Below are positions 1 through 64,000 of a stretch of 64,000 bases of DNA, piece after piece; position 1 is the first letter of the stretch; every line of letters begins with the position of its first letter. The position numbers and the translations under genes are program-made. The DNA is from Streptantibioticus silvisoli (lineage in GTDB: Bacteria; Actinomycetota; Actinomycetes; Streptomycetales; Streptomycetaceae), in NCBI RefSeq assembly GCF_027947535.2, contig NZ_JAAGKO020000039.1:1-64000 (forward strand), written 5' to 3'. The notes under the pieces are model-generated. The model did not search any database, was not told where the DNA came from, and was given only the letters and a program-made list of their open reading frames with translations.

Positions 1-110
1 TCTACGACCAGGCCACCGGCGCCGACGCCCACTGCCAACTCAACAACCCCACCCTCATGACCCAGGACATCACCGACTGGATCACCGACACCCTCCACAC
101 CACCGAATGA
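1..110 (+). CDS. alpha/beta hydrolase, C-terminal fragment
   Basis: Only the last 35 codons of this gene are in the window; the 5' end lies to the left. The readable tail contains GADAHCQLNNPTL followed by an amphipathic ending (DITDWITDTL). This fits the end of an alpha/beta hydrolase: the His of AHCQ would be the catalytic His and the last helix packs against the fold. The stop TGA overlaps the ATG of the next gene (ATGA), so the two are probably co-transcribed and translationally coupled. A hydrolase paired with an exporter suggests a small detoxification or secondary-metabolite unit. Family assignment rests on a short fragment. Confidence 0.55.
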   Translation, partial: YDQATGADAHCQLNNPTLMTQDITDWITDTLHTTE

Positions 111-1495
111 ACCACCCCACCACCCGGCAACCCACCACTCCCAGCCGCGCACACCCACCACGGCGTCCCTCCGCCCTGGCGGCCGCGTTGCCCGCCACCG
201 TGCTGGTCGGGCTCGACGCCTCCGCGGTCAACGTGGCGTTGCCGGCGATCGGGCGGGCGCTCGGGGGGAGTACCGCCGGGCTCCAGTGGATCGTCGACGC
301 CTACACGCTGATGTTCGCCGCGTTGCTGCTGTCGGCCGGGGCGATCTCGGACCGGCTCGGTGCCAAGCGGGTCTTCGCCGTCGGCCTGGCGGTCTTCACG
401 CTGTCGTCGGTGACGTCGGGGTTCGCGCCCGGGCTCGGACTGCTGGTCGGCTCGCGGCTGGTGCAGGGGGCCGCGGCGGCGGTGCTGCTGCCGACCTCGC
501 TCTCCCTGGTCCGGCAGGCGTACGACGACCCGCACGAACGGGCCGGGGCGCTGTCGCTGTGGTCGGTCGGCGGAGCGGTGTCGATCGCGGCAGGGCCGGT
601 GCTGGGCGGCGTGCTCACCAGTGCGCTGGGCTGGCGGTGGATCTTCTGGATCAACGTCCCGGTCGGCCTCGCCGCGCTCGTGGTCGCCGGCCGGGCGGCG
701 CGTTCGCCACGCCGGAACGCGGCCTTCGACCCGGCGGGGCAGGCGACCGCGGTCATCGCGCTCGCCGCGCTGACGTTCGGCGTGATCGAGGGCGGCGCCA
801 CGGGATTCGGCCGGCCGCTCGTGCTGGGCGCCCTGGTGCTCGCGGTGCTGGCGGCGACGGCGTTTCTGCTGGTCGAGCGGCGCGTGGCCGAGCCGATGGT
901 GCCGCCGGGCGTCTTCCGGTCGCGGGTGGTGAGGGTGAGCGTGGCCGTCGGCTTCGCGCTGAACGCCGCCTATTACGGCTCGGTGTTCGTGCTCGGCCTG
1001 TTCTTCCAGGAGATCCTCGGCAGGTCCGCGGTGGTCGCCGGCCTGCTGTTCGTGCCGATGACCGGCATGATCGCGGTGGGCAACGTCTTCTCGGCGCGGG
1101 CCGGGCGCCGGTTCGGCAAGCGCGTGCCGATCATCGCGGGTCAACTGGTCGCCGCCGTCAGCCCGTTGGCGTTGCTCGGCACGGGGGCGCACACCGGGCT
1201 GCCGCTGATCGCGGTGGCGCTGGTGCCGTTCGGTGCCGGTGTCGGCTTCGCGGTGCCCTCGCTGGTCGCGGCGATGCTCGACGACCTGCCCGCCGACCGC
1301 GCGGGCATGGCGGGCGGCGTGCTGAACACCGGCCGGCAGGTCGGCGGGGCGCTGGCCGTCGCGGGCTTCGGCGTGCTGGTCGCGCACCGGTCCGGGTTCG
1401 GCGCCGGACTGCACCTGACGATGCTGATCTCGGCGGTACTGCTGCTGGCGACCGCGGCGACCTCGTTCGCGCTACCCCGGCGGCACGCACGTTGA
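107..1495 (+). CDS. MFS drug exporter, DHA2 (EmrB/QacA-like)
   Basis: A 462-aa integral membrane protein that probably exports a drug or metabolite in exchange for protons. The N-terminus has the DHA2 signature LDASAVNVALPAIG (residues 36-49), the family motif A GAISDRLGAKR (78-88) between helices 2 and 3, and a motif-C-like segment (AAGPVLGG). The length is somewhat below the usual 14-helix DHA2 size of about 480-520 aa, mainly because the end is short. The ATG overlaps the stop of the upstream hydrolase fragment, which fixes the start. The substrate cannot be told from sequence. Confidence 0.9.
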   Translation: MNHPTTRQPTTPSRAHPPRRPSALAAALPATVLVGLDASAVNVALPAIGRALGGSTAGLQWIVDAYTLMFAALLLSAGAISDRLGAKRVFAVGLAVFTLSSVTSGFAPGLGLLVGSRLVQGAAAAVLLPTSLSLVRQAYDDPHERAGALSLWSVGGAVSIAAGPVLGGVLTSALGWRWIFWINVPVGLAALVVAGRAARSPRRNAAFDPAGQATAVIALAALTFGVIEGGATGFGRPLVLGALVLAVLAATAFLLVERRVAEPMVPPGVFRSRVVRVSVAVGFALNAAYYGSVFVLGLFFQEILGRSAVVAGLLFVPMTGMIAVGNVFSARAGRRFGKRVPIIAGQLVAAVSPLALLGTGAHTGLPLIAVALVPFGAGVGFAVPSLVAAMLDDLPADRAGMAGGVLNTGRQVGGALAVAGFGVLVAHRSGFGAGLHLTMLISAVLLLATAATSFALPRRHAR

Positions 1496-1597
1496 CGGAC
1501 GCGCCCCGACGCGCCCGGCACCCCCGCGTCCCCCACCGCCCGGCACCCCCGGAAATCGGTTGGACGGCCATGGGGAGGGCTGTCACAGTGACCCGCT

Positions 1598-2551
1598 ATG
1601 GCGAACATCGAGCTTGTGAACGCTGCGGACGTGCGGCTCATGCAGGGGCTGGCGCAGCGGGTCACCGCCGTCCGGCCGGATCTGGTGAACAGCGACGCGT
1701 CGTACGGCGAGCTGGCCTGGATCTGGGGCAAGGGGCAGGCTGCCGCCGGTGCGACCTGGCCGCGCCGGCTGTGGTTCTCCGGCGGGGAGCTGGTGGCGTG
1801 GGCCTGGCTCACGCTGCCGCGCCGGGTGCGGCGCAACGACGGGTCGGTGAAGGACGTCAACGGTGCCTATCTGGCGTACCAGGTCCATCCCGACCACCCC
1901 GAACTGGTTGACGAGGTCATCGACTGGTACGACCGTACGGCGGCGGGCCTGGAACGTACGCTGCTGCCGAACGCCGTCGACGAGTTCGCCCTGGAGCGGT
2001 GGGCGGCGCACGGGTACCGGACCGACCCGGAGTCGCTCGGCGACGAGGGGTCCTGGACGCAGCTCAACGAGCGGGACCTCACCGACATCGAAGAGCCGGT
2101 CCTGCCGGACGGGTTCCGGTTCCGCAACGCCGACGAGGCCGGCCCCGAGGCCGTGGTGCGGGCCCATCTGGCCGCCTGGGCGCCCTCGCCGTACACGGCC
2201 GAGAGCTACGAGGGCGTCAGGGCGACGGCGCCGTACCGCGGTGACCTGCACGTCCTGGTGGAGGCACCGGACGGGACGATGGCGTGTTCGGCGATCATGT
2301 GGCTCGACGAGCTGAACGCGACCGCCGAGTTCGAGCCGGTCGGGACGCATCCGGACTACCGGCGCCGGGGGCTGGCGCGGGCGATGCTCCTGCACGGGAT
2401 GCGTCTGGCGCGGGCGGCCGGGGCCAGGCAGATGACCGTCGCCTGCCTGGGCGCGCCGGGGCACGTGAAGGCGCGGCAGCTGTACTACGGCGTCGGGTTC
2501 AAGATGTTCACGCGGGACGTGCCGCTCATCAAGGCCGCGACCGCGGCCTGA
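1598..2551 (+). CDS. GNAT-family N-acetyltransferase
   Basis: A 317-aa cytoplasmic enzyme. The C-terminal half is a clear GNAT domain: EFEPVGTHPDYRRRGLARAML carries the acetyl-CoA-binding R-x-x-G-x-A loop, and QLYYGVGFK is the usual C-terminal strand with the conserved Tyr. The N-terminal 150 residues have the length and pattern of a second, degenerate GNAT lobe (LAYQVHPDHPELVDEVIDWY), the tandem arrangement seen in mycothiol-synthase-like proteins. It lies 102 bp after the exporter and may be read with it. The acyl acceptor is unknown. Confidence 0.85.
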   Translation: MANIELVNAADVRLMQGLAQRVTAVRPDLVNSDASYGELAWIWGKGQAAAGATWPRRLWFSGGELVAWAWLTLPRRVRRNDGSVKDVNGAYLAYQVHPDHPELVDEVIDWYDRTAAGLERTLLPNAVDEFALERWAAHGYRTDPESLGDEGSWTQLNERDLTDIEEPVLPDGFRFRNADEAGPEAVVRAHLAAWAPSPYTAESYEGVRATAPYRGDLHVLVEAPDGTMACSAIMWLDELNATAEFEPVGTHPDYRRRGLARAMLLHGMRLARAAGARQMTVACLGAPGHVKARQLYYGVGFKMFTRDVPLIKAATAA

Positions 2552-2990
2552 GGCGGGGCGCGGCGGCGCGGTCACCGGACAGAGGGTGCGGCCGAGCGGG
2601 CCGTCGAGGGCCCGTTTGCTACCCCGTGGCCGACGAAGCCGCGCCGGCACGGCAGAACACCTCGGCACTACTTGCCCGGCACGTCGCCCGAACGTGCGAT
2701 GGAACCGGCGGCGTGATCCATCGCCCCAATGCTCCCAGCGGACCCGCCAGCACTGCGCCGTCCCGAGTTCCGTGGGTTTCCGGCCGTTTGTCGTGACGTC
2801 CTCATAGTGGATCAGTAATTCGCGCATGCTCATCGTGGGCGAATTTTTGTCCGCCAGAACGAACGTGAGTATGCCGTTCCTCGGACCGTTTCAGGTCGTC
2901 CGATCGCCTTCCCTGGCCGGCGCTTTCGCTCGTTGCAGCTCATTGACCTGCAAAGTCGCCGTGCGCGCGATGCAGAGAAGGAGTGTGATC
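2552..2990. other. gene-free stretch, leader of small gene
   Basis: No convincing gene. Open frames here have codon use unlike the flanking genes. The AT-richer segment around 2780-2860 probably holds the promoter of the small gene at 2991, but no clean -35/-10 pair can be chosen. Confidence 0.4.
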
Positions 2991-3125
2991 ATGGCGTTGA
3001 GTTACTGCCGCTTTTGTGGAGAGCCTCAGGAGGGGGTCAAGCCGGGCGCCAAGGCCCCGGTCCACACAGCCCAGGGACAGACCAAGAAGTGCCTGGGGTC
3101 GAAGCAGACTACCACCGTGAGGTGA
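2991..3125 (+). CDS. 44-aa zinc-ribbon-like small protein
   Basis: A 44-aa protein starting MALSYCRFCGEP, preceded by a strong RBS (GAAGGAG, 7 bp before the ATG), which makes this internal ATG preferable to the longer frame opening at 2826. It has a Cys-x2-Cys knuckle at residues 6-9, a His near residue 25 and a third Cys near 34 (KKCLGS), so a single metal-binding site is plausible. The middle is Gly/Lys/Ala-rich and likely flexible. Function unknown; such proteins may bind nucleic acid. A hairpin follows at 3156. Confidence 0.65.
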   Translation: MALSYCRFCGEPQEGVKPGAKAPVHTAQGQTKKCLGSKQTTTVR

Positions 3126-3155
3126 CCGGGCCTTTTCCCGCGATCACCCGATCAG

Positions 3156-3185
3156 GGCTTCCGCTGGCCGAAGCGAGCGGAAGCC
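3156..3185 (+). terminator. hairpin after the small zinc-ribbon gene
   Basis: GGCTTCCGCT and AGCGGAAGCC form a perfect 10-bp stem with a 10-nt loop, 30 bp after the stop at 3125. There is no T-run, as is common in high-GC actinomycetes. It could terminate the small gene before the next one at 3246. Confidence 0.5.
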
Positions 3186-3245
3186 TCCCGTCTCCGCTAT
3201 AGCCTCGACACGCAAAGTGCGGCGAACACAGCGAACGGGATCGAC

Positions 3246-3713
3246 ATGGCCTTTGAATTCTTCGACATGGTCTTCCAGCAGCCGGACATTGATCCAAACC
3301 TCGATGATCTTCCCCTCGAGGCTGTCACGTACCCAGCCACCGCCCGCCGAGATGCCGAGGTCTGGACGGCGGAGGTCCATGGCCTCCCTGACGGGCTCTC
3401 GGCACATGCCGAGGCGGCAACGTGGCACGAGATGGAGGAAGCCCTGGTCGCCCGGGTCCCCCGGGACTTGAAGGCGGCCCCCGGCACCGTCATCGTCTCC
3501 GTCGAGCCCGCCGACCAGAACGCGGTCACCGCGATCCGCGCCCTCACCCAGGCCCGGCTGAACCGCGCTCTCGCGGAACAGGCCGAGCGCGACGCGGCCC
3601 GAGCCGCTGTCCGCCTGCTGGCTTCGCAGGGATGGGACGCCGAGGACATCGGCACGGTGCTGCGCCTTCCCACGGCCCGGGTGGAGAACGTTCTCGCCCC
3701 CGCCGAGGTCTGA
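3246..3713 (+). CDS. HicB-like protein with C-terminal helical region
   Basis: A 155-aa soluble protein, not firmly recognised. Residues 35-75 (VWTAEVHGLPDGLSAHAEAA, then a helix with EEAL) follow the HicB antitoxin pattern: a strand, a 'pelpG' turn and an EEA helix. The C-terminal third (AVRLLASQGWDAEDIGTVLRLP) resembles a helix-turn-helix of the kind expected to bind DNA. No HicA-like RNase of about 60 aa is visible next to it, so it is either an orphan or a HicB-fold protein with another role. The ATG follows AACGGGATCGAC without a strong RBS. Confidence 0.6.
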   Translation: MAFEFFDMVFQQPDIDPNLDDLPLEAVTYPATARRDAEVWTAEVHGLPDGLSAHAEAATWHEMEEALVARVPRDLKAAPGTVIVSVEPADQNAVTAIRALTQARLNRALAEQAERDAARAAVRLLASQGWDAEDIGTVLRLPTARVENVLAPAEV

Positions 3714-3858
3714 AGCCTCCATCAACGGCATGACCGGGTGCCGGCGTCACTGCCCGGAGATGCCGGCACCCCGGAGGACGTGACCGCCGGCCCGACTGTT
3801 GGGCCTGCCACACGGTGCTCAGGGGCTCGACCTGCGCCCGTCAGCCACCACCGCGTGA

Positions 3859-4080
3859 CTACACCTCGCCGAACTCTCCCCCGGCGACCGCGCGCACGAA
3901 GTCCCCCCACGCCTGCGGGGTGAACGTGAGCGCCGGGCCACTGGGCGCCTTGCTGTCACGAACGGGAACCACACCGGCGGGGACGAACGCGGGGGCCCAC
4001 TCGACGCAGTTCATACCGCCGTTGCCGCTGTATGACGACTTGACCCACTGGGCGCGCGAAAGGTCCGGGTTGGTCTTCAT
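3859..4080 (-). CDS. DUF397 protein, array copy 6
   Basis: A 73-aa protein, the copy furthest from the XRE regulator. It has the family pattern W-V-K-S-S-Y-S near residue 12, the invariant Cys-Val-Glu (NCVEWAP), VPVRDSK, and TPQAWGDFVRAVAGGEF at the end. DUF397 proteins are small partners or targets of XRE/DUF5753 regulators in streptomycetes. The start ATG sits in a conserved ATGA junction, after a GGAGGAG RBS, where a remnant of the regulator's 3' end terminates. Confidence 0.9.
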   Translation of the reverse strand: MKTNPDLSRAQWVKSSYSGNGGMNCVEWAPAFVPAGVVPVRDSKAPSGPALTFTPQAWGDFVRAVAGGEFGEV

Positions 4081-4225
4081 GGTGGAAGCTCCTCCGTCAC
4101 CGAAAGGACGAACGCCGCCACGTCACACGGCGGCAGGGCACGCACTCAGAGCGTAAACACCAGCGAGCGCCGCAACATCCCCCAGAAAGCGCAGAATCGC
4201 GACGCCTACAACCATCCCCGCGTGA

Positions 4226-4447
4226 CTACACCTCGCCGAAAACTCCCCCGGCGACCGCGCGCACGAAGTCCCCCCACGCCTGCGGAGTGAACGTGAGCGC
4301 CGGACCGCTGGGCGCCTTGCTGTCACGAACGGGAACCACACCGGCGGAAACGAAGGCGGGGGCCCACTCAACGCAACTGCCACCGCCGTTACCGCTGAAC
4401 GACGACTTGACCCACTGGGCGCAGGAGAGATCAGGGCTGGTCTGCAT
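4226..4447 (-). CDS. DUF397 protein, array copy 5
   Basis: A 73-aa paralogue starting MQTSPDLSCAQW. The start is fixed by the conserved RBS/ATGA junction; a longer open frame reaches upstream, but it reads through the regulator remnant. It differs from the other copies by an extra Cys near residue 9 and by SCVEW in place of NCVEW. It lies 367 bp from copy 6, start to start. Confidence 0.88.
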   Translation of the reverse strand: MQTSPDLSCAQWVKSSFSGNGGGSCVEWAPAFVSAGVVPVRDSKAPSGPALTFTPQAWGDFVRAVAGGVFGEV

Positions 4448-4592
4448 GGTGGAAGCTCCTCCGTCACCGAACGGATGAACGCCGCCGCATCGCACGACGA
4501 CAAGGCACACAATCAGAGCGTAAACACCAGCGAGCGCCGCAACATCCGCCAGAAAGCGCAGAACCACAACGCCCGCAGCCACCACCGCGTAA

Positions 4593-4814
4593 CTACACCT
4601 CGCCGAACACTCCCCCCGCCACCGCCCGCACGAAGTCCCCCCACGCCTGCGGAGTGAACGTGAGCGCCGGACCGCAGGGCGCCTTGCTGTCACGAACGGG
4701 AACCACACCGGCGGAAACGAACGCGGGGGCCCACTCGACACAGTTGCCACCGCCGTTGGCGCTGTACGACGACTTGACCCACTGAGCGTGGGAAAGGTCC
4801 AGGCTGGTCTTCAT
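4593..4814 (-). CDS. DUF397 protein, array copy 4
   Basis: A 73-aa paralogue (MKTSLDLSHAQWVKSS), with NCVEWAP and the common FGEV ending. It is the only copy with SKAPCGP, adding a second Cys near residue 48. The spacer upstream repeats the regulator 3'-end remnant. Confidence 0.88.
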   Translation of the reverse strand: MKTSLDLSHAQWVKSSYSANGGGNCVEWAPAFVSAGVVPVRDSKAPCGPALTFTPQAWGDFVRAVAGGVFGEV

Positions 4815-4961
4815 GGTGGAAGCTCCTCCGTCACCGAACGGATGAACGCCGCCGCGCGTCACACGACGGCAGTGGACATACTCAGAGCGAAAACACGAGC
4901 GGCAGCCGCGACATCCGCCAGAAAGCGCAGAATCGCGACGCCTACAACCATCCCCGCGTGA

Positions 4962-5183
4962 CTACACCTCGCCGAAAACTCCCCCGGCGACCGCGCGCAC
5001 GAAGTCCCCCCACGCCTGCGGGGTGAACGTGAGCGCCGGACCGCTGGGCGCCTTGCTGTCACGAACGGGGACCACGCCGGCGGGGACGAACGCGGGGGCC
5101 CACTCAACACAGTTGCCGCCGCCGTTACCGCTGAACGACGACTTGACCCACTGAGCGCGCGAGAGGTCCAGGCTGGTCTTCAT
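4962..5183 (-). CDS. DUF397 protein, array copy 3
   Basis: A 73-aa paralogue (MKTSLDLSRAQWVKSS), with NCVEWAP and PSGPALTFTPQAW, ending FGEV. It is closest in N-terminal sequence to copy 4, as expected if neighbouring copies arose by recent unequal crossover. Confidence 0.88.
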   Translation of the reverse strand: MKTSLDLSRAQWVKSSFSGNGGGNCVEWAPAFVPAGVVPVRDSKAPSGPALTFTPQAWGDFVRAVAGGVFGEV

Positions 5184-5329
5184 GCTGGTAGCTCCTCCAT
5201 CACCGACCGGATGAACGCCGCCACGTCACACGGCGGCAGGGGACGTACTCAGAGCGTAAACACCAGCGGGCGCCGCGACATCCGCCAGAAAGCGCAGAAT
5301 CGCGACGCCCGTCAGCCACCACCGCGTGG

Positions 5330-5551
5330 CTACACCTCGCCGAAAACTCCCCCCGCCACCGCCCGCACGAAGTCTGCCCACGCCTGCGGAGTGAACGTGA
5401 GCGCCGGACCGCTGGGCGCCTTGCTGTCACGAACGGGAACCACGCCGGCGGGGACGAACGCGGGGGCCCACTCAACGCAGTTGACGCCGCCGTTACCGCT
5501 GAACGACGACTTGACCCACTGGGCGTGGGAGAGATCAGGGCTGGTCTTCAT
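5330..5551 (-). CDS. DUF397 protein, array copy 2
   Basis: A 73-aa paralogue (MKTSPDLSHAQWVKSS), with NCVEWAP. It is the only copy with QAWADF in place of QAWGDF. The RBS GGAGGAG and the ATGA junction are intact. Confidence 0.88.
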   Translation of the reverse strand: MKTSPDLSHAQWVKSSFSGNGGVNCVEWAPAFVPAGVVPVRDSKAPSGPALTFTPQAWADFVRAVAGGVFGEV

Positions 5552-5698
5552 GGTGGAAGCTCCTCCGTCACCGAACGGATGAAACGCCGCCGCATCACAC
5601 GGCGGCAGGGGACGTACTCAGAGCGTAAACACCAGCGGGCGTCGCGACATCCGCCAGAAAGCGCAGAATCGCGACGCCCGTCAGCCACCACCGCGTGG

Positions 5699-5920
5699 CT
5701 ACACCTCGCCGAACTCTCCCCCGGCGACCGCGCGCACGAAGTCCCCCCACGCTTGCGGGGTGAACGTGAGCGCCGGGCCACTGGGCGCCTTGCTGTCACG
5801 AACGGGAACCACACCGACGGGAACAAAGGCGGGGGCCCACTCGACGCAACTACCACCGCCGTTGGCGCTGTACGACGACTTGACCCACTGGGCGCAGGAG
5901 AGGTCAGGGCTGGTCTTCAT
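5699..5920 (-). CDS. DUF397 protein, array copy 1 (regulator-coupled)
   Basis: A 73-aa DUF397 protein directly after the XRE/DUF5753 gene. Its ATG overlaps the regulator's TGA (ATGA at 5920-5917), so the two are translationally coupled. It has SCVEWAP and uniquely VPVGVVPVRDSK. This is the only copy whose upstream neighbour is the intact regulator, so it is probably the ancestral unit. In the known family the XRE protein and its DUF397 partner act together in developmental or antibiotic control. Confidence 0.92.
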   Translation of the reverse strand: MKTSPDLSCAQWVKSSYSANGGGSCVEWAPAFVPVGVVPVRDSKAPSGPALTFTPQAWGDFVRAVAGGEFGEV

Positions 5921-6750
5921 GCTGGTAGATCCTCCATCACCGACCGGATGAACGCCGCAGAATCTCGCGGCGACAGGGCACACGCCCTCAACAGATCGTA
6001 GGCCCGTCGATGGGCCTTCACCACGTCTGCGTCCTCGATCAACGTACCGGTGGTGATGCTCTCCTCGTACGCCACCTGCGTGCCGTCGTCCATGGTCCAG
6101 AGCGCCAGCGTGCCACCAGCCAGTGCGTGCTCGCCGTGTGTGAACGGCAGAATCTGAACCGTGCTGGTGGGGGTGAACGCCATATCGGCAAGCCTCTCCA
6201 ATTGACCCCGCATCACCTTCGGCCCACCGTACGAACGGCGCAGTACGGCTTCGTCGAGGATCAGGGCCACATCAGGTGCGGGGTCAGCCTCGCGCACTGC
6301 ACCTTGCCGAAGCATCCGGGCGAGCAGCAGTTCACCGATCTCGTCCCGTGTCGCCCGTGGGTTGCCGCTCTTGAACTGCGCACGGGCGTACTCCTCGGTC
6401 TGCACGATGCCCGGAACCAACTGACCTGCGTACTCGTGGATCGTCCTTGCCCGGGCCTCCAACTCCATCCGGCGCCGGAACTGATCCGGATGAACCTCCT
6501 TGCGGGCCAGGGCGTACAGCTTCTGGAACAGCCCGCCCGTGTGGAACGTCGCGTCCAACCTGGCCGGCAGGTCGGGCGCCATCATGGCGTCGGCCGTCTC
6601 CACCCTGGACAGCACGCTCTTGCTGAACCCCACGATGCCGCCGAGGCGTTCGAGGCTCATGCCCTCCTGCTCGCGGCACCGTCTCATCTCCGCCCCGAAC
6701 AGATCCCGGGCCGATCGTTCAGGTCGCAATACCCTCGCTCGCGCCGGCAT
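5917..6750 (-). CDS. XRE-family regulator with DUF5753 domain
   Basis: A 277-aa DNA-binding regulator. Residues 14-70 form a Cro/C1-type helix-turn-helix (MSLERLGGIVGFSKSVLSRVE contains the recognition helix region). From about residue 95 (EYAGQLVPGIVQTEEYARA) to the C-terminus is the DUF5753 domain found in WhiJ-type streptomycete regulators. The length is typical. A good RBS (GGAGGCGGAG) precedes the ATG. The stop overlaps the first DUF397 start, and five further DUF397 copies follow. A small palindrome upstream at 6833 is a candidate site for it. Confidence 0.93.
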   Translation of the reverse strand: MPARARVLRPERSARDLFGAEMRRCREQEGMSLERLGGIVGFSKSVLSRVETADAMMAPDLPARLDATFHTGGLFQKLYALARKEVHPDQFRRRMELEARARTIHEYAGQLVPGIVQTEEYARAQFKSGNPRATRDEIGELLLARMLRQGAVREADPAPDVALILDEAVLRRSYGGPKVMRGQLERLADMAFTPTSTVQILPFTHGEHALAGGTLALWTMDDGTQVAYEESITTGTLIEDADVVKAHRRAYDLLRACALSPRDSAAFIRSVMEDLPA

Positions 6751-7403
6751 ATGACTCCGCCTCCCGTTCCGCAGGTCGCAACATCACTCACCGCCGATCA
6801 TAGGGGCCAAATGAGTGACTATGGACACACGGAGTAAAATTACTGGAGTAGAAAAGTAGCCTGGCGAGCGCCCCCCACGGGCGTCCGCCCCGGGGCACGG
6901 AGGCCGACGGCGGTGCCGCATATGCCAGCCCGGACGGGGAAGTCGTCCCCCGCCGGTGTCACACCGTTCCGCGCGTTCGAGCCCTGTTCGGACGGCGTGG
7001 AGCGCGTCGTGACCCATGAGAATGCCCAGGTAGGATCATCGGTAATCGCCGTGGCCGTCGGCGAGTGGCGCAGCCGCTCCCGGGCACGTCGGCGCGGTGG
7101 TGGCGGGCGAAACCTGACGCTCAATCACTTCTGGACAATCACTGAGGGTGATCTACCCCCCCTCACTCGGTCGCCCCAGGCTCCTGAGCTCTTTCACAGC
7201 CTCCATCCCGTCTTCACCGTAAGTGAGGCTTCACCTCCTGTCTCTCCGGTGATCGCCCGGATTTTGTATACGGACTGGCCAGATCCATTTGCTGCGGACT
7301 GCTCGGGTCCACATCCGCCGGTAGCGTTCCGTCCGCTCACCGTCCGGCCCGACCGTTCTGGGGGCCGGATATCCCGGAATTCGTGCCGCAGAAGGGTCAT
7401 CCG
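6751..7403. other. divergent intergenic region with short palindromes
   Basis: 653 bp between the XRE gene and the carbamoyltransferase, with no convincing gene on either strand. It is AT-richer than its surroundings and holds several short inverted repeats: AGTAA-AA-TTACT at 6833-6844 with neighbouring AGTA copies, ATCAC-TGAGG-GTGAT around 7137-7152, and GTGA-GGCT-TCAC around 7223-7234. This probably contains the promoters and operators of both flanking units. Confidence 0.45.
6833..6844. promoter_or_regulatory. candidate operator upstream of XRE gene
   Basis: AGTAAAATTACT has perfect 5-bp arms, and further AGTA half-sites follow at once (GGAGTAG, AAAGTAG). It lies about 85 bp upstream of the XRE start, a normal place for autoregulation. 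No footprint or consensus is known to me for this family, so this is inference from symmetry. Confidence 0.3.
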
Positions 7404-9101
7404 ATGATTGTCCTCGGAATTACGAACAATGATCTCGCCGGAGCGTGCATCGTGCGCGACGGAGAAATAGTCGCCGCGGTCAGCGAGGAACGGTTCTCCC
7501 GCATCAAGGACCACAGCACCTGGCCCGAGCAGTCGATCGCCTACGTCTTACGTGAGGCCGGTGTCTCCCTTTCGGAAGTGGACCGCGTCGCCTACGGATG
7601 GTGCGCGGGATTCGACATGGACAAGCACTTGCTGCTCTACGTCGACCGCATTTCCGAGGAAGCGCTGGCCCGTCCCGAGGCCCTGCCGCACCTGCGCAAG
7701 CGCATCGCCGACGAGATGCGCAACGACAAGCCGAAGCGCGGGGAGTTCGACGCGTTCGTCGACGAGCACGGCCTGCGCGACAGGACGGTCTACGTCGACC
7801 ACCACGAGTCGCACGGGCTGGGCGCCTTCCTCTGCTCGCCCTTCGACGACGCCCTCGTCGTCACCTGCGACGGGCGGGGTGACTTCCAGTCCCTGACGGT
7901 CACCAGATACTCCCCCGAGGGCGAGGAGGTCCTCCGGCGGGAGACCTCCATCGACAGCCTGGGGTATTTCTACGGCCGTATCACGAAGCTGCTGGGATAC
8001 AAGCCCAACCGGCACGAGGGCAAGATAACCGGTCTTGCGGCCAACGGAGATCCCGAGAAGCTCCTTCCGCTGATGCGCAAGATGATAGACATCGAAGAGG
8101 GCGGCGCGTTGCGCGCGCGTTGCGGTGACTTCTACCAGCCGTCCTACAACGGCTATTCCGATGTCCTGCTCGCCGAGATCGCCAAGCATTCCCCCGCGGA
8201 CGTGGCGGCCGCCGCGCAGCGCCACATCGAAAACCTCCTGACGGCGATCGTGGCGCAGCACATCGACCAGGTCCCCAGTGGGAACGTCTGCCTGTCGGGC
8301 GGAGTGTTCGCCAACGTCAAACTCAACCAGCGTATTTTCGAGACCGCCGGTGTCAGCAATGTTTACGTGCTGCCTCCCATGGGCGACGGCGGGCTGCCGC
8401 TCCAGACGGCCGTCATCGTGGACCACCGCGAGGAGGGCAAGCGCCCGCGCGTGCCGTCCATGGCGCTGGGGCCGGAGTCGGCGATCTCCGAGGGACAGCT
8501 GGAGGAGATCCTGCGCGACTACCCCGACCTGAAGTTCCGCCGGGTCGGGGAAGGGCTCCAGGAGGAACTGCTGGACGCCCTGGCGAACGACCGCGTCGTC
8601 GGCCTCTACCGCGGGCGGATGGAGTTCGGCCCCCGCTCGCTCGGCCGCCGCAGCGTCGTCTACAGCACCCACGACGTGACCATGAACGACTGGCTCAACA
8701 AGCGGCTCAACCGCACGGAGTTCATGCCCTTCGCGCCGATCACCGCGATGGAACTCGCCGAGGACTGCTACGTCGGCTGGGCGCCCGACCAGCCGTCGGC
8801 GCTCTTCATGACGATCACCTACCCGTGCCACGAGAAGTTCGCGGTCACCTGCCCGGCGGTGGTGCACACCGACAACACCGCCCGCCCGCAGATCGTGCGG
8901 CGCGAGGACGACCCGTTCCTGCACAGCCTGCTCATGGGCTGGCACGAGCGCAGCGGTCAGGCCGCCCTGGTCAACACCTCGTTCAACAAGCACGAGGAGC
9001 CCATCGTGGGATCGCACCGCGACGCGCTGGACCCCTTGCAGGACGACGTCATCGACCTCCTGCTGATCGACGACGTCTATCTGGTGCACAAGGCGCTTTG
9101 A
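7404..9101 (+). CDS. carbamoyltransferase, NodU/CmcH family
   Basis: A 565-aa enzyme that would carbamoylate a hydroxyl of a small molecule using carbamoyl phosphate and ATP. It has the N-terminal ASKHA-like start (MIVLGITNNDLAGACIV), the metal-binding HHESHGLGAF near residue 132, CDGRGD, the LSGGVFANVKLN segment of the adenylation domain, and the C-terminal MEFGPRSLGRRS and VNTSFN motifs. I chose the ATG at 7404 (GAAGGG RBS) over a GTG seven codons earlier. Codon 49 is TTA, so translation may depend on bldA. It is followed by a HAD hydrolase and an exporter, consistent with a tailoring or self-protection cassette. Confidence 0.93.
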   Translation: MIVLGITNNDLAGACIVRDGEIVAAVSEERFSRIKDHSTWPEQSIAYVLREAGVSLSEVDRVAYGWCAGFDMDKHLLLYVDRISEEALARPEALPHLRKRIADEMRNDKPKRGEFDAFVDEHGLRDRTVYVDHHESHGLGAFLCSPFDDALVVTCDGRGDFQSLTVTRYSPEGEEVLRRETSIDSLGYFYGRITKLLGYKPNRHEGKITGLAANGDPEKLLPLMRKMIDIEEGGALRARCGDFYQPSYNGYSDVLLAEIAKHSPADVAAAAQRHIENLLTAIVAQHIDQVPSGNVCLSGGVFANVKLNQRIFETAGVSNVYVLPPMGDGGLPLQTAVIVDHREEGKRPRVPSMALGPESAISEGQLEEILRDYPDLKFRRVGEGLQEELLDALANDRVVGLYRGRMEFGPRSLGRRSVVYSTHDVTMNDWLNKRLNRTEFMPFAPITAMELAEDCYVGWAPDQPSALFMTITYPCHEKFAVTCPAVVHTDNTARPQIVRREDDPFLHSLLMGWHERSGQAALVNTSFNKHEEPIVGSHRDALDPLQDDVIDLLLIDDVYLVHKAL

Positions 9102-9171
9102 CCGCAGCCGGCCCGACCGGTTGTCAGCTGATCACCGTTTGTTGGCGGGTCACCACTCGGACAGGAGTCAC

Positions 9172-9957
9172 ATGCAAGGGGAAGCCGGTACCGGGCTCGA
9201 CGTCGAGGCCGTCGTCTTCGACATGGACGGGGTCCTGATCGACTCCAGGCCGGTGATCGAGAACGCCTGGCGGGACGTGGCACGCCGGCACGGGCGCACG
9301 CTGGACTCCGCCGAGGTCGAGGGCTACGTCCACGGGCGCACCGGCGCCGAGACGGTCCGGATGCTCTTCCCCGAGCACTCCGACGCGGCACGCAAGGCGA
9401 TCTGGGCGGAGGTGGACGCGGTGGAGGAGGAGGCCGCGTACTCCGTCGTCCCGGGCGCGGACGCCATCGCCGCACGGCTCGCGCAGTTCGGCGTGCCCCT
9501 GGTACTGGTGACCAGCAGCTGGCAGCGCAAGATCGAGAACGCGCTGGGGCGGCTGGGCCTGCTCACCCTGTTCCCCGAGGTGGTGACCCGCGACGACGTG
9601 GAACGCGGCAAGCCGCACCCGGACCCGTACTTGATGGCGGCACGCCGGCTGGGCATGGACCCGGCCCGGATGCTGGTCTTCGAGGACTCGGTCAGCGGCG
9701 TGGCGTCGGCGGTGGCCGCCGGCGCCCTCTGCGTCGGCATCGGCGGCGGCGAACTGCTCGCCGCCGGCGCCGTCGCGACGACGGTCGACTTCACGGCACT
9801 GTCGACGCGGTCGGCGGAGGGACTGTCGGCGGAGGGACTGTCGACGGAGGCGGCGGGGGCGGCGGGGTCGGGGCGGTCGGGGTCCGACGTCCTGCTCGAC
9901 GGCCTCGACGTTCCGATCCGCGTCGTCGTGCGGGAAGTGTCGGGCCGCCATGCGTGA
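9172..9957 (+). CDS. HAD-superfamily phosphatase
   Basis: A 261-aa HAD hydrolase. Motif I is FDMDGVLID (nucleophile Asp17, general acid Asp19), motif II VLVTSSW, motif III with GKPHPDPYL, and motif IV VFEDSVSGVASA. This is the beta-phosphoglucomutase/phosphatase layout with a helical cap between motifs I and II. The ATG at 9172 follows an AGGAG RBS. The last 60 residues are unusual: short repeats of SAEGLS and a Gly/Ala/Ser linker followed by DVLLDGLDVPIRVVVREV, a tail outside the HAD core. It overlaps the next gene by 8 bp, so it is part of the same operon. Confidence 0.88.
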   Translation: MQGEAGTGLDVEAVVFDMDGVLIDSRPVIENAWRDVARRHGRTLDSAEVEGYVHGRTGAETVRMLFPEHSDAARKAIWAEVDAVEEEAAYSVVPGADAIAARLAQFGVPLVLVTSSWQRKIENALGRLGLLTLFPEVVTRDDVERGKPHPDPYLMAARRLGMDPARMLVFEDSVSGVASAVAAGALCVGIGGGELLAAGAVATTVDFTALSTRSAEGLSAEGLSTEAAGAAGSGRSGSDVLLDGLDVPIRVVVREVSGRHA

Positions 9958-11347
9958 GGCCGCCCCGGCCCGCGGCCCCGCGGTGCCCGCCGTTCCGGTC
10001 GAGACGTGGCAGGCCGCGCCCGGACCGCGGATGGCGAGGTCCGCGGTGGTCTCCGCGTTCTGCATGTTCTTCCTCCTCGGCGCGTTCACCGCGTCGATCG
10101 GCGCCTCGCTCCCCGCCCTGCGGGAGCGTTTCGGCTCCGGCCACGCGGTCGGTGACATCGTCAGCCTGTACAACTTCGGCGCGCTGGCGGCCACCGCCGC
10201 GATCGGGCTGCTCGGCCGCAGGATCAGGATGCGGCTGGTCATCGGCGCCCTGCTCGTCTTCCTCGCCGCCGGAACGGCCGGCATGGGGCTGAGCGCCGGC
10301 TGGACGTCGTACGTCTCGTTCGCCGCGGTGGCCGGGGTCGGCTACGGCGGGATGACGCTCACGCTGAACACCGCGTTCGCCCGGGGGTTCGGCGAGCGCA
10401 GCTTCGTCATGGTGAACCGGCTCAACGGCGTGTTCGGCGTCGGCGCCATGCTCGGCCCCCTGGCGGCCGGCCTCGCCGGGCGGTTCGACATCCGCGTGCT
10501 GGCCCTGGCCGCCTGCCTGGTCTCCCTCACCTGTGTGCTGGTCCACCGGGCCGGCGTGGCGCTGGAGGACCCGGCGCCCGCGCGTCAGCCGTCCGGGACG
10601 CGGGACGGCACCTCGCCGGCGGCACGTCAGCCGTCCGGTGCGGCAGACGCCGGTCCGGTGGAAGTGCGGGACGGCACCTCGCCGGCAGCACGTCAGCCGT
10701 CCGGTGCCGCCCAGCGGCTGGGCTGGTCGTTCGTGCTGTTCCTCGCGGTGGGGCTGTTCTACGCGGGGACCGAGACCAGCGTCGGCACCTGGCAGTCCAC
10801 CCAGCTGGTCAACACCGGCTGGAGCGCGGCGGCGGCCACCACCGCGGCCTCGGGCTTCTGGGCCGGGATGGCGCTCGGCCGGTTCGTCCTGCCCCGGCTC
10901 ACCCACCGGGTACCGCCGAGCACCCTGCTGCCGCTCCACCTCGCCGCCGCGGTGGGCATGCTGACGCTGGCCGCGGTCCCCCATCTGGCGCTGCTGGCCT
11001 ACCCGTTGGCCGGCCTGTGCCTGGCACCGGTGCTGCCCACCCTGGTGACCTGGGTCTCGCGCCTCGCCAGGGTCCCGCAACGGGCGACGTCCGTGCTGAC
11101 CCTGTGCTGCATGCTGGGCAACGCCGTGGTCCCCGCAGTGGTGCAGACCCTGGTCGGCTCGCACGGGACCACCACGATCCCACTGGTCCTGGCGGCGTCC
11201 TGCGCGGTCACCCTGTGCTGGACGGTGGGGCTGTGGTGGGCGCAGCGCGGCAGGAACGCCTCCGGAACCGGGCCGGGAACGCGCACGGACAGCGGAGGCT
11301 CACCCCGGGCCCCGCTCCCGTCGCAGGACCCCCGGCCGGCGGTCTGA
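9950..11347 (+). CDS. MFS transporter with repeat-expanded central loop
   Basis: A 465-aa 12-helix MFS protein (ALPALRERFGSGHAVGDIVSLYNFG at the start, GLLGRRIRMRLVIG as motif A). It probably exports or imports the molecule handled by the carbamoyltransferase and HAD enzyme. The ATG lies inside the end of the HAD gene. The central cytoplasmic loop (about residues 205-260) contains three copies of ARQPSG and two of DGTSPAARQPSG, encoded by near-identical DNA. This is an in-frame minisatellite expansion not expected in the family. Confidence 0.88.
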   Translation: MREAAPARGPAVPAVPVETWQAAPGPRMARSAVVSAFCMFFLLGAFTASIGASLPALRERFGSGHAVGDIVSLYNFGALAATAAIGLLGRRIRMRLVIGALLVFLAAGTAGMGLSAGWTSYVSFAAVAGVGYGGMTLTLNTAFARGFGERSFVMVNRLNGVFGVGAMLGPLAAGLAGRFDIRVLALAACLVSLTCVLVHRAGVALEDPAPARQPSGTRDGTSPAARQPSGAADAGPVEVRDGTSPAARQPSGAAQRLGWSFVLFLAVGLFYAGTETSVGTWQSTQLVNTGWSAAAATTAASGFWAGMALGRFVLPRLTHRVPPSTLLPLHLAAAVGMLTLAAVPHLALLAYPLAGLCLAPVLPTLVTWVSRLARVPQRATSVLTLCCMLGNAVVPAVVQTLVGSHGTTTIPLVLAASCAVTLCWTVGLWWAQRGRNASGTGPGTRTDSGGSPRAPLPSQDPRPAV

Positions 11348-11389
11348 CCGGTGGGGGCGGAATTCGACCGACTGCACCGCGTCCCGCCG

Positions 11390-11675
11390 GCCGCCGAGGA
11401 CACCCCGACGCCCTCCTCGGCGACAAGGGCTACGGCTCCCAAACCAACCGCCTGAACTGCGAAGACGCGAAATCCTGCCCGTCATCTCCCGCCGTGGAGA
11501 GGCCAAGGTCCACGGACCGGGCAAGCTCCCATACGTCGTCGAGCAGACCTTCACCCCGCTCGCCAGTTCAATCGCCTCGCCGTCCGCCGGGCACGACGCA
11601 CCGAACTCCACAATGCTTTCGTCTCCCTCGCATGCGCACTCATCTGCTGAAGGCGCCTCAAACGAGCCCAACCAT
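11390..11675 (+). pseudogene. IS5-family transposase, decayed 3' end
   Basis: Reading across frames gives the C-terminus of an IS5-type DDE transposase: DALLGDKGYGS near 11407, then LRRREILPVISRRG, then KLPYVVEQTF, then QFNRLAVRRARRTELHNAF, FVSLACALIC and RRLKRA. Two frameshifts (near 11456 and 11560) and one in-frame stop (TGA at 11647, where the family has Trp) break it, and the 5' two thirds are missing. It sits at the left edge of the lower-GC unit 11.9-14.05 kb and supports acquisition of that unit by transfer. Confidence 0.8.
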
Positions 11676-11924
11676 GATCGTGTTAAAAGCCTTTATCCAC
11701 TACCACAGACTCGCGCAATGAGACGGCTTCTGAGTGTGCCGAAGCCACTGCGGTGTCCGTTGATGGTCTCGGCGAGTGCGCTCGCTCCGTGTACCTCTTG
11801 CGCCACATTTACAGCCCCGAAGTTCGGGACCTACTGGCACCTGACGCCTGGTGTTGCCCAACGTCCGACGATGCCAGACTGGTCGTCAGTTCACTGTTGC
11901 GATCGGCTTGGGGGCCTCACAGCC

Positions 11925-12779
11925 ATGTCGTCCGTCACCATGCTCTGGACCGCCTTGGAAGACCAACTGCTACCGGTCTTCAGCGACTACCGTGCCCGCC
12001 TGGCAGATCTACCAGTAGAGGTGAAGGATGACCGGACGCTGCTGACTGAGGCTGATGTGGTGGTCCAAGATCTGATCATCGCCGCCATTCGCAAGCTGGA
12101 GCCAGGTGCAGTGGTGATTGCCGAGGAGGATGAACGCACCAAGACTCGCACGGACGTTCGAGCATCTGAGGGGCGAGTCTGGGTAGTCGATCCCATTGAC
12201 GGCACCGCAGAATTCGTTCGTGCGGAGCGGACGGAATTTTGTTCCGTTGTCTGCCTGCTCGAGGATTGGCAGCCCTCCGCAGCATTCGTACTGGCACCCG
12301 AGTTGGCTACTGGTCGACAACCAATCATCGTCACGGCAGATGCCTCACGCCGTGAAATCCGCGTTGGCGGCGAGCTACGCGCACCTTTCCGTGGGCTCAG
12401 CGGCCACGTATCAGCCACGCGGAGCGCGGACGAGGATCGGACCGAGTTCGATACCACTGCTAAAAAGGCGGGCCTGACGGTTAAGAGCGGAACCACGTCG
12501 CAAACCATTGACATGGTTCGGACCACCCTGGATCTCAGCGACCTCACGACACCGGCATTGCCTCCCTTCGACTTGTTCTGGCGCCGCCACCAGAAACTAT
12601 GGGATGGCGCGGCGGGGCTCTGTCTGGCCAAGGCAGCCGGGCTGCGAAGTTGCACTGAACAAGGCAAGGAAATCCCGCTTGATCCGGAGTTCCTCAGCGC
12701 GGCAACACCTGTCTTCTCTTCCGACATCACCGGCCGCCCCGAGTCCGTGGACTGGCTCCTGAAGGCCATGCGCGGATGA
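11925..12779 (+). CDS. inositol-monophosphatase-family phosphatase
   Basis: A 284-aa Mg-dependent phosphatase of the IMPase/CysQ/FBPase fold. It shows the metal-binding Glu pair (VIAEEDER), motif A VWVVDPIDGTAEF and motif B LWDGAAGLCLAKAAG, in the right order and spacing. Substrates in this family include inositol phosphates, histidinol phosphate and 3'-phosphoadenosine nucleotides; the sequence does not decide. The start is uncertain: ATG 11925 is the last good candidate before the conserved core, and the frame stays open to 11613. The ATGA overlap with the next gene shows coupling. Lower GC than the surroundings. Confidence 0.82.
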   Translation: MSSVTMLWTALEDQLLPVFSDYRARLADLPVEVKDDRTLLTEADVVVQDLIIAAIRKLEPGAVVIAEEDERTKTRTDVRASEGRVWVVDPIDGTAEFVRAERTEFCSVVCLLEDWQPSAAFVLAPELATGRQPIIVTADASRREIRVGGELRAPFRGLSGHVSATRSADEDRTEFDTTAKKAGLTVKSGTTSQTIDMVRTTLDLSDLTTPALPPFDLFWRRHQKLWDGAAGLCLAKAAGLRSCTEQGKEIPLDPEFLSAATPVFSSDITGRPESVDWLLKAMRG

Positions 12780-14047
12780 GCACGGGGCAGCCAGATACTG
12801 GCGTCGTACTAGACGTTACTTCGCTCATCAGCGCTGAAGATTTTTTACTGTCTCAGAATAGACGAACCGCTCCGGAAGACCCATTCGCGCGACAGTGCTT
12901 CGTCGAGGTGATCCAGTCACTGATTTTTATGTCTCAGATCCACGTCGCGCACCCGATCCTGGCAGATCCACGACCGGATGATTTCGGCGAACGACCGTTG
13001 CTCTTACGCACCCTTATGGACGCCCACTTGCTCCGCCCTCTACGCCTGGACGACAGCCAGTTACGTACTGCCACGACTTTTGAAGCGGCGGCGATCCACG
13101 ACCTGCAAGGCGTACACGGCATCTCCAGCATGGCCCGGTTTGTTGAGCACACATTCGCATGCGATGCAGCAACAGTCGGTGGCCAAAACGCTCTATCGGC
13201 CCGCATTCGGGACTGGAGCGCCTTCCAAGAGCGACAGGTCCGCTCAACCACGGGCCATCATGGACGTCGCATCCCTACTCTCGATGGCGTAGAGGAAGAT
13301 GCCTTTGGTGAATGGGCCAGAGCAGCTGCAATTATTTTGGGGGAAGCACTGGAAGATATCACTGCTCCCGGGCAGGGACGATACCTCATGGCTACCCTGG
13401 CCCGGGGCATGAAATACCGCGCGCGGTCGGAGGCATTGGGCATCTCATATCAGTCCCACCCCATGCGTCGCGATTTTTCTCTAACTTTCGACATGACCCG
13501 CGGAGGCGCCGACAAAGATCAAGTGCTCGATCTTATTCAGACTGTGCGCGGCATTCACACTACAATTGCACAGGCAGCCGAACGCAATGAGCACCACCGA
13601 GTGCGTCTGCTTCAGCTGGAACTACCTCTATTGGGTGGGCGCCTGTGGGCTCGCGATGAAGTCGGCACTCACAGCGACAAAGAGTGGACCAAAATTGTCG
13701 TCGGACGTATCAGGGACTACCGGCAGCGCGCAGCGGAGCTGCGACGAGCTGTGCAGCAGTGTGTGACCGACGAAGACTACGCGCGCCTGGCGCGTGACAT
13801 AGATAACGTCAAAAGGCAGCTTTTAGAACGCCTCGGGCTACGCCGCGTCGAACTGTCCGACATCGAGCGGGAACTGGTGGGCACCGTCGCCTCTGTTGCC
13901 GAGGCTGCTCCGGGTGTTCCAAAGGTCAGCGGGTTATGGTTCGGGGCTCGTACACTGGGCAAGCAGTTCTCCTTCACAGGAGCCCAGCCTTTCCAACGTT
14001 TCCTTTATCGAGAATTTATCGATGCTTGGAAGCGCGCTGGTCGATAA
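12776..14047 (+). CDS. unrecognised 423-aa protein coupled to IMPase gene
   Basis: I do not recognise this protein. It is soluble and mostly alpha-helical, with no signal peptide or membrane segment. The N-terminus VVLDVTSLISAEDFLL superficially resembles the first strand of PIN-domain proteins. The middle is rich in helices and the C-terminal third has charged coiled-coil-like segments (YRQRAAELRRAVQQC). It contains several TTA codons (for example 12845, 13004 and 13061) and has markedly lower GC than its neighbours. Its ATG overlaps the phosphatase stop. Both genes look like one transferred unit next to IS debris; a partner-dependent nucleotide-related role is possible but unproven. Confidence 0.7.
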   Translation: MSTGQPDTGVVLDVTSLISAEDFLLSQNRRTAPEDPFARQCFVEVIQSLIFMSQIHVAHPILADPRPDDFGERPLLLRTLMDAHLLRPLRLDDSQLRTATTFEAAAIHDLQGVHGISSMARFVEHTFACDAATVGGQNALSARIRDWSAFQERQVRSTTGHHGRRIPTLDGVEEDAFGEWARAAAIILGEALEDITAPGQGRYLMATLARGMKYRARSEALGISYQSHPMRRDFSLTFDMTRGGADKDQVLDLIQTVRGIHTTIAQAAERNEHHRVRLLQLELPLLGGRLWARDEVGTHSDKEWTKIVVGRIRDYRQRAAELRRAVQQCVTDEDYARLARDIDNVKRQLLERLGLRRVELSDIERELVGTVASVAEAAPGVPKVSGLWFGARTLGKQFSFTGAQPFQRFLYREFIDAWKRAGR

Positions 14048-14285
14048 TACGCGCCTGCGCTTGCGATGAAGCCTGACTTCCTGGTCATCCATCCGCGGCC
14101 CTCACGATGCCGAAGCCGCGCCGCGTGCCGGACTCACTCGTCCTGGCCGCCGTCATCGTCGTCGAGATCGACGGCCTCCGGATCGCGCGGCGGGCGCAGG
14201 CCGGTGACCGGCTGGGACCGCCTCCGGTGGGCGGGTGCCCGACACGCGTCCGGGTCCCCGGTGAGGAACAGGATGCGGTACCGCG

Positions 14286-15830
14286 TCAGCTCACGTTGAC
14301 GGCGGTGTCGTCCACGACGAAGGACGTCTGGTCCTGGGCGTCCTCGACACCGGTGAACTTCAGCGTCACGGTCTGCCCGGCGTACGCGGCCAGGCTGTAG
14401 GTGTGCTGGGCGTAACCGGTGTTGTGGCTCAGGTTGGAGAAGGTGGCCAGCGTGCCCAGGACGGTGCCGGAGCTGTTGAGCACCTGCACCTTCAGCGTGT
14501 CGTAGGCGGTGCTGGTCGAGGTCTCGGCGGTGTCGACGTGCAGCCAGAAGCTGGCGTTCGCCGTGGTGCAGCCGGACGGGATGGAGACCGACTGGGAGGC
14601 GGTGTCCGTGGTCGCCTTCCCGTAACCGTCGAGCCACGCCTTGTACGAACCGGTGTGCGCCGGCTCCTTGGTGGCGGTGTTGATGATGCCGCTGGTCGCG
14701 GTCCAGCCCGAAGTGCCGGACTCGAAGCCGGGGTTGGTCAGCAGCTGGCCGCTGGTGCAGCCGCCGGTGCCACCGGTGGTGCCGCTGGTCGTACCGGACG
14801 TGGTGCCCGAGGTCGTGCCGCTCGTCGTACCGGTGGTGGAGCCGGCCGTCGTACCGCCGGTGCCGCCGCCCGAGGAGCCGCCGCCGAGCCACGCGGTGGC
14901 GTTCAGCGCGAGGGCCGCGTTGGAGTCGGTGTTCCAGCCGTTGTACAGCGTGTTGCCGGACTCGCCGGTGCCGTCGTCGACCGGGGAGGAGTCACCCCAG
15001 AAGGCGACGCGGCCGCTGCCGTAGGTGCTGGTCGCGAAGAACACGCCGGTGTTGCCGCTGGAGCCCGAGGTGTAGAGCAGGCCCTTGGCGTTGGCGTTGT
15101 CCGACGGGTGCAGCGTCCAGGTGGTGCCCGAGTCGATCTCGCTGCTGGTGACCTTGCCGAACGAGCCGTTGAGCACCGGGTCGCTGGAGTCGTTGATCGC
15201 GGTCGGCGTCCCGGAGGAGATGTCCAGGTCGTCGTCGCTGACACCGAACGGGTCGTTGTTGTCGACGCCGTTGTTGGACATCAGGTCCTGGATGACCTGC
15301 GGGGAGTCCCAGCCGTCGTTGTCGCGGTCGCTGCCCTTGTGGTCCGAGATCAGGAACAGCCCGCCGCCGTTCTGCACGAACTGCATGACCGCGGTCTTCT
15401 CGGCCGCCGACAGCTGGTTGTTCGGCTCGTCCAGCACGAAGGTGTTGAAGTTCTTCAGGTCCAGCGCGCCACCGGTGCCGTACGTGATGGTGTTGCCGGA
15501 ACCGAGGGTGTCCAGCGTGTAGTCGCCGGTCTTCTGGAGCGCGACACCCCAGGCGGACAGCGCACCGGTCCAGTCGGTCTCCTTCGACGGCGAGGCGTTC
15601 TGCTTCGTCGGGTCCGGGATGCTGGTGCTGATGATCCAGTCGGCGTTGCCGGCCGTCTCCGCCTTGGTGTCGTCGAAGAGCACCTTCTGCGTCGTCGCGG
15701 CGGGGGCCGCGGCGCCGTTGGCCGCGGGGGCCGGGGCCGCGCTGGCGTGCGCGGCCGCGCCGGCCGCCACCGCCGCTACGACCGCCACGCCGCCGACCAG
15801 GCCGCGCAGGTGTCTGTGTGTCCCAAGCAT
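14286..15830 (-). CDS. secreted protein, GATase-like domain plus C-terminal beta-sandwich
   Basis: A 514-aa exported protein. A signal peptide ([20 protein letters not shown], cleaved after AHASAAPA) is preceded by a strong RBS (GGAGGTAGGACG). Residues about 45-325 look like a DUF4350/GATase-like alpha/beta domain ([40 protein letters not shown]). A Gly/Thr/Ser linker with repeats of TTSG follows, then a beta-sandwich of about 150 residues starting [11 protein letters not shown] and ending [10 protein letters not shown], the type appended to secreted proteases and glycosidases for surface or substrate binding. The Asp-rich stretch DSDDDLD-like near residue 190 may bind calcium. Substrate unknown. 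Confidence 0.75.
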
Positions 15831-16645
15831 CCGTCCTACCTCCGGGTGGGGTGACCGTGGTCCGTGCGGGTGCCGATTCTCCGCGCGTAGAACGTGGAGC
15901 CGACCACCAAGACATGGAGAGCGGCTGAACCGTACATGACATACATGCCCCGGGCAACGGGTTTGCTCCCCTGAACCGGGTGGCGGGGCGGTTTTCGTAT
16001 ACGGGTCGCTCCGCGGGTGCGCTCCGCTGGGTGGGGTGCGCTCCGCTGGGCGGGGTGAGGTTGCGGGGTGGGGTGAGGTTGCGGGGTGGGGGTGAGGTTG
16101 CGGGGGGCGGTGAGGTTGCTGGGGGTGCGCTTTCGGCGACGGGGAGGTTGCTGGGGGGCGGTGCGGTGAGGTTGCGGGGGGCCTTCGGCGACGGGGAGGT
16201 TGCCGGGGGGCGGTGCGGCGAGGTTGCGGGGGGCCTTCGGCGACGGGGAGGTTGCTGGGGGGCGGTGAGGTTGCGGGGGGTGCCTCCATGGTCGACCTCC
16301 CGCCGCGCCGACGGAAGAGCGGCTCGCCGGTGACCCGCCGATGGCGGTCCGGCGGATGGCAGCACGCGGCGGTGCGGACCGCGTCGCGCACGCCGACGCG
16401 CGGACGCCGGCGCACAGCCCGGCGCCGCCCGTGGCGCACGCGTGCGGTGACCCGCTGATGGCGGTCCGCCGTCCCGGCTCCGGGGAGGCGGTGCGGCGGG
16501 GTGGGGCGGCTCCGGCTCACTGGCCGGAAGCCATCCAACTGATCGTCAACTTCCTTACGTATCAGCACGGTTGGAGTTAAATTCGAATCTTCTTCCGAGG
16601 CCGCGGCGCCGCGAGGCTCCTGGGCCCTGGCACGGCGGGGGCGAC
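15831..16645. other. 815-bp gene-free stretch
   Basis: This is the upstream region of two divergent genes. Apart from the GAGGTTGC repeat array (16020-16290) it holds no supportable gene; the long frames here are products of repeat composition and high GC. The AT-rich part at 16545-16600 is the likely promoter for the large receptor-like gene. Confidence 0.5.
16020..16290. repeat. G-rich tandem array, core GGTGAGGTTGCGGGG
   Basis: About ten imperfect units of GAGGTTGC followed by G-runs, some separated by CTTCGGCGACGG. The G-runs of 4-7 bases at short spacing could form G-quadruplexes on the plus strand. It is related to the arrays at 56515 and 59951. Confidence 0.75.
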
Positions 16646-19600
16646 ATGGCCGAGGGGCGCGCGTACACCAGGGCCTTACGTGAGATGTTCGGACTCACCG
16701 ACTTTCTCGTGCAGAGGTTCCGGACCGATCACGGCCTCATGCCGCTCGTGGTCTTCCAGGCCGAGAGCGGCAAGGCGAAGGACGACGCGACCGTCGAGTA
16801 CATGGTCGAGCAGCTGCGCCTGCGCCACGTCGAGGGCGAACTGATCTGTTTCGACCTCAAGGAGCACGCGAACCGGACGGACGCCGGGAAGAAGCGGAAC
16901 CAGGACCAGTACGACGCGGCTTTCGACCTGCTCGACTCGCTGTCCAACGCGTCCAACTGGGGCGGCTCCAACCTGCCGCGCTCCCGGCGGCTGGCCTTCC
17001 CCCGCAGCCTGCTGGTCAAGGCGATCGCGGAGGCGGCCGAATCCGGAAGCGGGAAGAACGCACTCGACGAACTCAGGAAGATGCGCTGGCGGCCCCGGAG
17101 CTCCGGCAGCAGGAAGTGGCTGGCCGGCGAGTTCAAGGCCGTCACCGACGTCGGCAACCTGTTCGGCGCCGTCGTCCTGCTCGTGGTGACGACCGTGCTC
17201 GGCCAGTCGAGCTGGCGCTGGCCCCTGGTCCTGCTCGTCCTGCTGTTCCTGCTGTTCGGGCTGTGGAGGGTCCTCCCGCTCTTCCGTCCCCAGCTGCTCT
17301 GGCTCAGTCCGGTCAACCGCTGGTTCTCCAGGAGCACGTTCCTGGCGGCGGGACAGGGACAGGCCGGCGGGAAGTCGTGGTCGTGGTGGCGTCCGCTGCG
17401 CTCGGGGCGGGTGATGACGCGGCGGGCCGACGGCCTGTCGAAGCTGTTCGCCGCGGCCCCCCGCAGCACCGCCCTCACCCGGGCGCGGGACGCCGATGCC
17501 CCGCAGGAGGAGCCCGCCGGGACGGAGGACACGGGCCGTCACCCGCCGCTGCCGCGCGCCCTCGCGACGCTGGCGGCCCGCCTCGTCCCCGCCGGGTGGC
17601 GCGAACCGGCGGCGAGCGGGACCACCGAAGTCGTCAACACGAAGCAGTACCTGCTCCAACTGCGGACCCTCGCACTGCTGGAGGACCTGCGGGCGCTCTA
17701 CCGGCCGTGGATGCCCGACCTGCGCCGCCGCAAGCGGCCGACGCCCCCGATCATCTTCTTCCCGAGGGCCACCGAGGACAGCGGCACCATCGCCCTGCTC
17801 GACGCGATCAACGACATCCGCTGCCGCCGCAGCGAGGTCGACCCGCTGCTGGTGATCGCCGGCGTGGACCGGGCGGGTATGAGGAAGCTCAGCGAGTTGT
17901 CCGACTCGGGCCTGCGACGGCCGCCGTCGGGTGAGTGGAACGTCGACGTGTACGCGCAGTGGGAGGACGGGCTGCTGCTGGGCCAGTCGCCCAACGGCCG
18001 GCCGTGGATACTGCACCGCCGGATCAGCCGGGAGGACATGGAGGAGACCGCCTGGAAGCTGACCTCCCCGCAGGAACCGGCACGTTCCCTCTGGGTGAGG
18101 ATGTGGTCGGTCTGGACGCTGGCGGCGGTGCTGGTGGTGGCCGTCCTCGCCGCCGGGCGCTTCGGCCAGGACTACGAACACCGCTACTGCGGCAGCCGCA
18201 TCCTCTTCGGCAACCACGACCTGCGGCGGGTGCCCGACCTGGAAGGCACCGGCGTCGAGTGCATCGGAGTGACGGACCGGGCCTACCCGTTCGACGACGG
18301 CGGGTTCCGGCTCAACGGCGGCACCCCGCAGAACCCCGGCACCGGACCGGGCGAGGGCGTCACCGTGAGCACGGTCGAGAACTGGATCACCGCGTCGAAC
18401 GCGACGATCGGCAACAGCCCGCACGTCACCGTCGTCTACGCGGGCCAGCTGTCGACCTGGCAGGACCAGCCGACCCAGGTGCGCAACGGCCTGGAGGAGC
18501 TGGCCGGCGTCTACCTCGCGCAGCAGTACGTCAACAGCGGCAACATGGACGGGCCGAAGATCCGGGTGCTCATCGCCAACGGCGGCCAGGAGCTGCGCCA
18601 CCAGTACCTGATGGCGCAGCAGATCGTCCGGATGGCCAAAAACGATCCGACCATCAGCGCGGTGGTGGGTCTGGGACGCGACGCCGACGACAGCGCGAAG
18701 ACCGTGGGCCTGCTGGAACGCAGCGGCCTGGCGGTGGTCGACACCACCAACTCCTCGCCGACGCTGGCCTCGGACAGCACCAACTACTTCGGGCTGGCCG
18801 CGACCGACCAGGAGGAGGCCAACGCCCTGACCAACGTCCTGCCCAGGACCTCCCGCGAGTCGCCCGCCCTCGTGGTGACCCGCACGCCGCAGGGCACCGA
18901 CGACCAGTACAGCCCGCAGCAGCGGAAGGCGGCCACCACCGCGCTGACGCAGGCCGGGTACAAGGTGCGGCAGGTGTCGTACACCTCCGGCAGCGACACC
19001 TCGTTCTCCACCGCGATCGACACCATCTGCGGCGGCACGTCCAAGGTGATCTACCTCGCCGGCCGGGCGGAGGAGTTCTCCGCGCTGCTGAGCAGCATCG
19101 CCGGCAACGGTTCCTGCGGCCGGCCGCTGGACCTGCTGACCGGGGACGACCTGACGAAACTCGACTTCGACACGAGCACGTCGGTGCCGTCCAACGTGCA
19201 GGTGTACTTCGCCGCGCTCGCCGACCCGGCGGTCACCGGCCAGCAGTCGGCCCTGCTCAACAGCGAGCAGGACGTTCCGCAGCTCAGCGAGCACAACCCG
19301 CGGGCATCCGGGAAGAACACCGACCTGCCCGCGGCGATCCTCAGCGAGCCGATGTTCGAGGACGGCACGCTGTCCCTGGGGTACGAGGCGACGGAGGTCG
19401 TCCAGAACGCCGCGGACAGCGCCGGGGCGGTCGACCACGGCTACCGGTACGCGGTGCTCGCCCAACTGCGCCGGACCGTCCTGGCCAACCAGCCCACCGG
19501 CTGGGTCGACTTCGAACACTTCCCGCAGATCGGCACGGCGACCGGTCACGGGATCGTCATCTACGGGGTGACCCACAGCGACGAGGGAAAACCGACCCTC

Positions 19601-19732
19601 AAGCTGACCTGCGACACGCTGTCCGGCATGCGGTCGTTGAAGGCGGCGCCGGCGCCTGCGGCGGCGCCGTCCGGCTCGTCGGCGGGGAAGGGTTCGGTGG
19701 GCACCTGTGACCCGAGGAGGGTGACGGGGTGA
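16646..19732 (+). CDS. membrane receptor-like protein with periplasmic-binding domain
   Basis: A 1028-aa protein. The N-terminal cytoplasmic region (1-165, [16 protein letters not shown]) is followed by two adjacent membrane helices near residues 168-212. A second cytoplasmic region (to about 480) contains [15 protein letters not shown] and [14 protein letters not shown], then a third helix ([17 protein letters not shown], about 485-505). The external part from about 580 to 980 reads as a type I periplasmic-binding (Leu/Ile/Val receptor) fold: [50 protein letters not shown]. No ABC permease is nearby, so it probably senses rather than transports. ATG 16646 is preferred to a TTG 25 codons earlier; codon 11 is TTA. 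Confidence 0.72.
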
Positions 19733-19793
19733 CGGGGTCACGGGGGCCGGGGGCCGGGGGCGGGGAGGACGGCACCGCGCACCGGCCGCGGCG

Positions 19794-20123
19794 TCACCCC
19801 TCCGGCAGACTCGCGGCGTAGGCGTGCGCCTCGTCGACCCAGTCGTACAGCACGACGTCGTCGACGAGGGCGTCCACGTCGACCATGATCCAGCCGCGCA
19901 TGGTGTGGCCTTCGTCGACGAAGGGGGCGGCGCCGGGCCGGGCCAGCGCGGCGTCCGCCTCCGTCGGCCCGACCCGGACCACCAGGGCGTCGGCCAGGAC
20001 GCTCACCGCGAGGTTGCCGTCGTGGTAGAACGCCAGCCCGGTGACCTCCACCCGCTCCGTCACCCCCCGATGCCCGGCAATCCGCTCCCGAACCCGCCCC
20101 GCCAACCGCTCGTCGTACGCCAT
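19794..20123 (-). CDS. TfoX N-terminal domain protein
   Basis: A 109-aa soluble protein of the TfoX/Sxy N-terminal-domain type: MAYDERLAGRVRERIAG start, GLAFYHDGNLAVSV, LVVRVGPTEADAALA and HTMRGWIMVD all match the order of the family. In enterics the domain is linked to competence, but actinobacterial stand-alone copies have no established role. Monocistronic by its spacing. Confidence 0.8.
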   Translation of the reverse strand: MAYDERLAGRVRERIAGHRGVTERVEVTGLAFYHDGNLAVSVLADALVVRVGPTEADAALARPGAAPFVDEGHTMRGWIMVDVDALVDDVVLYDWVDEAHAYAASLPEG

Positions 20124-20280
20124 GCGCCACTCCGATCCGTCCGGTGACTCAGCGTATCCGGAATGTGACGCGGAGGAGTGTGCGCAACGGCGGGTTGTGG
20201 GCGTTCGGCGGGGGGATGTGGCGGCGGGGGGGCGAGCGGCGGCCTCAGAGCCGGCGGCGCCTCAACGCCCGGCGACAGCC

Positions 20281-21366
20281 TCAACCCACGCGGCGCAAAA
20301 CCGCCCCGCCGACGACGACCTGGTCCTCGGCCAGGTGGGTCGCGCCGGACTCGATGTCCCACAGGGCGTTCTGGAGGACCCGGCCCAGCGTCCAGCCGGC
20401 CGCCCGGCCGCGGTCCAGGGCGGCCACCTCCGTCATCAGGTCGTAACGCCGCAGTACCGCGTTCCGCGGCGCGCTGTCGGCGGCGATCGCCGGCCAGCGG
20501 TTGCGCAGCGCGGGGAACAGTTCGAAACCGGGGTCGCCGGCCAGCGGTTTGGGGTCGATGGCCAGCCAGTCGCCGCGGTCGGCGCCGGGGAGCGGGGCGA
20601 GCACGTTGGCGTAGTGCAGGTCCCAGTGCAGCAGCCGGTCGCCGGGTTCGGCGAGCAGCGGGCGGACCGCGCCGGCGCAGGCGTCGAGCAGCCGGGCCTC
20701 GGCCGGGTCGGCGAGCCGGGGCAGCGCGGCCGGCACCCGGCGCAGCAGGTCGGCGGCGAGGTCGGCCAGCCGGCGCAGACCTGGCGGCGCGGGCACCGCG
20801 GCGAGCCGGCCGAGCAGCGCGGCGAGCGCGGTGACGGCGGCGCGTTCGTCGGGTTCGGCGGCCAACGACCGTGCCGCGTCCAGCCGTTCGAGCAGCATCG
20901 AGCCCGAGGCCGGGTGGTGGTCGAGCAACCGGACCGCGCCGCGGCCGTGCCAGGCGCGCAGCGCGGCCGGTTCGCCGCCGGTCTCCTCGTCGACCGGCTG
21001 GAGCTTGAGGGCGGCGCGCGTGCCGTCGGCGCACCGGACCGGCAGTACGAGCGCGACGACCCCGTGCGCGGCCGGCCCGTCCCGCGTCAACCGCCAGCCG
21101 GCCATCCGCTCCCGGGCCAACGCGGGCAGCCCCGCGATCCAGACGGACCCGGCGGCCCCGAAGAAGTCCGTGTGGTTGGCGGCGAGTTCGGGCGGAACGT
21201 CGACGAGGGGCGCGGGACGGTCGGCGGGGGCGGCGGCTCCGTCAACCGCGCCTCCGTCAGCAGCAGCCGCACCGGACACCACGCCTCCCCCAACCACGCC
21301 TCCGTGCACCACGCCTCCGCCTGGCCCCGCGCCGTCGAACGCGCCGAGCGAGGAGGTGGGCTTCAT
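20281..21366 (-). CDS. streptomycin 6-kinase/hydroxyurea kinase family phosphotransferase
   Basis: A 361-aa kinase of the APH(6)/hydroxyurea phosphotransferase family. Its catalytic loop is LLHWDLHYANVL (Asp base near residue 245), followed by WLAIDPKPLAGDPGFEL with the Mg-binding Asp, and it has the ALKLQPVDEE strand with the nucleotide-binding Lys. It would phosphorylate an aminoglycoside or related alcohol with ATP. The first 45 residues are an extension of GGGVV/GGAVDGAA repeats before the conserved core begins at PLVDVPPELAANH, probably disordered. The start ATG at 21366 is the nearest to the core; one at 21414 is also possible. No streptomycin cluster surrounds it. Confidence 0.85.
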   Translation of the reverse strand: MKPTSSLGAFDGAGPGGGVVHGGVVGGGVVSGAAAADGGAVDGAAAPADRPAPLVDVPPELAANHTDFFGAAGSVWIAGLPALARERMAGWRLTRDGPAAHGVVALVLPVRCADGTRAALKLQPVDEETGGEPAALRAWHGRGAVRLLDHHPASGSMLLERLDAARSLAAEPDERAAVTALAALLGRLAAVPAPPGLRRLADLAADLLRRVPAALPRLADPAEARLLDACAGAVRPLLAEPGDRLLHWDLHYANVLAPLPGADRGDWLAIDPKPLAGDPGFELFPALRNRWPAIAADSAPRNAVLRRYDLMTEVAALDRGRAAGWTLGRVLQNALWDIESGATHLAEDQVVVGGAVLRRVG

Positions 21367-21587
21367 GCGGTCAGGGTAGGCGCGGAAGCGGGCGGGGGCC
21401 GTGCGGTGAAGGGTCTTCACGGCCTCTCCCTGCCAAACGCACGTTTTCCGCCACGGTGGCCTGAAAGAGCGATGACACGGCAGGGCCGCTCTTCTACAGT
21501 GCGAGCCAAGGCGCACCGGTTCGGGCGGTGCCCGCGTTCATGTTCGGCCCGTGTCCACATTTTCACTGAACATGTGAGGGGAACGCG

Positions 21588-21824
21588 ATGAAGCACTCCA
21601 AGGGCACCAAGGTCGCGGCGATAGCCGCCACCGTGCTCGCGGCCGGCCTGGTGGCCGCCGGTCCGGCCCAGGCGGCCGCTCCGGCCCACGCGGCCGGCGT
21701 ACGCCCGGCCTGCGTCAGCTCCGAGGCGCTGCACGCCAGCATCCTGAAGGCGGCCGCGGCCGAGAGCCCCGACGCCGTCATCTCCACCCGCACCTCCGGC
21801 CTCGTCTCCAACGACCCGGTCTGA
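21588..21824 (+). CDS. small secreted peptide (78 aa)
   Basis: A 78-aa protein with a classical signal peptide: Lys-rich start MKHSKGTK, hydrophobic VAAIAATVLAAGLVAAG, and Ala-x-Ala cleavage sites near residues 30-36. The mature part is only about 42 residues with one Cys (RPACVSSE) and ends SGLVSNDPV. The RBS GAGGGGAACG precedes the ATG. It lies 7 bp before a Cys-rich cytoplasmic protein, so the two form an operon. It could be a RiPP-like precursor, a surface peptide, or just a secreted small protein. I do not recognise the family. Confidence 0.65.
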   Translation: MKHSKGTKVAAIAATVLAAGLVAAGPAQAAAPAHAAGVRPACVSSEALHASILKAAAAESPDAVISTRTSGLVSNDPV

Positions 21825-21831
21825 CGGGAGC

Positions 21832-22350
21832 GTGAGCACCGTGGAGAACGCGGCAGACGTGGCTGAGCCGGCGAACGCCGAGGCGGAACCGGTCAGTTGG
21901 TGCCCGAGTGGGGCGATGGACCGGCCGGAGTCGCTCGTGCTGGGGGTGCGCTCGCAGGACGACGGCAGCGTGGCCTACCTGGACGAGCCGGTTCCGGCGT
22001 CCGAGGTGCTCGGCATGGTTCCGGAGGGCATAGAACCGCGGCGCATCCTGCGGTTCGCCTCGCACTGCGAGTCGTCCTGCGCGAACCGGGTGGGCACCGA
22101 GTGCGGTCTGATCAACCGGATCTCCGCCGTACCGGCCCCGCCGCACGCCGCCGCGGTCCCGCGGTGCCACCTGCGGCCCCGGTGCAAGTGGTGGCAGCAG
22201 ACCGGCGTCGAAGCCTGCCACCGGTGCCCGGCGGTGTCCACCTTGATGCTGGCCGACGACCACCTGGGCAACCTGGTCGCCGACCCGGCCACCACTCAGG
22301 AACAGCTGGACTCGTGGATCGCCTCCGCGGAGCACACCGCGCAGGCCTGA
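21832..22350 (+). CDS. Cys-rich protein, possible Fe-S or zinc protein
   Basis: A 172-aa soluble protein with GTG start. Cysteines cluster in three groups: HCESSCANRVGTEC (C-x3-C-x7-C, about residues 80-92), RCHLRPRCKWW (C-x5-C, near 118) and EACHRCPAVS (C-x2-C, near 133). The spacing suggests one or two metal clusters, either Fe-S or zinc. The N-terminal part (ESLVLGVRSQDDGSVAYLDEPV) reads as a small beta domain. The pairing with a secreted peptide 7 bp upstream suggests a maturation or regulatory role. Function unrecognised; a hairpin terminator follows at 22375. Confidence 0.65.
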   Translation: MSTVENAADVAEPANAEAEPVSWCPSGAMDRPESLVLGVRSQDDGSVAYLDEPVPASEVLGMVPEGIEPRRILRFASHCESSCANRVGTECGLINRISAVPAPPHAAAVPRCHLRPRCKWWQQTGVEACHRCPAVSTLMLADDHLGNLVADPATTQEQLDSWIASAEHTAQA

Positions 22351-22374
22351 CGAGTCGACCGCAGCCGGCCACGC

Positions 22375-22409
22375 GGCCCGCCGTTACCCCTTCCGGGGGA
22401 CGGCGGGCC
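22375..22409 (+). terminator. terminator of the peptide/Cys-rich operon
   Basis: GGCCCGCCGT and ACGGCGGGCC form a perfect 10-bp stem with a 15-nt loop, 24 bp downstream of the stop. No T-run. Confidence 0.65.
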
Positions 22410-22413
22410 TCGT

Positions 22414-22555
22414 GCGTTGCGACTGCCGTCGGGCCTCGGGCGTCTCGCCGCTCCGGCGGAGTTCCGGCACGTGGGCGCCCTGCCGCGTTGCGACTGCCGT
22501 CGGGCCTCGGGCGTCTCGCCGCTCCGGCGGAGTTCCGGCACGTGGGCGCCCTGCC
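22414..22555. repeat. 71-bp direct duplication
   Basis: Two adjacent copies (22414-22484 and 22485-22555) read as identical over all 71 bases. Each contains GCCGCTCCGGCGG, a small palindrome. They lead directly into the degenerate array that follows. Such identity implies a recent event. Confidence 0.85.
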
Positions 22556-22985
22556 GCGTTCCGGCTTTCGCCCTGCCGCGTTCCGCGCTTTCGCCTAGTC
22601 ACGTTCGGGCCTTCACCCTGTCGCGTTCCGCGCCTCCGCCCCGCCGCGTTCCGCGCTTTCGCCCCGCCGCGTTCCGCGCTTTCGCCCCGCCGCGTTCCGC
22701 GCTTTCGCCCTGTCGCGTTCCGCGCTTCCGCGGCCCGCGCCCCGGCGTTCGCACCGTCGCGCTCCGCGCTTCCGCCCCGCCACGTTCCGGCCTTCGCCCC
22801 GGCCCGTTCCGGCCTTCGCCCCGCCGCGCTCCGACGGTTATTCCCGCGCTGCCCCGGCGATTTCCCGCGGCATTGCGCGCCCCGCCCCGCCGCGTTCCGC
22901 ACCTCCACCCCGCCACGCGCCAGCGTTATCCCCCCGCGTTCCGCACCCCGGCCCTGCCACGCGCCAGCGTTATCTCTCCGCGCGC
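22556..22985. repeat. degenerate array of about 20-bp GC-rich units
   Basis: About 18 imperfect units built on GCGTTCCGCGCTTTCGCC and related forms. All six frames stay open because stops are rare in this composition; I do not regard them as coding. Nothing else is visible between 22410 and the next promoter near 23050. Confidence 0.75.
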
Positions 22986-23160
22986 CCACCCCGTTCCCCC
23001 GCGCGGAGCGCCCCCGCGCGGGGGGACGGGACGGTGGGGGCGATCGGTCCGGTCTGCGGGATTTGTACCCCTTCAGGAGGGAACGATAGGAATGACGGCG
23101 GCATGACCGAAGGGGGCCGGGTACGGGGGACTGCCGGAGGTGAGGGGAACCCCGAGAGTG

Positions 23161-25755
23161 ATGGAATCCGCGACGATGAATCCGAGTGACGCGACACCGC
23201 TTCCGCCGCCCGGCGACGGACCGCCGGACGGGGAGTCGTCGGGTACCCGTGCGGCCGTTGGCAGCTGGGCGGCCGGGCGGCTCGGTGACGCGCCCTGCGA
23301 CGGCCACGCACCCTCGGTGACCGACCGCGACGGCGTACTGAGCGCCACGGCCGCCCGTGTCCTGTCCGACCTCGGCGCGTCCGCCGTCACCATCTACCTC
23401 TACGACGACCCCTCGCGGCAGCTCGTCGCGTCGGTGGCCGCCGTCACCCCGCTGGGCACCGGTTCGGTGGAACGCGTGCCGGTGGACGACTTCGCGTACG
23501 CCTCGGCGACCTCGTACCAGACCGGCGGCATCGTCACGGCGCACTCCGTGCAGGAGTTGGGCAACCACCCCGAGACGGCGGTGTTCGCGCCGTTCCCGTT
23601 CACCGTGACGTCCGTGCCGCTGGGGCCCCGGGAGCGGCCGCTCGGCACGATGTCCACGTACTGGCCGCAGATGTTCCGCAAGCTGACCGACGACGAGCGC
23701 GGCTACCTGCGGAAGGCCGCCGCGACCACCGGCCAGGAGCTGGAACGGCTGGCCTCGGTCGGCGTGTCGATGACACCGCCGGTCGTACCGCACGTCATCG
23801 CCTCCGACGCCGGCGAGGCGACCGGGCTGACCACCGGCCTCTCCGGCACCCGGCAGGGCGACCGCACGGCCCGCACCACGCCGCTCATCTACCACCTGCA
23901 CAAACTGGCCAACGCGCTGATCGGCACGGTACGCACCGAGGACGCGGCCGACCTGGCGCTGGAACGCGTCATCGAGGGCTTCCACGCGCGGGCGATGGCC
24001 ATCACGCTGACCGAGGGCGACCGGCTGCGGGTGATCGGCGCGCGGGGCTGTTCGCGCGCGTTCCTGCGCGAGCTGAACGGGCGTCCGCTCGGACAGCCGT
24101 CACTGGAGACCGACGCGGTCACCCAGATGCGGCAGATCGTGCAGCGGCCGGACCTCGACAAGGACGCCGATGACGGCGCTGACACCGACGACGCCGACGA
24201 CACCGATGACGCCGATGCGGATGCTCGGGCCGATGCGGATGCGGATGCGGATGCCGCCGCTGCCGACGCTCGGGCCGACGGTGCCGACGCCGTCCGCCCC
24301 GCTGACGCCCTCCGATCCGCCGACGCCGTCCGGCCCGCCGACGCCCACGACGACGGGACCGGGAGCGCGTGCGTGTGGGCCGTGCTGCCGCTGCTGGCCG
24401 GCGGCCACGCCATCGGCAGCTGCTCGATCGGCTTCAGTCAGGAGCGGACCGGCGTCGTCAACGAACACTCCGTGCTGATCGCGCTGGCCACGCTGCTCGG
24501 CCAGACCTTCGAACGCACCCGGCTCTACGACTCCCGGCACAGCCTCGCCCAGAAGCTCCAGCAGGCGCTGCTGCCGCGCATGCTGCCCCAGATGGCCGGT
24601 GTGCTGACCACCACGCGGTACGTGCCGACCAGTGGCGGGATAGAGCTGGGCGGCGACTGGTACGACCTGATCAACCTGCCGGACGGCCGGATCGCCGCCG
24701 TCATCGGCGACGTGCAGGGCCACAACATCTCCGCCGCCGTCGTCATGGGCCAACTGCGCAGCGCCGTGCGGGCGTACGCGACCGAGGGCCACGACCCGGC
24801 GACCGTGGCCGGCCGCACCAACCGGCTGCTGGTCGAGCTGGACACCGACCGCTTCGCCACCTGCTGCCTGGTGTGGCTCGACCCGGACACCGGGATCGCC
24901 GAGATCGTCAGCGCCGGCCACCACCAGCCGCTGATCCGGTTCCCCGACGGCCGCTACCACCGCGACGGGCTGGAGGTGGGCATCCCGCTGGGCATCGAAC
25001 CGGAGGCCGACTACCGCGCCACCCGGATACGGCTCGACCCCGGCACGCTGCTGACCCTCTACACCGACGGCCTGGTCGGCACCGACGGCCGCCCCGACGA
25101 CGAGACGGTGCGCCTGGCGCTGGAGGACGCGCTGAGCGGCGCGGGCGGCGAACTGGAGACCATCGGCGACCGGATGATCAGCGGCATCTCCGAACGCCCG
25201 GCCCGCGCCGACGACTCCGCGCTGCTGCTGATGCGCTACGAGGGCGCCTCCGCGCAGGCCCAACTGCACGTCAGGCGGCTGTCGATCCACCGCCGCGACC
25301 TCCAAGGGGTGCGCCGCGCACGGCAGTTCCTGCGCGAATGGCTGCACAGCGTCGAGCTGACCGACCTGACGCAGGACGCCGAGCTGCTGGCGTCCGAGGT
25401 GGTGACCAACGCCCTCGTGCACGGCGACAGCGACGTCGACATCCACGTCCGCCGCTACCCCGAACGCGTCCGGATCGAGGTGCGCGACAGCGATCCGCAC
25501 CTCGCCCTGCCGGCCGCCGCGCTCGCCGAGGACGAGGCCGAGGGCGGCCGCGGTCTGATCATCGTCTCCGCGATGGCCTCCGCCTGGGGCAACTCCCCCA
25601 GCGGGCGCGGCAAGACGGTCTGGTTCGAACTGCCGACCCCGGACGGCGACGAACCGCGAACGCCGCCCCCGGACGGCCGAACCCCCGACGGCCGCCCTCC
25701 GGAGGACCGCCCTCCGGAGGACCTCGTGGCGGACGGACGCCCGGTGGACGTGTGA
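23161..25755 (+). CDS. GAF-GAF-SpoIIE phosphatase-HATPase regulator
   Basis: An 864-aa signalling protein. Order: a GAF-like domain (about 60-210), a second GAF-like domain (about 250-470), a PP2C/SpoIIE phosphatase (480-690: LGGDWYDLINLPDGR and VIGDVQGHNISAAVVMGQL hold the metal-binding Asp residues), then an RsbW-type HATPase_c domain (720-835, ELLASEVVTNALVHG as the N-box and EGGRGLIIVSAMA as the G-box). Proteins like this control anti-anti-sigma/anti-sigma switches. The second GAF is split by about 50 residues of Asp/Ala repeats. The Pro-rich tail repeats PPEDRPPED. The start among several is uncertain (ATG 23161 chosen). No STAS partner is adjacent. Confidence 0.88.
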   Translation: MESATMNPSDATPLPPPGDGPPDGESSGTRAAVGSWAAGRLGDAPCDGHAPSVTDRDGVLSATAARVLSDLGASAVTIYLYDDPSRQLVASVAAVTPLGTGSVERVPVDDFAYASATSYQTGGIVTAHSVQELGNHPETAVFAPFPFTVTSVPLGPRERPLGTMSTYWPQMFRKLTDDERGYLRKAAATTGQELERLASVGVSMTPPVVPHVIASDAGEATGLTTGLSGTRQGDRTARTTPLIYHLHKLANALIGTVRTEDAADLALERVIEGFHARAMAITLTEGDRLRVIGARGCSRAFLRELNGRPLGQPSLETDAVTQMRQIVQRPDLDKDADDGADTDDADDTDDADADARADADADADAAAADARADGADAVRPADALRSADAVRPADAHDDGTGSACVWAVLPLLAGGHAIGSCSIGFSQERTGVVNEHSVLIALATLLGQTFERTRLYDSRHSLAQKLQQALLPRMLPQMAGVLTTTRYVPTSGGIELGGDWYDLINLPDGRIAAVIGDVQGHNISAAVVMGQLRSAVRAYATEGHDPATVAGRTNRLLVELDTDRFATCCLVWLDPDTGIAEIVSAGHHQPLIRFPDGRYHRDGLEVGIPLGIEPEADYRATRIRLDPGTLLTLYTDGLVGTDGRPDDETVRLALEDALSGAGGELETIGDRMISGISERPARADDSALLLMRYEGASAQAQLHVRRLSIHRRDLQGVRRARQFLREWLHSVELTDLTQDAELLASEVVTNALVHGDSDVDIHVRRYPERVRIEVRDSDPHLALPAAALAEDEAEGGRGLIIVSAMASAWGNSPSGRGKTVWFELPTPDGDEPRTPPPDGRTPDGRPPEDRPPEDLVADGRPVDV

Positions 25756-25870
25756 CGGTGCCCGCGCGGACGGCGGACGGGTCACCGTCCTCCGCACGCC
25801 CGGCGAAACCGTAACGGTGTCCGTGCCGGCCGCGATCAGCCCCCACCCGCCACGATTAACCCCACCGCGA

Positions 25871-27133
25871 TCAGCCCCCGCCCGCCACCCGCAGGCCGCC
25901 CCACAGCGCGACGACGGCGAGCACCAGGGCCGGCGGCACGGTCAGCAGGCCCAGGACGGTGAACTCGCCGAGGTGCACCGGGTGGTCGTAGGAACGGGCG
26001 ATCCGGCGCCACAGCAGAGTGGCGAGCGAGCCGGCGTACGTCAGGTTGGGGCCGACGTTGACGCCGATCAGCACCGCCAGGACCGCGCCGGCGCCGTGCG
26101 GGGCAGTCAGCGGCAGCAGCACCAGGACGGCGGGCAGGTTGTTGATCACGTTGGCCAGTACGGCGGCCAGCGCGGCGATCCCCAGCAGCGCGGGCAGCCC
26201 CGAACCGCCGGGCAGCACGTGACGCAGGCCGCCGGTGAGGCCGTTGTCGGTCACCGCCCGCACCACGACGCCCAGTCCGAGGACGAACGCCAGGAACGGC
26301 ACCGCCGCCGACCGCACCAGCGCGACCGGTGTCGCGGTGCGCCGGAGCAGCGCCCGGACCGCCAGCACCAGCGCGCCGGCCGCCGCGGCCCACGCCGGGT
26401 TCACCCCGAACGCCGACGTCACCACGAACCCGGCCAGCGTGCACGCCACCGTGACCAGCGCGAACCGCGGCAGCCGCGGCGGCGGTCCGTCGTCCGGGGC
26501 GGTGGCGCCCGCCGCGAGGTCGGCGCGGAAGAAGCGGCGGAAGACCAGGTACTCCGCGCCGACCGCCACGACCCACGGCACGGCCATCAGCGCGGCGAAC
26601 CGGGCGAACGTCAGGCCGCTGGCGGTGAAGGCGAGCAGGTTCGTCAGGTTGGACACCGGCAGCAGCAGCGACCCGGTGTTGGACAGGTGCACGCACGCGT
26701 AGACGTGCGGCCGGGACCGGGCGCCGAGCCGCGCGACGGTGGCGAACACCACGGGCGTCAGCAGCACCACCGTGGCGTCCAGGCTCAGCACCGCGGTGAC
26801 CACCGACGCCAGCACGAAGACCGCCGCCAGCAGCCGCCCCGGCGAACCGTGCGCCGCCCGCGCGGTCCAGGCCCCGCAGGCGGTGAACAGCCCGTCGTCG
26901 TCGCACAGTTTCGCCAGCACCAGCACCGCGGCCAGGAACCCCACCACCGGTGCCAGCCGCGCCGTCTCGTCGACCGCGTCGGCCCACGGGATGGCCCCGA
27001 CCGTGATCACCACGGCCGCGGCCGGCACCGCGACGACCGCCTCCGGCAACTCGCGCGGACGCAGCACGGCGCAGACCAGTACCGCCATCAGCAGCACCAC
27101 GGAAACGGCCTCGGCCGCGGAGGTGTTCAGCAC
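25871..27133 (-). CDS. ArsB/NhaD-type ion transporter
   Basis: A 420-aa integral membrane protein with about 11 helices of the ion-transporter (ArsB/CitM) superfamily. It has the two inverted-repeat hairpin regions characteristic of the fold: SLDATVVLLTPVVFA in the first half and LANVINNLPAVLVLLPL in the second, plus GVNVGPNLTYAGSLATLLW. It may extrude arsenite or exchange Na+/H+ or anions; no ArsR or ArsC gene is adjacent, so arsenite is not proven. GTG start with a good AGAAGGGGA RBS. Confidence 0.85.
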   Translation of the reverse strand: MLNTSAAEAVSVVLLMAVLVCAVLRPRELPEAVVAVPAAAVVITVGAIPWADAVDETARLAPVVGFLAAVLVLAKLCDDDGLFTACGAWTARAAHGSPGRLLAAVFVLASVVTAVLSLDATVVLLTPVVFATVARLGARSRPHVYACVHLSNTGSLLLPVSNLTNLLAFTASGLTFARFAALMAVPWVVAVGAEYLVFRRFFRADLAAGATAPDDGPPPRLPRFALVTVACTLAGFVVTSAFGVNPAWAAAAGALVLAVRALLRRTATPVALVRSAAVPFLAFVLGLGVVVRAVTDNGLTGGLRHVLPGGSGLPALLGIAALAAVLANVINNLPAVLVLLPLTAPHGAGAVLAVLIGVNVGPNLTYAGSLATLLWRRIARSYDHPVHLGEFTVLGLLTVPPALVLAVVALWGGLRVAGGG

Positions 27134-27546
27134 GATTCCCCTTCTGACGACCGGCTTCTTCCGGTTGCGGTTCCGGTCCCGGCGCCGGGTGCGGGGGCCG
27201 CGATCCGGTGCCGGCTCCGGACGCCGGCTTCGGACGCCGGCCGGGCTTCAGCGTCGACTATGCCGTCCGGGACGCTGATCGGGCGGTACCGGGCCGGCTG
27301 TCGGGCAGGTGAACGGTCGGCGTCACGGTGGCCGGCCCGGTGTTCCGGTGGGCGGTCCGCGTCGGCCGCCCGGCCTCCTCCGGGTGCGCCCGCCACCTCG
27401 GCGGCACCCCTCGGGACGTGCCCGGCGCCCGCCGGGTAATGCCTGCGAAGGACGCCGCCGGGGTGCAGGATGACTGACGTCGCCCAGCGGTGGCACCGGC
27501 ATCCGCCCGTTTTCCGGGGCCCGGTGGCACCCGTCGAGGAGGAACC
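27134..27546. other. 413-bp divergent promoter region
   Basis: No gene seen. It holds a short direct repeat (CCGGACGCCGGC, then TTCGGACGCCGGC near 27215-27242). It must contain the promoters of the ArsB-like gene (minus) and the amidase (plus); no convincing boxes. Confidence 0.4.
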
Positions 27547-29472
27547 TTGCACAGACAGCCCTTGAGGAAACTGATGACGTCGGCGCTGGCCGCCGGCGCG
27601 CTCGCGGCGGGCTGCGTCGCACTGCTGCCGGCGACCGCCCAGGCCCGCGGGACCGCCGGCGCCGCGCAGGGCGCCGGGGGCGTGACGGCCGAACAGGCGG
27701 ACTTCTCCGCCGCGTCGGCGCGGTACCACGTTCCGGTGCCGGTGCTGCTGGCGGTGGCGTACCAGGAGTCGCAGTGGGCCTCGCACACCGGCCAGTACAA
27801 CACCAGCGGCGGCTTCGGCCCGATGGACCTCACCGACGTCACCGCGGCGATGGTCTCCGGCGGCGGCACCGGTGCGGCCGGCCGGGCCGCGCTCGGCACG
27901 TTCACCGCCGACCCGGCGCTGCACACGCTGACGGCGGCGGCGAAGCTGTCCGGCCTCCCGGCGGCCCGGCTGCGCGACGACACCGCGGGGAACATCCTCG
28001 GCGGCGCGGCACTGCTCGCGTCGTACGAGAAGGCGCTGACCGGCGGCACGTCGGCGGATCCGGCGGACTGGTACGGCGCGGTGGCCCGCTACAGCGGTTC
28101 CCCGGACCGCAAGGCCGCCGCGTCGTTCGCCGACGGCGTCTTCGCCCGCGTCCGGGACGGCGCCCGCCTGACGACGCCCGAGGGGCAGCGGGTGGCCCTG
28201 GCCGCCGACGGCTCGGTGCGCCCGGCGACCGGCCAGCTGGCCGCGCTGCGCCTGAAGGCCGACGACACGACGGCGGCCGAGTGCCCGGTGGACCTGGACT
28301 GCCAGTTCCTGCCGGCCGACCCGTCGAACTACCAGGCGGCGAACCGTCCCACCGACGGGATGAAGGTCCGCTACATCGTCATCCACGACACCGAGTCGTC
28401 GTACCAGAGCGCCATCGACTCCTTCCAGGCCCCGGGCAACGGGGACGCCGCCAACTACGTGATGCGCTCCTCGGACGGCGCCGTCACGCAGATGGTGCCG
28501 GACAAGGACGTCGCGTTCCAGGCGGGCAACTACTGGTTCAACATGCACTCGATCGGCATCGAGCACGAGGGCTTCGCCGCCCACGGCGCGACCTGGTACA
28601 CCCGGACCCAGTACCAGAACACCGCCGACCTGGTGACGTACCTCGCCGCCCGGTACGGCATCCCGCTGGACCGGCAGCACATCATCGGGCACGACAACGT
28701 GCCCGGCCCTCTTGAGGGTTACGTGGCCGGTATGCACTGGGACCCGGGACCGTACTGGGACTGGTCGTCGTTCATGTCGCTGCTCGGCGCCCCGGTGGAC
28801 GGCGGCCCGCACGGCGTCGGCGCGGTCGGCAGCGCGGTGACCATCACGCCGTCGTTCGCCGCCAACGAGCAGACGGTCGACGTGTGCCCGGCGGACGACC
28901 CGACCGGTGACACCACGACGTGCACCGACCAGACGCAGGCGTCGAACTTCCTGTACGTGCGCACCGCCGCGAGCGCGACCGCGCCGCTGGTCGCCGACCC
29001 GGCCCTGCACCCGGGCGCGTCGGCCGGCACCGACGACATCAGCGACTGGGGCGACACCGTCTCGCAGGGCCAGCAGTTCGTGGTCGCCGGCGTCAGCGGC
29101 GACTGGACGGCGATCTGGTACAGCGGCCAGAAGGTGTGGTTCTACAACCCGGGCGGGGTGAACACCACCCCGGCCTGCGGCGTGCGGATCGTCGGCGCGG
29201 CGGGCGGTGCCGCGGTCTCCGTCTACGGTGAGGGCTACCCGCAGCCGTCGGAGTACCCGGCGGGCCTGTCGCCGTCCACCGAGGACCCGCTGACCGCGTA
29301 CTCGATCCCGGCCGGCCAGAGCTACGTCAGCACCGCCGCGCCGGTCAGCACGGACGACTTCTTCTCGTCCAGCGACACGCTGGTCACCGGTGCCGGTCAG
29401 CTCTACACCATCCAGTACGACCACCGCCTGGTGCTGGTCAACGCGTCCGACGTCAGCGTGCACACCCGGTAG
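27547..29472 (+). CDS. secreted peptidoglycan amidase (Amidase_2) with lysozyme-like N-domain
   Basis: A 641-aa exported wall hydrolase. A TTG start (MHRQPLRKL) is set by a strong GAGGAGG RBS four bases upstream. The signal peptide ends near PATAQA. Residues 50-200 resemble a lysozyme/transglycosylase-like module (YHVPVPVLLAVAYQESQW with a candidate catalytic Glu). Residues about 270-410 are a PGRP/Amidase_2 domain with zinc ligands in YIVIHDTESS and IIGHDNVPGP, and Tyr/Trp in AGNYWFNMHSIGIEHEG. The C-terminal 200 residues look like SH3-type wall-binding repeats (NFLYVRTAAS, WTAIWYSGQKVWFYNPG). It would cleave MurNAc-L-Ala bonds during growth or sporulation. Confidence 0.88.
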   Translation: MHRQPLRKLMTSALAAGALAAGCVALLPATAQARGTAGAAQGAGGVTAEQADFSAASARYHVPVPVLLAVAYQESQWASHTGQYNTSGGFGPMDLTDVTAAMVSGGGTGAAGRAALGTFTADPALHTLTAAAKLSGLPAARLRDDTAGNILGGAALLASYEKALTGGTSADPADWYGAVARYSGSPDRKAAASFADGVFARVRDGARLTTPEGQRVALAADGSVRPATGQLAALRLKADDTTAAECPVDLDCQFLPADPSNYQAANRPTDGMKVRYIVIHDTESSYQSAIDSFQAPGNGDAANYVMRSSDGAVTQMVPDKDVAFQAGNYWFNMHSIGIEHEGFAAHGATWYTRTQYQNTADLVTYLAARYGIPLDRQHIIGHDNVPGPLEGYVAGMHWDPGPYWDWSSFMSLLGAPVDGGPHGVGAVGSAVTITPSFAANEQTVDVCPADDPTGDTTTCTDQTQASNFLYVRTAASATAPLVADPALHPGASAGTDDISDWGDTVSQGQQFVVAGVSGDWTAIWYSGQKVWFYNPGGVNTTPACGVRIVGAAGGAAVSVYGEGYPQPSEYPAGLSPSTEDPLTAYSIPAGQSYVSTAAPVSTDDFFSSSDTLVTGAGQLYTIQYDHRLVLVNASDVSVHTR

Positions 29473-29654
29473 GCCGCCCGACGGTCGGTCGCCGGACGGC
29501 AGGTTGCGGACGGTCGGCCGCCGGACATCAGGTTGTCGGACAGCAGGTCGCCGGACCCGTTGAAAAGGTGACTTCCGGTCAACTACCTGGCCGCGTCTCA
29601 TCTTTGAGGCCGTCCGCTTTGGGCTTGACCGTGGAATTTCAATACGATCCGGCG

Positions 29655-30944
29655 ATGATCATACGAAGGCGGCTGACGGCCTGGCTGGGCTGCGGTCTCC
29701 TCGCCTTTCTGGCGAGCGGACTGCTTCCCACCCAGGTCGCGTCGGCCGATGAACCACAGGCGACCCAAGGGTCCCCCAAGGTCGAGCTGGTACTCGACGT
29801 CAGCGGATCGATGAGCGCCCGGGACATCGACGGCCAGTCCCGGATGTCGGCCGCCAAGCAGGCGTTCGACGACGTACTGAACGCGGTACCGCCGGGTGTC
29901 GAACTCGGCATCCGCACCCTCGGCGCCAACTACCCGGGCAACAACCGGCAGGTGGGCTGCAAGGACACCGCGCAGCTCTACCCGGTCAGCGACCACCTGG
30001 ACCGCACCGAGGCCGAGACCGCGGTGGCCACCCTCCAGCCGACCGGCTGGACCCCCATCGGCCCGGCGCTGGAGAAGGCCGCCGACGACCTCCAGGGCGG
30101 CGGCAACGGCAGCCGCCGGATCGTCCTCATCACCGACGGCGAGGACACCTGCCAGCCGCTCGACCCCTGCCAGGTCGCGCGGGACATCGCCGCCAAGGGC
30201 GTCGACACCACGATCGACACCCTCGGCCTCATCCCCGACGCCAGCACCCGCAGCCAGCTCAGCTGCATCGCCAACGCCACCGGCGGCACGTACACCACCG
30301 TGCAGCACCGGCAGGAACTCACCAGCCGCGTCAAGCAGTTGGTCAACCGCAGTACCACCCCGGCGGTCAACCCGGTCGGCACCCTCGGCACCGCCGACTG
30401 CACGACCGCGCCGCTGCTCAAGCCGGGCCTGTACACCGACCACGAGATGTTCTCCGAGAACCGCTGGTACAAGGTGGCCGTCGAACCCGGCCAGGAACTG
30501 CGGGCCTCGGTCAGCGTCTCCGACGACCGGACCGTCAACCAGGACTACGGCGTGCTGCTGCGCGCGGTGACCCAGTCCGGGCGGGAGATCGTCCGGGACC
30601 AGGAGGACGGCAGCGGGCGCACCGACGTCGTCTCGGCCGGTCTGCGGTACCCGAAGCCGAAGGCGGACAACGACTCCGACGACTCGCCCCCGCCGCCGGA
30701 GACGGTCTGCCTCCAGGTCGGCAACTCCTTCTCCGCGCCGGCGTCGGTCAAGACCACGCCCGGCCTGCCGGTCGAACTCTCCGTCGACCTGGTCAGCTCC
30801 CCGAAGGCGGCGTCGGACGTCGCGTTCTTCGGACTGGGCAGTGGCTGGTGGCTTTTGATGTTCCTGACTCTGACAGGATTCGTCGCCGGTACCTTGTGGG
30901 GCTGGCTCTCTCGCTGGCGCGTCGCAATCTGGAGAACCCATTGA
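29655..30944 (+). CDS. exported, membrane-anchored VWA-domain protein
   Basis: A 429-aa protein. The signal peptide MIIRRRLTAWLGCGLLAFLA is followed by a von Willebrand A domain whose MIDAS is complete: DVSGSMS near residue 42, the Thr of QPTGWTPIG and ITDGEDTC. Four or more Cys in the VWA region suggest disulfides outside the cell. A C-terminal beta region ends with one membrane helix (WWLLMFLTLTGFVAGTLWGW) and a short basic tail, so the protein is anchored with the VWA outside. It is coupled to the next gene, which has the same topology. Likely a surface complex; ligand unknown. Confidence 0.85.
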   Translation: MIIRRRLTAWLGCGLLAFLASGLLPTQVASADEPQATQGSPKVELVLDVSGSMSARDIDGQSRMSAAKQAFDDVLNAVPPGVELGIRTLGANYPGNNRQVGCKDTAQLYPVSDHLDRTEAETAVATLQPTGWTPIGPALEKAADDLQGGGNGSRRIVLITDGEDTCQPLDPCQVARDIAAKGVDTTIDTLGLIPDASTRSQLSCIANATGGTYTTVQHRQELTSRVKQLVNRSTTPAVNPVGTLGTADCTTAPLLKPGLYTDHEMFSENRWYKVAVEPGQELRASVSVSDDRTVNQDYGVLLRAVTQSGREIVRDQEDGSGRTDVVSAGLRYPKPKADNDSDDSPPPPETVCLQVGNSFSAPASVKTTPGLPVELSVDLVSSPKAASDVAFFGLGSGWWLLMFLTLTGFVAGTLWGWLSRWRVAIWRTH

Positions 30945-31729
30945 TACGTGGCACAACGATGTTCACCCGTGCTCTGCTCACCGGCGCCGTGCTCGCGGGG
31001 GTGGCCGGCCTGACCGCGGCCCCCGCGCTGGCCGACGACTCGGCCTCCCCCTCGCCGTCGCCGAGCGCCTCGGCGGCGCCCACCGAGGCGGGCACCAGCT
31101 TCCGCACCGCGGCGGTCTTCCAGCAGGGCCAGCAGGCCACGGCCGACGCCTCCACCGGTGACTACCTGTACTGGGCCTTCCCGGCCGACGCCGGCCAGAA
31201 CGTCACCGTGCACGCCTCCGTCACCTTTCCGCAGGCCTACCAGCGGCACGGCACGTCCACCTGGCAGCTCGACGTCTACGACGGCCTGCGCCGCCGCCAG
31301 CCGTGCACCTACGGCACCAACACCCGCCCGGCCCCGGACGACACCCCGCAGATCCAGCTGACCTGCCGGCTGCGCACCGTCGAGGCGTACACCTCGGCGT
31401 GGTCCAACGACCCGCTGCGCGGCGCGTTCTACGTGCGGCTGACCGCGGTCGACGTTCCGTCGGGCGACCTGGGCCTGCCGGTGTCCACCTCGGTGACGGC
31501 CACCTCGGTCAAGGCCGGCGCCTCCGCCGCCGTCGACGGCTCGGTCACCCCGGTGGTCTCCCGCTACGGTCCGGACGTCTCGCCCACCGACGGCTGGGCC
31601 GGCACCTGGTGGTCCGCCCGCTGGCTGTGGACCGCGGCCGGCGGCGCCCTGGCCGCCCTCGCCGCGATCGGCGGCTACGCCCTCACCCGCGGCCACGGCC
31701 GCTTCCGCCGCGTCCCTCCGGGCGTCTGA
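30941..31729 (+). CDS. membrane-anchored surface protein, partner of VWA protein
   Basis: A 262-aa exported protein. I prefer the TTG at 30941, which overlaps the previous stop (TTGA) and has GGAG six bases upstream; ATG 30959 is the alternative. Signal peptide (FTRALLTGAVLAGVAGLTAA), a Ser/Pro linker, a beta-rich domain (FRTAAVFQQGQQATADA; two Cys in RQPCTYG and LTCRL), then a membrane helix (WLWTAAGGALAALAAIGGYAL) and a short basic tail. The same arrangement as the VWA protein and the coupling imply a physical complex. Family unrecognised. Confidence 0.78.
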   Translation: MIRGTTMFTRALLTGAVLAGVAGLTAAPALADDSASPSPSPSASAAPTEAGTSFRTAAVFQQGQQATADASTGDYLYWAFPADAGQNVTVHASVTFPQAYQRHGTSTWQLDVYDGLRRRQPCTYGTNTRPAPDDTPQIQLTCRLRTVEAYTSAWSNDPLRGAFYVRLTAVDVPSGDLGLPVSTSVTATSVKAGASAAVDGSVTPVVSRYGPDVSPTDGWAGTWWSARWLWTAAGGALAALAAIGGYALTRGHGRFRRVPPGV

Positions 31730-31755
31730 CGGACCCACGTCCCCCCGGGGACACG

Positions 31756-31792
31756 CGAAGGCGCCCGGCCGGGGTACGGCGGGGCGCCTTCG
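31756..31792 (+). terminator. terminator after VWA operon
   Basis: CGAAGGCGCCC and GGGCGCCTTCG form a near-perfect stem 26 bp after the stop, followed by a short T/C stretch. Strong in both orientations. Confidence 0.8.
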
Positions 31793-31804
31793 TCGCTCCG
31801 CGGG

Positions 31805-32020
31805 GTGAAACTCCATGCGGTGCGGTGCGGTGGTGCGCGGTGCGGTGCGGCACCGGGCGGTGAAGCTCCATGCGGCGCGGCGCGGCACCGGGCGGTGCGG
31901 CTCCGGGCGGTGCGGCACGGCACCGGGCGGTGCGGCTCCGGGCGGTGCGGTGAAGCTCCGCGCGGTGAAAGCGTGGCGCCCGGCGCGGCGCGGCACCGGG
32001 CGGCGCGGCTCCGCGCGCCC
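31805..32020. repeat. GCACCGGGCGGTGCGGCTC imperfect array
   Basis: About ten partly overlapping units of GGTGCGG, CACCGGGCGG and GTGAAGCTCC between the VWA terminator and the flotillin stop. Non-coding in any convincing frame. Confidence 0.7.
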
Positions 32021-32039
32021 GACCGCCGTGCCGGTGACG

Positions 32040-33191
32040 CTACTTCACGTCGTAGCGCTCGACCTCGTTGCCGGTGCCGGCGGCACGCGGGGGCTGGGGC
32101 TGGGCGCCCTCGGCGTTGCCGAGGTTGCGGCGGACCGAGTCGAGGATGGTCAGGCCCTGGCCGACCAGGCCGGCCGCGATCTCGCCCAGGCCGTCGGCGC
32201 CGTTGAGGACGTTGACGTTGGCGCCGGCCAGGCCGCTCGCCGCCTCCTTGACGATCTGCGGCAGCTGCTCGATCAGCATCCGCTCCAGCGCGACGCGGTC
32301 GTGCGAGGCGGCCGCCTCCGCCTGGATCTTCATCCGGTTGGCCTCGGCCGTCGCCAGCACCCGGATGCGCTCCGCCTCCGCCTCGGCCGGCTTGACGACC
32401 TCGGCGACCAGCTGCTGCTGGCGCAACTCCGCCTGGCGCTGCGCCAGTTCGGTCTGCGCGGCGAGCACCTCCTGCTGGGCGTGGGCCTGCGCGAGCGGAC
32501 CGGCCTGCGAGGCCTGCGCCTGCGCGCGGTCCACCTCGGCGTTGTACTGCGCCTGGACGACCTCGGTCTTGCGCTGGTACTCGGCCTGGTTCCGGGTGGC
32601 CTCCTGCTGGGCCTCCGCCGACTCCTGGTTGGCCTTCGCCCAGGCGATCTGCGCCTGCCGCTGGATCGCGGCCTTGTACGGCGCGGACATCGACTCGATG
32701 TAGCCGGTCTCGCCGTCGTCGATCGACTGGATCTGGAGCGAGTCGACGATCAGGCCGATCTTGGCCATCTCCGTCTTGGAGGTCTCCAGCACCTCGGTGG
32801 CCAGCTTCTGGCGTTCGGTGACGATCTCCTCGACCGTCATCGAGCCGATGATGGACCGCAGGTGACCGGCGAAGATCCGCCCGGTCAGCACCGCCATCTG
32901 GTCCTGGTCGGACAGGAACCGCTGCCCGGCGTTGACGATCGACTCGGTGTCGTTGCCGACCTTGAACGCGATCACCGCCCGCACGGTCAGCGCGATGCCC
33001 TGCTTGGTCACGCAGGTCTCCGCGACCTCCGCCTCGCACATCGACAGCGTCAGGAACCGGGTCTTGCGCAGCACCGGCAGCACGAACTTGCCGTGCCCGG
33101 TGACCACGCGGAACGGCGCACCGCCCTGTCCCCGTCGGCCACCCGAGATCAGCATCGCCTGATCGGGAGCCGGAACGCGGTAACCAAACAT
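32040..33191 (-). CDS. flotillin-like SPFH-domain protein
   Basis: A 383-aa membrane-associated scaffold. The N-terminal SPFH domain runs from MFGYRVPAPDQAMLISGG to about residue 190 (GIALTVRAVIAFKVGND, IVDSLQIQSIDDGETGY). A long Ala/Glu/Gln coiled coil from 190 to 310 (AQARLAQRQAEL-type heptads) is the flotillin domain. There is no transmembrane helix, so attachment is by the N-terminus. It is preceded 13 bp upstream by an NfeD-type gene, the classical pairing for SPFH proteins. Probable role: membrane microdomain organisation. Confidence 0.9.
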   Translation of the reverse strand: MFGYRVPAPDQAMLISGGRRGQGGAPFRVVTGHGKFVLPVLRKTRFLTLSMCEAEVAETCVTKQGIALTVRAVIAFKVGNDTESIVNAGQRFLSDQDQMAVLTGRIFAGHLRSIIGSMTVEEIVTERQKLATEVLETSKTEMAKIGLIVDSLQIQSIDDGETGYIESMSAPYKAAIQRQAQIAWAKANQESAEAQQEATRNQAEYQRKTEVVQAQYNAEVDRAQAQASQAGPLAQAHAQQEVLAAQTELAQRQAELRQQQLVAEVVKPAEAEAERIRVLATAEANRMKIQAEAAASHDRVALERMLIEQLPQIVKEAASGLAGANVNVLNGADGLGEIAAGLVGQGLTILDSVRRNLGNAEGAQPQPPRAAGTGNEVERYDVK

Positions 33192-33204
33192 GCTCTTCTT
33201 CTCC

Positions 33205-33456
33205 TCAACCAGCGTCGCCGGCGTCGCCGGTCAACGCGTCCAACGGATCAGCCCACTCGATGACATCCACCTGCCGCACCCCGCGGGACTCGACCACCAA
33301 GACCTTCGTCCCGCGGACCAGCGGCTGCGCGGACCAGGCGAGGAACGTCTCCGTCCCGCCCCGCACCCGTACCAGGACCTCGCCCGGACCGGCGTCACCC
33401 CGGGTACCGATCTCCAGCACTCCACAGCATCCGACCACGGCTTCGTCCGGCGCCAT
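33205..33456 (-). CDS. NfeD-like OB-fold protein
   Basis: An 83-aa soluble protein with the short beta-barrel pattern of the NfeD C-terminal domain (GCCGVLEIGTRGDAGPGEVLVR, VRGTKVLVVESRG-VRQVDVIEW). It lacks the protease and membrane domains of long NfeD proteins. ATG 33456 is chosen; the frame also opens 20 codons earlier. It is the upstream partner of the flotillin gene in one operon, and such proteins bind their SPFH neighbour. Confidence 0.78.
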   Translation of the reverse strand: MAPDEAVVGCCGVLEIGTRGDAGPGEVLVRVRGGTETFLAWSAQPLVRGTKVLVVESRGVRQVDVIEWADPLDALTGDAGDAG

Positions 33457-34067
33457 CGAAGGCCGCCCCCTTTTTGTCTCGAACCCGCGGAGAAGATCCC
33501 CGTAGGCCCTGATCAACGACCATAACCCCGCCCCGCAGTCACGCCCATCCCTCTTCCGTCGCGGTTTACCGCCGATTCGGCAACAGAGGCAACGTCACCT
33601 CCCCGGAAACCGTCCGGCAATCCCGTTACGGACCTGTCAGCGCCACGGCGTACGCTGCACCCCGCGTCCACGTCTTTCACATCATGCACACCTATGTCAT
33701 GGACAAGCGGCGCAGGACGAGCCCGCGCCGCCGCCCGCCACACCCTCCGCCGCATCGAGCCCGTCGGACGGCGCGTCCGGCGACCCGGACGAGGTCGACA
33801 ACCTCGTCAACGACTTCGCCGACTACGTGGATGCTGGCGCTGGAGGTCTCCGGGACGGACACGCCCACGAGCGTCACCGCGGCCTTCACCCCGGCGGGTT
33901 CGCCGGCCGGTACGGCGGGCTCCGGCAGCCAGGCGCTCGCGCCGGACACGTCCGGGTGGGGCGAGAACTGCGTCCCACCGTCCCCCGCGTCACCGCCGGG
34001 AGGCGGTGGGCGTTTCCCCACAGCGAAGTGCACCGCGCTCCGGCCGCGGGAAATCTACGGTCGCCCT
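33457..34067. other. 611-bp region, possible degraded secreted protein
   Basis: No intact gene. A stretch from 33715 to 33835 read in one plus frame gives QDEPAPPPATPSAASSPSDG followed by DEVDNLVNDFADYVD, with natural-looking codon use. The frame then breaks, and MLALEVSGTDTPTSVTAAF continues in another frame. This could be a decayed lipoprotein or Pro/Ser-rich surface protein, or chance in high-GC DNA. It also carries the promoter of the Crp-type gene. Confidence 0.35.
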
Positions 34068-34754
34068 ATGGACGACACCCTGGGCACCGCTGCCGCCGAC
34101 ACCGGCCACACCCTGCGACGCCTCATCGGCGAGGAGATCTGGGCCGCCCTGCTCGCCGACGCGGTCGTACGCCCGCACCGCCCCGGCGACATCCTGTTAC
34201 GCCAAGGTGCGCCCGGCACACACGTGTTGGCCGTGCTGGAGGGCACCACGAAGGTCGTCCGGCTGGAGCGTGACGGAGAACTGAAGCTTCTGGCCTTCCG
34301 CGGCCCCGGTGAACTCCTCGGTGAAGTAGCCGTCCTGGACGAGGAGGTCCGGCTCGCCACGGTCGAAGCCCTGTCGCACTGCCGCGTCGCGGTGGTCAGC
34401 AAGGACCGCTTCATGGCGTTCACCGACCGCCACGACCTCTATCCCGTCCTGCTGCGGCACTCCCTCAACCGCTTCCGGGAGTCCGAACGCGCCCGTGTCG
34501 GCGGCGACCCGCTCGGGCGGCTCGCGGACACCCTGGCCCGCCTCGCCGTGTTCGCCGGCACCGGCCACTGTTCCGGGGACCGGATCGAACTGGCACTGAG
34601 CCGCAACGAACTCGCCCAGCACCTGGGCATCTCCCGCAACACGGTCAGCACGCTGCTCACCGTCCTCGGGCCGTACGGGGTGCGGGCCGGCCGGATGCGC
34701 ATCGTCGTTGACGACCTGGCCACGCTGCGCCGGGTGGCGGGCGGAGCGTCGTAA
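34068..34754 (+). CDS. Crp/Fnr-family regulator with intact cNMP-binding cassette
   Basis: A 228-aa transcription factor. The N-terminal cyclic-nucleotide-binding domain (about 20-120) keeps the phosphate-binding cassette: GELLGEVAVL (Glu86) and Arg95 in EVRLATVEAL, the positions that contact cNMP ribose and phosphate in CRP. A dimerisation helix (residues 122-165) is followed by a winged helix (LSRNELAQHLGISRNTVSTLL, 177-197). Codon 44 is TTA, so expression may need bldA. The next gene, 159 bp on, is a nucleotide-cyclase-like protein, which makes this the natural receptor of its product. Confidence 0.9.
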   Translation: MDDTLGTAAADTGHTLRRLIGEEIWAALLADAVVRPHRPGDILLRQGAPGTHVLAVLEGTTKVVRLERDGELKLLAFRGPGELLGEVAVLDEEVRLATVEALSHCRVAVVSKDRFMAFTDRHDLYPVLLRHSLNRFRESERARVGGDPLGRLADTLARLAVFAGTGHCSGDRIELALSRNELAQHLGISRNTVSTLLTVLGPYGVRAGRMRIVVDDLATLRRVAGGAS

Positions 34755-34913
34755 GCCGGCGCCGATGTGTCCGGTGTCATGCCGGGTACGCACCGCGAGT
34801 GCACACCTCGGACGCGGACTTCGCGACAGTCGAGGAACCGGCCCGGCGGCGAACAGCCCCGGGTCGGGGACGGTGCCGCCGGCACCGACATCACGACTGC
34901 GTGGAGGCTCATG

Positions 34914-35903
34914 ATGACCCCGTACTCCGCTCCGCTGCCCGCGGCCGCCACCGCCGCGCCGAACACCGTCAGCCGGCCGCTCCCGCCGTACCGCGGAATC
35001 GTCGCCGTGGACGCCAAGGACTTCACCGGGCGGCCGGCCATCGAACACGCCGAGATCAGCCGCAGCGTGCCGGAGTTGCTGGAGGCGTCGCTGAACCGGG
35101 CCGGCCTCGCCCACCTGTGGGCCGACCGCAGGTTCCCCAACTCCACGGGCGACGGTTACGTGTTCGGTTTCGACCCGGCCCACCTGCCGTTCATGATCCA
35201 CCCCTGGCTGAACACCCTTCAGGACGTGCTCACCCGGTTCAACGCCGGCTCGCCGGGGGTGGCGCCCATCCGGCTGCGCGTCAGCCTCCACGTCGGCCCG
35301 CTGCCGGACTCCGGTGGCGAGTTCGACGGCAACGGCACCGCGCGCAACGACACGCACCGACTGCTCGACTCCGTCCCGGTCAAGGCGATCCTGGCGGCCT
35401 CCAGCGAAAGCATCACCCAGGTCGCCGCCATCCTGTCCGACCGTGCCCACCAGGACGCCGTCGCCGGCGGCTACGCGGGACGGCACCCCGACCACTTCCT
35501 GGAGGTCCCGGCCACCGTCGAGGGCAAGACGTTCGCCCAGCGTGCCTGGCTGTACATTCCGGCGCCCTCGGGGAACCTCTACGACCGCCGCATCCTCGGG
35601 GAGCAGGTCATGGCCGACCAGCGGACCCCCGGCGGGACCTGTGACGACCAAGCCGATGACGCCCCCGCCACGCGGACCGACATCAAGGCGGACAACGGCA
35701 TCGTCAACACCGGCCGGGTATCGGGCGGCCAGCACCTGTCCAACCGCGGCGGCGACCACATCGGTGACCGGGTGGAGGGCTCCAAGATCGGCAGCATCGG
35801 CGGCGAACACATCGGCGGCGACAACAACGGTCACCGGGTGGGAACCGTCCACGGCAACCTGGGCGACGTCGTGCGCGACGGCCAGCGCAAGCAAGACCGG
35901 TGA
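34914..35903 (+). CDS. class III nucleotide-cyclase-like protein with Gly/Asn-rich tail
   Basis: A 329-aa soluble protein. Residues 25-225 follow the class III cyclase pattern: GIVAVDAKDFTGR supplies metal Asp33, STGDGYVFGF supplies Asp80 (47 residues later, near the usual spacing), LRVSLHVGPLP is the strand after it, and NDTHRLLDS gives the Asn145-x3-Arg149 pair that stabilises the transition state in active cyclases. So it may be catalytically active. Residues 255-320 are a Gly/Asn/Asp/His-rich tail with NGIVNTGRVSGGQ and repeats such as GGDHIGD and GGEHIGG. The second of two ATGs (34914) has the better RBS spacing (GGAGG). Its stop overlaps the ATPase start. Confidence 0.75.
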   Translation: MTPYSAPLPAAATAAPNTVSRPLPPYRGIVAVDAKDFTGRPAIEHAEISRSVPELLEASLNRAGLAHLWADRRFPNSTGDGYVFGFDPAHLPFMIHPWLNTLQDVLTRFNAGSPGVAPIRLRVSLHVGPLPDSGGEFDGNGTARNDTHRLLDSVPVKAILAASSESITQVAAILSDRAHQDAVAGGYAGRHPDHFLEVPATVEGKTFAQRAWLYIPAPSGNLYDRRILGEQVMADQRTPGGTCDDQADDAPATRTDIKADNGIVNTGRVSGGQHLSNRGGDHIGDRVEGSKIGSIGGEHIGGDNNGHRVGTVHGNLGDVVRDGQRKQDR

Positions 35904-38071
35904 CGGCCGCACTGCCCGCAGGTTCCTCCCCCGCCGAGGAGGAACCGCCCCCCGGTGAACCGCTCCCGCCCGCCCCCGGCCCGGAGACCGAGGACGTGAC
36001 CGGGGAGCGCGAAGAGTGGCTGAGCAAACTCCTCTACGGCCGCGTGACGATCCTCGCGCCCAACGGCATGATCAACACCGGTGTCCTGTACGGCGGCCAG
36101 CGGATGAATCGCGGCGAGGGCCCGGCCGGCGAATCCCCCGCCCCGCCACCCGAGCAGGCGGGGCCCGTTCCGAAAGCGGACCTCGACGAGGCCCTGACCG
36201 CGTTCGTCGAACCCACGTGGTTCGGCACAGCACGCACCAAGCTGGACACCGGCCTGCTCCTGCTCTCCGGCGCCCGGCGCAGCGGACGGCGTACGACGGC
36301 GCTGAACCTGCTGTCCCGGTACCCCGGCCCGCCCATCCTCCACGCCGTCGACGCGGACGCGGATCTGAGTACCTGGCATCCGGCCGAGAACGTCAAGGGG
36401 TACCTGCTGGACGGCTCGCCCGGGATGCTCCGGCGCGGTGTGGTCGACAGGCTGCGGGCCAGGCTGGCGGCCGCAAGGACCCGCATGGTCGTGGTGCTGC
36501 CCGACGACCCGGCACTGCTGGACCGGCTGGAGGAGGAACTCGGCGAAGCGCCTGTGCCGTGCCTGCCGCCGCCCGCCACCGCGATCTTCGCCCGGCACTT
36601 CGAGCACCGGGTGCCCAGTGCCGCCGACCGGGACCGTCGGCTCGGATGGGTGGACGGCAAGGACCTCGCGGAGACACTGGAGACCGGCATGGCCCCCGCC
36701 GCGGTGGTGGAGGTGGTGGCCCGGCTGGCCGCCATGAACGGCCCGCCGGCGGACGGCTCGTCGGTCTTCGACTCGGTGGAGGGCTTCGACCGCCGGGAGG
36801 CACGTCTGCTGGTGGAGAGCCTCCGCAACGATCCCGCCAAGCTGGCGTTCCTGCTGTCGGTCTGCGTCTTCGAAGGACTTGATCACCGGCTGATCCGCGC
36901 CGAGGCCGACCGCCTGCTCACGGTGGCCGCCGGCCGGCTCGACATCACCGTGCCCGGGCCGCCCGACGGCAGCAGCGCCGGCGTGGACGTGCGGAACCCG
37001 GAGTTCGTGCTGCGCCACTCGCTGAGCGAGCTGCTCCACGCGATCCGGGCCGTCCAGTCGACGGTGGAGATCCGCCATGCCGGCTACCCCTTCCGGGCGG
37101 AGCCGGTCAGCTTCGCGGAGCGCGGTCGGGCCAGGGCGCTCCTGGAGCACATGTGGCGCCAGTACAGCCGGATGGGGCCGCTGATGACCCAGTGGCTGGA
37201 AGGCATCGACAACCGGGTCGAACTCACCCTTCCCACGGGGGAGTTCATGGGGATGGCGGCCCGGTGGAGCGGCGGAAGCAACTCCCTCGGGCACATCCGC
37301 GAACTGACCCGTTCCGACCGCTGGACCAGTCGGGAGATCGCCTCCTACGCGCTGGGCGTCGCCGCCAAGGACGCCCTGCTCGCCAAGGAGATCAAGCACC
37401 GGCTCCGGGAGTGGAGCACGCAGGCGAACTGGCAGTCCCGATGGACCGTCGCACGCATGTGCGGGACCGAGTACGGAACGACCAGGCCCGATGAGGCGCT
37501 CGGCCTGCTGCACCGCCTGGCGGGTGTCACTTCCGGCGGCCACCTGGAATCGGTCGTCCTGCAGGCCACCGTTGCCCTGCACAACCTCTTCGTCCGGGGG
37601 GACCGCGACGCCGTCTTCCAGGCGGTCCGCGACTGGGCCGACGAGGACCACCCGGTGGCCGGCATCGCCCTGCGGACGTTCCCGGCTCTGCTGAACCACG
37701 ACCGCGACTGGTTCGGCGGACAGCTCACCAGCGGCGGCGAGTGGTCCGGCCCGATCGTGGACCTGGCACGCCGGGGGCTCGACGAGGAACGGCACTATGC
37801 CAACACCTGCCGGGTGCTGCTCCATTGGTGCGTCGACGCCGCCGAGTCGGACGAACTGCGGTCCGCCGTACAGATGTTGCTGTCGCGGCTCGCCATCGAC
37901 GTGAGCCACGGCGTCCTCAGGCTGTTCGTGACCATCGACCGGAACGAGGCCCCGGACCCGGCCTGCAAGGACATCGCGGCCGCAGCACTGCGCGACTGGC
38001 GCGAAGGCGGTGCCAGTTCGGCACACCGGGCACAACCCAGCCCGTCACGGGCGGAATGGACGTACACATGA
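35900..38071 (+). CDS. P-loop ATPase (STAND-like) of the cyclase cassette
   Basis: A 723-aa protein starting at a GTG that overlaps the cyclase stop. Residues 1-45 are Pro/Glu-rich. Residues 55-67 (NGMINTGVLYGGQ) repeat the motif in the cyclase tail. A P-loop follows at 124-132 (GARRSGRRT; Arg where Lys is usual), with a Walker-B-like MVVVLPDD near 195. The C-terminal half is helical, resembling HEAT/TPR-type repeats (ALGLLHRLAG, AVRDWADEDHPVAG). This is the layout of signal-transducing STAND-type NTPases: motif, NTPase, sensor repeats. The altered P-loop may weaken ATP hydrolysis. No effector domain is seen. Confidence 0.72.
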   Translation: MTAALPAGSSPAEEEPPPGEPLPPAPGPETEDVTGEREEWLSKLLYGRVTILAPNGMINTGVLYGGQRMNRGEGPAGESPAPPPEQAGPVPKADLDEALTAFVEPTWFGTARTKLDTGLLLLSGARRSGRRTTALNLLSRYPGPPILHAVDADADLSTWHPAENVKGYLLDGSPGMLRRGVVDRLRARLAAARTRMVVVLPDDPALLDRLEEELGEAPVPCLPPPATAIFARHFEHRVPSAADRDRRLGWVDGKDLAETLETGMAPAAVVEVVARLAAMNGPPADGSSVFDSVEGFDRREARLLVESLRNDPAKLAFLLSVCVFEGLDHRLIRAEADRLLTVAAGRLDITVPGPPDGSSAGVDVRNPEFVLRHSLSELLHAIRAVQSTVEIRHAGYPFRAEPVSFAERGRARALLEHMWRQYSRMGPLMTQWLEGIDNRVELTLPTGEFMGMAARWSGGSNSLGHIRELTRSDRWTSREIASYALGVAAKDALLAKEIKHRLREWSTQANWQSRWTVARMCGTEYGTTRPDEALGLLHRLAGVTSGGHLESVVLQATVALHNLFVRGDRDAVFQAVRDWADEDHPVAGIALRTFPALLNHDRDWFGGQLTSGGEWSGPIVDLARRGLDEERHYANTCRVLLHWCVDAAESDELRSAVQMLLSRLAIDVSHGVLRLFVTIDRNEAPDPACKDIAAAALRDWREGGASSAHRAQPSPSRAEWTYT

Positions 38072-39036
38072 CGACCGACACCCCCATCTACCGGCAGGCC
38101 CCGCTGTCGGGGCGGCGCGAGATCGTGCGCGCGCGGCTGTCCGGGCGGCGGGACCGCGCCCTGGTCGTACGGGACCACGAGGGCGTGCACCACGTGCGGT
38201 GGCCGCCGCGCCGGCAGGCGGTGCACCCCACGCTGACGCCCGAGGCGGCGGACACCCGCAGCCAGGCGATCCGCTGGACCCTGCCCGCACTGTTGCGGCG
38301 CGGCGGTTACGACCAGGCGTTCCACGTCGATATCAGTGATCACCCCGGCGCCCTGACGGTGAGCCTCGCCGAGCCCTACGGACCGGAGTCGGCCACGTTA
38401 CGGGTGGTGTGGTGGGTGCACGACCCCGCACGCGTGGTGCGGGCGCAGGCCGCCTACCCCTGGGACGTGGTCAGGACCGAACTCGGCCACCACGTCGACG
38501 CGTTGTCGCAGCGTTACGAGTCCTCCGGAAGCGTGTTCGGCGTCGCCCAGGCGCGGCAGGAGCTGGCCGCTCCCCGTCTCGTGGGGGACTACGGCCTCGT
38601 CTACCAGGTCACGGACGTGCGACCCCGGGACGCCGGCGGCGAAGTGCTGCTGGGGTCGTCGCACGGCGGCGGCTTCCCGGGTATCTGGTCGGCCAACCGG
38701 CGCGAGGAGTACGACTTCTGCCTGCGGGCGATCCACAGCGGTCCCGCCGCGCTCGCCGCGTTGTGGCTGATGAACCAGCCCGATCAGGTCTCCCGGGTGC
38801 TGGACTGGGTCTCCCTGCACGACGACGTCATCCAGCGGGAGCAGGACTGGCAGCACGAGATGGCCGGGCTGCTGGGGCGGCTCAGTGACGAGGAACAGTT
38901 GGAGTTGTCGGTGCTGGTCCGCGATCGGTTGCGCGGTCTGGGACGGCGCGTGCCCGCCCGGCCGGGCCGTCCGGTGACGTCGGTCAACGGTTCCGGCGGC
39001 CGGCCGTCCGACCTGACGAAGCGCCGCCCGGTGTGA
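38068..39036 (+). CDS. unrecognised third protein of the cyclase/ATPase cassette
   Basis: A 322-aa soluble protein, ATGA-coupled to the ATPase. I do not recognise it. The first 50 residues are Arg-rich (PLSGRREIVRARLSGRRDRAL). A middle alpha/beta region follows (ALTVSLAEPYGPES, LRVVWWVHDPARVV), and the last 60 residues are helical and charged (LSDEEQLELSVLVRDRLRGLGR). No catalytic motif stands out. Codon 111 is TTA. Coupling shows it works with the ATPase; adaptor, effector or inhibitor are all possible. Confidence 0.65.
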   Translation: MTTDTPIYRQAPLSGRREIVRARLSGRRDRALVVRDHEGVHHVRWPPRRQAVHPTLTPEAADTRSQAIRWTLPALLRRGGYDQAFHVDISDHPGALTVSLAEPYGPESATLRVVWWVHDPARVVRAQAAYPWDVVRTELGHHVDALSQRYESSGSVFGVAQARQELAAPRLVGDYGLVYQVTDVRPRDAGGEVLLGSSHGGGFPGIWSANRREEYDFCLRAIHSGPAALAALWLMNQPDQVSRVLDWVSLHDDVIQREQDWQHEMAGLLGRLSDEEQLELSVLVRDRLRGLGRRVPARPGRPVTSVNGSGGRPSDLTKRRPV

Positions 39037-39083
39037 CACCGACCGCGCTGGCCCCTCCCCGACCGCGTCGGCACAATGCCCCC

Positions 39084-39671
39084 ATGGGATTCGACAGTGT
39101 GCCGATGCCGGACGGGGTGGCGGGGCGGCCCCGGGACGGGCGGGGGTATCCGGTGCCGGCCATCACGCCGTGGGAGGGGGCCGAGCCGCAGTTCGCGCTG
39201 ACCGACTGGGGGCGCAGCGCCGACTGTGCCCGGGGGCGGCGGTGTTCGGTGTGCGGGCGGGCGATGGGTGCCGGAGCGGTGTGGCGGGTGGTCGGGGCGG
39301 CGGAGTGCGCGGCGATCGGTGAGGCGCTGGCGGCCGGGCGGCCGTACCGGAACATGGCGCCGACGCTGGAGGGGCCCGGGCACCGGGCGTGCATGCTGTA
39401 CGCGTCGATGGTCTGCCCGTACCTGGCCCGGCCGAACGCGCGGCGCGGGGTGTCGGCGGCCGCGCCGGACGAGATGACGGATCACGTCGTCCGGGGCGCG
39501 GCGCGCGGTGCGACCGGCGCGGTCGTGGGGTTCGGGCAGTACGAGTACGCCGTCACCCCCGACCAGGTGCTGTTCCGGTTCCTGGACGTCGTCGAGTTCC
39601 TGCCGCACGACACGGCCGACGCCCATCTGGCGGAACTGCGCGCGGAGTTGGCGCGGGATCAGCCGCGGTAG
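39084..39671 (+). CDS. Cys-containing hypothetical protein
   Basis: A 195-aa soluble protein. It contains a Cys-x5-Cys-x2-Cys cluster (DCARGRRCSVCGRAM, residues 48-62) and CMLYASMVCPY with His just before (GPGHRAC, near 102). Together these could bind one zinc. The rest is alpha/beta with no recognised family. It sits 48 bp after the cyclase cassette in the same direction but has its own ATG without coupling. Its 3' end overlaps the convergent gene by 13 bp. Confidence 0.65.
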   Translation: MGFDSVPMPDGVAGRPRDGRGYPVPAITPWEGAEPQFALTDWGRSADCARGRRCSVCGRAMGAGAVWRVVGAAECAAIGEALAAGRPYRNMAPTLEGPGHRACMLYASMVCPYLARPNARRGVSAAAPDEMTDHVVRGAARGATGAVVGFGQYEYAVTPDQVLFRFLDVVEFLPHDTADAHLAELRAELARDQPR

Positions 39672-40648
39672 GCGGGCAGGCCCGTGTAGCCGGAGACCTT
39701 GACCGGCTGGGCGCCGTCGACCTTGAGGGTGACGATGCCGTCCGGGGTGCGAGCGGCGACCGTGCTGCCGTCCGGCGACCAGGCGGGCTCGGTGTAGTCG
39801 GTGGTGGCGTTCGGGGTGAGGTCCTTGACGGCCGACTTGGTGCCGCCGGCGGCCAGGAAGAGGTGGTCGTGGCCGGCGACCGAGCGGACGAAGACCACGT
39901 GGCCGTCGTCGGTGGGCGCCAGGGCCGGCTCGGAGCCGGGGGCGAGCACGCCGCCCTGCTGCCGCAGGTTGTCGTCGCGCAGGTAGACCTCGCCGTTGGC
40001 GGCGTTGGCGTACACCGAACTGCCGTGCTGCCCGGCCGCGTCGGGCCAGACGTTGCCGGACTGCGGCGGGGTGCTGTTCGCCTCGCCGCCGTAGCCGTTC
40101 AGGCCGAGCTTCTTGGGCGTGCCGCCGACCGCGGTGGCCCCGATCGTCTCCAGGACCGCGGTGGAGCCGGAGCCGGAGGTGAAGATCAGGTTGTCCTTGG
40201 CGGGCACACCGTCGGCGGTGTCGGCCGGCGCGACCTGCCAGGTGGGGTGCGACCAGTTCACGCCGCCGGGGTTGTGCGCGACGACGGTGCGCCCGGTGCC
40301 GTCCGGGTGGGAGACGACCAGGTCCCCCGAACCGTCGACGAACGCGGCCCGGGAGCCGTCCGGCGACCACGCCAGGTCGCGGACCGCGGTGCCGAAGTCG
40401 ATCCGGGTGCCGTTCATGACCACGTAGCGGGTGCCGTCGGAGATGGTCAGCCCGTTGGTCGCGGTGCCGTTGATGACGGAGGCCGGGGCCGGCGAGGCCG
40501 AGCCCGCGCCGGGACCGGCGGCCGGGGAGGTGGTGCCGTTCGCCGTCGGGGTCAGCGGGCCGCAGCCGGTGAGCAGGGCGGCGGTGCCGGCGGTCATCGC
40601 GACGGTGAGCGCGACGGCGGATCTGGTCAGGCGGGCGCGTGCGGGCAT
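39659..40648 (-). CDS. TolB-like beta-propeller lipoprotein
   Basis: A 329-aa exported protein. The lipobox is LLTGC near residue 25, followed by a Thr/Pro/Ala linker. Blades repeat the TolB/WD40-like signature of LAWSPDGSRAAFV, PAWSPDGSTVAAR and related DGHVVFVRSVAGHDHLF, giving a likely five- to six-bladed propeller outside the membrane. The frame continues upstream to a GTG at 40741, but the Lys/Arg-containing signal peptide starts at ATG 40648. Function unknown; probably a binding or scaffold role. Confidence 0.82.
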   Translation of the reverse strand: MPARARLTRSAVALTVAMTAGTAALLTGCGPLTPTANGTTSPAAGPGAGSASPAPASVINGTATNGLTISDGTRYVVMNGTRIDFGTAVRDLAWSPDGSRAAFVDGSGDLVVSHPDGTGRTVVAHNPGGVNWSHPTWQVAPADTADGVPAKDNLIFTSGSGSTAVLETIGATAVGGTPKKLGLNGYGGEANSTPPQSGNVWPDAAGQHGSSVYANAANGEVYLRDDNLRQQGGVLAPGSEPALAPTDDGHVVFVRSVAGHDHLFLAAGGTKSAVKDLTPNATTDYTEPAWSPDGSTVAARTPDGIVTLKVDGAQPVKVSGYTGLPAYRG

Positions 40649-40937
40649 CGTGTGGGTCCCCCGGGAAGTGTCGATCGGCGTTGCGGGTGCGCGGACGGTG
40701 TCCGTCGGCGCGTGCCGTTGACACACAGCATGACCGGCCACTGTGCACGCCGTGTGCGACGGCTGTCACAGCGGGGCAACAACTCCACGTCACAGGGCGG
40801 TTGAGCACGACCGCGATCACGACGGCTACCGCGATCACGACTGCGGCGGCGGCTCCCGGCGACCCCGTCAGCGCGCCGTTCGCCGGCGCCCGCCGCCTCG
40901 CCCCGGCCCCGTCCGCCGGCGACCGCCCCGGCCCCGG

Positions 40938-41693
40938 TCAGTCCTGCGGCGTGCCGATCTCGTAGACGATCTCGTAACGGACGTCCGGCACGGTGAAGTC
41001 GGCGGTCTCGACCGGGCGGCCGTCGGAGTCGTAGAAGGTGCGCTCGATGTGCGTGACGAGGTCGCCGGGGTTGAGGCTGAGGCGGGCCGCCTCCAGGCGG
41101 TTGGCACGGCCCGGGCGCAGGGTCTCCTTGGCGGACTCGACGGTGACGCCGATGATCCGCATGCGTTCCACCACGCTGAGGCCCTGGAGTTGGCCCATCT
41201 CCGGCATGTGCACCGAGGAGCCGCCGGTGACGGCGACCGGTTCCCAGCTCATGCCGAGCTGCGCGGTCCGGCGGTCGGCGAGGAACTCGTAGCGGGTCCG
41301 CATGCACAGGTCGCCCTCGGCGACGCGCAGCCGCCGCGCGATGTCGGCGGGCGCCGGGGCCACCTTGCTGCGCGCGAGGCTGATCGAGGACCGGCCCAGC
41401 TCGATGATGTCGGTGCCGGCCAGCATCGCGGCGTTGACGTCCCGGCCGACCGAACGCACCAGGCGTCTGCGTTCACGCGGCTCCCGGACGAACGTGCCGG
41501 AGCCGGCCCGGCCCACCAGCAACTCCTCGATGATCAGCAGGTCCACGGCCCGCTGGGTGACGTTGCGGCCGACGTCGTACTCCACCGCGAGCCGGGCCCG
41601 GGACGGCAGCCGGGCGCCGGGCAGCCACTCACCGCGCTCGATACGACGACGCAGGTCGTCGGCGACTTCGAGGTAAGGGGCCTCGCGTGCCAT
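40938..41693 (-). CDS. GntR/HutC-family regulator
   Basis: A 251-aa repressor. The N-terminal winged helix runs YLEVADDLRRRIERGEWLPG then RLAVEYDVGRNVTQRAVDLL (10-75). The C-terminal HutC/UTRA effector domain runs from about 95 to the end (MSWEPVAVTG, TVESAKETLRPGRAN, LVTHIERTFYDSDGRPVE). The frame is open further upstream, but MAREAPYLEVADDL at 41693 begins just before the conserved helix and has a GGGAGA RBS. Divergent from the gene at 41854; the shared intergenic region holds a likely operator. Confidence 0.9.
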   Translation of the reverse strand: MAREAPYLEVADDLRRRIERGEWLPGARLPSRARLAVEYDVGRNVTQRAVDLLIIEELLVGRAGSGTFVREPRERRRLVRSVGRDVNAAMLAGTDIIELGRSSISLARSKVAPAPADIARRLRVAEGDLCMRTRYEFLADRRTAQLGMSWEPVAVTGGSSVHMPEMGQLQGLSVVERMRIIGVTVESAKETLRPGRANRLEAARLSLNPGDLVTHIERTFYDSDGRPVETADFTVPDVRYEIVYEIGTPQD

Positions 41694-41799
41694 CCGCGGT
41701 CTCCCGCCTGCTGTGTTGAGGGCTCTCTGCAGAAACTGCCCCTGGGCCTGCCCCGCGGGCCGCCCAGAGAGTGCCCATTCGACCATCAAGCGGACGTCG

Positions 41800-41840
41800 T
41801 TGACAAAGCTACTGCATCAGGTTCAATCTGCTTAAGTAGC
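41800..41840 (+). promoter_or_regulatory. promoter and candidate GntR operator
   Basis: TTGACA at 41800 and TTCAAT at 41822 (16 bp spacing) make a plausible vegetative promoter for the rightward gene. Inverted half-sites GCTACT (41808-41813) and AGTAGC (41835-41840) flank the -10 box, so a bound GntR dimer would block it. Confidence 0.5.
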
Positions 41841-41853
41841 CTTACGATCAGTG

Positions 41854-42351
41854 ATGAACCGCTCACCAAGGACACCCGTGCGTTCACCCGAATCCCGCGC
41901 CCGCGCCGTGGCCGGCCGACTGGCGGCGGCGACCGGCACCGAGGCGCGCACGACCGAGACCCCGGACGCCATCCGGGTCGAGGCGGACGTGCCGGAGGCG
42001 ATCGGCCTGGAGTCGCTCGCCGCGATCGTCGCGGCACTCGGCACCGCGGACCACTACGGGCACGACCTGACGTCGGGCACGGGCGTCGCGTGGGCGGAGA
42101 TCGACCTGCCCGGGAGGACGGATCGGGAGGACACGGGTGGGCGCAACTCCCCGCACCGGCACGGCACTTCGGGCGACCCCGCCGGCCCTCCCGGGAACGG
42201 GGGGTCGGACGGCTCGGACGGCCCCGGTGATTCCGGCGGCTCGGACGGCCCCGGCGGCTCCGGTGATTCCGAGGGCCGCGGTGGCTCCGGAGGTTCCAAC
42301 GACCGCGCCGGGAACGAAGAGTCCGGCGGTCCCGGACAGCGCGGCCGGTGA
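41854..42351 (+). CDS. small protein with Gly/Ser/Asp low-complexity tail
   Basis: A 165-aa protein. The first 85 residues form a folded part (RARAVAGRLAAATGTEAR, EAIGLESLAAIVAALGTAD, GVAWAEIDL) that looks like a small alpha/beta domain. From residue 95 the chain is almost entirely Gly, Ser, Asp, Pro and Asn (GGSDGSDGPGDSGGSDGPGG), encoded by short repeats and likely disordered. Divergent from the GntR gene, its probable repressor. Family unknown. GTG at 41851 is an alternative start. Confidence 0.65.
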   Translation: MNRSPRTPVRSPESRARAVAGRLAAATGTEARTTETPDAIRVEADVPEAIGLESLAAIVAALGTADHYGHDLTSGTGVAWAEIDLPGRTDREDTGGRNSPHRHGTSGDPAGPPGNGGSDGSDGPGDSGGSDGPGGSGDSEGRGGSGGSNDRAGNEESGGPGQRGR

Positions 42352-42608
42352 CGGTGACGGCGGCCCGGCATGCGGCGGTGACGGCGGGCGGGGAGGCGGC
42401 ACGGCCGGGCGAACCGGGCTCGGGGGCCCAGCTGTTGGGGAGGTGAGCGGGGGAAACGGCACCCAACGTCCAGCCGCCCGGCCTGCGTTGGTCGTACGGT
42501 CGGCGGTGCCGCCGTCCACCGTGAACAGCGTTCCGCCGTAAAGGAGTTCAGCCCTGGCCGGCCCACGGAGACCGGTGAGCGCCCCCTGACGTCGCCCACG
42601 CCCCCGCC

Positions 42609-43601
42609 TCACCCACCTCCCCCTTCCGCACCCACAACCCCCGCACCCGCAACCCCCGCATCCGCACCCCCCGCATCCCCCTCCGCGCCCCCGAAGCACT
42701 CCTGCGCCCGGGTCAGCACCATCGCGGCGAAGTCGGCGGTGACGGGGGTGCGGTGGCGGGCGGTGACGTGGGTGAGGCCGACGGTGCGGTGGGCGGTGGG
42801 CTCGGTGAGGGGGAGGTCGACGAGGCCCGGCGTGGCGACGGACGGCGGCGGCAGGACGGCGACGCCGAGCCCGGCGGCGACGAACCCGCGGATGGTGGAG
42901 ATCTCGGCGCCCTCGAACGCGACGCGCGGGGTGAATCCGGCCGCCGCGCACAGGTCGTCGACCAGCCGGCGCAGCCCGTACCCGGCGGTGGCCATCACGA
43001 AGTCCTCCCCGGCCGCGTCCGCCAGCCGCACGGCGCCGCGGCCGGCGAGCCGGTGGCCGGCCGGGACGACCAGCCGCAGGGGTTCGCGGGCCACCGGGGT
43101 CGCGGTGACATCCGGCTCGTCGGGCAGCGGCGAGGTCAGGCACAGGTCGACCTCGCCGGACCGCAGTCGCGCCAGCAGCCCCTCGGCGTTGGACTGCACC
43201 AGCCGGAACCGCACACCGGGGCGCCGGGCGCGGAACCAGCTGACCAGTTGCGGCACCGGCGCGGTGCCCAGCGCCGGCAGGAAGCCGAGGGCGATCTCGC
43301 CGGGCCGGTCGGTGGCCCGGCGCAGTTCATCGGCGCCGACCGCGATCTCGTCCAGCGCGGTCCGTACCCGGCCCAGGAACACCCGGCCCTGGCGGGTCAG
43401 CCGCAGCCCGCGGCCCTCGCGGTCGAAGAGCGGGCAGCCCACGGCGCGTTCGAGCCGGGCGACGCTGCGGCTGACGGTGGACTGCGGGACGCCCAGCTCG
43501 TCGGCCGCGCCGGACAGGTGCTCCAGCCGGGCGACCGCGGCGAACCGCACCAGGTCCGGGCACAGGCTCATCAGCTGACGCCGATCATCAGACCATTCCA
43601 T
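42609..43601 (-). CDS. LysR-family regulator
   Basis: A 330-aa regulator. The winged helix LVRFAAVARLEHLSGAADEL with PQSTVSRSVARLE lies near residues 15-55. The effector domain follows (GEIALGFLPALGTAPVPQL, VDLCLTSPLP, GFVAAGLGVAVLPPP). The final 25 residues are a Gly/Ala/Val repeat tail. The start is uncertain (ATG 43601 or 43571; no clear RBS, so a leaderless transcript is possible). Divergent from an MFS gene, the standard arrangement in which the regulator controls the transporter. Confidence 0.9.
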   Translation of the reverse strand: MEWSDDRRQLMSLCPDLVRFAAVARLEHLSGAADELGVPQSTVSRSVARLERAVGCPLFDREGRGLRLTRQGRVFLGRVRTALDEIAVGADELRRATDRPGEIALGFLPALGTAPVPQLVSWFRARRPGVRFRLVQSNAEGLLARLRSGEVDLCLTSPLPDEPDVTATPVAREPLRLVVPAGHRLAGRGAVRLADAAGEDFVMATAGYGLRRLVDDLCAAAGFTPRVAFEGAEISTIRGFVAAGLGVAVLPPPSVATPGLVDLPLTEPTAHRTVGLTHVTARHRTPVTADFAAMVLTRAQECFGGAEGDAGGADAGVAGAGVVGAEGGGG

Positions 43602-43667
43602 ACAGGGAATGTATTGGATGCTTTGATGCATTGGACGCATCACCGCCGCCCTGCCTACCGTTCCTGG
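43602..43667. promoter_or_regulatory. LysR/MFS divergent control region
   Basis: 66 bp with overlapping dyads: GGATGC-TTT-GATGCATTGGACGCATC contains ATGCATTGGACGCAT, which fits the T-N11-A dyad expected of LysR sites. Both promoters must lie here. Confidence 0.5.
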
Positions 43668-44912
43668 GTGACTGAGAGCGCCCTACCCGCGCCCGTGCGC
43701 GCCGCCGTCTCGATACCGCCCGCGCACCTGCGGGGTACGCCGGGCTTCCGCCGGGCGACCCTGGCGCTGTTCGCCGCCGGTATGACCACCTTCATGACGC
43801 TGTACTGCGTGCAGGCGCTGCTGCCGGCGTTCTCGCACGACCTGCACCTGTCGCCGGCCGCGTCCTCGCTGACCGTCTCGGTCTCGACCGCCGCGATGGC
43901 CGTCCTGGTGGTGCCGCTGACCGCGGTGTCCGACGCGTGGAGCCGCACCGGGATGATGACCGCCTCGCTGAGCGCGGCGGCGGTGCTGGGCGTGGCGGCG
44001 GCGTTCGCGCCGAACTTCGGCACGCTGCTGGTCATCCGGGTGCTTCAGGGCATGGCGCTGGCCGGACTCCAGGCCACCGCGATGTCGTACCTGGCGGAGG
44101 AGGTCGACCGCGCGTCGCTGGGCCAGGCGATGGGCCTGTACGTGGCGGGCAACGGCATCGGCGGCATGGCCGGCCGGCTGATCGCCGACGGCATCCTGGA
44201 CGTCACCGGCAGCTGGCGGTGGGCGCTCGGCGGGGTGGGGGTGCTCGCGGCGGTGAGCGCGCTGGGGTTCCGGCTGCTGATCCCGGCGTCGGTGCGGTTC
44301 GACCGGCGTGACCCGAACCCGCGCGCGCTGGCGTCCGGCATCGCCCGCGCCCTGCCCGACAGCGGCCTGCAACGGCTCTACCTGGTCGGCTTCCTGGCGA
44401 TGGCGGCGTTCGTCACCGTCTACAACTACCTGGGCTTCCGGCTGATCGCGCCGCCGTTCGGGCTGTCGCAGGCCACGGCCGGCCTGCTGTTCACCACGTA
44501 CATCGCCGGGTCGTTCTCCTCCGCGACGGCCGGCCGCCTGGTCGACCGCTACGGCCGCCCGCGCGTCCTGGCCCCCGCGCTGGCGATCACCCTCACCGGC
44601 CTCGCCCTCATGCTGATCCCCGCGCTCGGCGCGGTCGTGCCCGGCCTGGTGGTCTTCACCGTCGGCTTCTTCGCCGCGCACGCCGTCGCCAGCAGCTGGG
44701 TCGGCGCCCGCTCCCGCTCGCTGGGCGCCCAGGGCGCCGCCGTCTACCTCTTCTGCTACTACATCGGCAGCGCGGTCGGCGGCTCCCTCGGCGGCGTCTT
44801 CTACTCCTCCGGCGCGTGGAACGGGGTCTCCGCCTACTGCGCGGTCCTGATCGCCGTCGCCCTGCTGTCGGCGGTCACCCTGCGCAGGCTGCGCCCGATC
44901 CCGGTGCCGTGA
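43668..44912 (+). CDS. MFS transporter (YnfM-like)
   Basis: A 414-aa 12-helix transporter: TLYCVQALLPAFSHDLHLSP in the first helix, the motif A region VPLTAVSDAWSRTGMM, and the gap at motif C GNGIGGMAGRLIADG. It resembles the YnfM-type inner-membrane exporters linked to LysR genes. GTG start; the weak RBS and short gap from the promoter suggest a short leader. Substrate unknown. Confidence 0.88.
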   Translation: MTESALPAPVRAAVSIPPAHLRGTPGFRRATLALFAAGMTTFMTLYCVQALLPAFSHDLHLSPAASSLTVSVSTAAMAVLVVPLTAVSDAWSRTGMMTASLSAAAVLGVAAAFAPNFGTLLVIRVLQGMALAGLQATAMSYLAEEVDRASLGQAMGLYVAGNGIGGMAGRLIADGILDVTGSWRWALGGVGVLAAVSALGFRLLIPASVRFDRRDPNPRALASGIARALPDSGLQRLYLVGFLAMAAFVTVYNYLGFRLIAPPFGLSQATAGLLFTTYIAGSFSSATAGRLVDRYGRPRVLAPALAITLTGLALMLIPALGAVVPGLVVFTVGFFAAHAVASSWVGARSRSLGAQGAAVYLFCYYIGSAVGGSLGGVFYSSGAWNGVSAYCAVLIAVALLSAVTLRRLRPIPVP

Positions 44913-45353
44913 CCGTCCCCCGTCTCCCGTACGGCGTCCCCCGCACGCCGCACTCCGCCGTCCTTCGCACCCTCCCGTCTGCCGTACGCCGTCCTGCGCC
45001 GCGCTCCGCTGTGATCCGTGTCGCGTTCCGGGGCGGACCGCGGCGCCGGCCGGGTCGCCGGCCGCCCCGGCACGGGGGACGTACCGGTCGCTGACGGGTG
45101 CGCTGGTGGGGGGCGTGCGGTGGGGCCGGAGGCGCTCGTGGCGGCCGGTCGTCATCCGTTCGTGCGACCGCGTCGGCGCCCGGCACGGCGGGGGACGAGT
45201 GCCGCGTCACACCCCGACGCGGCGAATCGTTCCGGCGGCAATCGCGGGGAAGCGCATATGCTCTCTCCGGTAGCGGGAAAAATCTGTCGCCGTCGCGGTA
45301 GACATGACGAACTCCGGCGACTAGATTTTCTTTCGTACACGACAGAGGTGCAT
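44913..45353. other. 441-bp leader of the MerR-type gene
   Basis: No gene seen. Close to the MerR start a GTCGCCG...CGGCGAC stem (45286-45321) is followed by TAGATTTTCTTTC, which looks like an intrinsic terminator or attenuator 32 bp before the GTG. Confidence 0.4.
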
Positions 45354-45698
45354 GTGACCCAAGAGCCCCGCCCCAGCACGGTCGACCGGTTCGACGACGA
45401 CGACTACCCGGCCTACACCATGGGCCGCGCCGCGGAGATGATCGGCGCCACCCCGGCATTCCTGCGCGCCGTCGGTGAAGCGCGCCTGATCGCCCCCCTC
45501 CGTTCCGAGGGCGGCCACCGCCGCTACTCCCGCTACCAGCTGCGCATCGCCGCCCGCGCCCGCGACCTCGTCGACCACGGCACGCCGGTCGACGCGGCCT
45601 GCCGGATCGTCATCCTGGAGGACCAACTGGATGAGGCCCTGCGCCTCAACGAACGGCTGCGGGACGACCAGGACGGCGGCGGCGACCGGACGGGCTGA
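45354..45698 (+). CDS. MerR-type helix-turn-helix protein
   Basis: A 114-aa regulator without an effector domain. YTMGRAAEMIGATPAFLRAVGE (residues 21-42) is the MerR winged helix, and APLRSEGGHRRYSRYQLR is the wing. GTG 45354 follows AGAGG. The rest is a short dimerisation helix (AACRIVILEDQLDEALRLNE). It lies 301 bp upstream of a cold-shock gene, an arrangement common in streptomycetes. Confidence 0.87.
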   Translation: MTQEPRPSTVDRFDDDDYPAYTMGRAAEMIGATPAFLRAVGEARLIAPLRSEGGHRRYSRYQLRIAARARDLVDHGTPVDAACRIVILEDQLDEALRLNERLRDDQDGGGDRTG

Positions 45699-45999
45699 GG
45701 CGGCACTCCACCGGGGGCGGAATATCTACGGCCCCAGGTGCAGAAATCAGTGGCACGCGAAGTAAGAGTTCAACCGACCGGGACGTCGTGGCAAGGGCAC
45801 GCCTCGCCCAGCAGGGCACGCCATGCTATCTTCGTCCTCAGTTGCAGTTGTGGTTCCCCAAACTTCAAGTGCCTCACCGGCTTCACGGTCGGCGGGTGCA
45901 CTTTTTCATTTGCCGGTGCTTTTTGCCGGAAGGGTCAATCATCGCGGCAACTCGGAGGTCGCACAGTGCGGCCCCGGCACTGCCCCGAGGGAGAACAAC
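45699..45999 (+). promoter_or_regulatory. promoter and long leader of cold-shock gene
   Basis: 301 bp without a gene. The transcript leader is rich in pyrimidine stretches (ACTTTTTCATTTG, GCTTTTTGCC near 45900-45930), as in other csp leaders where RNA structure controls translation at low temperature. An RBS GAGGGAGAAC directly precedes the ATG. Confidence 0.5.
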
Positions 46000-46203
46000 A
46001 TGGCATCTGGCACCGTGAAGTGGTTCAACGCGGAAAAGGGCTTCGGCTTCATCGAGCAGGACGGCGGCGGCGCCGACGTTTTCGCCCACTACTCGAACAT
46101 CGCCACGTCCGGCTTCCGTGAGCTTCAGGAAGGCCAGAAGGTTAACTTCGACGTCACGCAGGGCCAGAAGGGCCCGCAGGCCGAGAACATCGTTCCCGCC
46201 TGA
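46000..46203 (+). CDS. cold-shock protein (CspA family)
   Basis: A 67-aa single-domain OB-fold protein that binds single-stranded RNA and DNA. Both RNP motifs are intact: KGFGFIEQD (RNP1, residues 13-21) and DVFAHYSNI (RNP2). [11 protein letters not shown] at the N-terminus and QKGPQAENI at the end match CspA. A strong terminator follows, so it is monocistronic. Confidence 0.97.
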
Positions 46204-46221
46204 CGCTGACGCGTTCACGTG

Positions 46222-46255
46222 GCCGGGGCCCGCACCTTGGGGTGCGGGCCCCGGC
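46222..46255 (+). terminator. terminator of cold-shock gene
   Basis: GCCGGGGCCCGCACC and its complement form a perfect 15-bp stem with a 4-nt loop (TTGG), followed by TTCGTCTCTTTT. Strong intrinsic terminator. Confidence 0.9.
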
Positions 46256-46863
46256 TTCGTCTCTTTTCGCCCCATCCCGCGCGGCCATGACGGCCGCGCG
46301 CGGCAGCGAGGGACGGCAACGGCCGGCCCCCGCCGAGGATCAGCACAGCGCAGGACCCGTACGGCACGGCTCCGACAAGTGCCACCGTCGCGATCCGCGG
46401 CGCGCGGACCTGGAATCGCACCAGCGGCTGCCCGGATTCCCATCGAGCGCCCGCTGACGGCCCGCCGGTCATCGCACGGCGATCCGTCCGGAGTACGCGG
46501 TCGGCGGGAAATCCCGCGGTGTCCGGCGGACCCCGTGACCGAGCCGGATTCCAGCGGAGCGCACCGGAGTACCGCCGGGGCAGCCCCGGAGTCCGCCAAG
46601 GCACGTCCTGAGTGTCCGCCGAAGGCAAGTCCGGCAGTACGCCCGAGGCGGAATGGGGAGTCATCCCCATTCGACCGCCCCACCCGTTCACGCAGCAGGA
46701 CCGACATTTCCTCCGGGTAATGCCGGCCCCGCCGAAGTATCCGAAGTACCGGAAACATTCCGGGAGTTCGGATTTCGTTTTTCATCCGGCCCGTGCCTGC
46801 GACCCCGCGCTGCTCATTCCCGCGAGGCTTCCCCGATACGTGCCGCATCGAGGAAGGTTTCGT
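46256..46863. other. 608-bp leader of the DEAD-box gene
   Basis: No gene seen; frames open through it are non-coding by composition. The AT-richer section 46720-46790 (AAACATTCCGGG, TTTCGTTTTTCATC) probably includes the promoter and a structured leader. Confidence 0.4.
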
Positions 46864-48600
46864 ATGAAACGCACGACCGGCACGAACGATCGCCCCGGGC
46901 GCTCCGGCGCACCCACCGGTTCCGGCGCCGGCTCCGGCGGCCGTTCCGGCGCCAACTCCGGCGGCAGCCGTTCCGGCTCCGCCGCGGGCGGCGGTTCCCG
47001 CTCCGGCGGTACCTCCGGTTCCGGGTCCGGCTCCCGGTCCGCCTCCGGCGGCAACCCCAACTCCCGTTCCGGCAACGGCGCGAACTCCGGTTCCCGTTCC
47101 GGCTCCGGCGCCAACGGCGGCAACCGCTCGGGTTCCGGCGGCGGTTCCGGGTCCGGACAGCGCGGCCGGTTCCGTTCGCAGGGCCCGGCGCGGTCGAAGG
47201 GGTCCGGCAACTCCGCGGGCTCGCGCCGTCCGGTCGCGGTGACCGGCGAGTTCGCCGTACCGGTGCCGATCGCGCCGGCGCTGCCGCCGGTGGAGTCGTT
47301 CGCCGACCTCGGCATGCCGGCGCCGCTGCTGGAGACGCTGACCGCCCAGGGCATGCGGGAGCCGTTCCCCATCCAGGCCGCCACGCTGCCGAACTCGCTG
47401 GCCGGCCGGGACGTACTGGGCCGCGGGCGCACCGGATCGGGCAAGACGCTCGCGTTCGGTCTGGCGATGCTGGCCCGCACCGCGGGGCAGCGCGCCGAAC
47501 CGCGCCACCCGCTGGCCCTCGTCCTGGTACCGACCCGCGAACTGGCCCAGCAGGTGACCGACGCGCTCACCCCGTACGCCCAGGCGCTGCGGCTGCGGAC
47601 CGCCTCCGTGGTCGGCGGCACGTCGATCAGCCGGCAGGCCGGTCTGCTGCGCGGCGGCGTGGAGATCCTGGTGGCGACCCCGGGACGGCTGAAGGACCTC
47701 GTGGTGCGCGGCGACTGCGCCCTGGACCGGGTCGCGATCACCGTGCTGGACGAGGCCGACCAGATGGCCGACATGGGCTTCATGCCGCAGGTCACGGTAC
47801 TGCTGGACCAGGTGCGGCCGGGCGGGCAGCGGATGCTGTTCTCCGCGACGCTGGACCGCAACGTCGACCTGCTGGTGCGGCGTTACCTCGACGACCCGGT
47901 GGTGCACTCGGTCGACCCGTCGGCCGGTTCCGTCGTCACGATGGAACACCACGTGCTGTACGTGCACGAGGCCGACAAGCACTCGGTGACCACCGAGATC
48001 GCGGCCCGCGACGGCCGGGTGATCATGTTCCTCGACACCAAGCGCGCCGTCGACAAGATCACCAAGCACCTGCTGAACAGCGGGGTGCGGGCGGCCGCGC
48101 TGCACGGCGGCAAGTCCCAGCCGCAGCGCACCCGCACGCTCAGCCAGTTCAAGACCGGTGACGTCGGGGTGCTGGTCGCCACCAACGTCGCCGCGCGCGG
48201 CATCCACGTCGACAGCCTCGACCTGGTCGTCAACGTCGACCCGCCCGCCGACCACAAGGACTACCTGCACCGCGGCGGCCGCACTGCCCGGGCCGGCGAG
48301 TCCGGCAGCGTCATCACCCTCGTGCTGCCGCACCAGCGCTCCGAGGTCAGCCGGCTGATGAACGACGCCGGTGTCACGCCCACGGCGACCCAAGTGCGTT
48401 CCGGCGAGGCGGAGTTGACCCGGATCACCGGTGCCCGCACCCCGTCGGGCGTGCCGGTCGTCATCAACACCCCGGCCCCGGAACGCCCCAAGCGCGCCCC
48501 GGCCGGCGGCGGTTCGGCCTCCGCTTCCCGAAGCCGCCGCAGCCGCCCCGCCCGTCCCGCACGCCCGGTGGCCGGCACCCCGCGCCGCCGCAACGGGTAG
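46864..48600 (+). CDS. DEAD-box RNA helicase with Gly/Ser/Arg-rich N-tail
   Basis: A 578-aa helicase. The first 120 residues are low-complexity Gly/Ser/Arg/Asn (repeats of GSRSGSG and GNRSG), likely RNA-binding and disordered; this is an unusual place, since such tails are normally C-terminal. The core begins with the Q motif (FADLGMPAP...FPIQAATLP), then GRGRTGSGKT (about 186), PTRELAQQ, VLDEADQM (about 297), FSAT, VATNVAARGIHV and HRGGRTARAG. The C-terminus is another Ser/Arg tail. It lies downstream of a cold-shock gene and probably helps unfold RNA in the cold. Confidence 0.95.
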   Translation: MKRTTGTNDRPGRSGAPTGSGAGSGGRSGANSGGSRSGSAAGGGSRSGGTSGSGSGSRSASGGNPNSRSGNGANSGSRSGSGANGGNRSGSGGGSGSGQRGRFRSQGPARSKGSGNSAGSRRPVAVTGEFAVPVPIAPALPPVESFADLGMPAPLLETLTAQGMREPFPIQAATLPNSLAGRDVLGRGRTGSGKTLAFGLAMLARTAGQRAEPRHPLALVLVPTRELAQQVTDALTPYAQALRLRTASVVGGTSISRQAGLLRGGVEILVATPGRLKDLVVRGDCALDRVAITVLDEADQMADMGFMPQVTVLLDQVRPGGQRMLFSATLDRNVDLLVRRYLDDPVVHSVDPSAGSVVTMEHHVLYVHEADKHSVTTEIAARDGRVIMFLDTKRAVDKITKHLLNSGVRAAALHGGKSQPQRTRTLSQFKTGDVGVLVATNVAARGIHVDSLDLVVNVDPPADHKDYLHRGGRTARAGESGSVITLVLPHQRSEVSRLMNDAGVTPTATQVRSGEAELTRITGARTPSGVPVVINTPAPERPKRAPAGGGSASASRSRRSRPARPARPVAGTPRRRNG

Positions 48601-48637
48601 CACGGACCCGCCCTGCGGGGTGGAGCGCGGTGCGCGT

Positions 48638-48677
48638 GCCGAAGCCCCCGGCCGGATCGACGGCCGGGGGCTTCGGC
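48638..48677. terminator. bidirectional terminator
   Basis: GCCGAAGCCCCCGGCC and its complement GGCCGGGGGCTTCGGC form a perfect 16-bp stem around an 8-nt loop, between the helicase (plus) and the MFS gene (minus). It can serve both. Confidence 0.9.
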
Positions 48678-48681
48678 GTGC

Positions 48682-49902
48682 TCACGGGTGGGCGGGGGCG
48701 GCCGGTTCGGGGGCCGGCGCTCCGTCGGTCAGGCCGGCGGCGGCCGGTTCGGCGGCGTCGGTCCAGCGGATCCGCAGGCTGCACAGCGAGACGATGACCG
48801 CCGAGACGGCCACCGCTCCCAGGCCCCACACCAGGCTGCTGGCGCTCGCTATGAAGCCGATGACCGGCGGCCCGGCCAGCAGGCCCGTCGTTCCCATGGC
48901 GGCGACCAGGGTCAGCGCGTCGGAACCGCGCGCCGCCGCGGCCACGTAGACGCACGGGGTCACCGCCGCGATGCCCAGCCCGACGCAGGCGAACCCGAGC
49001 AGGGCCGGCACCACCCCGCCGGCCAGCAGGGCCACCGCCAGCCCGAGCCCGGCCACCGCGCTGCCGACCCGGACGATGCGGGCGTCGCCCCAGCGGCTGC
49101 GCCAGCCGTCGGCGAACAGGCGGGCCAGCACCATCATGACCGAGACGACGGCGATGCCCATGGGCGCCAGTTCCGCCGACGCGGCGGCGACGTTGCGCAG
49201 GTAGAGGGCCGACCAGTCGTTCATGGCGCCCTCGGTGATGGTGCCGAACGCCATGGCCAGGCCCATCCACAGCGTCATGCGGGCCGGCAGGCTCCAACTG
49301 CGGCGGGTCTTCTTCTCCTTGACCGGGGCCGGCTGGTCGCGGGTGAGCAGTCCGGGCCCGGCGTAGGCGACCAGCAGCACCAGGATGACGGCGGCCACGC
49401 CGAAGTGCGCCACCACGGTCGAGGTCAGCGCGTTCATGCCGGAGGCCAGGAGCGCGGCGAACAGCGACCCGGCGCTGAACGTCGCGTGGAGCCTGGCCAT
49501 GGCGTTGCGCCGGTACTCCACCTCCAGCGCGGCGCCCTGCGCGTTCATGGCCACGTTCAGGCAGCCCACCAGGACGCCGTCGCAGCACATGACCAGCAGC
49601 GCGAGCGGGTAGTCCGGCGCCGCGGCCAGCGCGAAGAGCAGCAGGGCCAGGCCGAGCGCCGACAACAGCGCCAGCCGGCGCGAGCCCAGCCGTCTCATCA
49701 GCGACGCCACCAGCGGGAACGACGCGGCCGCGCCGATGCCGGCGGCCATCAGCAGCAGGCCCACTTCCGCCGTGGTCAGGCCGAGGTGCGCCTTGATCGC
49801 GGGAATCCGCGACGCCCAGGTGGCGTACTGGAATCCGAGGGCGCAGAACAGGGCGGCGATCGCCAACTGCGCCCGGCGGAAAGGATCGTGCACGCGGAAC
49901 AT
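48682..49902 (-). CDS. MFS transporter, last gene of five-gene operon
   Basis: A 406-aa 12-helix MFS protein (YATWASRIPAIKAHLGLTTAEVG; ASFPLVASLMRRLGSRRLALL) of the type that includes YbjJ-like transporters. The proposed job is export of the product made by the upstream genes. It lies 5 bp after the GNAT gene, so it is in the same operon. C-terminal tail rich in Ala/Pro. Confidence 0.87.
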   Translation of the reverse strand: MFRVHDPFRRAQLAIAALFCALGFQYATWASRIPAIKAHLGLTTAEVGLLLMAAGIGAAASFPLVASLMRRLGSRRLALLSALGLALLLFALAAAPDYPLALLVMCCDGVLVGCLNVAMNAQGAALEVEYRRNAMARLHATFSAGSLFAALLASGMNALTSTVVAHFGVAAVILVLLVAYAGPGLLTRDQPAPVKEKKTRRSWSLPARMTLWMGLAMAFGTITEGAMNDWSALYLRNVAAASAELAPMGIAVVSVMMVLARLFADGWRSRWGDARIVRVGSAVAGLGLAVALLAGGVVPALLGFACVGLGIAAVTPCVYVAAAARGSDALTLVAAMGTTGLLAGPPVIGFIASASSLVWGLGAVAVSAVIVSLCSLRIRWTDAAEPAAAGLTDGAPAPEPAAPAHP

Positions 49903-49907
49903 GTGAA

Positions 49908-50477
49908 TCAGCCCACTCCGTCTTGCGGTGATGACCCGCGCGGGGAGGCGCCGGTCGGCTTCGGGTGGCCGGACGGGTCCGCCGGCACCGTCATGGACAT
50001 GTACGCGGAGTTGGCGCCGTAACCCTCCGACAGGGCGATTTCCCGGTGGCCGGTGAATCCGTTGGCCGCCCAGAAGGTCTCGGTGCCGGCCACCGCGACC
50101 AGGGAGACGCTCCGGTAGCCGTGCGTGCGGGCGGTCGACAGCAGGTGCCGCAGCAGGTGCCCGGCCAGTCCCCGGCCGCGCAGGTCAGCGGCCACCACGC
50201 AGTCGTGCAGGTGCAGGTTGGCGGAGGTGAAGGCGGTCTCCTCCGGGCCGCCCAGCTCCGGGTACCGGCTCTCGGGGTAGGGCAGCGCCAGCAGGTAGCC
50301 CGCCAGTCGCTGCCCGAGGTCCAGCGCGAAGCAGGTCCGCGGTGACGCGCGGACCTTGGACTCCAGCGCGGCGCGTTCCTCCGACAGCCCGAGGGGTTCG
50401 TACGCGGCGGCCTCCAGGGCCACGATCGCGTCCCAGTCCCCCTCGCGGACCTCACGTATCCGGGTCGGCGGCGTCAT
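49908..50477 (-). CDS. GNAT acetyltransferase of the five-gene operon
   Basis: A 189-aa N-acetyltransferase. CVVAADLRGRGLAGHLLRHL (about 92-112) holds the acetyl-CoA loop (R-G-R-G-L-A) and FWAANGFTGH is the C-terminal strand. It directly abuts the decarboxylase stop with no gap. It would acylate the amine produced by the decarboxylase, as tailoring or self-protection. Confidence 0.88.
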   Translation of the reverse strand: MTPPTRIREVREGDWDAIVALEAAAYEPLGLSEERAALESKVRASPRTCFALDLGQRLAGYLLALPYPESRYPELGGPEETAFTSANLHLHDCVVAADLRGRGLAGHLLRHLLSTARTHGYRSVSLVAVAGTETFWAANGFTGHREIALSEGYGANSAYMSMTVPADPSGHPKPTGASPRGSSPQDGVG

Positions 50478-51734
50478 CTACCGCACCCCTTCCGGCAGTC
50501 GGGGCCGCTGGTCGTCCGGGCCGCTGTCCTCGCCGCGGATCCAGGTGTACGGCAGCGGGCTGAAGCCGTTGAACCCGCGCGTCATGTAGCTGATGGCGTA
50601 GGCGCCGCAGGACAGCACCCAGACCGGGTCACCGGAGACGACCGCCTCGGGCACCTGGACCAGGCCGTGCTCGTGGGAGTAGGCGTCGTCGCTGTCGCAG
50701 CTGGGACCGGCGACGACGGCCGGCACCCCGGCGGCGTCGCGGTGGGTGGGGAAGACGAGCCGGTAGTGCAACGCGTCCATCTCGTACAGGCCGTTGAACT
50801 TGCCGCAGCTGAGGTAGAGCCAGCGCCGCGGTTGTCCGTCCAGGCCGTGCCGTACGGTCAGCCGGGCCACGTGCGCGCGGATGGCACCGTGGTCGGCGAC
50901 CAGGTAGCGGCCCGGTTCCACGACGAAGTCCAGGCCGGCCCCGGCGATCTCCCGGCACCGGCGCATCCCCTCGCGGACGACGACGAAGATCTTGTCCAGC
51001 GGCGGGTCCAGCTGCTGCCCGCGGTGGTCGAGGTAGCCCAGCGCCGGCAGGCCGCCGCCCATGTTGACGTGGTCCAGCGACATCCCGCGCCGGGCCAGGG
51101 CGGTGAGCACGTCCGCCAGCCGGTCGAACGCCGTCCGCCAGGCGTCGGCCGTCATCTGCTGCGACCCGACGTGGACCGACAGCCCCGCCGGGGTCAGCCC
51201 CGCCCGCCGGGCCGCCTCCATCACCGCCACCGCGTCGGCGGCCGAGCACCCGTACTTGTGGCTCAGGCCCCACAGGGCGCCCTCGCCGTCGGTGGCCAGC
51301 CGGCAGAACACCCGGGCGCCGGGGGCGTGTTCCGCGATCGCCCGGACGTCCTCCAGGCAGTCGGTCGCGAACAGCCCGATGCCCAGGCGGTGGGCGTCGG
51401 CGATGTTCCGGTCGGACTTGACGGTGTTGCCGTAGTGGATGCGGTCGACCGGCACGCCGGCCCTGATCGCCTGCACGATCTCGTTCGGGCCGGCCGCGTC
51501 GACCCCGGCGCCCGCCGCCGCCAGGCAGGCCAGCACCTCGTCGACCGGGCACGCCTTCATGGCGAACCGCACGGCCACGCCGGGCAGTTCACGCACCAAG
51601 GACGCGTAACGCGCCTCGATCCCGGCGAGGTCGAAGATGATCCGGTCGTCGGTGGCGGCCGCCAGGGCGGCGAGCAGCGGTGAGTTCCCGTGGGCCGTCT
51701 CGTGGGCCGTCTCGTGGGCCGTCTCGTGGGTCAT
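50478..51734 (-). CDS. ornithine/DAP-type PLP decarboxylase
   Basis: A 418-aa group IV (alanine-racemase-fold) decarboxylase. PLP Lys60 lies in VRFAMKACP; HVGSQQ and MGGGLPAL bind phosphate; EPGRYLVADHG is the C-domain entry; and GPSCDSDDAYSH carries the active-site Cys and Asp residues of the partner subunit. It probably decarboxylates a basic or modified amino acid. The first 16 residues are THETAHETAHETAHG, from a 12-bp DNA repeat. Overlaps the upstream gene by 4 bp. Confidence 0.9.
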   Translation of the reverse strand: MTHETAHETAHETAHGNSPLLAALAAATDDRIIFDLAGIEARYASLVRELPGVAVRFAMKACPVDEVLACLAAAGAGVDAAGPNEIVQAIRAGVPVDRIHYGNTVKSDRNIADAHRLGIGLFATDCLEDVRAIAEHAPGARVFCRLATDGEGALWGLSHKYGCSAADAVAVMEAARRAGLTPAGLSVHVGSQQMTADAWRTAFDRLADVLTALARRGMSLDHVNMGGGLPALGYLDHRGQQLDPPLDKIFVVVREGMRRCREIAGAGLDFVVEPGRYLVADHGAIRAHVARLTVRHGLDGQPRRWLYLSCGKFNGLYEMDALHYRLVFPTHRDAAGVPAVVAGPSCDSDDAYSHEHGLVQVPEAVVSGDPVWVLSCGAYAISYMTRGFNGFSPLPYTWIRGEDSGPDDQRPRLPEGVR

Positions 51735-53062
51735 CGGCTGCCCCGGTCCGGCTGGCGCTGAACGGAACGCGGCCGGGTGAGCCGGGCGGCGGCCACCATC
51801 GGCTCCCACGCCTCGATGAGCAGCGCGAAGTCCTCGGTGTCCTGCTGGGCCTCGGCGAGCAGCCGCTCGCGGCGTGCTGCCAGGACGTCGGCGAACTGCG
51901 CGTACCGGTCGCCCAGCCGGCAGTAGGACCGGTCCAGGCTGTCGAGCCGCGCGACGTTCTCCGAACGGTCCAGCCCGGTGCTCTCCCGGACGAACCCGGC
52001 GACCACGGACGCCCGTACCCGGTACTGGTCGTCGAGCAGCGACTCGCCGGCCTGGGCCATCCGGTCGTAGACGTGGTTGAGGTACAGCATCGACAGCACG
52101 AACTTCACGAACCGCGTCTGGTACGCGATGAATCCCTGCGGGGTCCTGCGCTCGCCGGTGTAGTAGTTCACGATGTGCCGGTTGTGCAGGACGCCGGGCA
52201 GCGCGGCGGACTCCACCAGGTGCATGAGGAAGTAGTCGCTGCCGATGGTGTCGGTCGCGGGCGGCAGCGGCACGCTCTCGTGCACCCGGTGGAAGCTGAT
52301 GTTGCACATGTCCACCCGCATGGGGTCGACGACCGTCAGGGTCGAGTCGTCCCGGGTGAACACCTCGGCGCCGGCCCCGAGAAACGATTCCTCAGCGAGT
52401 TCCCGCTTGCGCTCGGCCGACCACTCGGCCGGCGCCCACAGGCCGACCATGTCGAGGTAGACGTCACGGTCGCGTTCGAGGATGTCGCCGATGTCCACCG
52501 ACAACTCCCCCACGAACGACGCGCCCACCATCGTCACCGGCCGGTCCGCGTACCGGGCGTCCAGCGTGCTGCGCGTCACGCCGCCCACCGCGTCGGCCGC
52601 GCGCGATCCGATCGACGTCAGCTCGTGGTGCACGGGGAAGACCGGCACGCCGTCGACGGTCTGGTAGCGGCTGTCGGAGTCCCTGCGGTGCACGGACTCG
52701 CAGCCCAGCGCGGCGGCGATCAGGAACGCCCGGTTGGTGCACGCCCCGTACGACAGGGCGGCCGGGAGCATCAGGTCGAGCATCAGGTCGGGCTTGGCCG
52801 GGCCGGCCCGGTGGATCACCTGCCGCAGGAAGTCCCGCTGCACCGCCTCGTCGAAGTGGTGCACGACCACCCCGGGCACCGCGGGCAGCTCCCGGACGAC
52901 CGCGGCGTGCGCGGCGAACACCGGCGCGGCGGAGGAGTCCAGGATCAGCAGGTGGACCTCGACGTCGAAGTGCCCGGCCGCGTAGGCCGCCTCCTCGCCG
53001 ATGGCCGTGATCGCCTCGGCGCAGGCCCGGTTGGTGGGAAGGGTCAGACAGATTCGGCGCAT
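51731..53062 (-). CDS. GT-A-like protein of the five-gene operon
   Basis: A 443-aa cytoplasmic protein. The start MRRICLTLPTNRAC, the following helix and the strand VEVHLLILDSS resemble a nucleotide-sugar-binding Rossmann-like half. HRRDSDSRYQ (residues 125-134) sits where a GT-A glycosyltransferase has its DxD metal motif. The C-terminal half is helical with no known pattern. I think it is a family present in other streptomycete clusters (a DUF-type annotation), but I cannot place it surely; glycosyl- or nucleotidyl-transfer is an inference. It overlaps the dioxygenase by 19 bp and the decarboxylase by 4 bp. Confidence 0.68.
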   Translation of the reverse strand: MRRICLTLPTNRACAEAITAIGEEAAYAAGHFDVEVHLLILDSSAAPVFAAHAAVVRELPAVPGVVVHHFDEAVQRDFLRQVIHRAGPAKPDLMLDLMLPAALSYGACTNRAFLIAAALGCESVHRRDSDSRYQTVDGVPVFPVHHELTSIGSRAADAVGGVTRSTLDARYADRPVTMVGASFVGELSVDIGDILERDRDVYLDMVGLWAPAEWSAERKRELAEESFLGAGAEVFTRDDSTLTVVDPMRVDMCNISFHRVHESVPLPPATDTIGSDYFLMHLVESAALPGVLHNRHIVNYYTGERRTPQGFIAYQTRFVKFVLSMLYLNHVYDRMAQAGESLLDDQYRVRASVVAGFVRESTGLDRSENVARLDSLDRSYCRLGDRYAQFADVLAARRERLLAEAQQDTEDFALLIEAWEPMVAAARLTRPRSVQRQPDRGSR

Positions 53063-54108
53063 GCCGGTTCTCCGGTCGTCACGTCGCGTTCCGGCCCGCT
53101 CCACGACTCCAGGCCCAGCAGCCTGGCGCCCAGGCCGGTCAGTTCGGCGGTGCCGTACCTGAGGGATTCGTGCTTGTCGGCGTCGCCGACCAGCGTCGCG
53201 TTCCAGTCCGGCGTGCTGAGGTTGCGCCAGGAGTCCACCCGGGACGCGCGCAGCCGCTCGTTCGACTCCAGCGCGGGCATCATGGACAGGTACTGGACCG
53301 CCCGCACCCCGTTGTCGGAGGTGTTGCGCGCCACGCCGTGCGCCAGCAGGCCGTTCCAGATCAGCAGGTCGCCGGCCTCCAGCTCCGGCCGGACCACCGG
53401 GAACTCCGCCCGGTCGCACGCGGGCCGGATCGGGTCGCGGTCCGCCGGCTGGGCGACCCGCCAGGGGTCGAACCGGCGGAACAGCTCCGGCGAACACTGG
53501 AAGCCGCCGTGGTCCGGCCGGGTGTCGTTCAGGGCGATGATCCCCTGGACCCGCTGCGGCAGCACGCCGAGCGTGGTGTCGACGTCCCAGTGCAGCTCGA
53601 TGTCGAAGCCCTGGTCGGTGGGCGCGATGAGCGCGCGGTCCCGGTTGCGGACGTTGGGCGGGTTGAGGTTGAGCCGGTCCAGGGTCACCCACAGCTGCTC
53701 GCAGTCCCACACGTCGACGAACGCGTCGTAGACCCGCTGCGCCTGGCGGCTGTCCCACATCAGCTGGTGGTGGTACGCCTCGACGAACCCGTAGATGTGC
53801 AGCTCACGGTCCAGGTCCGACCGGAACTCCCGGTCCTGGTACCAGGTCTCCGGCCGTTCGGGGTCGAGCCCCTGGAAGTCCCAGGCGAAGTCCAGCAGCC
53901 GCTTGGCCGCGTCGGCGGGTATCGCGCGCTTCACCACGACGTATCCGTAGGTCTGCCAGAAGGCGAAGTCCTCCGGCGACAGCACCCGCAGCGGCCGGGT
54001 CTTGCGCAGGTCGCGCAGCATCGTCTGCGCCAGGTAGGTGTCGCCGTCCGAGCTGAAGTACGGGACGTCGCTGGGCGCGCGGTACAGGTAGCGGTCGGGC
54101 ACCGGCAT
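53044..54108 (-). CDS. phytanoyl-CoA-dioxygenase-family Fe/2OG oxygenase
   Basis: A 354-aa non-haem iron oxygenase. ELHWDVDTTLG gives the His173-x-Asp175 metal pair, LAHGVARN the distal His257, and Arg269 is a candidate 2-oxoglutarate ligand. The length is at the long end of the PhyH family, with an N-terminal extension. It is the first gene of the operon; ATG 54108 has a GGAG RBS. It probably hydroxylates the free or carrier-bound amino acid before or after decarboxylation. Confidence 0.9.
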   Translation of the reverse strand: MPVPDRYLYRAPSDVPYFSSDGDTYLAQTMLRDLRKTRPLRVLSPEDFAFWQTYGYVVVKRAIPADAAKRLLDFAWDFQGLDPERPETWYQDREFRSDLDRELHIYGFVEAYHHQLMWDSRQAQRVYDAFVDVWDCEQLWVTLDRLNLNPPNVRNRDRALIAPTDQGFDIELHWDVDTTLGVLPQRVQGIIALNDTRPDHGGFQCSPELFRRFDPWRVAQPADRDPIRPACDRAEFPVVRPELEAGDLLIWNGLLAHGVARNTSDNGVRAVQYLSMMPALESNERLRASRVDSWRNLSTPDWNATLVGDADKHESLRYGTAELTGLGARLLGLESWSGPERDVTTGEPACAESV

Positions 54109-54504
54109 GCAATCACTCCAAGGTTCGAACGCTTCCCGTCCCCGGGCGGATGCCTCTCGCCGGCGGCGGCTCGGCCCGGTCGGGTCACGCCGGCGGGCCG
54201 GCCGCGCGTCGGCGGGCGGCTCGGCCGGGGCGGGTGGCTCCGCCGGGCGGTTGGCGCGGGGTGGCGCGGGCTGCGCGGCCGGGGCGGTCGCGTGTCGCAA
54301 CGGTCTGGACGGTCGGCGCGGTCGGCCTGTCGCCGGGTACGGGTCGGGCGTGTCGTCGGCGCGGTCGGCCTGTCGCCGGGTACGGGTCGGACGTCGGCGG
54401 TGAACGGCCGCGGGGGCGACGGCGCACGCCGGGCACCCTGCCGCACGGCACCGGCCGACCAACTCGCGTGCCGCCGACGGTGGTGCGCCGCACGCGTTCC
54501 GATT
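54109..54504. other. upstream region of the five-gene operon
   Basis: 396 bp without a supportable gene, despite long open frames. It contains the direct repeat 54312-54390. The operon promoter must lie here or in the palindrome region to the right. Confidence 0.45.
54312..54390. repeat. 36-bp direct repeat
   Basis: Two copies (54312-54347 and 54355-54390) of a unit starting GTCGGCGCGGTCGGCCTGTC, identical on reading, 43 bp apart start to start. Confidence 0.75.
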
Positions 54505-54516
54505 GAACACGTGTTC
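54505..54516. promoter_or_regulatory. perfect palindrome GAACACGTGTTC
   Basis: A 12-bp perfect palindrome with a CACGTG core in the intergenic region shared by the five-gene operon and the GH3 gene. The symmetry suggests a dimeric regulator; none is known to me for this exact sequence. Confidence 0.4.
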
Positions 54517-54524
54517 CACTAAAA

Positions 54525-54536
54525 TGGACTAGACCA
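54525..54536. promoter_or_regulatory. DasR-like (dre) operator
   Basis: TGGACTAGACCA differs at one position from the dre core TGGTCTAGACCA bound by the GlcNAc-responsive GntR regulator DasR. It lies 450 bp upstream of the GH3 gene and 9 bp from the palindrome at 54505, so it could act on either side. Confidence 0.5.
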
Positions 54537-54601
54537 ACTTCGGTGTCAACAGGTGATTCGCGGGGTGGGTGCGGTGGGGCCAGGCGGGACGGGGGTCATC
54601 C

Positions 54602-54818
54602 GGGGGGGGGGGGGGGGGTGGCGCATTGGCGAGGGGTGCGGCCCGGAGCCGGGCCGGAGGGATGGTGGGCGGCACGGTCCGGGAGCCGGCGAAATGGCGG
54701 GCGGTACGGCCCGGAGCTGGGCCGGAGGGATGGCCGGCGGCGCGGTCCGGGAGCCGGGGACATGGCGGGCGGTACGGCCCGGAGCTGGGCCGGAGGGATG
54801 GTGGGCGCGGCCGGAGGG
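54602..54818. repeat. G17 tract and 68-bp minisatellite
   Basis: A run of 17 G at 54602-54618, then three imperfect copies of a unit of about 68 bp (starting 54635, 54703 and 54771, the last truncated) built on GGTACGGCCCGGAGCTGGGC. Non-coding. Confidence 0.75.
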
Positions 54819-54890
54819 GCGAGGTGGGCGAGGGCCCGGCGCGGTCGACGGGGTGCCGGCGGGCCGGCGGGCGCGATGCGTACCCGCCCC

Positions 54891-54937
54891 TTGACACTGA
54901 AGATTGGTACAGGCCAATATCCCTGTGGTCTGTACCA
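54891..54937 (+). promoter_or_regulatory. GH3 promoter with two dre-like operators
   Basis: TTGACA at 54891 and CAATAT at 54915 form a plausible promoter (18-bp spacer). TGGTACAGGCCA (54905-54916, three mismatches to the dre core) overlaps the spacer and -10, and TGGTCTGTACCA (54926-54937, two mismatches, flanked by AGT) covers the likely start site. Their placement suits repression by a DasR-type regulator released by glucosamine phosphates. Confidence 0.55.
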
Positions 54938-54987
54938 GTTGTCGCCGGTGCGATCAGCGGGTCGGTACTACCCGGAAGGCGCGTTCC

Positions 54988-56499
54988 ATGTCCTCCAGCA
55001 AGCACAGCGATGAGCTGCGACGACTCGCGCTCTCCGTCCTGCAACCGGGTTTCGTGGGCACCGAGGCGCCGGACTGGATACGGCGCGACATCGGTGACGG
55101 CCTGTCGTCCGTCGTGCTCTTCGCCCGCAACATCGTCTCCGCCGAGCAGGTCGCCCGGCTCACCGACCAACTGCGCGCCGAGAACCCCGCGTTGATCATC
55201 GCGATCGACGAGGAGGCGGGAGACGTCACGCGGCTGGAGTCCTCGACCGGTTCGACCCGGCCGGGCAACTTCGCCCTCGGCGCGGTCGACGACGTCGAAC
55301 TGACCGAATCCGTCGCCCGCGACCTGGGCCGCCAGCTGCACGCCGCCGGGGTCAGCCTGAACTACGCGCCCAGCGTGGACGTCAACTCCAACCCCGACAA
55401 TCCCATCATCGGCGTCAGGTCGTTCGGCATCGACTCCGGTGTGGTGTCCCGGCACGCCACCGCGTGGATCCGGGGTCTCCAGTCGGCCGGGGTCGCCGCC
55501 TGCGCCAAGCACTTCCCCGGCCACGGGGACGTCGCCATCGACTCCCACCACGGCCTGCCCACCTACGACGCGGACCTGGAAGAGGTCACCACGCAGGCGC
55601 TGGCCCCCTTCCGGGCCGCCCTTGCCGCGGGCGTGCGCGCGGTGATGAGCGCGCACCTGCTGGTCCCCGCCTACGACCCGGACCTGCCGGCCACCCTCAG
55701 CCGCCGCATCCTCAACGGCCTGCTGCGCGAGGAACTCGGGTTCGACGGCCTGATCGTCACCGACGCCATCGAGATGGGCGGCGTCGCCCAGCGCTACGGC
55801 ATCGACGGCGCCACGGTGAAGGCGGTCGCCGCGGGCGCCGACGCGATCTGCGTCGGCGGGGAGAGCGCCGAGGAGTCGACCGTCGGCCAGTTGTCCGGTG
55901 CGCTGGTGCGGGCCGTGACGTCGGGAGAGCTCACGCAGGAACGGCTGGCCGAGGCGGCCGACCGCGTCGCGCAGTTCGCCGACTGGTCGATCGGCCTGGG
56001 CCGGGCCGTGCCCGTCAACCCCATCAGCGGCGACATCGGCTTCGTCGCCGCCCGGCGCGCCATCCGGCTGGCCGGCCCCGCGCAGAACGCGCTGCCGCTG
56101 GCCGCCCCTCCGCACGTCGTCGAGCTGGTCCCCTCCACCAACCTCGCCATCGGCAAGGAGACCCCGTGGGGCGTCGCCGTCCCGCTGCGCGAACGGCTGC
56201 CCGGAACGACCTTCGTCCGGGTGCACCACCAGCAACTGGCCGCCCGACCCGACGTCCTGGCGGAGTACGCGCTGGCGCCGGCCGTGGGACGCCCGCTGGT
56301 GGTGGTCGTCAGGGACGCCTCACGCAACAAGTGGATGGGCGCGGCCCTGGCCGACCTCACCGCGGCCCGCCCGGACGCGATCGTCGTGGAGATGGGCCTG
56401 CCGGGCGGCCCGTCCGCCGGAGCGGTCCAGATCTTCACCCACGGAGCGACGGCCGCCTCCGGCGTGGCAGCGGCGGAGGTCCTGGTCGGAGCGCGCTGA
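54988..56499 (+). CDS. GH3 beta-N-acetylglucosaminidase (NagZ-like)
   Basis: A 503-aa cytoplasmic glycosidase. It has the NagZ signature CAKHFPGHGDVAIDSHHGLP, which includes the Asp-His catalytic dyad of GlcNAc-specific GH3 enzymes, and VTDAIEMGG with the nucleophile Asp. A shorter C-terminal domain follows (from about 360). No signal peptide, so it acts on imported chito-oligosaccharides or muropeptides. ATG 54988 has a GGAAGG RBS. DasR-like sites on its promoter fit a role in aminosugar use. Confidence 0.9.
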   Translation: MSSSKHSDELRRLALSVLQPGFVGTEAPDWIRRDIGDGLSSVVLFARNIVSAEQVARLTDQLRAENPALIIAIDEEAGDVTRLESSTGSTRPGNFALGAVDDVELTESVARDLGRQLHAAGVSLNYAPSVDVNSNPDNPIIGVRSFGIDSGVVSRHATAWIRGLQSAGVAACAKHFPGHGDVAIDSHHGLPTYDADLEEVTTQALAPFRAALAAGVRAVMSAHLLVPAYDPDLPATLSRRILNGLLREELGFDGLIVTDAIEMGGVAQRYGIDGATVKAVAAGADAICVGGESAEESTVGQLSGALVRAVTSGELTQERLAEAADRVAQFADWSIGLGRAVPVNPISGDIGFVAARRAIRLAGPAQNALPLAAPPHVVELVPSTNLAIGKETPWGVAVPLRERLPGTTFVRVHHQQLAARPDVLAEYALAPAVGRPLVVVVRDASRNKWMGAALADLTAARPDAIVVEMGLPGGPSAGAVQIFTHGATAASGVAAAEVLVGAR

Positions 56500-56514
56500 G
56501 GGGGAACGGGCGGG

Positions 56515-56800
56515 AGACCTTGCTGGGGTGACGGCGCGAGCGGGGAGCCTTGCTGGCGGGGGGGGTTACCTTGCTGGCGGGGGCCTTGCTGGCGGGGGTG
56601 GTTCGGTCGGCGGGGGGTGACCTTGCTGGCGGAGGTGGTCGCCGGCGGGGGTGACCCTGCTGGCGGGTGGTGGTGCGGCGTCGTGTGTTGATCGGGTCGG
56701 TGGGCGCTGCTCCGGTCGGCCCCCGCTGATCGCTGACCGTTCACCGCTGACCGCTGACCGTTTGACCGCTGACCGTTTGATCGCTGACCGTTTGATCGCG
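56515..56800. repeat. two minisatellites after the GH3 gene
   Basis: 56515-56675 holds about seven units of CCTTGCTGGCGGGG with variable G-runs (related to the arrays at 16020 and 59951). 56728-56800 holds about six units of CGCTGACCGTTTGAT. There is no gene between the GH3 stop and the gene ending at 56865. Confidence 0.75.
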
Positions 56801-56864
56801 CGGACGATGACCCTGCTGCTGAGCACCGGAGCGGCGGATCCCGGACTCGCCCTCGGCCCATCAC

Positions 56865-57575
56865 CTACCCCCGTACCCAGATCCGTAGCGGGCCGGCCGG
56901 CTCGAAGCCGTGGCGCAGTGCCGCGTCCAGGTCCGCGTCGCGCTCGTAGCCGACCGCGGGACGGGTGGGGAACAGGCGGTGAACCGCGTCCAGCACCACC
57001 GGCCAGGCCCGGTCAGCGCCGCCGTGCGACGCGAAGAGGTTGGAGACGCCGACCACGTGGTCGCTGCGGCTCGCCACCGCGCCGGCGCTCACCCGGCCCT
57101 GCGCGGAGAATCCGGCGAGCACGAACGTGGCCGGGTCGTCGAGCAGTTCGGCCCGGAAGAGGTCCGCGTTGCCCGCCCCGTCGTCCCAGGCGAGCGCCCA
57201 GGCCCGCAGCGTGTCGCGGTCACCGGCCACGTCCCAGGCAAGCTCCGGCGAGGTGGTCGGGGCGCTCGCCGGGCGGTGGATCCACTGGGCGTCGAAGAGC
57301 ACCTGGAAGCCGGCGCCCATGAGGTCGAGGTCGGCGAAGCTGTCCTTGACGCAGGCGCCGGGCGCGGCGGTGTCGATCCGGGCCACCAGGGCGGCCGCAT
57401 CGGCACCGGGCGTCAGCGTCACCGCGTCGGGGTAGTACGGCGGCGTCCGGGCCGGCGCGGTCCAGGCCTGCGGCCCGAACTCACCCGTCAAGCCGTGCGA
57501 CCGGCACATCGACGCGCACCACTCGGCGTTGTTGCGGGCAGCGGCCCGGACCACGCACTGCTTCGTCGCCGTCAT
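56865..57575 (-). CDS. GNAT-like protein
   Basis: A 236-aa soluble protein. It starts MTATKQCVVRAAARNNAEWC and has two more Cys soon after. The C-terminal part (FVLAGFSAQGRVSAGAVASR, VGVSNLFASHGG, LRHGFEPAGPLRIW) follows the GNAT strand/helix order, with the last strand typical of acetyltransferases, but the acetyl-CoA loop is weak. Possibly an inactive or divergent GNAT. Monocistronic. Confidence 0.65.
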   Translation of the reverse strand: MTATKQCVVRAAARNNAEWCASMCRSHGLTGEFGPQAWTAPARTPPYYPDAVTLTPGADAAALVARIDTAAPGACVKDSFADLDLMGAGFQVLFDAQWIHRPASAPTTSPELAWDVAGDRDTLRAWALAWDDGAGNADLFRAELLDDPATFVLAGFSAQGRVSAGAVASRSDHVVGVSNLFASHGGADRAWPVVLDAVHRLFPTRPAVGYERDADLDAALRHGFEPAGPLRIWVRG

Positions 57576-57645
57576 GAGCGTGAATCATCCCCGTCCCCGG
57601 ACCCGGCCGCGTCTCCGGGCCGGCCGCGTCTCCGGGCCCGTGGCA

Positions 57646-57722
57646 CTCTCCGGCACGCCACGGAACGGACCGGGGGACGCGGTGCTCTCCGGCACGCCAC
57701 GGAACGGACCGGGGGCCGGACC
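57646..57722. repeat. 39-bp tandem duplication
   Basis: Two copies (starting 57646 and 57685) of a unit beginning CTCTCCGGCACGCCACGGAA, in a 481-bp gene-free stretch (57576-58056) that also contains the snapalysin promoter. No other structure seen. Confidence 0.75.
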
Positions 57723-58056
57723 CGCCCCGGTCGGATTCGCCGTCCGTCCCCGCGCCGACCCGCAGATCCGCCTGAACCGTCGGTCCCGTCGCCACCCCCC
57801 GTCGCACGGCACGCCACGCACGCCACGCATGCCACAGCACTCCACGGCACCGCTCGCAACGCGGCTCACACCCTGCCGCGGAGTCGCCCGGCGGGGCCGC
57901 CGAGACGTCCCTGCCGTCCCTGACGTTGCGGAAATGATCACCGATGAGACGATCGCGTTCAACTCCTATCGATAACCGCGTACTTGTGGCGCTTGCTGAT
58001 GACGTGGTGCCCTGGTGGCTCACAGGCAACCGTTGTCAGGGAGGGAAACGAGTCTC

Positions 58057-58650
58057 ATGATCAAGCGAATAACCGCCATGGCGGCACTCATCCCGGCCGT
58101 GCTGGGCGTGACATCCGGTGTCGCTTCGGCGCACCCCGCGCCGAAAGCGACCAGCTCGGTGGTCACTCTGACCTACGACGCCAGCCGGGCCGGACAGTGG
58201 GCCGCCGCGATCACGCAGGGCGTGGCGAACTGGAACGCTGCGGAACACAACGTGCACCTCCAGCCGGCGACCTCGCCCGGGTCGGCCAACTTCAGCTATG
58301 TGGCGACCAGCGGCTGGCCCGAGACGACGCTCGGGCCGATCGTCCCGGGCGGCAGCAAGGGTGAGGTGGATCTGGGCCAGGAAGCGGTCGACGAGGGCTA
58401 CGACATGACCCGGATCGCGGCGCACGAAACCGGGCACATCCTCGGGCTGCTCGACGACTACAGCGGTCCCTGCTCGGAGCTGATGTCCGGCCACGGCCCC
58501 GGAACGTCGTGCACCAACGCCAAGCCGAGCGCGGCGGAGGCGGCCCAGGTCGACCAGAACTACGCCGACGACGCCGCGGTGGTGGGCCCGAGGCAGCACC
58601 GGATCGTGATCGACGTCTGGCGCGCCCCGGCCCTCGCCGCCACACGCTGA
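58057..58650 (+). CDS. snpA: snapalysin-type secreted zinc protease
   Basis: A 197-aa secreted neutral metalloprotease of family M7. Signal peptide MIKRITAMAALIPAVLG, cleavage near SAHA. The zinc site is HETGHILGLLDD (His123, Glu124, His127, with Asp133 as third ligand), the H-E-x-x-H-x-x-G-x-x-D pattern that defines snapalysins. RBS GGGAGG. In other streptomycetes a divergent LysR gene controls snpA; none is found here, and the upstream region is a repeat-containing spacer. Confidence 0.92.
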   Translation: MIKRITAMAALIPAVLGVTSGVASAHPAPKATSSVVTLTYDASRAGQWAAAITQGVANWNAAEHNVHLQPATSPGSANFSYVATSGWPETTLGPIVPGGSKGEVDLGQEAVDEGYDMTRIAAHETGHILGLLDDYSGPCSELMSGHGPGTSCTNAKPSAAEAAQVDQNYADDAAVVGPRQHRIVIDVWRAPALAATR

Positions 58651-58688
58651 CGGGCGGCCGAAGACCGGAAGCCGACCGCACCACACGT

Positions 58689-58722
58689 CGATGGGCCCCA
58701 CCGCGACCGGTGAGGCCCATCG
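58689..58722. terminator. hairpin next to tRNA fragment A
   Basis: CGATGGGCC and GGCCCATCG form a hairpin with an inner CACC/GGTG pair. It is homologous to the one at 61405, follows the tRNA fragment in its (minus) direction, and also lies 38 bp after snpA, so it may terminate both. Confidence 0.65.
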
Positions 58723-58744
58723 ACGTATCGCCCGGCGGGAGCAG

Positions 58745-58800
58745 TGGCGGAGGATACGAGATCCGAACGCGCGAGGGGCTGCCCTCAACACGCTTTCCGG
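58745..58800 (-). tRNA. truncated tRNA-Ser 3' end, fragment A (att-like remnant)
   Basis: The minus strand reads from part of the anticodon arm (GGAAAGCGTG), through the variable arm, the T arm and the acceptor end TATCCTCCGCCA, the pattern of tRNA-Ser(GGA). The 5' half is absent and the T arm has substitutions (CGGAT in place of CGAAT), so it is not functional. It is colinear with fragment B, including the downstream hairpin. Confidence 0.7.
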
Positions 58801-58999
58801 CGGCACGCGTTGGGGGTCGCGCAGGCACAGCAGCGTCCTGATCTGCTGCGCAGGGCCGAGGGCGAGTGCTCACGGTCGGGCTCTCCGATGCGTGGCCCGA
58901 CCGCGTGGCCGACGGCGTGCGAGGGATCGCCGGGCCGCCTTCGCGAGGCCCGGAGGGCGTCAGGACCGGTCGAACGTTTCCGCCCCGCCGGGCAGTCGT
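58801..58999. other. gene-free part after tRNA fragment A
   Basis: No gene seen on either strand before the stop of the lipoprotein gene at 59000. Confidence 0.4.
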
Positions 59000-59683
59000 T
59001 CACTCGTGGGCGCTGATCAGGCCTCCGTCGCTGAGCACGATGTACACGGCGTTGGCGTCGAGCCCGACGTCGTGCTGGTCCGTCTCCAGCGTGGCGTCCA
59101 CCTCGCCCTGGTTGCCGAGGATCTGCGCGCGGTACCGGAGTTCGCCGATCTTCGTGACCTTGGCCGTCCAATCGCCCGCCAGCTTGAACGTGCCCGGGCC
59201 CTGGTGCCCACCGCCCATCCAGGCATGGACGTCGCCACTCATCGTGAGCACGATGAACATGTCGTTGGCGTCGATCCCGGCGTCGTGCTGCTTCGTCTCC
59301 AGCGTGACAAAGAGCTGGCCGTCATGGATGACGTCGGCACGGTAGTGCTCGTCGCCGAGCTTGTAGATCTCGGCCTTGCTGCCGTCCGGCAACATCTGGG
59401 TGCGGATCGGGGAGGCCGCCTTGGCCGTGGGAGTCGTGGCAGCCGGTGCCGCGGCGGGCACGGCCGGTTTCGGGGTGGACGCGCTCCCGGAACGGGCCGG
59501 GCTGTCCGACGCGCTCGCCGGGCTCGAGGGGACGGCGGCGCCGGCGGCGGTGGCAGCGGCGGACGCCTTGACGCCACTCGCCGACGACGCGCTCGAACCG
59601 GAGTCGGACGGCCCGCAGGCGGTGGCGAGGAACGCTGCGGCGGTGCCGAGCAGAACGGTGGCGAAGACGCGACGGTGGCTCAT
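59000..59683 (-). CDS. lipoprotein with duplicated beta domain
   Basis: A 227-aa exported lipoprotein. Lipobox LATAC after the signal peptide MSHRRVFATVLLGTAAAF; then 65 residues of Ser/Ala/Pro linker. Residues 90-227 contain two similar halves: EIYKLGDEHYRADVIHDGQL...TKQHDAGIDANDMFIVL and TKIGELRYRAQILGNQGE...TDQHDVGLDANAVYIVL, so the domain arose by internal duplication. GGGGG RBS-like stretch before ATG 59683. Function unknown; no neighbours in the same operon. Confidence 0.72.
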   Translation of the reverse strand: MSHRRVFATVLLGTAAAFLATACGPSDSGSSASSASGVKASAAATAAGAAVPSSPASASDSPARSGSASTPKPAVPAAAPAATTPTAKAASPIRTQMLPDGSKAEIYKLGDEHYRADVIHDGQLFVTLETKQHDAGIDANDMFIVLTMSGDVHAWMGGGHQGPGTFKLAGDWTAKVTKIGELRYRAQILGNQGEVDATLETDQHDVGLDANAVYIVLSDGGLISAHE

Positions 59684-59950
59684 GGTTTCCCCCAGGCTGT
59701 GGTGTTGCTCATCGGCATCGGCCGACACCCATGAGGACATCGGCCCGCCGCGGACGAGTTCCGCCGTGCGCCGGCTGTGACCGGCCGGTCACGACCGTCA
59801 CACGACGGAGACGAACGTCCTTGCGCACGACGGCCCTACGACGGAGCCCAACGCCTTGCGCGGCACGGTTCAGCGCCGGCCGGCATCAGCAGACGTTCAC
59901 CTCGCCGACGGCTCCACACGGGTGCTCGCCCCGGGGATGCTTGTTCCGGG

Positions 59951-60085
59951 GGTGACCTTTTCGCCGGTGACCTTTTCGGGGGTGACCTTTTCGGGGGCGA
60001 CCTTTTCGGGGGTGACCTTTTCGGGGGTGACCTTTTCGGGGGTGACCTTTTCGGGGGTGACCTTTTCGGGGGTGACCTTTTCGGG
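59951..60085. repeat. 15-bp minisatellite, nine units
   Basis: Nine tandem units of GGTGACCTTTTCGGG (first and fourth slightly altered). Because the period is divisible by three, both strands show open frames with 5-residue repeats (KVTPE-like and VTFSG-like); I treat these as non-coding. It lies in the 562-bp gap 59684-60245, which otherwise has nothing recognisable. Confidence 0.9.
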
Positions 60086-60245
60086 GGCGGGGGGCCGCCG
60101 GGGGCCACCGGGTTCCGCCAAACCGCAGGCCGACGCATTGATCGCCGCGCCGGCCGGCTGGTACACCGCCGACGCCACCGGCACCGGTTCCTGGCCGGTC
60201 ACCGGGTGCGGTCGGCAACCCTTCCCCGCCGGCAGAACGGGCGGA

Positions 60246-61079
60246 TCAGCGCAGTCCGGCGAAGAGGTCGTTCTCGGGGACGGCCGCGCCGGTGGTGTCC
60301 CGGACACGTACGAAGGTCTCCGTGCCCATCAACGCGCCGAACCTCTCCTTGCCCATCTTGAGGAAGAAGATGTTCTCGCCCTGACTGGCGTGCGCGGCCA
60401 GCGCGTCGAACTTCTGACCGCTGAACGCGGTGGTGTCCACCCACGTGGTGATCTCGTCGTCGGGGAGGCCGATCTCGGCCATCGCGGCGGCCTCGGCGGG
60501 ATCCGGTTCGGGCATGTCCGCACCGAACTCGCGCAGGACCTCGCCGAACCGCTGCATCATCGAGCGGGGTGCCGTGGTCCAGTAGACCTTCGGCGTCAGC
60601 GCGGTCATCTCCAGCGCCGCCATCGTGATGCGGTTGGCCTGGATGTGGTCGGGGTGGCCGTAGAAGCCGTTCTCGTCGTAGGTGACGACCACATCGGGCC
60701 GGTAGTGCAGCATGAGTTCCGCGAGCCGGGCGGCGCTCTCCTCGACCGGGGTCCGCCAGAAGGACCCGGAGGCGTCGTTGCTCGGCCAGCCCATCATCCC
60801 CGAGTCGGCGTAGTCCAGCATCTCCAGGTCGCTGATCTTCAAGGCGTCACAGCTGGCCTCCAGTTCCTGACGGCGCATCACGGCGACCGCCACCGGATCG
60901 TGCCCGGGATCGCCCGGCTTGGCACCCCCGGGTCCGTCACCGCAGCCGCCGTCGGTACACGTCACGAGAACCGTGCGGATGCCCTCCGCCGCGTACCGCG
61001 CGAGGATCCCTCCGGTCCCGGTGGCCTCGTCGTCGGGGTGGGCGTGTACGGCCATGAGCGTCAAGGGCCGGTCGGTCAT
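60246..61079 (-). CDS. PIG-L family deacetylase (Mca/MshB-like)
   Basis: A 277-aa zinc-dependent N-deacetylase. The metal motif AHPDDEATG (His14, Asp16-Asp17) is at the N-terminus and GHPDHIQANR supplies the third ligand. The length and the C-terminal GQKFDALAAHASQ resemble mycothiol S-conjugate amidase (Mca) more than MshB; a role on other N-acetylglucosaminides is possible. Lies between the two tRNA fragments, so it is cargo of the proposed element. Confidence 0.87.
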   Translation of the reverse strand: MTDRPLTLMAVHAHPDDEATGTGGILARYAAEGIRTVLVTCTDGGCGDGPGGAKPGDPGHDPVAVAVMRRQELEASCDALKISDLEMLDYADSGMMGWPSNDASGSFWRTPVEESAARLAELMLHYRPDVVVTYDENGFYGHPDHIQANRITMAALEMTALTPKVYWTTAPRSMMQRFGEVLREFGADMPEPDPAEAAAMAEIGLPDDEITTWVDTTAFSGQKFDALAAHASQGENIFFLKMGKERFGALMGTETFVRVRDTTGAAVPENDLFAGLR

Positions 61080-61404
61080 GAAGCAGTCCTCCTGCAGAAG
61101 TACGTGGTGAACCCGAAGAGCGTGGCGGGCACACCACGCTGCCGAGGCCCAGATCCTGGCGGGACTGGCAACCCTGCGGTCCGGTCACGTCTTCCCCGCC
61201 CGTGCGGCGCCGGCCCCTCCACCCATGCAACCGCGCCGACCGGACCGGCTGTTCCCCGACACGGCTGGTCGGCCGTCCAGGCTTCAGGGCGAACGCGTGA
61301 CCGATCCGATGCCGCGGAAGGCCGCGGACCGGGTCGGCGGACTGTCCCGGGGAGCCCTGGACAACACGGGTGAGACGGAAACGGAGACGGAAGTCGGACA
61401 ACGT

Positions 61405-61438
61405 CGAAGGGCCCCACCGCGACCGGTGGGGCCCTTCG
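61405..61438 (-). terminator. tRNA-type terminator hairpin
   Basis: CGAAGGGCCCCACC and GGTGGGGCCCTTCG form a perfect 14-bp stem with a 6-nt loop, located 22 bp beyond the CCA end of tRNA fragment B on the minus strand, where a tRNA terminator belongs. Confidence 0.75.
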
Positions 61439-61460
61439 ACGTATTGCCCGGTGAGAGCAA

Positions 61461-61516
61461 TGGCGGAGGATACGAGATTCGAACTCGTGAGGGGTTGCCC
61501 CCAACACGCTTTCCAA
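61461..61516 (-). tRNA. truncated tRNA-Ser 3' end, fragment B (att-like remnant)
   Basis: The minus strand reads TTGGAAAGCGTG (anticodon loop with GGA and 3' anticodon stem), GGGGGCAACCCC (long variable arm, class II), the canonical T arm CGAGTTCGAATCTCG and ATCCTCCGCCA with encoded CCA. The sequence 5' of the anticodon loop does not form the D arm or the 5' acceptor strand, so only the 3' part is present. This is the shape of the displaced end left when an element integrates into a tRNA gene. Confidence 0.8.
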
Positions 61517-61733
61517 TTGACCGCCTGCCCGTTCTGGCGTATGCGGTAGCGCCTGGACCTGCGCATTCCCGTGCTCCGAGAGGGTCTCTGAACCTCCGTG
61601 GACGCCTATGGGCGAGACCAAAACTGAGACCGGACAGGAGCCAGCGGCCCGGTACACGGCATCGCCGTCAGGCCGAAGCAGCGACGTATTCGCGAAGCAG
61701 GGCAGCCGTGCCTATGGTGGAGCCTGACGTGAA

Positions 61734-62468
61734 TCAGAACATTCCTGCGAGGGCGACCTTCGCAAGAGTCTCCGTGCCAAGGGTGGAGGAGGGGTCGAGG
61801 GTGAGCTCGCCCAATATGTGGATCGCGGTTTCTTGGTCGCCGCCCCGGCGCAACAGAAGCGCTTTGTTGATCAGCAGCATGCCCTTGGTCTCAAGGTCGG
61901 GATTGCTCTCCAGCCCCTTCGCGATCGCTTGCAACTGGTCGTGCGAGCCGGTCATCAGGGTCGCGAGTTCCTCCCATGCCGGCGGGAACTGCGGGTGTCG
62001 TGCCACGATGCCTTGGAGTATCGCCTTCTTCTTCTCAGGATCGCTGACCCATTCGAGTCGTATGAATGCCATGCTGAAGCCAGTGAACAGAGTTCCGGCC
62101 CGCTCTCTTCGAAGCATGTCGAGAGCGGTCTTGCGGGTGAAGAATCCGCGTGGGGCGAGGCGGTCGACGCGCTCGTAGAGCTCTTCGGCCTTGGCGGTGT
62201 CTCCCTGGAGCAAAATGGTGAACGCTGCGTCATAGGGTGGGTAGGGCCAGGCGGGAGCGAGTGCCTGAGTCTGGCCGAGAAAGGTGAGAGCACGGTCGTA
62301 ATCGCCGCGTCCGCCTGCTTTCCGGGCCCGCTGATGCAGGAGCCTGGCCTGCGCGGGCACTTGCTCGCCACCTGTGACTTCCCAGTTCACTTTGCCGGTG
62401 AAGCCTTTGAGGTCCTGAGTGGTGATCTCTTGCCCGGCCGAGTTTCTGAACACGAGCCGTGCCGTCAT
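61734..62468 (-). CDS. TPR-repeat protein
   Basis: A 244-aa soluble protein. After an N-terminal beta segment (RLVFRNSAGQEITTQDLKG) come tetratricopeptide-like repeats: ALTFLGQTQALAPAWPYPPYD, AKAEELYERVDRLAPRG, AILQGIVARHPQFPPAWEEL and AIHILGELTLDPSS, the A/W/P positions being those of TPRs. Likely a protein-interaction module. It lies 172 bp downstream of the nuclease-like gene on the same strand, without coupling. Confidence 0.75.
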   Translation of the reverse strand: MTARLVFRNSAGQEITTQDLKGFTGKVNWEVTGGEQVPAQARLLHQRARKAGGRGDYDRALTFLGQTQALAPAWPYPPYDAAFTILLQGDTAKAEELYERVDRLAPRGFFTRKTALDMLRRERAGTLFTGFSMAFIRLEWVSDPEKKKAILQGIVARHPQFPPAWEELATLMTGSHDQLQAIAKGLESNPDLETKGMLLINKALLLRRGGDQETAIHILGELTLDPSSTLGTETLAKVALAGMF

Positions 62469-62640
62469 CGAAGTCTCGCAGCCCCAGCGTCCTGGCAGCG
62501 GTGGTTGTGTATCGCTTGCTGCGACGGCTGAGGTTATCGGGGCCCGTGCCCCTCATCTCAACGGCGCGGGACCGGGCGATCGCGCTCAACCCAGGCGCTG
62601 GAAGACGACCTGCCGTACCCGAGTCTTTTCGAAGCCGGCG

Positions 62641-64000
62641 TCATCCATTCAGCGACTGGGAGAGTTCCTGAGCCGTCATGCGGAATCCCCGGTCCGCAGT
62701 GGATCCGTCGAAGAGGATGCCTTCGCTGCGCAGCACGTCCACCGCGGTGTCTGTGCGTTCGGGGTCCGTCCAACGGAACCTGGCGCTGACGCGTCTCTTG
62801 ACCGTAAGCACTCGCCAGGCGTTGGGACACTGCCCACAGTTGCCGATGTGGGTGCCGACCGGGAGGGCATGGCTGTTGATGGCTGCGGCCACGTCGCCAT
62901 ACGTCGTCCAGCGTCCGGAGGGTATCGCGGCCAGCACGGTGTGGAGGTCCGTCCAGTCCCTGCCGGTGGATCCGGTGCCTCCTGCCTGCTTGGCGAGCTG
63001 GACCAGGTCGGCTTCCGCCACGGCGGCCCACTCATCCGGGTCGACGCCGTCCGGGACATGGTCGGCGTCCACCACCCACCAGGTCGTGCCCTGGATGCCG
63101 GAGGCGGTACGACCCGTCACCGCCGTGAAGATGTGCTCGGCCAGGCCTGTGGCGGAGTACCGCTTTCCGTCCGCACCCCAGGTGAGTGGCTTGGCGGTGT
63201 TGTTGTTCCACACCGCCCTCGACCGGCCGTCCGTCTCGGCTGCCCAGACGGTGATCCGCTCCCGGATCGCCTCCGGTGCGCCGTGCTGCGGCACCAGGCG
63301 CAGCCGTGTTCCGTCCGGCAGAAGGCCGGTACCGACAAGGACGTGCACGGCGTTCTGCACCCGTGAGCGTTCCTTGATCTTCTTGGCCGCGGCCTCCGAC
63401 TCCATCCGGGCAGGGCCGAGAGTGATCTCCTCGACCTCCGGCGTCGGATACACCTTGGTGAAACCGGCGACGAGGTGCCCTTCCACCTTCCACAGACTGA
63501 CCTGGACCAGGTCGATGTCCAGATTCATCTCCGAGAGCCACACGACGGTGTGGGTCACCTGCTTGGGGAACTCCGCGGCAATGACGACGAGCCGTGGGCG
63601 CTGGAGCAGTTCGGGGTCCCACTCGCCGTCCACGTGGTCGAGCAGACGCTGCCGGCACTCGTCCTCTGTCACCGTCTCGCCCCGGGCGACGCGGAACCTG
63701 TGGTGCGCCTGAGCGAGGGTACGGAGGTCGAACCGGGACACCAGGGCCGCGTACGTGATCGCCTGGAGGTGGACGTCGCGGTCCGCCATGCCCCGTTTCA
63801 ACTCCACGACGACGAGCCGCCCGGTCGCGTCCAGGCCCAGAACGTCCAGCCGGTCCTTGGCGGGCACACCGTCGGCGTCGGCCCACCGGTCGAACTCCGC
63901 CGTGACGACCAGCACCGACTCGCCCAGCACCTGCGGGTGTGCGATGACCCACTCCTGGAGGTGCCGCCGCTCCAGAAGGCCCTCCGCCGCCAGGCCGGTC
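62641..64000 (-). CDS. PD-(D/E)XK-like nuclease fused to alkyltransferase-like domain (5' end cut)
   Basis: The gene runs off the right edge; at least 453 codons are present, since the frame is open to 64000 and reads LLERRHLQEWVIAHPQVLGE there, the usual DUF91/NucS-like beginning. The nuclease core follows: DRLDVLGLDATGRLVVVELKRG gives Asp...Glu-x-Lys and then QAITYAALV. A middle DUF4357-like part (LTWGADGKRYSATGLAEHI) is followed by a C-terminal alkyltransferase-like domain (IPSGRWTTYGDVAAAIN, VGTHIGNCGQCPNAWRVL). There the usual PCHRV acceptor is PNAWRV, so no alkyl-accepting Cys. Probably recognises damaged or modified DNA and cuts it. Confidence 0.72.
   Translation of the reverse strand, partial: TGLAAEGLLERRHLQEWVIAHPQVLGESVLVVTAEFDRWADADGVPAKDRLDVLGLDATGRLVVVELKRGMADRDVHLQAITYAALVSRFDLRTLAQAHHRFRVARGETVTEDECRQRLLDHVDGEWDPELLQRPRLVVIAAEFPKQVTHTVVWLSEMNLDIDLVQVSLWKVEGHLVAGFTKVYPTPEVEEITLGPARMESEAAAKKIKERSRVQNAVHVLVGTGLLPDGTRLRLVPQHGAPEAIRERITVWAAETDGRSRAVWNNNTAKPLTWGADGKRYSATGLAEHIFTAVTGRTASGIQGTTWWVVDADHVPDGVDPDEWAAVAEADLVQLAKQAGGTGSTGRDWTDLHTVLAAIPSGRWTTYGDVAAAINSHALPVGTHIGNCGQCPNAWRVLTVKRRVSARFRWTDPERTDTAVDVLRSEGILFDGSTADRGFRMTAQELSQSLNG

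Follow-up and report, generated by a model that had tools for sequence, protein, structure and literature searches.

The five genes described here form a compact, probably DasR-controlled operon which, with a probability that we put at about 0.6, produces a small metabolite derived from an amino acid and exports it. The best reading of the product is a sugar-modified, decarboxylated, acylated and exported amino-acid derivative.

Organization and conservation of the operon

In the window (the whole stretch of 64,000 nucleotides that was analysed), all five open reading frames are carried by the minus strand, from 54108 down to 48682. They are transcribed in the order PhyH-type Fe/2OG oxygenase (OXY), DUF6271 protein, ornithine-decarboxylase-like enzyme (DEC), GNAT and MFS. 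The OXY and DUF6271 genes share 19 bp and the DUF6271 and DEC genes 4 bp; the GNAT gene abuts the end of DEC, and the MFS gene starts 5 bp beyond GNAT. The coordinates and the Pfam matches given below thus bear out the one-directional operon of five overlapping or abutting genes that the initial annotation had proposed.

Conservation was assessed in 105 loci. Besides the window itself, these comprise the 80 best of the 144 confirmed loci, a further 20 chosen to span the range of scores, and 4 out of 23 plasmid records. Of these, 102 are distinct, and because of the way in which they were chosen the counts lean toward close relatives. Using tblastn, the five genes were found in order in 94 of the 105 loci. 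Without the window the count is 93 of 104, including an Actinokineospora locus from another order, the Pseudonocardiales (L137), so that the claim of a conserved, biosynthesis-like operon withstood the synteny search. Gene calls gave the lower figure of 88/105, since the simple gene finder overlooked some genes and ran others together. The shared gene order is far beyond chance. The eleven loci lacking the five-gene order by tblastn are L059, L060, L061, L062, L074, L116, L124, L129, L131, L138 and L143. The MFS gene of L074 is on the opposite strand, and L116 stops after GNAT. In S. katrae (L129) OXY, DUF6271, GNAT and MFS are kept with no adjoining decarboxylase, so decarboxylation is dispensable in some loci. 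A search of a phage collection returned no match.

The OXY and DUF6271 genes are the most constant part of these loci. They adjoin each other in 104/105 loci (gene calls), and their tree distances are correlated (r 0.80, 101 loci). Among 394 genomes of the same family as the window, 156 carry both genes, 6 DUF6271 alone and 5 OXY alone. In a clade of four loci (support 0.99 and 1.0), the OXY-DUF6271 pair is retained and is followed by a gene for a condensation-domain protein; ligase-like, carrier-like, PPTase and other MFS genes are present as well. In locus L124, genes of both the ligase-like and the carrier-like cluster are found alongside DEC and GNAT. The variant cluster on the S. clavuligerus plasmid (L143) has the same OXY-DUF6271 core as the window, to which are added genes for a condensation protein and a PPTase as well as ligase-like and carrier-like ones; the window operon instead carries a decarboxylase, a GNAT and a different MFS gene, and no carrier or condensation gene. 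Such module swaps are typical of biosynthesis. As the pair is constant while its partners vary, OXY and DUF6271 constitute the shared core. The absence of NRPS genes asserted in the initial annotation holds for the window operon but not for the four-locus clade, with its condensation-domain protein.

The oxygenase

OXY (53044–54108, minus strand, 354 residues) matches the PhyH family PF05721 with 44 bits (cut-off 22). The H173-x-D175, H257 triad is present in 104/104 sequences, as is R269, which we take to be at the position expected for the 2OG-binding arginine; here and below, residue counts include the window sequence. Triad, arginine and Pfam score all identify OXY as a PhyH Fe(II)/2OG oxygenase. 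The AlphaFold model of OXY (pLDDT 52.9) was unusable for fold comparison. A weak match to fungal Gig2-like proteins was obtained (30.9 bits, cut-off 27). GIG2 is mentioned in a review as a GlcNAc-induced metabolic gene; we treat this GlcNAc link of OXY as a lead only. The C-terminus of OXY is conserved (...GE.ACA.S[AV]) and was considered as a peptide substrate tail. The last codons of OXY run into the start of DUF6271 in a different frame, and the segment encoding GE before the end of OXY is plausibly the DUF6271 ribosome-binding site; the peptide-tail reading was dropped for these two reasons.

DUF6271 and its predicted GT-A fold

The second gene (51731–53062, minus strand) encodes a DUF6271 protein of 443 residues, a predicted GT-A-fold sugar transferase. 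It matches PF19787 with 771.3 bits (cut-off 25) over nearly its full length (profile positions 1–430 of 434). Residues D130, D190, D276, H293 and R295 are conserved in 105/105 sequences and D128 in 104/105, with D128-S-D130 forming a DxD motif. The predicted model has a pLDDT of 91.5, and its top VIA-align match is MtdL, with a Z-score of 23.9 over 313 residues. Z-scores against MtdL range from 23.1 to 23.9, compared with 20.9 for rice UAM2 and 17.8 for mannosyl-3-phosphoglycerate synthase. DUF6271 is confidently predicted to adopt a GT-A fold, nearest to the GT75 pyranose mutases. The model and its GT-A matches support the earlier description of a GT-A-like protein; nothing was found in favour of the nucleotidyl transfer suggested along with it.

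The resemblance between DUF6271 and GT75 (MtdL, rice UAM) concerns the overall fold (Z 20.9–23.9, more than 300 residues) and the placement of several residues: a DxD after a strand, a His that ends a later strand and is followed by x-Arg, and an Asp at a helix start. The DUF6271 DxD, D276, H293 and R295 resemble MtdL D109-111, D260, H287 and R289 (PMC9937993). The two differ in sequence, with about 13% identity to MtdL and no profile signal, and in gene context. Only DUF6271 itself was matched in Pfam at E up to 1, RGP (PF03214) not being among the matches; hhalign against one bacterial GT75 protein gave no match, and a single-protein search of solved structures revealed no sequence link. Four TRAF6 sequences returned by a profile search at E about 0.05 were taken as chance. 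MtdL Arg159, located after the DxD, is required for mutase activity. Between residues 131 and 248 of DUF6271 no Arg is conserved in 90% of 37 sequences, as judged by residue order without superposition. On this ordering, the arginine that GT75 enzymes self-glycosylate appears to have no conserved counterpart in DUF6271. A search of one literature library found no paper naming DUF6271, and further searches returned no title describing such an operon.

Decarboxylase, acetyltransferase and transporter

DEC (50478–51734, minus strand, 418 residues) is a PLP fold-type III decarboxylase of the ODC/LDC-like kind (PF02784, Orn_Arg_deC_N, 144 bits, cut-off 23.4). Residues K60, E273, R276 and Y379 are each present in 98/98 sequences and the Cys of the CDSDD motif (C346) in 97/98. 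The protein further displays H188, EPGR and the C346-D347 pair, so that the PLP lysine, EPGR, catalytic Cys and C-terminal Tyr of the fold-type III amino acid decarboxylases are all found. The key residues that had been listed for both the oxygenase and the decarboxylase (H173, D175, H257, Lys60 and the CDSDD Cys) are therefore present.

Among solved structures, DEC is closest to lysine/ornithine decarboxylases (2plj, 5gjm), with which it shares the PLP lysine, EPGR, the Cys-Asp pair and the C-terminal Tyr. It differs from them at an acidic position. In TbODC the acidic residue contacting the distal amine is Asp332. C310 of DEC aligns gap-free with a Glu of 5gjm and is C in 82, V in 9, A in 4, S in 2 and I in 1 of 98 sequences; in the alignment of DEC with 2plj a gap stands opposite the acidic residue. 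DEC thus lacks the acidic residue of an ornithine/lysine decarboxylase proper in 98/98 sequences, so that ornithine- or lysine-type substrates in unmodified form cannot be taken for granted. Assignment as LysA, the diaminopimelate decarboxylase, failed as well (NCBIfam TIGR01048, 126.6 bits, cut-off 297.9). The basic amino acid substrate initially put forward for DEC keeps the Cys-Asp pair in its favour and has the missing acidic position against it.

The last two genes encode a GNAT N-acetyltransferase (49908–50477, minus strand, 189 residues; PF00583, Acetyltransf_1, 44.6 bits, cut-off 20.7) and an MFS transporter, presumed to be an exporter (48682–49902, minus strand, 406 residues; PF07690, MFS_1, 87.7 bits, cut-off 33.4). 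Two loci (L051 and L132) contain in-frame DEC-GNAT gene fusions, which support the claim that decarboxylase and acetyltransferase act jointly. A third candidate fusion (L121) was discarded, its middle part being frame-shifted.

A DasR-type site and a divergent GH3 gene

The initial annotation was right about the five genes but left out two elements that belong with them, a DasR-type dre site, TGGTCTAGTCCA (54525–54536, minus strand), and a divergent GH3 gene (54988–56499, plus strand). The site is located between OXY and GH3, 416 bases from the OXY start codon. Its core is identical to a DasR-bound dre of S. coelicolor (PMC4398421). The exact core occurs six times in the genome, the window site included, and four of the six copies sit 85–138 bp before chitinase-like genes. 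Among the products of these four genes only L153 and L157 exceed the Pfam GH18 cut-off of 29.6; L156 (27.3 bits) and L154 (19.3) fall below it. Both of the latter are 36% identical to L153, and L156 matches Exochitinase 1 of the PDB (E 5e-61). In a reversed-pattern control on this genome, the exact 12-mer was found 3 times versus 6, and with one mismatch 79 times versus 53; consequently only exact dre matches and their positions are informative.

Among the loci, OXY genes with less than 500 bp upstream were dropped and 100 of 104 kept. An exact dre was found upstream of 71/100 OXY genes and one with at most one mismatch upstream of 80/100, compared with 22/1079 and 53/1079 for other genes of the same loci; these 53 background matches include 14 of the dasR-like cluster and 9 of the dasA-like cluster. 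The site is absent or poor in 20/100 OXY upstream regions. A 16-mer scan of 400 bp upstream gave scores of at least 22 for 70/102 OXY genes versus 58/1084 others, the window itself scoring low because its site lies just beyond 400 bp.

The genome also encodes a DasR homologue and a separate das-type locus. The GlcNAc-responsive repressor DasR probably governs the operon, and since the operon shares a control site with chitin-digestion genes, growth on chitin may switch it on. With the DasR regulon (chitinases, das and nag genes) it has in common an exact dre core upstream and a genome with a DasR homologue; it is unlike those genes in being biosynthesis-like, and DasR control is predicted from the site. 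Being more than 400 bases from the OXY start, the window dre could serve GH3 instead. A term search of the main text of PMC4398421 returned neither 'phytanoyl' nor 'oxygenase'.

The GH3 hydrolase (503 residues; PF00933, 243.5 bits) has a motif that, read by eye, we take to be NagZ-type, and is probably beta-N-acetylglucosaminidase-like. Inspection of its N-terminus by eye gave no obvious signal peptide. It is 57% identical to the GH3 of the separate das-type locus. A GH3 of the same cluster directly adjoins OXY in 63/105 loci, and in eight loci (L142 and similar) das-type ABC and GH3 genes come immediately before the operon. A reading of SCO2758 as a possible S. coelicolor GH3 was not confirmed; one paper names SCO2758 nagA.

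Proposed pathway and alternatives

In the pathway that we propose, OXY and DUF6271 would act as a fixed core building a common intermediate. OXY would hydroxylate an amino acid, and DUF6271, with the help of a divalent metal, would transfer a sugar supplied by a nucleotide donor. The PLP decarboxylase would then take off the carboxylate, the GNAT would acylate an amine, and the MFS protein would carry the product out of the cell. The GH3 encoded next to the operon is a paralogue of the das-locus enzyme; it may remove a GlcNAc-type sugar from an intermediate or from the final product, or may simply be co-regulated. The substrate and sugar donor, the sequence of the steps, export, control by DasR and the biological role are all inferred here; observed directly are the genes present and their conservation, the catalytic residues, the dre site, the DEC-GNAT fusions and the module swap.

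The genomic context could also suit a role in chitin/GlcNAc catabolism or detoxification, with the operon handling an amino-sugar-derived metabolite and no natural product involved. The dre site common to the operon and the chitinase-like genes, the frequent GH3 neighbour, the eight das-adjoining loci and the weak resemblance of OXY to a family named for GlcNAc induction all agree with this. However, members of the group generally use chitin while the operon is patchily distributed (162/394 genomes), and the substrates of fold-type III decarboxylases are alpha-amino acids. The carrier-like/condensation variant of the operon and the presence of a separate das-type locus in the genome also argue against this role, which we regard as unlikely. 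Modification of polyamines, with DEC making a diamine, GNAT acetylating it, the MFS protein expelling it and OXY and DUF6271 as tailoring additions, would agree with the closest solved relatives of DEC and with the DEC-GNAT fusions. It is rather improbable, given that DEC never carries an acidic residue at the C310 position and that the constant part of the loci is OXY-DUF6271, not DEC-GNAT.

The role of DUF6271 itself admits another reading, since transferases and mutases have this fold in common. A metal-dependent, GT75-like NDP-sugar pyranose/furanose mutase would lead to a furanosylated product, with the transferase encoded elsewhere. The model matches GT75 enzymes ahead of mannosyl-3-phosphoglycerate synthase, and the conserved MtdL-like residues point the same way. 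Yet the counterpart of Arg159 is not conserved, there is no sequence signal to GT75, and the window operon has no second transferase (one is present in L060); a mutase is quite unlikely. We consider it similarly doubtful that DUF6271 represents a new family of glycosyltransferases, built on the GT75 scaffold but with a free amino acid in place of the lost acceptor arginine, within a chitin-triggered pathway. The acceptor would possibly be a hydroxylated basic amino acid, with OXY as an oxygenase dedicated to this pathway; once glycosylated, it would be decarboxylated, acetylated and exported during chitin digestion, and the cytoplasmic GH3 encoded next door would remove the sugar.

The preferred reading, an exported amino-acid-derived metabolite, lends itself to experiment: with a consensus DasR site to start from, and since feeding with GlcNAc or chitin and deleting dasR are standard procedures, discovery of the product is directly testable. 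The operon core is present in about 40% of the sampled family genomes (156/394), and operons of the window type have no large assembly-line genes. If the new-family case were true, DUF6271 would add a new catalytic variation on the scaffold of self-glycosylating mutases, and the operon would define a class of Streptomyces metabolites, triggered by chitin, that is common yet overlooked and is made by about 40% of the sampled Streptomycetaceae.

Organization and conservation of the operon

The five-gene operon is real and conserved, with intact catalytic residues and a consensus DasR-type operator (dre site). The genes occupy the minus strand from 54108 to 48682 in a draft genome of 8.7 Mb, joined in turn by a 19 bp overlap, a 4 bp overlap, no gap and a 5 bp gap. 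Their products match the Pfam families PhyH (the oxygenase, OXY), DUF6271, Orn_Arg_deC (the decarboxylase, DEC), GNAT and MFS, every one above cut-off. Coordinates, overlaps and family assignments bear out the compact, one-direction operon proposed in the initial annotation, and the active-site residues named there are correct and kept across relatives. The C-terminal half of OXY (gene 53044–54108) also matches Gig2-like PF07350 above cut-off (30.9 versus 27 bits). That family takes its name from induction by GlcNAc in a fungus, a possible parallel to the DasR link of the operon.

Genes were called in 105 loci (102 distinct), a set that leans towards close relatives, using a codon-bias script followed by clustering. 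OXY immediately precedes DUF6271 in 104 of these loci, and the complete five occur in order in 88. When the window proteins were used in tblastn, 93 of the other 104 loci proved to hold the five in order on a single strand; the joint conservation on which the original proposal depended is thus observed. Carriers of the OXY–DUF6271 pair include Streptomyces, Actinacidiphila and Streptantibioticus. Within the Pseudonocardiales, Actinokineospora has all five genes, Amycolatopsis has the pair and lacks MFS, and Actinocrispum has the pair with DEC and GNAT fused. Among 394 genomes of the window's family, DUF6271 is present in 162, OXY (E up to 1e-60) in 161 and both in 156, the five OXY-only genomes scoring much more weakly (E 1e-84 to 1e-92). 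DUF6271 was found in 5 of 396 phylum-wide genomes, all belonging to the window's family. No paper naming DUF6271 was found in the limited literature collection searched, nor did any title retrieved describe such an operon.

A constant core with exchangeable downstream genes

In L059, L061, L131 and L143, OXY and DUF6271 are followed by a condensation-domain protein and a different MFS, and the divergent genes encode class-II-synthetase-like, small carrier-like and PPTase proteins. These loci form a single clade in both the OXY and DUF6271 trees (support 0.99 and 1.0). In L143, from a S. clavuligerus plasmid and the one locus whose families were checked, the condensation (49.5 bits, cut-off 30.6) and PPTase (30.6, cut-off 25) matches are above threshold, the synthetase core (26.1) is under its cut-off of 29.3, and the 87-residue carrier-like protein, so read by eye, has no family match. 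The region 5869–16650 of L143, which also holds two transketolase genes, looks like a separate uncharacterised pathway. Since the variant loci keep OXY and DUF6271, this pair constitutes the constant core and the downstream genes are exchangeable.

Other loci depart from the common layout individually. L124 is of mixed type, with genes from the four-locus clade's ligase-like and carrier-like clusters alongside OXY, DUF6271, decarboxylase and GNAT; L124 and L138 share an upstream gene pair of one cluster, the tested L138 copy being an ABC transporter. L060 has an ATP-grasp-like gene, a second glycosyltransferase and a decarboxylase differing at C346-D347, and L129 has no decarboxylase. L062 carries DUF6271 and GNAT without the oxygenase; its DUF6271, with N-D-D as DxD and R126, D128, R249 and D251 substituted, is possibly a diverged or repurposed copy. 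In L121 the decarboxylase frame is apparently shifted midway (within 11305–13071), through sequencing error or mutation.

The DasR-type site

The dre site at 54525–54536, between OXY and the divergent GH3 gene (54988–56499, plus strand), reads TTGGTCTAGTCCATT. As excerpted from PMC4398421, the DasR consensus is A(G/C)TGGTCTAGACCA(G/C)T, the core TGGTCTAGTCCA upstream of scr5239 is DasR-bound, and the dasR promoter site is cttggtctagtccata. The exact 12-mer occurs 6 times in this genome, compared with 3 for the reversed-pattern control. Four of the other five copies lie 85–138 bp ahead of chitinase-like genes, assigned by Pfam GH18 in two cases, by a PDB match to Exochitinase 1 in one, and by 36% identity to a GH18 paralogue in the last. 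The fifth (L155; genome C80, 47842) precedes a PdtaS-type histidine kinase gene by 106 bp and lies a few kb from the das-type locus.

Within 500 bp of the OXY start, the exact core is found in 71 of 100 loci versus 22 of 1079 other genes, and with up to one mismatch in 80 of 100 versus 53 of 1079. By GH3 arrangement, it is present in 47/48 loci with a divergent GH3, 8/15 with a co-directional one and 25/37 with none adjacent; because of these last loci, it is not merely the site of GH3. The genome's DasR homologue, a GntR-UTRA protein 73% identical to that of L142, is encoded next to das-type transporter genes with their own GH3, of which the window GH3 is a paralogue (57% identical). These data point to probable control of the operon by DasR.

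In L142, L103, L110, L114, L123, L134, L136 and L139 the operon lies directly downstream of das-type ABC and GH3 genes, co-directionally. The long OXY leader (54185–54620) contains short GC-rich near-repeats, seen by eye, at about 54320–54400 and, at 54602–54618, 17 consecutive C when read on the minus strand.

Predicted activities of DUF6271 and the decarboxylase

An AlphaFold model of DUF6271 was built from 37 sequences (the window and relatives). The model has pLDDT 91.5 and pTM 0.91, and its best structural matches uphold the earlier GT-A-like reading; DUF6271 is confidently predicted to be a GT-A enzyme. The GT75 NDP-pyranose mutase MtdL was the top match in both Foldseek (E 1.6e-06) and VIA-align (Z 23.9, rmsd 3.4, 313 residues, 13% identity), followed in the latter by rice UAM2 (Z 20.9) and mannosyl-3-phosphoglycerate synthases (Z 17.8 and below).

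This ranking raises the alternative that DUF6271 is itself a mutase. As described for MtdL (PMC9937993), the DXD binds the metal together with His287, which sits at the end of a strand; the diphosphate is contacted by Arg289, and Arg159 and Asp260 are the proposed nucleophile and base. DUF6271 has D128-S-D130 following a strand, D276 just ahead of a helix, and H293 at the end of a strand with N-R295 directly after it; these five residues (D128, D130, D276, H293, R295) are kept in 104–105 of 105 sequences, their pairing with MtdL being by order and secondary structure rather than by residue-level superposition. However, none of the arginines lying between residues 131 and 248 reaches 90% conservation across the 37 sequences, which makes self-glycosylation at the MtdL-equivalent place unlikely, and hhalign against one bacterial GT75 sequence detected no similarity. 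We therefore read the modelled DUF6271 as a putative sugar transferase that would depend on a metal and act on an external acceptor, with the mutase as a less likely alternative.

The closest solved relatives of DEC are lysine/ornithine decarboxylases, and the PLP Lys, EPGR, Cys-Asp and Tyr are kept. At the site aligned with an acidic residue of 5gjm, a Glu that corresponds to Asp332 in T. brucei ODC, all 98 sequences carry Cys, Val, Ala, Ser or Ile; in the 2plj alignment the acidic residue falls in a gap. Its loss argues for a substrate altered at the distal end, which would fit hydroxylation or glycosylation before decarboxylation. In-frame decarboxylase–GNAT fusions in L051 and L132 (Actinocrispum) support the action of these two enzymes in one pathway. 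The operon would make, and may export, a sugar-modified compound derived from an amino acid.
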